Shown: positions 1 through 7,260 of the stretch, in pieces
Numbering within the stretch: position 1 is the first letter of the stretch
How the letters are laid out: the number at the start of each line of letters is the position of its first letter
DNA from: Solobacterium sp.
GTDB taxonomy: Bacteria > Bacillota_I > Bacilli_A > Erysipelotrichales > Erysipelotrichaceae
Assembly: GCA_017536845.1 (NCBI GenBank)
Contig: JAFWCP010000296.1
Span: 1 to 7,260 of the forward strand
DNA length: 7,260 nucleotides
Direction of reading: 5' to 3'
Position numbers and translations under genes: made by a program
Notes under the pieces: generated by a model
Database searches by the model: none
Told to the model about the DNA's origin: nothing
Seen by the model: the letters and a program-made list of their open reading frames with translations, nothing else

Positions 1-993
1 GACACGGTAGCAGAGCGATACCGGTACACGGCACTGCGTGGAAAGTCTGACATCCTCGATCATCTGGCCCATCGAAAGCTCGACGGTAATGATCTGCTTT
101 GCATGTTCTGCAGCCCTGGCAAAATTCTTTGCCGGGAACGGCCACAGCGTGATCGGGCGGATCAGGCCGGCCTTGATGCCTTCCGCTCTTGCCTGGTTGA
201 CGGCGTTGCGGGAAACTCTTGCCGCAATGCCAAAGGCAGCGATAATGACATCCGCGTCATCGCAGAGATACTCTTCCGCGACGGCTTCGGTTTCCTGAAT
301 CTGCGCATACTTCTCATATCTTGCGATATTCATCTTTTCCAGCTGTTCCGGATTCAGATACAGGGAATTGATGATGTTGTGCTTACGGGCCATCTTTGTG
401 CCGGTGGTTGCCCACGGCTTTTCGATCTGTTCCTTGATCTCAAAATCAAAGGAGACCGGTTCCATCATCTGGCCGATGGTGCCGTCGGCAAGGATCATGG
501 ATGTCATGCGGTACTTGTCCGCAAGGTCAAAGCCCTTGATTGTCAGGTCCGCCATTTCCTGGACTGAAGACTGTGCCAGAACGATCATGTGGTAGTCGCC
601 GTGTCCGCCGCCTCTTGTCGCCTGGAAATAGTCCGACTGGCTGGGCTGGATACCGCCAAGACCAGGACCGCCGCGCTGGGCGTTGACAACCAGGGCCGGC
701 AGGTCGGCGCCGGCCAGATAGGAAAGTCCTTCACTCTTCAGGGAAATGCCCGGCGAAGAGGATGAAGTCATGACGCGTTTGCCTGCGGAGGAAACGCCGT
801 AAACCATGTTGATGGCGGCAATTTCACTTTCTGCCTGCAGGAAGGTACCGCCGATTTTCGGCATTCTTTTCGCCATGTACGCCGCAATTTCGGTCTGCGG
901 GGTAATCGGGTAGCCGAAGTAATGACGGCAGCCGGCCTGAATCGCCGCTTCCGCAATCGCTTCGTTGCCCTTCATCAGTACTTTATCTGCCAT
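1..993 (-). CDS. vorB: 2-oxoacid:ferredoxin oxidoreductase alpha subunit, VorB/KorA type (3' end outside window)
   Basis: Alpha (pyrimidine-binding) subunit of a CoA-dependent 2-oxoacid:ferredoxin oxidoreductase, a cytoplasmic enzyme that interconverts 2-oxoacid + CoA with acyl-CoA + CO2 and reduced ferredoxin. I translated 331 codons from ATG at 993 to the left edge with no stop. VorB/KorA proteins are about 350 residues as I recall, so roughly 20 are missing. Seen: N-terminal GNEAIAEAAIQAG, the substrate-loop motif GYPITPQTEI (residues 27-36, T31 equivalent to the conserved Thr of this superfamily), a QAESEIAAI segment near 53-61, and a glycine-rich NAQRGGPGLGG stretch (104-114) followed by QPSQSDYFQATRGGGHGD. 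The GGPGLG...PSQ.DYFQAT pattern is typical of VorB-like rather than pyruvate (PorA) subunits. The start is supported by GGTGAGGT just upstream and lies 10 nt after the ferredoxin stop. The substrate (branched-chain versus 2-oxoglutarate) is inferred from the T-box and synthetase context, not proven. Confidence 0.93.
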   Translation of the reverse strand, partial: MADKVLMKGNEAIAEAAIQAGCRHYFGYPITPQTEIAAYMAKRMPKIGGTFLQAESEIAAINMVYGVSSAGKRVMTSSSSPGISLKSEGLSYLAGADLPALVVNAQRGGPGLGGIQPSQSDYFQATRGGGHGDYHMIVLAQSSVQEMADLTIKGFDLADKYRMTSMILADGTIGQMMEPVSFDFEIKEQIEKPWATTGTKMARKHNIINSLYLNPEQLEKMNIARYEKYAQIQETEAVAEEYLCDDADVIIAAFGIAARVSRNAVNQARAEGIKAGLIRPITLWPFPAKNFARAAEHAKQIITVELSMGQMIEDVRLSTQCRVPVSLCYRV

Positions 994-1003
994 TGGATCT
1001 ACC

Positions 1004-1210
1004 TCACCTTTCCACCTTGATGATCACATCCGGGCACATCAGTGCGCAGGAAGCGCAGCCGATGCACTGATCCATATCAATGCACTCTGCCGGATGATGT
1101 CCCTTTTTGTTAATCTTGTCCTTCGCCAGCTGAAGGATGCCTTTCGGGCAGACATATGTGCAAAGACCGCAGCCCTTACACTCGTCTTCCCTGAATGTCA
1201 GTTTCGCCAT
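1004..1210 (-). CDS. 2[4Fe-4S] ferredoxin-type subunit (KorD/VorD-like) of the oxidoreductase
   Basis: A 68-residue iron-sulfur protein, probably the electron-transfer (delta) subunit that passes electrons between the TPP enzyme and free ferredoxin. Two complete CxxCxxCxxxCP motifs are visible, C11-C14-C17-C21 and C49-C52-C55-C59, each able to bind one [4Fe-4S] cluster; an extra C43 lies outside them. The C-terminus is short and basic, and no membrane segment is seen. I prefer the ATG at 1210 (MAKLTFRED) over an in-frame ATG at 1231. The purine-rich AGGAAAGGA at 1228-1220 is correctly spaced for 1210 but overlaps the coding region of the longer form, and no ribosome binding site precedes 1231. 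It sits between the ATPase (30 nt gap) and the alpha subunit (10 nt gap), as expected for a co-translated complex. Confidence 0.93.
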   Translation of the reverse strand: MAKLTFREDECKGCGLCTYVCPKGILQLAKDKINKKGHHPAECIDMDQCIGCASCALMCPDVIIKVER

Positions 1211-1240
1211 ACGTCTCTTTCCTTTCCTCATGAATGGTTC

Positions 1241-1906
1241 TTAATCGACAGGCCGCTTCTGGAGGGTCATCGGGAACAGGTTTTCAATCTTTCCCAGCAG
1301 CTCTTCATAAAGGCCTTTTTCTACAGTCGTGCAGACAATCGGCAGGCCGGACAGGGCTGAAGCTTCTTCCGCAAAGGGAAGCGAGTCCAGAACGGTCTGC
1401 GCTGTCGTTTCAGCTCCCAGATTGGAGTTGTTGATAATGCCGGTGAATTTCAGATGCCCTGCTTCCTCGATTTCCTGAATGACTTCCAGGACGGCCTGGG
1501 CGTTCCTTGTCAAAGGCCGGTAATAATTGATGACAAGGAACATGTCATAATCATTCTCTTCCCGGATATAGGGAGAAAGCCGGCCCAGCGCCAGGGCGCC
1601 GCGGTCATCACCGCCGACATCCACCACCGCATGCAGGGAACGGTCATGCACGATCGCATACATTTCCTGCGGCATGGCCGGGATGTCCAGGTTGGTGTTG
1701 GCATAGGCTGATACAATCAGCCTGACGCCGGCGTCTTCCAGTTCTTTGCGGCTGTCGAGGGTGCGGTAGTACGGGTTGACGATGTCAAGATCCGCAATCA
1801 CCGTTCTGTCATGCTGCTGTCTGAGATCGAGGGCCATGTTGACGGCAATGTTCGTCTTGCCGGAACCGTAATGGCCGGCCAGCAGCGTAATTCGCTTATA
1901 ACTCAT
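1241..1906 (-). CDS. MinD/ParA-like (SIMIBI) P-loop ATPase of unknown role
   Basis: A 221-residue soluble nucleotide-binding protein. Seen: Walker A AGHYGSGKTN (residues 10-19) directly after an N-terminal beta strand, an ADLDIVNPYYRT segment (39-49) placed like the switch I region of ParA/MinD/CobQ-like ATPases, and DVGGDDRG (96-103) as Walker B/switch II. A GIINNSNLG loop (157-165) follows, in the place of the base-recognition loop. Unlike true MinD/ParA proteins, the P-loop lacks the early 'deviant' lysine (KGGxGKT); H12-Y13 sit there instead. Its ATG lies inside the end of the upstream synthetase gene, overlapping by 11 nt with only a weak ribosome binding site, which suggests translational coupling. 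Position between the acid-activating enzymes and the oxidoreductase suggests a service role such as cofactor or cluster delivery, assembly or gating, but nothing in the sequence establishes this. Confidence 0.9.
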   Translation of the reverse strand: MSYKRITLLAGHYGSGKTNIAVNMALDLRQQHDRTVIADLDIVNPYYRTLDSRKELEDAGVRLIVSAYANTNLDIPAMPQEMYAIVHDRSLHAVVDVGGDDRGALALGRLSPYIREENDYDMFLVINYYRPLTRNAQAVLEVIQEIEEAGHLKFTGIINNSNLGAETTAQTVLDSLPFAEEASALSGLPIVCTTVEKGLYEELLGKIENLFPMTLQKRPVD

Positions 1907-4184
1907 TTCGTTTGATCTTTCCGCTTACCGTCTTGGGCAGCTCATCGCGGAAGACGACGATCCGCGGATACTTGTACGGTGCGGTATGCTTCTTGACGTA
2001 GTTCTGGATTTCCTTTTTCAGCTCCTCGGTGCCTTCGGTGCCTTCCACCAGCACGATGCTGGCCTTGACCACCTGGCCGCGTACTTCGTCCGGGGCGGCT
2101 GAGACGCCGCATTCGAGAACATACGGCAGTTCCATGATGACGCTTTCGATCTCGAACGGTCCAATCCGATAGCCGGAAGACTTGATGACATCGTCCTTGC
2201 GGCCGACATACCAGTAGAAGCCGTCTTCATCACGCCATGCCATATCGCCGGTATGGTACCAGCCATCATGCCATGTTGCGGCGGTTTCCTCTTCGTTGCC
2301 ATAATAGCATACGGCAAGTCCGGGCGGGCGGCCATGGCGCAGGTCGATGACGATTTCGCCTGTTTCACCGGTGGCGACGGGCTTGCCGTCGTTGTCCATC
2401 AGGGTAACATCGTAAATCGGGGCCGGTTTGCCCATCGAGCCGATCTTGTGCGGGGCACCGACCATGTTGCCGATGATCATCGTCGATTCGGACTGGCCGA
2501 AGCCTTCCATGATCCGCAGTCCGGTCGCCTTTTCAAACTGGCGGTAGACTTCCGGGTTGAGCGCTTCGTCGGCGGTCGTCATATGCTTGACCGAGGAGAA
2601 ATCGTACTTGGAGATATCCTGCTTGATCATCATCCTCAGCATGGTCGGCGGTGCGCAGAAGGTCGTAATATGGTATTTCGCAAACATCGGCAGGATGTCG
2701 GCGGCGTCGAAACGGTCAAAGTCATAGACGAAGACCGCCCCTTCCGCCAGCCACTGGCCGTAGAGCTTTCCCCACATGGCCTTGGCCCAGCCGGTATCGG
2801 AAATCGTAAAGTGCAGTCCCTTGGTATCCACCGTATGCCAGTATTTGGCGGTATGGAAGTGGCCAAGGGGGTATTTATAGTTGTGGGCGGCAATCTTGGG
2901 ATAGCCCGAGGTTCCGCTGGTAAAGTACATCAGCATCAGGTCGTCCCCGCCCGGGGCATCCTCGGTGCGCTTGTAATGGGAAGAATACATCGTATATTCT
3001 TCGTCAAAGCTGCGCCAGCCTTCCCTTTCGCCGTTGACGATGAGCTTTACGTTCATGCCGAAGTAGTTTTCACAGGCGATATCCACCTGATGGGCGGTAT
3101 CGCCGTCCGCCGTACAGATGATGGCTGAGACACCGGCGGATTTGAAGCGGTAGTCAAAGTCATGCGCCTGCAGCTGGTTGGTTGCCGGAATGGCAATGGC
3201 CCCGAGCTTGTTGAGGCCAAGGATCGCAAACCAGAACTGGTAATGCCGCTTTAAGACAAGCATGACCCGGTCGCCCTTCTTGATGCCCAGTGACTTGAAG
3301 TAGTTGGCACACTGGGAAGAAGCCCGCTTGATGTCCTTGAAGGTGAACCTTCTTTCGGTCTTGTCCTTCGATATATGCAGCATGGCAAGCTTCTCCGGAT
3401 CCCTTCTGGCGACAGCGTCCACCAGGTCGAAGGCAAAGTTGAAGTTCTGCACGTTGTGGAAACGGATCGACTGCGGGGTGCCGTCGTCGTTTTCCACAAC
3501 GTCAATATACTTATGCCATATCCTCTGCTTCGTATCCTCTTCCCGTTCGATGATCTCCTGATAGATCGGCGAATCGGCCAGCTCGGGAATCGGTTCTCCG
3601 GCCGGATTGAGGACGATGGCGTAGAAGATGCAGTCCTGTCCGTTGACGGCAATCATGCCGTGAGGAGTATCGGAATTATAATAGATCGTATCACCGGGGC
3701 CAAGGACCTCAGAGTGTTCACCGATCTGTACCTTCAGATAACCATCGACAACGATATCAATTTCCTGGCCGTCATGGCTGGTCAGTTCAATATCCCTGCC
3801 CTGAGCCGCTTCATCATAGATGCTGCGGACATACAGCGGTTCGGCGATACGGTTCTGGAAAGCGTAGGCAAGGTTGTAATACGTCATGCCGTGGGCATTT
3901 GAAATCTTCTGCCCGGCGCCTTTCCTGGTCAACGTGTAGGACCGCAGCGTCGGACTGTAGCCTTCGATGATATCCGTGACATTGACGCCGAATTTCAGAG
4001 CACAGCGGTAAAGAAACGTAAAGTTCAGGTCTTTCTGGCCATTCTCGCACTGCAGGTATTCTTCTTCGCTGACATCGGCGGCAGCAGCCATTTCGGCAAC
4101 GCCGAAACCGGTGGATTCACGCAGATCCCTGATACGGGCAGCCATTTCCTGAATTTTAAAATCTAATCCCGTGATTTGTTCCAT
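1896..4184 (-). CDS. XRE-cupin-acyl-CoA synthetase fusion, paralog B
   Basis: A 762-residue three-domain protein. Residues about 13-74 form an XRE-type helix-turn-helix (IRDLRESTGFGVAEMAAAA... ending NVTDIIEG). Residues about 115-192 form a cupin (SHDGQE with H137 and E141, G148, then NSDTPH with H175). Residues about 245-762 are a complete ANL adenylating enzyme of the medium-chain acyl-CoA synthetase type. Its motifs are FTSGTSGYPK (421-430), EGFGQSE (560-566), WYHTGD (642-647), YVGRKDD (659-665) and the catalytic lysine in KTVSGKIKRN (K756). Expected reaction: acid + ATP + CoA to acyl-CoA + AMP + PPi; substrate inferred to be a short branched acid. The start is fixed by GAGGAG at 4198-4193, 8 nt before ATG. 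Odd: D539 replaces the Gly seen in paralog A (TTADEALNP versus TTAGEALNP), and the first His of the cupin HxH is Thr (T135). Whether the HTH binds DNA is unknown. Confidence 0.95.
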   Translation of the reverse strand: MEQITGLDFKIQEMAARIRDLRESTGFGVAEMAAAADVSEEEYLQCENGQKDLNFTFLYRCALKFGVNVTDIIEGYSPTLRSYTLTRKGAGQKISNAHGMTYYNLAYAFQNRIAEPLYVRSIYDEAAQGRDIELTSHDGQEIDIVVDGYLKVQIGEHSEVLGPGDTIYYNSDTPHGMIAVNGQDCIFYAIVLNPAGEPIPELADSPIYQEIIEREEDTKQRIWHKYIDVVENDDGTPQSIRFHNVQNFNFAFDLVDAVARRDPEKLAMLHISKDKTERRFTFKDIKRASSQCANYFKSLGIKKGDRVMLVLKRHYQFWFAILGLNKLGAIAIPATNQLQAHDFDYRFKSAGVSAIICTADGDTAHQVDIACENYFGMNVKLIVNGEREGWRSFDEEYTMYSSHYKRTEDAPGGDDLMLMYFTSGTSGYPKIAAHNYKYPLGHFHTAKYWHTVDTKGLHFTISDTGWAKAMWGKLYGQWLAEGAVFVYDFDRFDAADILPMFAKYHITTFCAPPTMLRMMIKQDISKYDFSSVKHMTTADEALNPEVYRQFEKATGLRIMEGFGQSESTMIIGNMVGAPHKIGSMGKPAPIYDVTLMDNDGKPVATGETGEIVIDLRHGRPPGLAVCYYGNEEETAATWHDGWYHTGDMAWRDEDGFYWYVGRKDDVIKSSGYRIGPFEIESVIMELPYVLECGVSAAPDEVRGQVVKASIVLVEGTEGTEELKKEIQNYVKKHTAPYKYPRIVVFRDELPKTVSGKIKRNEL
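2047..2081. repeat. 35-nt tract identical to 4494-4528
   Basis: Direct comparison shows this tract of paralog B is identical, without mismatch, to 4494-4528 in paralog A. It encodes the C-terminal RGQVVKASIVLV region. Synonymous positions match here, although flanking codons differ. Confidence 0.9.
2119..2168. repeat. 50-nt tract identical to 4566-4615
   Basis: Fifty consecutive bases are identical to 4566-4615 in the tandem paralog, covering the IGPFEIESVIMELPY region of the synthetase C-terminal domain. Third codon positions are also identical, whereas neighbouring codons differ. This fits a recent gene-conversion tract or strong constraint, and gives a substrate for recombination about 2.45 kb apart. 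Confidence 0.9.
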
Positions 4185-4342
4185 ATTCTCCTCTCCTCAA
4201 TACGCCCCGGCTTCACAAGACTCCTGTCTGAAGCCATGGCATTGATACAGTTTACAACAATTTGCCCGTTTTGGACTGCTGTTTCGCCTCAAAATGTGAA
4301 ATCAGAGAAATATTTTCTGAAAACTTTTCATTAATGAAGTTA
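4185..4342 (-). other. Intergenic spacer between the two synthetase paralogs
   Basis: A 158-nt AT-richer gap that breaks the otherwise tight gene packing. It holds a weak AT-rich hairpin just after the paralog A stop (AACTT 4341-4337 with AAGTT 4326-4322, followed by only a few Ts), a TCAGA/TCTGA inverted repeat near 4322-4300, and a stronger hairpin at 4235-4209 described separately. The ribosome binding site GAGGAG follows at 4198-4193. I see no convincing second promoter and no strong intrinsic terminator, so read-through from the T-box promoter into paralog B is the simplest model; partial termination or RNA processing is possible. Confidence 0.55.
4209..4235 (-). promoter_or_regulatory. 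Perfect 7-bp hairpin upstream of paralog B ribosome binding site
   Basis: GGCTTCA (4235-4229) and TGAAGCC (4215-4209) are perfect complements. A nested GAC-AGGA-GTC helix inside could extend the stem with a TTG bulge. It ends 10 nt before GAGGAG. No T-run follows, so it is not an intrinsic terminator. It could stabilise a processed mRNA end, tune translation, or be a DNA operator for one of the HTH proteins; the sequence does not decide. Confidence 0.45.
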
Positions 4343-6607
4343 TCAGAGCCTGTTCCGCTGAATTTTGCCGGAAATTGTCTTGGGCAGTTCATCCCGGAAG
4401 ACGACAATTCTGGGATATTTGTAAGGTGCTGTATTCTTCTTGACATACTCCTGGATTTCCTTTTTCAGTTCATCCGTGCCTTCAACTCCCTTGACCAGCA
4501 CGATGCTGGCCTTGACCACCTGGCCGCGCAGCTCGTCCGGTTCGGCCGAGACGCCGCATTCCAGGACATACGGCAGTTCCATGATGACGCTTTCGATCTC
4601 GAACGGTCCAATCCGGTAGCCGGAGGATTTGATGACATCGTCCACCCTGCCGACATACCAGTAGAAGCCGTCTTCATCACGCCAGGCGACATCGCCCGTA
4701 TGGTAGTAGCCGTCATGCCAGACTTCAGCCGTGGCTTTTTCATCACGGTAGTAGCCTTTGAACAGGCCGCATGGAACTCTGTCTTTTGTTTTGACAACGA
4801 TTTCGGCAGGAATACCGTCTTCGACCGGATTTCCGTCGTGATCCATTAAGGATACATCATAGAGCGGGGTCGGCTTGCCCATGGAGCCAAGCTTATGGGT
4901 GCCGCCCATCAGGTTGCCGATGCAAAGGGTCAGCTCGGTCTGGCCGAAGCCTTCCATGATCTGCAGGCCGGTGCTCTTTTCAAACTGCCTGTAGACTTCG
5001 GGGTTGAGTGCTTCGCCGGCTGTTGTCATGTGCACGACGGAAGACAGGTCATATTTGGAGAGGTCTTCCTTGATAAGCATGCGCAGGATGGTCGGCGGTG
5101 CGCAGAAGGTCGTGATGTTGTATTTGGCAAACATCGGCAGGATTTCATTGGCATGGAAGCGTTCGAAGTCATAGGTGAACACTGCCCCTTCCTGCAGCCA
5201 CTGGCCGTAGAGCTTGCCCCATAACGCCTTGCCCCAGCCGGTATCGGAAATCGTGAAGTGCAGGCCGTTGTCGCTGACGCCGTGCCAGTACTTGGCCGTG
5301 ATGAAGTGGCCTAATGCGTACTTGCAGGAATGTTCGGCGATCTTGGGATAGCCGGTTGTGCCGGAGGTGAAGAACATCAGCTGGGTATCATTGCCGCATG
5401 GTGTTTCGTCTGTACGGTAGAAGTGGGCACTGTACAGGTCGAATTCATCATCGAAGCTGTGCCAGCCTTCGCGGCGGCCGCCGACGATGACCTTGGTTTT
5501 CAGGGTCGGGCACTTGGTCTGGGCAAGGTCAACCTGGTTGGGCACATCGTCCATGCTGGTTGCGATGATCGCGCTGACGCCGGCGGAATCAAAACGGTAT
5601 TCGAAGTCATGCGCCTGCAGCTGGCTGGTTGCCGGGATGGCAATCGCACCCAGTTTGTGCAGACCCAGGATGGCAAACCAGAACTGGTAATGACGTTTTA
5701 ATACGACCATAACTCTGTCGCCCTTGCGTACGCCCAATGCCTTGAAATAGTTGGCAGCCTGGGCGGAAGCACGTTTCATATCACGGAACGTGAACCTTCT
5801 TTCAGTAAGGTCATTGCTGATGTGGATCATCGCCAGCTTGTCGGGATCCTTTTTCGCAATGGCATCGACAACATCAAACGCGAAGTTGAACTTGTCTTCA
5901 TTCTTGAAGCTGATTTCCTTTAAGGCACCGTATTCATCTTCCACGCAGTCGACGAAATTCTCGCAGACCAGCTTCTTTCCGGTATTGCGGGAAGGGATGA
6001 AGGTATTGCGGATCTGTACTTCCTTGACGTCGTTGCCGGGGATGACGATCGCGACAAACAGGCAGTCGCGGCCGTCAACGGCAATCATGCCGTGGGGCGT
6101 GGAAGAATTATAGTAAATGCTGTCGCCTTCGGACAGGTATTCGACATTGTCGCCGACCTGCACCTTCATGCGGCCTGACAGCACGTAGTCGAACTCCTGG
6201 CCGGAGTGGGTTGTCAGATGGATCGGCTTGTCCTGTTCGGCATCGCTGTAGGAATACCTGACATAGTAAGGCTCGGCCATCTTGCGGCGGAACATCGGCG
6301 CCATATTCTGAATCGTGATGCCATCTTCAACAACTGCGTTCCAGCCTCTTCCCTTCCGCGTGACCGCGTAGGAAGAAAGGCGGGCCGTACGGCCTTCCAG
6401 CAGTTCTGACATGCTGACATTGAAGACAATCGAGCAGGCATGAATAAATGAGAACGGGAGATCCTGTTTCCCTGATTCATATGCTTCATACGTCGCCAGG
6501 TCAACATGTGTTTTCTCTGCCATTTCTTCAGCCGTCAGGCCGGTGATTTCCCTCAGTTCATGGATTCGAAGCGCAGCTTCCATCAGATCGTTGTCTACCG
6601 GGTTCAT
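4343..6607 (-). CDS. XRE-cupin-acyl-CoA synthetase fusion, paralog A (first gene after the T-box)
   Basis: A 754-residue protein with three visible parts. An XRE helix-turn-helix spans about 10-72 (IHELREITGLTAEEMAEKTH through MSELLEG). A cupin spans about 115-190 (THSGQE with H134 and E138, G145, then NSSTPH with H172). A full ANL adenylation module spans about 237-754. The module carries the phosphate loop FFTSGTTGYPK (412-422), TTAGEALNPEVY (528-539), EGFGQTE (552-558), YHTGD (635-639), YVGRVDD (651-657) and the catalytic lysine K748 in KTISGKIQRN. The stretch around FNFAFDVVDAIAKKDPDK and GVRKGDRV resembles medium-chain acyl-CoA synthetases (ACSM/MACS), which make acyl-CoA through an acyl-AMP. 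About 230 N-terminal residues are additional to a normal synthetase of roughly 520-550. The start at 6607 is set by AGGAGG at 6621-6616. The fusion suggests an acid-responsive enzyme that may also regulate transcription, which is inference. The first His of the cupin HxH is Thr (T132). Confidence 0.95.
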   Translation of the reverse strand: MNPVDNDLMEAALRIHELREITGLTAEEMAEKTHVDLATYEAYESGKQDLPFSFIHACSIVFNVSMSELLEGRTARLSSYAVTRKGRGWNAVVEDGITIQNMAPMFRRKMAEPYYVRYSYSDAEQDKPIHLTTHSGQEFDYVLSGRMKVQVGDNVEYLSEGDSIYYNSSTPHGMIAVDGRDCLFVAIVIPGNDVKEVQIRNTFIPSRNTGKKLVCENFVDCVEDEYGALKEISFKNEDKFNFAFDVVDAIAKKDPDKLAMIHISNDLTERRFTFRDMKRASAQAANYFKALGVRKGDRVMVVLKRHYQFWFAILGLHKLGAIAIPATSQLQAHDFEYRFDSAGVSAIIATSMDDVPNQVDLAQTKCPTLKTKVIVGGRREGWHSFDDEFDLYSAHFYRTDETPCGNDTQLMFFTSGTTGYPKIAEHSCKYALGHFITAKYWHGVSDNGLHFTISDTGWGKALWGKLYGQWLQEGAVFTYDFERFHANEILPMFAKYNITTFCAPPTILRMLIKEDLSKYDLSSVVHMTTAGEALNPEVYRQFEKSTGLQIMEGFGQTELTLCIGNLMGGTHKLGSMGKPTPLYDVSLMDHDGNPVEDGIPAEIVVKTKDRVPCGLFKGYYRDEKATAEVWHDGYYHTGDVAWRDEDGFYWYVGRVDDVIKSSGYRIGPFEIESVIMELPYVLECGVSAEPDELRGQVVKASIVLVKGVEGTDELKKEIQEYVKKNTAPYKYPRIVVFRDELPKTISGKIQRNRL

Positions 6608-6615
6608 GTTTCTAT

Positions 6616-6621
6616 CCTCCT
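6616..6621 (-). promoter_or_regulatory. Ribosome binding site of paralog A
   Basis: A perfect AGGAGG lies 8 nt before the ATG at 6607 and just after the T-box terminator run of Ts. It fixes the start codon and shows that translation depends on read-through of the terminator. Confidence 0.9.
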
Positions 6622-6641
6622 AATTGTGAGACGGAAGAATC

Positions 6642-6685
6642 AAAAAGAACACATCCGCCTCAATTGCATTGAGACGAGCGTGTTC
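6642..6685 (-). terminator. Rho-independent terminator of the T-box leader
   Basis: Outer arms GAACAC (6685-6680) and GTGTTC (6652-6647) and inner arms CGTCTCAAT (6676-6668) and ATTGAGGCG (6664-6656) pair around a 3-nt loop with a small imperfect internal region. TTTTT (6646-6642) follows directly. CTCAAT (6673-6668) can instead pair upstream with ATTGAG (6714-6709), which would break this hairpin; this is the expected T-box switch. Confidence 0.95.
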
Positions 6686-6696
6686 CTGTAAACGCA

Positions 6697-6711
6697 CCCG
6701 CGGTACCACTC
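6697..6711 (-). promoter_or_regulatory. T-box core sequence with UGGU bulge
   Basis: GAGTGGTACCGCGGG matches the conserved T-box element. Its UGGN bulge (6708-6705) reads UGGU, which would pair with a tRNA 3' end ACCA, meaning a discriminator base A. That is compatible with tRNA-Ile and with several other tRNAs, so it supports but does not prove the assignment. Confidence 0.95.
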
Positions 6712-6825
6712 AATTTGCTGAAACCAGCCACCTTCAGGATCTGTCAATCCCTTCATCTGTAACGTGATTACACGGGATACGCCTACCTGGCAGTAACTGC
6801 CGTATCGGGTATCCGGCTCAGAAGT

Positions 6826-6828
6826 GAT
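6826..6828 (-). promoter_or_regulatory. Specifier codon AUC (Ile)
   Basis: The 3' side of the specifier loop reads UGAAAACCAUCA and is followed at once by the CUUC helix. In the glyQS leader, as I recall it, the specifier is the triplet before the last purine of this loop (GGC, then A). The same register gives AUC followed by A. AUC is fully complementary to the GAU anticodon of tRNA-Ile. Shifted readings such as ACC (Thr) or AAC (Asn) would place the triplet several bases too far from the lower helix. Confidence 0.75.
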
Positions 6829-6930
6829 GGTTTTCATGAAAGCGTCTGTCATCAGGGTTTCACCGTTCCCCGATTCTCTTTTCCGGCATCCGTTTTCAAA
6901 CGTCTTCGTCAAAGCCTTTGTTTTCTATTC

Positions 6931-6941
6931 GTGATGTTCAC
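6931..6941. repeat. GTGA-N3-TCAC dyad over the predicted transcription start
   Basis: On the minus strand GTGAACATCAC is a perfect 4-bp inverted repeat beginning 1 nt after the -10 element. A related TCACGGTG lies in the -35/-10 spacer at 6956-6949. Small dyads in this position often act as operators; an XRE-type binder such as the fused HTH proteins is a candidate, but chance occurrence is quite possible. Confidence 0.35.
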
Positions 6942-6942
6942 T

Positions 6943-6972
6943 ATGCTAACACCGTGAGATATACAATGTCAA
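6943..6972 (-). promoter_or_regulatory. Sigma-70/SigA-type promoter of the operon
   Basis: A perfect -35 TTGACA (6972-6967), an 18-nt spacer, and TAGCAT (6948-6943) preceded by the TGn extension (TGT at 6951-6949). Transcription should start near 6936, about 20 nt before Stem I of the T-box. The promoter lies only about 30 nt past the stop of the upstream acyl-CoA synthetase gene. Confidence 0.85.
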
Positions 6973-7004
6973 CAGTGTATTTTCATCTTTTCTGAAACGT
7001 GTTT

Positions 7005-7260
7005 TCATTTTTTGCAGTACTTCCTGACTGCATCCTCGCGCATCTTGTACTTAAGCACTTTGCCGGCCGCATTCATCGGGAAAGCGTCCGTGAATTCAAT
7101 GTACTTCGGCACTTTATGACGGGCCAGATGGGACATGATATACTCCCGCATTTCCGGAATTGTGACCGGCTGATCTTCCTTGAGGATGATCATAGCCAGC
7201 GCTTCTTCGCCATAGCGCTCATCGGGAACGCCGATGACCTGGACATCCTTGACCGCCGGA
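7005..7260 (-). CDS. Acyl-CoA synthetase (AMP-forming), FadD-like, C-terminal end only
   Basis: The last 85 codons of an ANL-superfamily adenylating enzyme; the 5' part lies beyond the right edge (first complete codon at 7259). The visible part is the mobile C-terminal domain: PAVKDVQVIGVPDERYGEEALAMI opens it, then EMREYIMSHLARHKVPKYIEF, and PMNAAGKVLKYKMRE carries the conserved catalytic lysine in AAGK. It ends in a basic KKYCKK-like tail. It is clearly not a third copy of the downstream fusions: its C-terminal sequence is of the long/medium-chain FadD type and differs throughout. No strong terminator separates it from the T-box promoter, so some read-through into the leader is possible. 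The substrate cannot be told from this fragment. Confidence 0.92.
   Translation of the reverse strand, partial: PAVKDVQVIGVPDERYGEEALAMIILKEDQPVTIPEMREYIMSHLARHKVPKYIEFTDAFPMNAAGKVLKYKMREDAVRKYCKK

Follow-up and report, generated by a model that had tools for sequence, protein, structure and literature searches.

An isoleucine-type T-box heads an operon for carboxylic acid activation and proposed reductive carboxylation in Solobacterium sp.

A T-box turns its genes on in response to uncharged cognate tRNA. Why should an isoleucine-type T-box stand before acyl-CoA synthetases and a ferredoxin-dependent oxidoreductase, and does the operon behind it supply amino acids or break them down? The question is raised by 7,260 nucleotides of DNA from the gut bacterium Solobacterium sp. 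(contig JAFWCP010000296.1 of assembly GCA_017536845.1), hereafter called the window, in which a preliminary description, made from the sequence letters, had placed such a T-box and proposed a role in isoleucine supply. In our reading, to which we give a probability of about 0.83, the Ile T-box gates reductive carboxylation of 2-methylbutyrate to isoleucine and of isobutyrate to valine.

The T-box is located on the minus strand at 6921-6667, where cmscan finds a full-length match to RF00230 (model positions 1-219) with a score of 66.5 bits. The E-value is 2.3e-14 in a 461-base scan, on which a chance match or artefact was rejected, and it becomes 2.2e-12 when 43 kb from three sources are scanned. 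The score falls short of the Rfam gathering score of 93, and a default Rfam scan of the window therefore lists nothing. Among six related loci, a score of 93 is reached by three of six leaders of the first synthetase gene (ACS1) and by two of six leaders of the second (ACS2); for L002 and L003, it is reached by one of two ACS1 leaders and both ACS2 leaders. Matches to mir-873 and sR47 in the window scan are far under their own gathering scores and were disregarded. Stem I, with the distal AGAGA...GGUGAAA motifs and the specifier loop, covers 6814-6922 on the minus strand and is matched at 69.4 bits (E 1.2e-13) by stem I covariance model R1, which was built from 40 leaders, 26 before ACS1 and 14 before ACS2, the window leader being one of these 40 training sequences. 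The T-box bulge, UGGU, follows at 6708-6705. By architecture, the window RNA is a T-box, with an unusual specifier loop and unusual targets.

The clean switch that had been described is indeed present. The antiterminator (6669-6714, minus strand, -14.4 kcal/mol) and the intrinsic terminator (6642-6685, minus strand), which consists of a hairpin at 6685-6647 (-19.9 kcal/mol) and a U tract (TTTTT) at 6646-6642, have one strand in common and are thus mutually exclusive; the terminator is also picked up by a simple terminator scan, with 0.5 expected by chance. As for the promoter, a promoter-like site on the minus strand at 6943-6972 is composed of TTGACA (6972-6967), an 18-base spacer, and TAGCAT (6948-6943), and matches the consensus at 10 of 12 positions, but such sites are expected 0.7 times in shuffles of the stretch scanned, against the one found, and the site is weak alone. 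Among the leaders listed, TTGACA/TATAAT-like pairs are seen by eye 5′ of many relatives' leaders. In the related genome G002, where 30 of 46 tRNA matches were examined, tRNA-Ile(GAU) and tRNA-Val(UAC) carry A before CCA by eye, which fits UGGU; the 3′ end of the former reads ...CCCACCA, with A as discriminator.

The specifier, AUC (Ile; tRNA-Ile GAU), lies at 6826-6828 on the minus strand and is read in the specifier columns of both the Rfam alignment and our own stem I model. The AGUA/GAA specifier-loop motif of the Rfam consensus is absent from the window T-box. This motif is common in T-boxes, not universal, and it was not counted as a requirement for T-box membership. Nor is it conserved in the lineage: AGUA occurs in one of 70 Ile leaders, and GAA within seven bases of the specifier in five of 70. 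For this reason, the register was set from the 3′ side, by the specifier, one base, and the CUUC strand, which we take to pair with the 5′-side GAAG. It agrees with the standard frame of TBDB, in which one base stands between specifier and helix according to the TBDB paper (PMC7778990), so that the expected register of the preliminary description holds. RNAalifold on the leaders kept the distal stem alone, with six pairs, and therefore covariation is not invoked in favor of the specifier helix.

Counting from a 5′ GAA, as is done in the PheS, ValS, and MetS leaders of these genomes (GAAG-specifier), would put the specifier on another triplet, e.g., ACC (Thr), three bases upstream at GAAA-ACC-A. 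Such a register is scarcely credible: AUC is invariant in 70/70 Ile leaders with variable flanks, GAA is near the specifier in 5/70, AUC matches the standard register as given for TBDB, and the variation within the codon of the Val leaders is limited to the third base, GUA or GUC. Indeed, the base 5′ of AUC is C in 42, T in 25, A in two, and G in one of the 70 Ile leaders, and the base 3′ of it is A in 36, C in 30, and G in four; the flanking bases vary on both sides, and conservation therefore stops at the AUC codon. As a control, the 3′-side specifier caller was run on other T-boxes of the same genomes, the core motif being found in 14 of 30 loci. It returned the cognate codon for six of 10 leaders whose next gene was tested by NCBIfam: AUG for MetS (L088 and L090), GUC for ValS (L089, L097, and L109), and UUC for PheS (L102). 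Two calls, made at weak stem I matches, were wrong (ValS L098 and PheS L110), AspS of L105 was read as AAC (Asn), and the gene of L082 (UUC) matched no family at E <= 1e-90. There was no usable call for L081, L084, L086, and L096.

The genes behind the T-box, assigned by Pfam and NCBIfam, are the acyl-CoA synthetase fusions and the ferredoxin-dependent oxidoreductase of the preliminary description, all on the minus strand. ACS1 (4343-6607, 754 aa) and ACS2 (1896-4184, 762 aa, placed in the ACS2 clade) are both HTH-cupin-AMP-binding acyl-CoA synthetases by Pfam, and are proposed to be a 2-methylbutyrate:CoA ligase and an isobutyrate:CoA ligase, respectively. They are followed by a P-loop NTPase (1241-1906; marginal CbiA match, 25.5 bits vs a cut-off of 25.4), a ferredoxin with two 4Fe-4S motifs resembling a delta subunit (1004-1210; Fer4_7 and Fer4), and a VorB-type 2-oxoacid:ferredoxin oxidoreductase subunit (1-993; POR_N), which scores 523.9 bits for NF005507, over the cut-off of 399, though the gene is cut by the window end. 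A fuller version is found in L007, in the order T-box (Ile), ACS1, T-box (Val), ACS2, P-loop NTPase, ferredoxin, VorB, KorB, KorC, and branched-chain aminotransferase. The aminotransferase is of the IlvE type (NF009897, 479.1 bits; cut-off 307), and the ferredoxin orthologue there matches delta-subunit families under their cut-offs. Among the 59 loci from the best 80 that have at least 7.3 kb after ACS1, VorB, ferredoxin, and the P-loop gene are each present in 57, KorB in 56, KorC in 54, and the aminotransferase in 43. By analogy with these relatives, the KorB, KorC, and aminotransferase genes would be expected beyond the window end.

In the window, cmscan finds no T-box in the 158-base gap between ACS1 and ACS2 (4185-4342), and there is no promoter or terminator match at 4150-4400; at this position, a Val T-box is present in the close relatives L001-L003. 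The Ile T-box is the sole one found in the window and is presumed to control ACS2 and the shared oxidoreductase as well, so that one Ile T-box probably governs both arms.

The related loci are the best 80 of at least 594 confirmed stretches from a scan of genome contigs; 75 of them are MAGs by title, and a rumen, omasum, or hindgut sample is given in many of the titles. The stem I model gives 143 matches in the window and these loci. Every leader detected before ACS1, 70 in all from 69 loci plus the window, has AUC as its specifier, including 44/44 outside the training set, which together with the variable flanks bears out the isoleucine identity and the conservation of the codon among orthologous leaders. 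All 45 leaders found before ACS2 read Val (40 GUA and five GUC), including 31/31 outside the training set, and four further GUA leaders (L009, L016, L018, and L076) stand where the second synthetase gene is cut off or not called. In L001-L003, which are closest to the window by ACS1 identity among the matches listed, ACS2 is preceded by a different T-box with a canonical stem I, and GUC is read there from the cmscan alignments; Val control of ACS2 therefore occurs in two leader types. A terminator-like hairpin follows 63 of 68 Ile leaders of loci (69 leaders) in which the core was found and 39 of 45 Val leaders, while the same search finds it in 12 of 68 mononucleotide shuffles. The leader counts are not independent because the loci are related.

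A regex for the core motif misses the UGGUACCACG T-boxes of L001-L003, which cmscan detects. In 11 leaders, a second regex, for the specifier, called codons other than Ile or Val (L003 ACA, L026 CGG, L044 TTG, L046 GCG, L063 CAA, L064 CAA, L067 CCG, L070 GGT, L071 TTG, L073 GGC, and L074 TAT); these calls were rejected, this regex having matched elsewhere in the leader, and the specifier counts were therefore taken from the stem I model. Ten of the 11 are AUC or Val by that model, and L003 is GUC from the cmscan alignment. In total, an Ile leader is found for 70 of 81 ACS1 genes and a Val leader for 48 of 56 ACS2 genes, L001-L003 being labelled by hand from cmscan. Among the 11 ACS1 genes with no leader detected, those of L005, L025, L062, and L076 have 252 bases or fewer upstream, whereas those of L031, L032, L035, L037, L040, L045, and L047 lack a detected Ile T-box despite 560 bases searched. 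The eight ACS2 genes with no leader detected are those of L005, L011, L019, L032, L040, L045, L077, and the window. In four of the loci where no Ile T-box was found before ACS1 (L032, L035, L040, and L045), a pair of genes for an isopropylmalate-synthase-like protein and a third synthetase (ACS3, see below) lies upstream, perhaps in one transcription unit.

The division between the two synthetases is seen in the proteins as well. In a tree of 137 ACS proteins of at least 650 residues, ACS1 (81) and ACS2 (56) are separated by a single perfect bipartition with support of 1.0 and no misplaced sequence, and the specifier follows the protein clade, Ile with ACS1 and Val with ACS2. Seven differences between the clades are fixed at 93% or more on both sides, one of them catalytic: G459 in 81/81 ACS1 versus A467 in 56/56 ACS2. 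An overlap criterion adds a second catalytic position, L462 (80/81 ACS1) versus M/A/T/G470. The best PDB sequence match of the ACS1 catalytic region is 3etc (622 bits), which we take to be MacsMa, in agreement with the residue numbers of the published enzyme. According to the published description (PMC10455477), MacsMa, from Methanosarcina acetivorans, prefers 2-methylbutyrate, and its Trp259 is critical for substrate binding; with the numbering anchored by hand count at YHTGD 431-435 of the same text, the G459/A467 and L462/470 positions fall four and one residues before the residue aligned to Trp259. Replacement of Gly by Ala at this position would be consistent with a smaller acid, isobutyrate, as substrate of the Val-type enzyme. 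The GWGK motif is kept in ACS1. Unlike MacsMa, the window proteins have an N-terminal HTH-cupin extension, and ACS2 has Ala at the Gly position. This extension is fused to both synthetases, and the other six of the seven near-fixed differences lie in ACS1 residues 57-114; they might reflect a second, protein-level regulation.

The best NCBIfam family for both synthetases is MbcS (NF047394), with 421.8 bits for ACS1 and 423.9 bits for ACS2. In S. aureus, the methylbutyryl-CoA synthetase MbcS activates 2-methylbutyrate and isobutyrate, as reported for the purified enzyme (PMC10026030), and the window synthetases could, like it, mainly supply branched-chain fatty acid synthesis. We consider this quite unlikely: both scores are under the cut-off of 850, the operon runs on into a 2-oxoacid oxidoreductase and, in relatives, an aminotransferase, and an amino-acid tRNA is in control. 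Unlike the window synthetases, MbcS is presented in that text as one enzyme for both acids that serves membrane lipids. The window synthetases were accordingly not filed as MbcS. Some leakage of acyl-CoA into lipids might nevertheless occur.

Do the host genomes have another route to these amino acids? Among the 80 genomes of the best 80 loci, IlvC is over its family cut-off in 12 (6/40 and 6/40) and does not reach it in 68. In the first 40 genomes, IlvD exceeds the cut-off in seven and IlvB in six; the six IlvC genomes are the same six that have IlvB, and all six have IlvD. In controls, 14/14 genomes pass the cut-offs for IlvC, IlvD, and IlvB. The genomes are possibly incomplete, the set coming without completeness figures; the three genes are absent or present together, which argues against random loss. 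When all matches at E <= 0.001 are counted, IlvC is found in 19/40 and 16/40, IlvD in 10/40, and IlvB in 20/40 genomes, and in G001-G003, closest to the window among the matches listed, IlvD reaches 495-509 bits, the cut-off being 618. LeuB exceeds its cut-off in 3/40 genomes, yet it does so in 9/14 controls only, and this test is therefore weak. Loci with ACS1 alone lie in IlvC-bearing genomes in eight of 16 cases, versus three of 59 for loci with both synthetases (five undetermined; Fisher p = 9e-5, kinship ignored).

These results bear on the opposite direction of the pathway, in which the operon would oxidize branched-chain amino acids by aminotransferase, oxidative VOR, and synthetases running backwards for ATP, with the T-box as a sensor of something else. 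It is general knowledge that VOR-type enzymes are reversible and commonly oxidative, and an aminotransferase and a ferredoxin are present in the related operons. Even so, oxidation is very unlikely, since induction by uncharged tRNA would then destroy the very amino acid in short supply, the synthetases belong to the AMP-forming type, Ile leaders stand at ACS1 and Val leaders at ACS2, and canonical biosynthesis is mostly under the family cut-offs. On T-box logic, operon content, and tRNA control, both this function and a pure lipid supply were rejected. Supply over breakdown, as proposed in the preliminary description, is thus upheld by the IlvE-type aminotransferase in the L007 operon, the Val T-boxes at ACS2, and IlvC under its cut-off in 68/80 genomes.

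There is a third specifier in the related loci. Twenty-two of the 143 stem I matches read Leu (17 CUC and five CUG). When their context was examined together with two matches with a gapped specifier (24 rows), 20 were found 170-328 bases before the start of a match to an isopropylmalate-synthase-like (IPMS-like) gene on the same strand; in L027, L029, L030, and L044, no such match was found, the locus ending within about 600 bases. In L002 (3367-7592) and L020 (3456-7633), the Leu T-box is followed by the IPMS-like gene and then by ACS3, a protein of 825/826 aa that carries an acyl-CoA ligase at its C-terminus. The IPMS-like genes score 281-290 bits for NF002086, under its cut-off of 532, and no IPMS cut-off shown is reached; the ACS3-type proteins score 656-674 bits for NF009233, under its cut-off of 832. 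In L002, the ACS3-type gene lies directly upstream of the Ile T-box. The window carries at 7005-7259, on the minus strand, the C-terminal end of an ACS3-type acyl-CoA ligase (AMP-binding_C). Over 81 aa, this fragment shares 79% identity with the end of its L002 counterpart, and therefore the same neighbor seems to be present in the window.

In the mechanism proposed here, the window RNA would be a transcription-terminating T-box reading tRNA-Ile(GAU). Uncharged tRNA-Ile would pair by its anticodon with AUC and by its acceptor end with UGGU, so that the antiterminator would be held and transcription would read through into the operon. AMP-forming synthetases activate acids, and VOR-type enzymes can run in reverse. 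ACS1 would convert 2-methylbutyrate, and ACS2 isobutyrate, to CoA thioesters; the Vor-type ferredoxin oxidoreductase would carboxylate these to 2-oxoacids, and the branched-chain aminotransferase, expected past the window end as in relatives, would yield isoleucine and valine. Most likely, then, the switch turns on the rebuilding of isoleucine and valine from environmental branched acids when isoleucine is short. We regard the operon as a branched-chain amino acid module, not an isoleucine-only one; the response to tRNA, the flux toward amino acids, and the substrates of ACS1, ACS2, and ACS3 are what we infer from the computed features. In many relatives, each activating enzyme has its own switch, Ile for ACS1, Val for ACS2, and Leu for the IPMS-like gene with ACS3. 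It is likely that three acid-activating enzymes, each with its own T-box (Leu, Ile, and Val) and with a specifier matching the acyl pocket, share one ferredoxin-dependent carboxylase and one aminotransferase. Counted against our reading are the sub-gathering score and missing AGUA/GAA of the window T-box, the window lacking a Val T-box, the leaderless genes (11/81 ACS1 and 8/56 ACS2), and IlvC in 12/80 genomes.

With the T-box family (RF00230; TBDB), the window RNA shares the distal stem I motifs, a specifier in the standard register, UGGU, the antiterminator/terminator pair, and amino-acid supply genes downstream. It differs from the family in its target, carboxylic-acid activation with proposed reductive carboxylation, and in the AGUA/GAA motif, which is not conserved; moreover, the relatives have T-boxes with different specifiers before homologous enzymes. 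The proposed chemistry is that of a route in rumen anaerobes, the reductive carboxylation of branched acids to valine and isoleucine, which was reportedly described by Robinson and Allison in 1969 and by Allison and Peel in 1971, and, to judge by their titles, many of the related genomes were obtained from rumen or gut samples. In the literature on rumen fermentation, 2-methylbutyrate is given as a precursor of isoleucine and isobutyrate as one of valine, and branched short-chain acids are known to act in the rumen as growth factors and as precursors of amino acids. The reverse reaction is regarded as unproven yet possible via the ferredoxin oxidoreductase, EC 1.2.7.7, in one report (PMC7709123). 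In the parts of the rumen branched-acid literature at hand, the route is described without such a gene set or regulation, whereas a gene set and tRNA control are proposed here. No paper joining a T-box to a branched-acid pathway was found in the open-access literature searched, subscription T-box surveys being outside its scope.

Most named database entries describe these synthetases simply as AMP-binding or cupin domain-containing protein. With the T-box specifiers, such vaguely named acyl-CoA synthetases can be given an amino acid, and hence a likely substrate, so that the specifiers serve as substrate labels on duplicated enzymes. The interest lies in these matched pairs of T-box and enzyme, and in the gene set for the long-known branched-acid route, which becomes testable with predicted enzymes, substrates, regulator, and auxotrophy. 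If the modular regulon is true, it would be the genetic basis of the isoacid requirement in many rumen and gut Firmicutes without canonical Ile/Val synthesis.

One further member of the operon is the P-loop NTPase, which is as conserved in it as VorB (57/59 loci each). The protein has two weak matches only in a PHROGs scan. Its predicted model (pLDDT 90.6) is most similar to SRP GTPases, with HypB further down, at TM-scores of about 0.5-0.6; as a guess, it might serve in metal or Fe-S cluster insertion.
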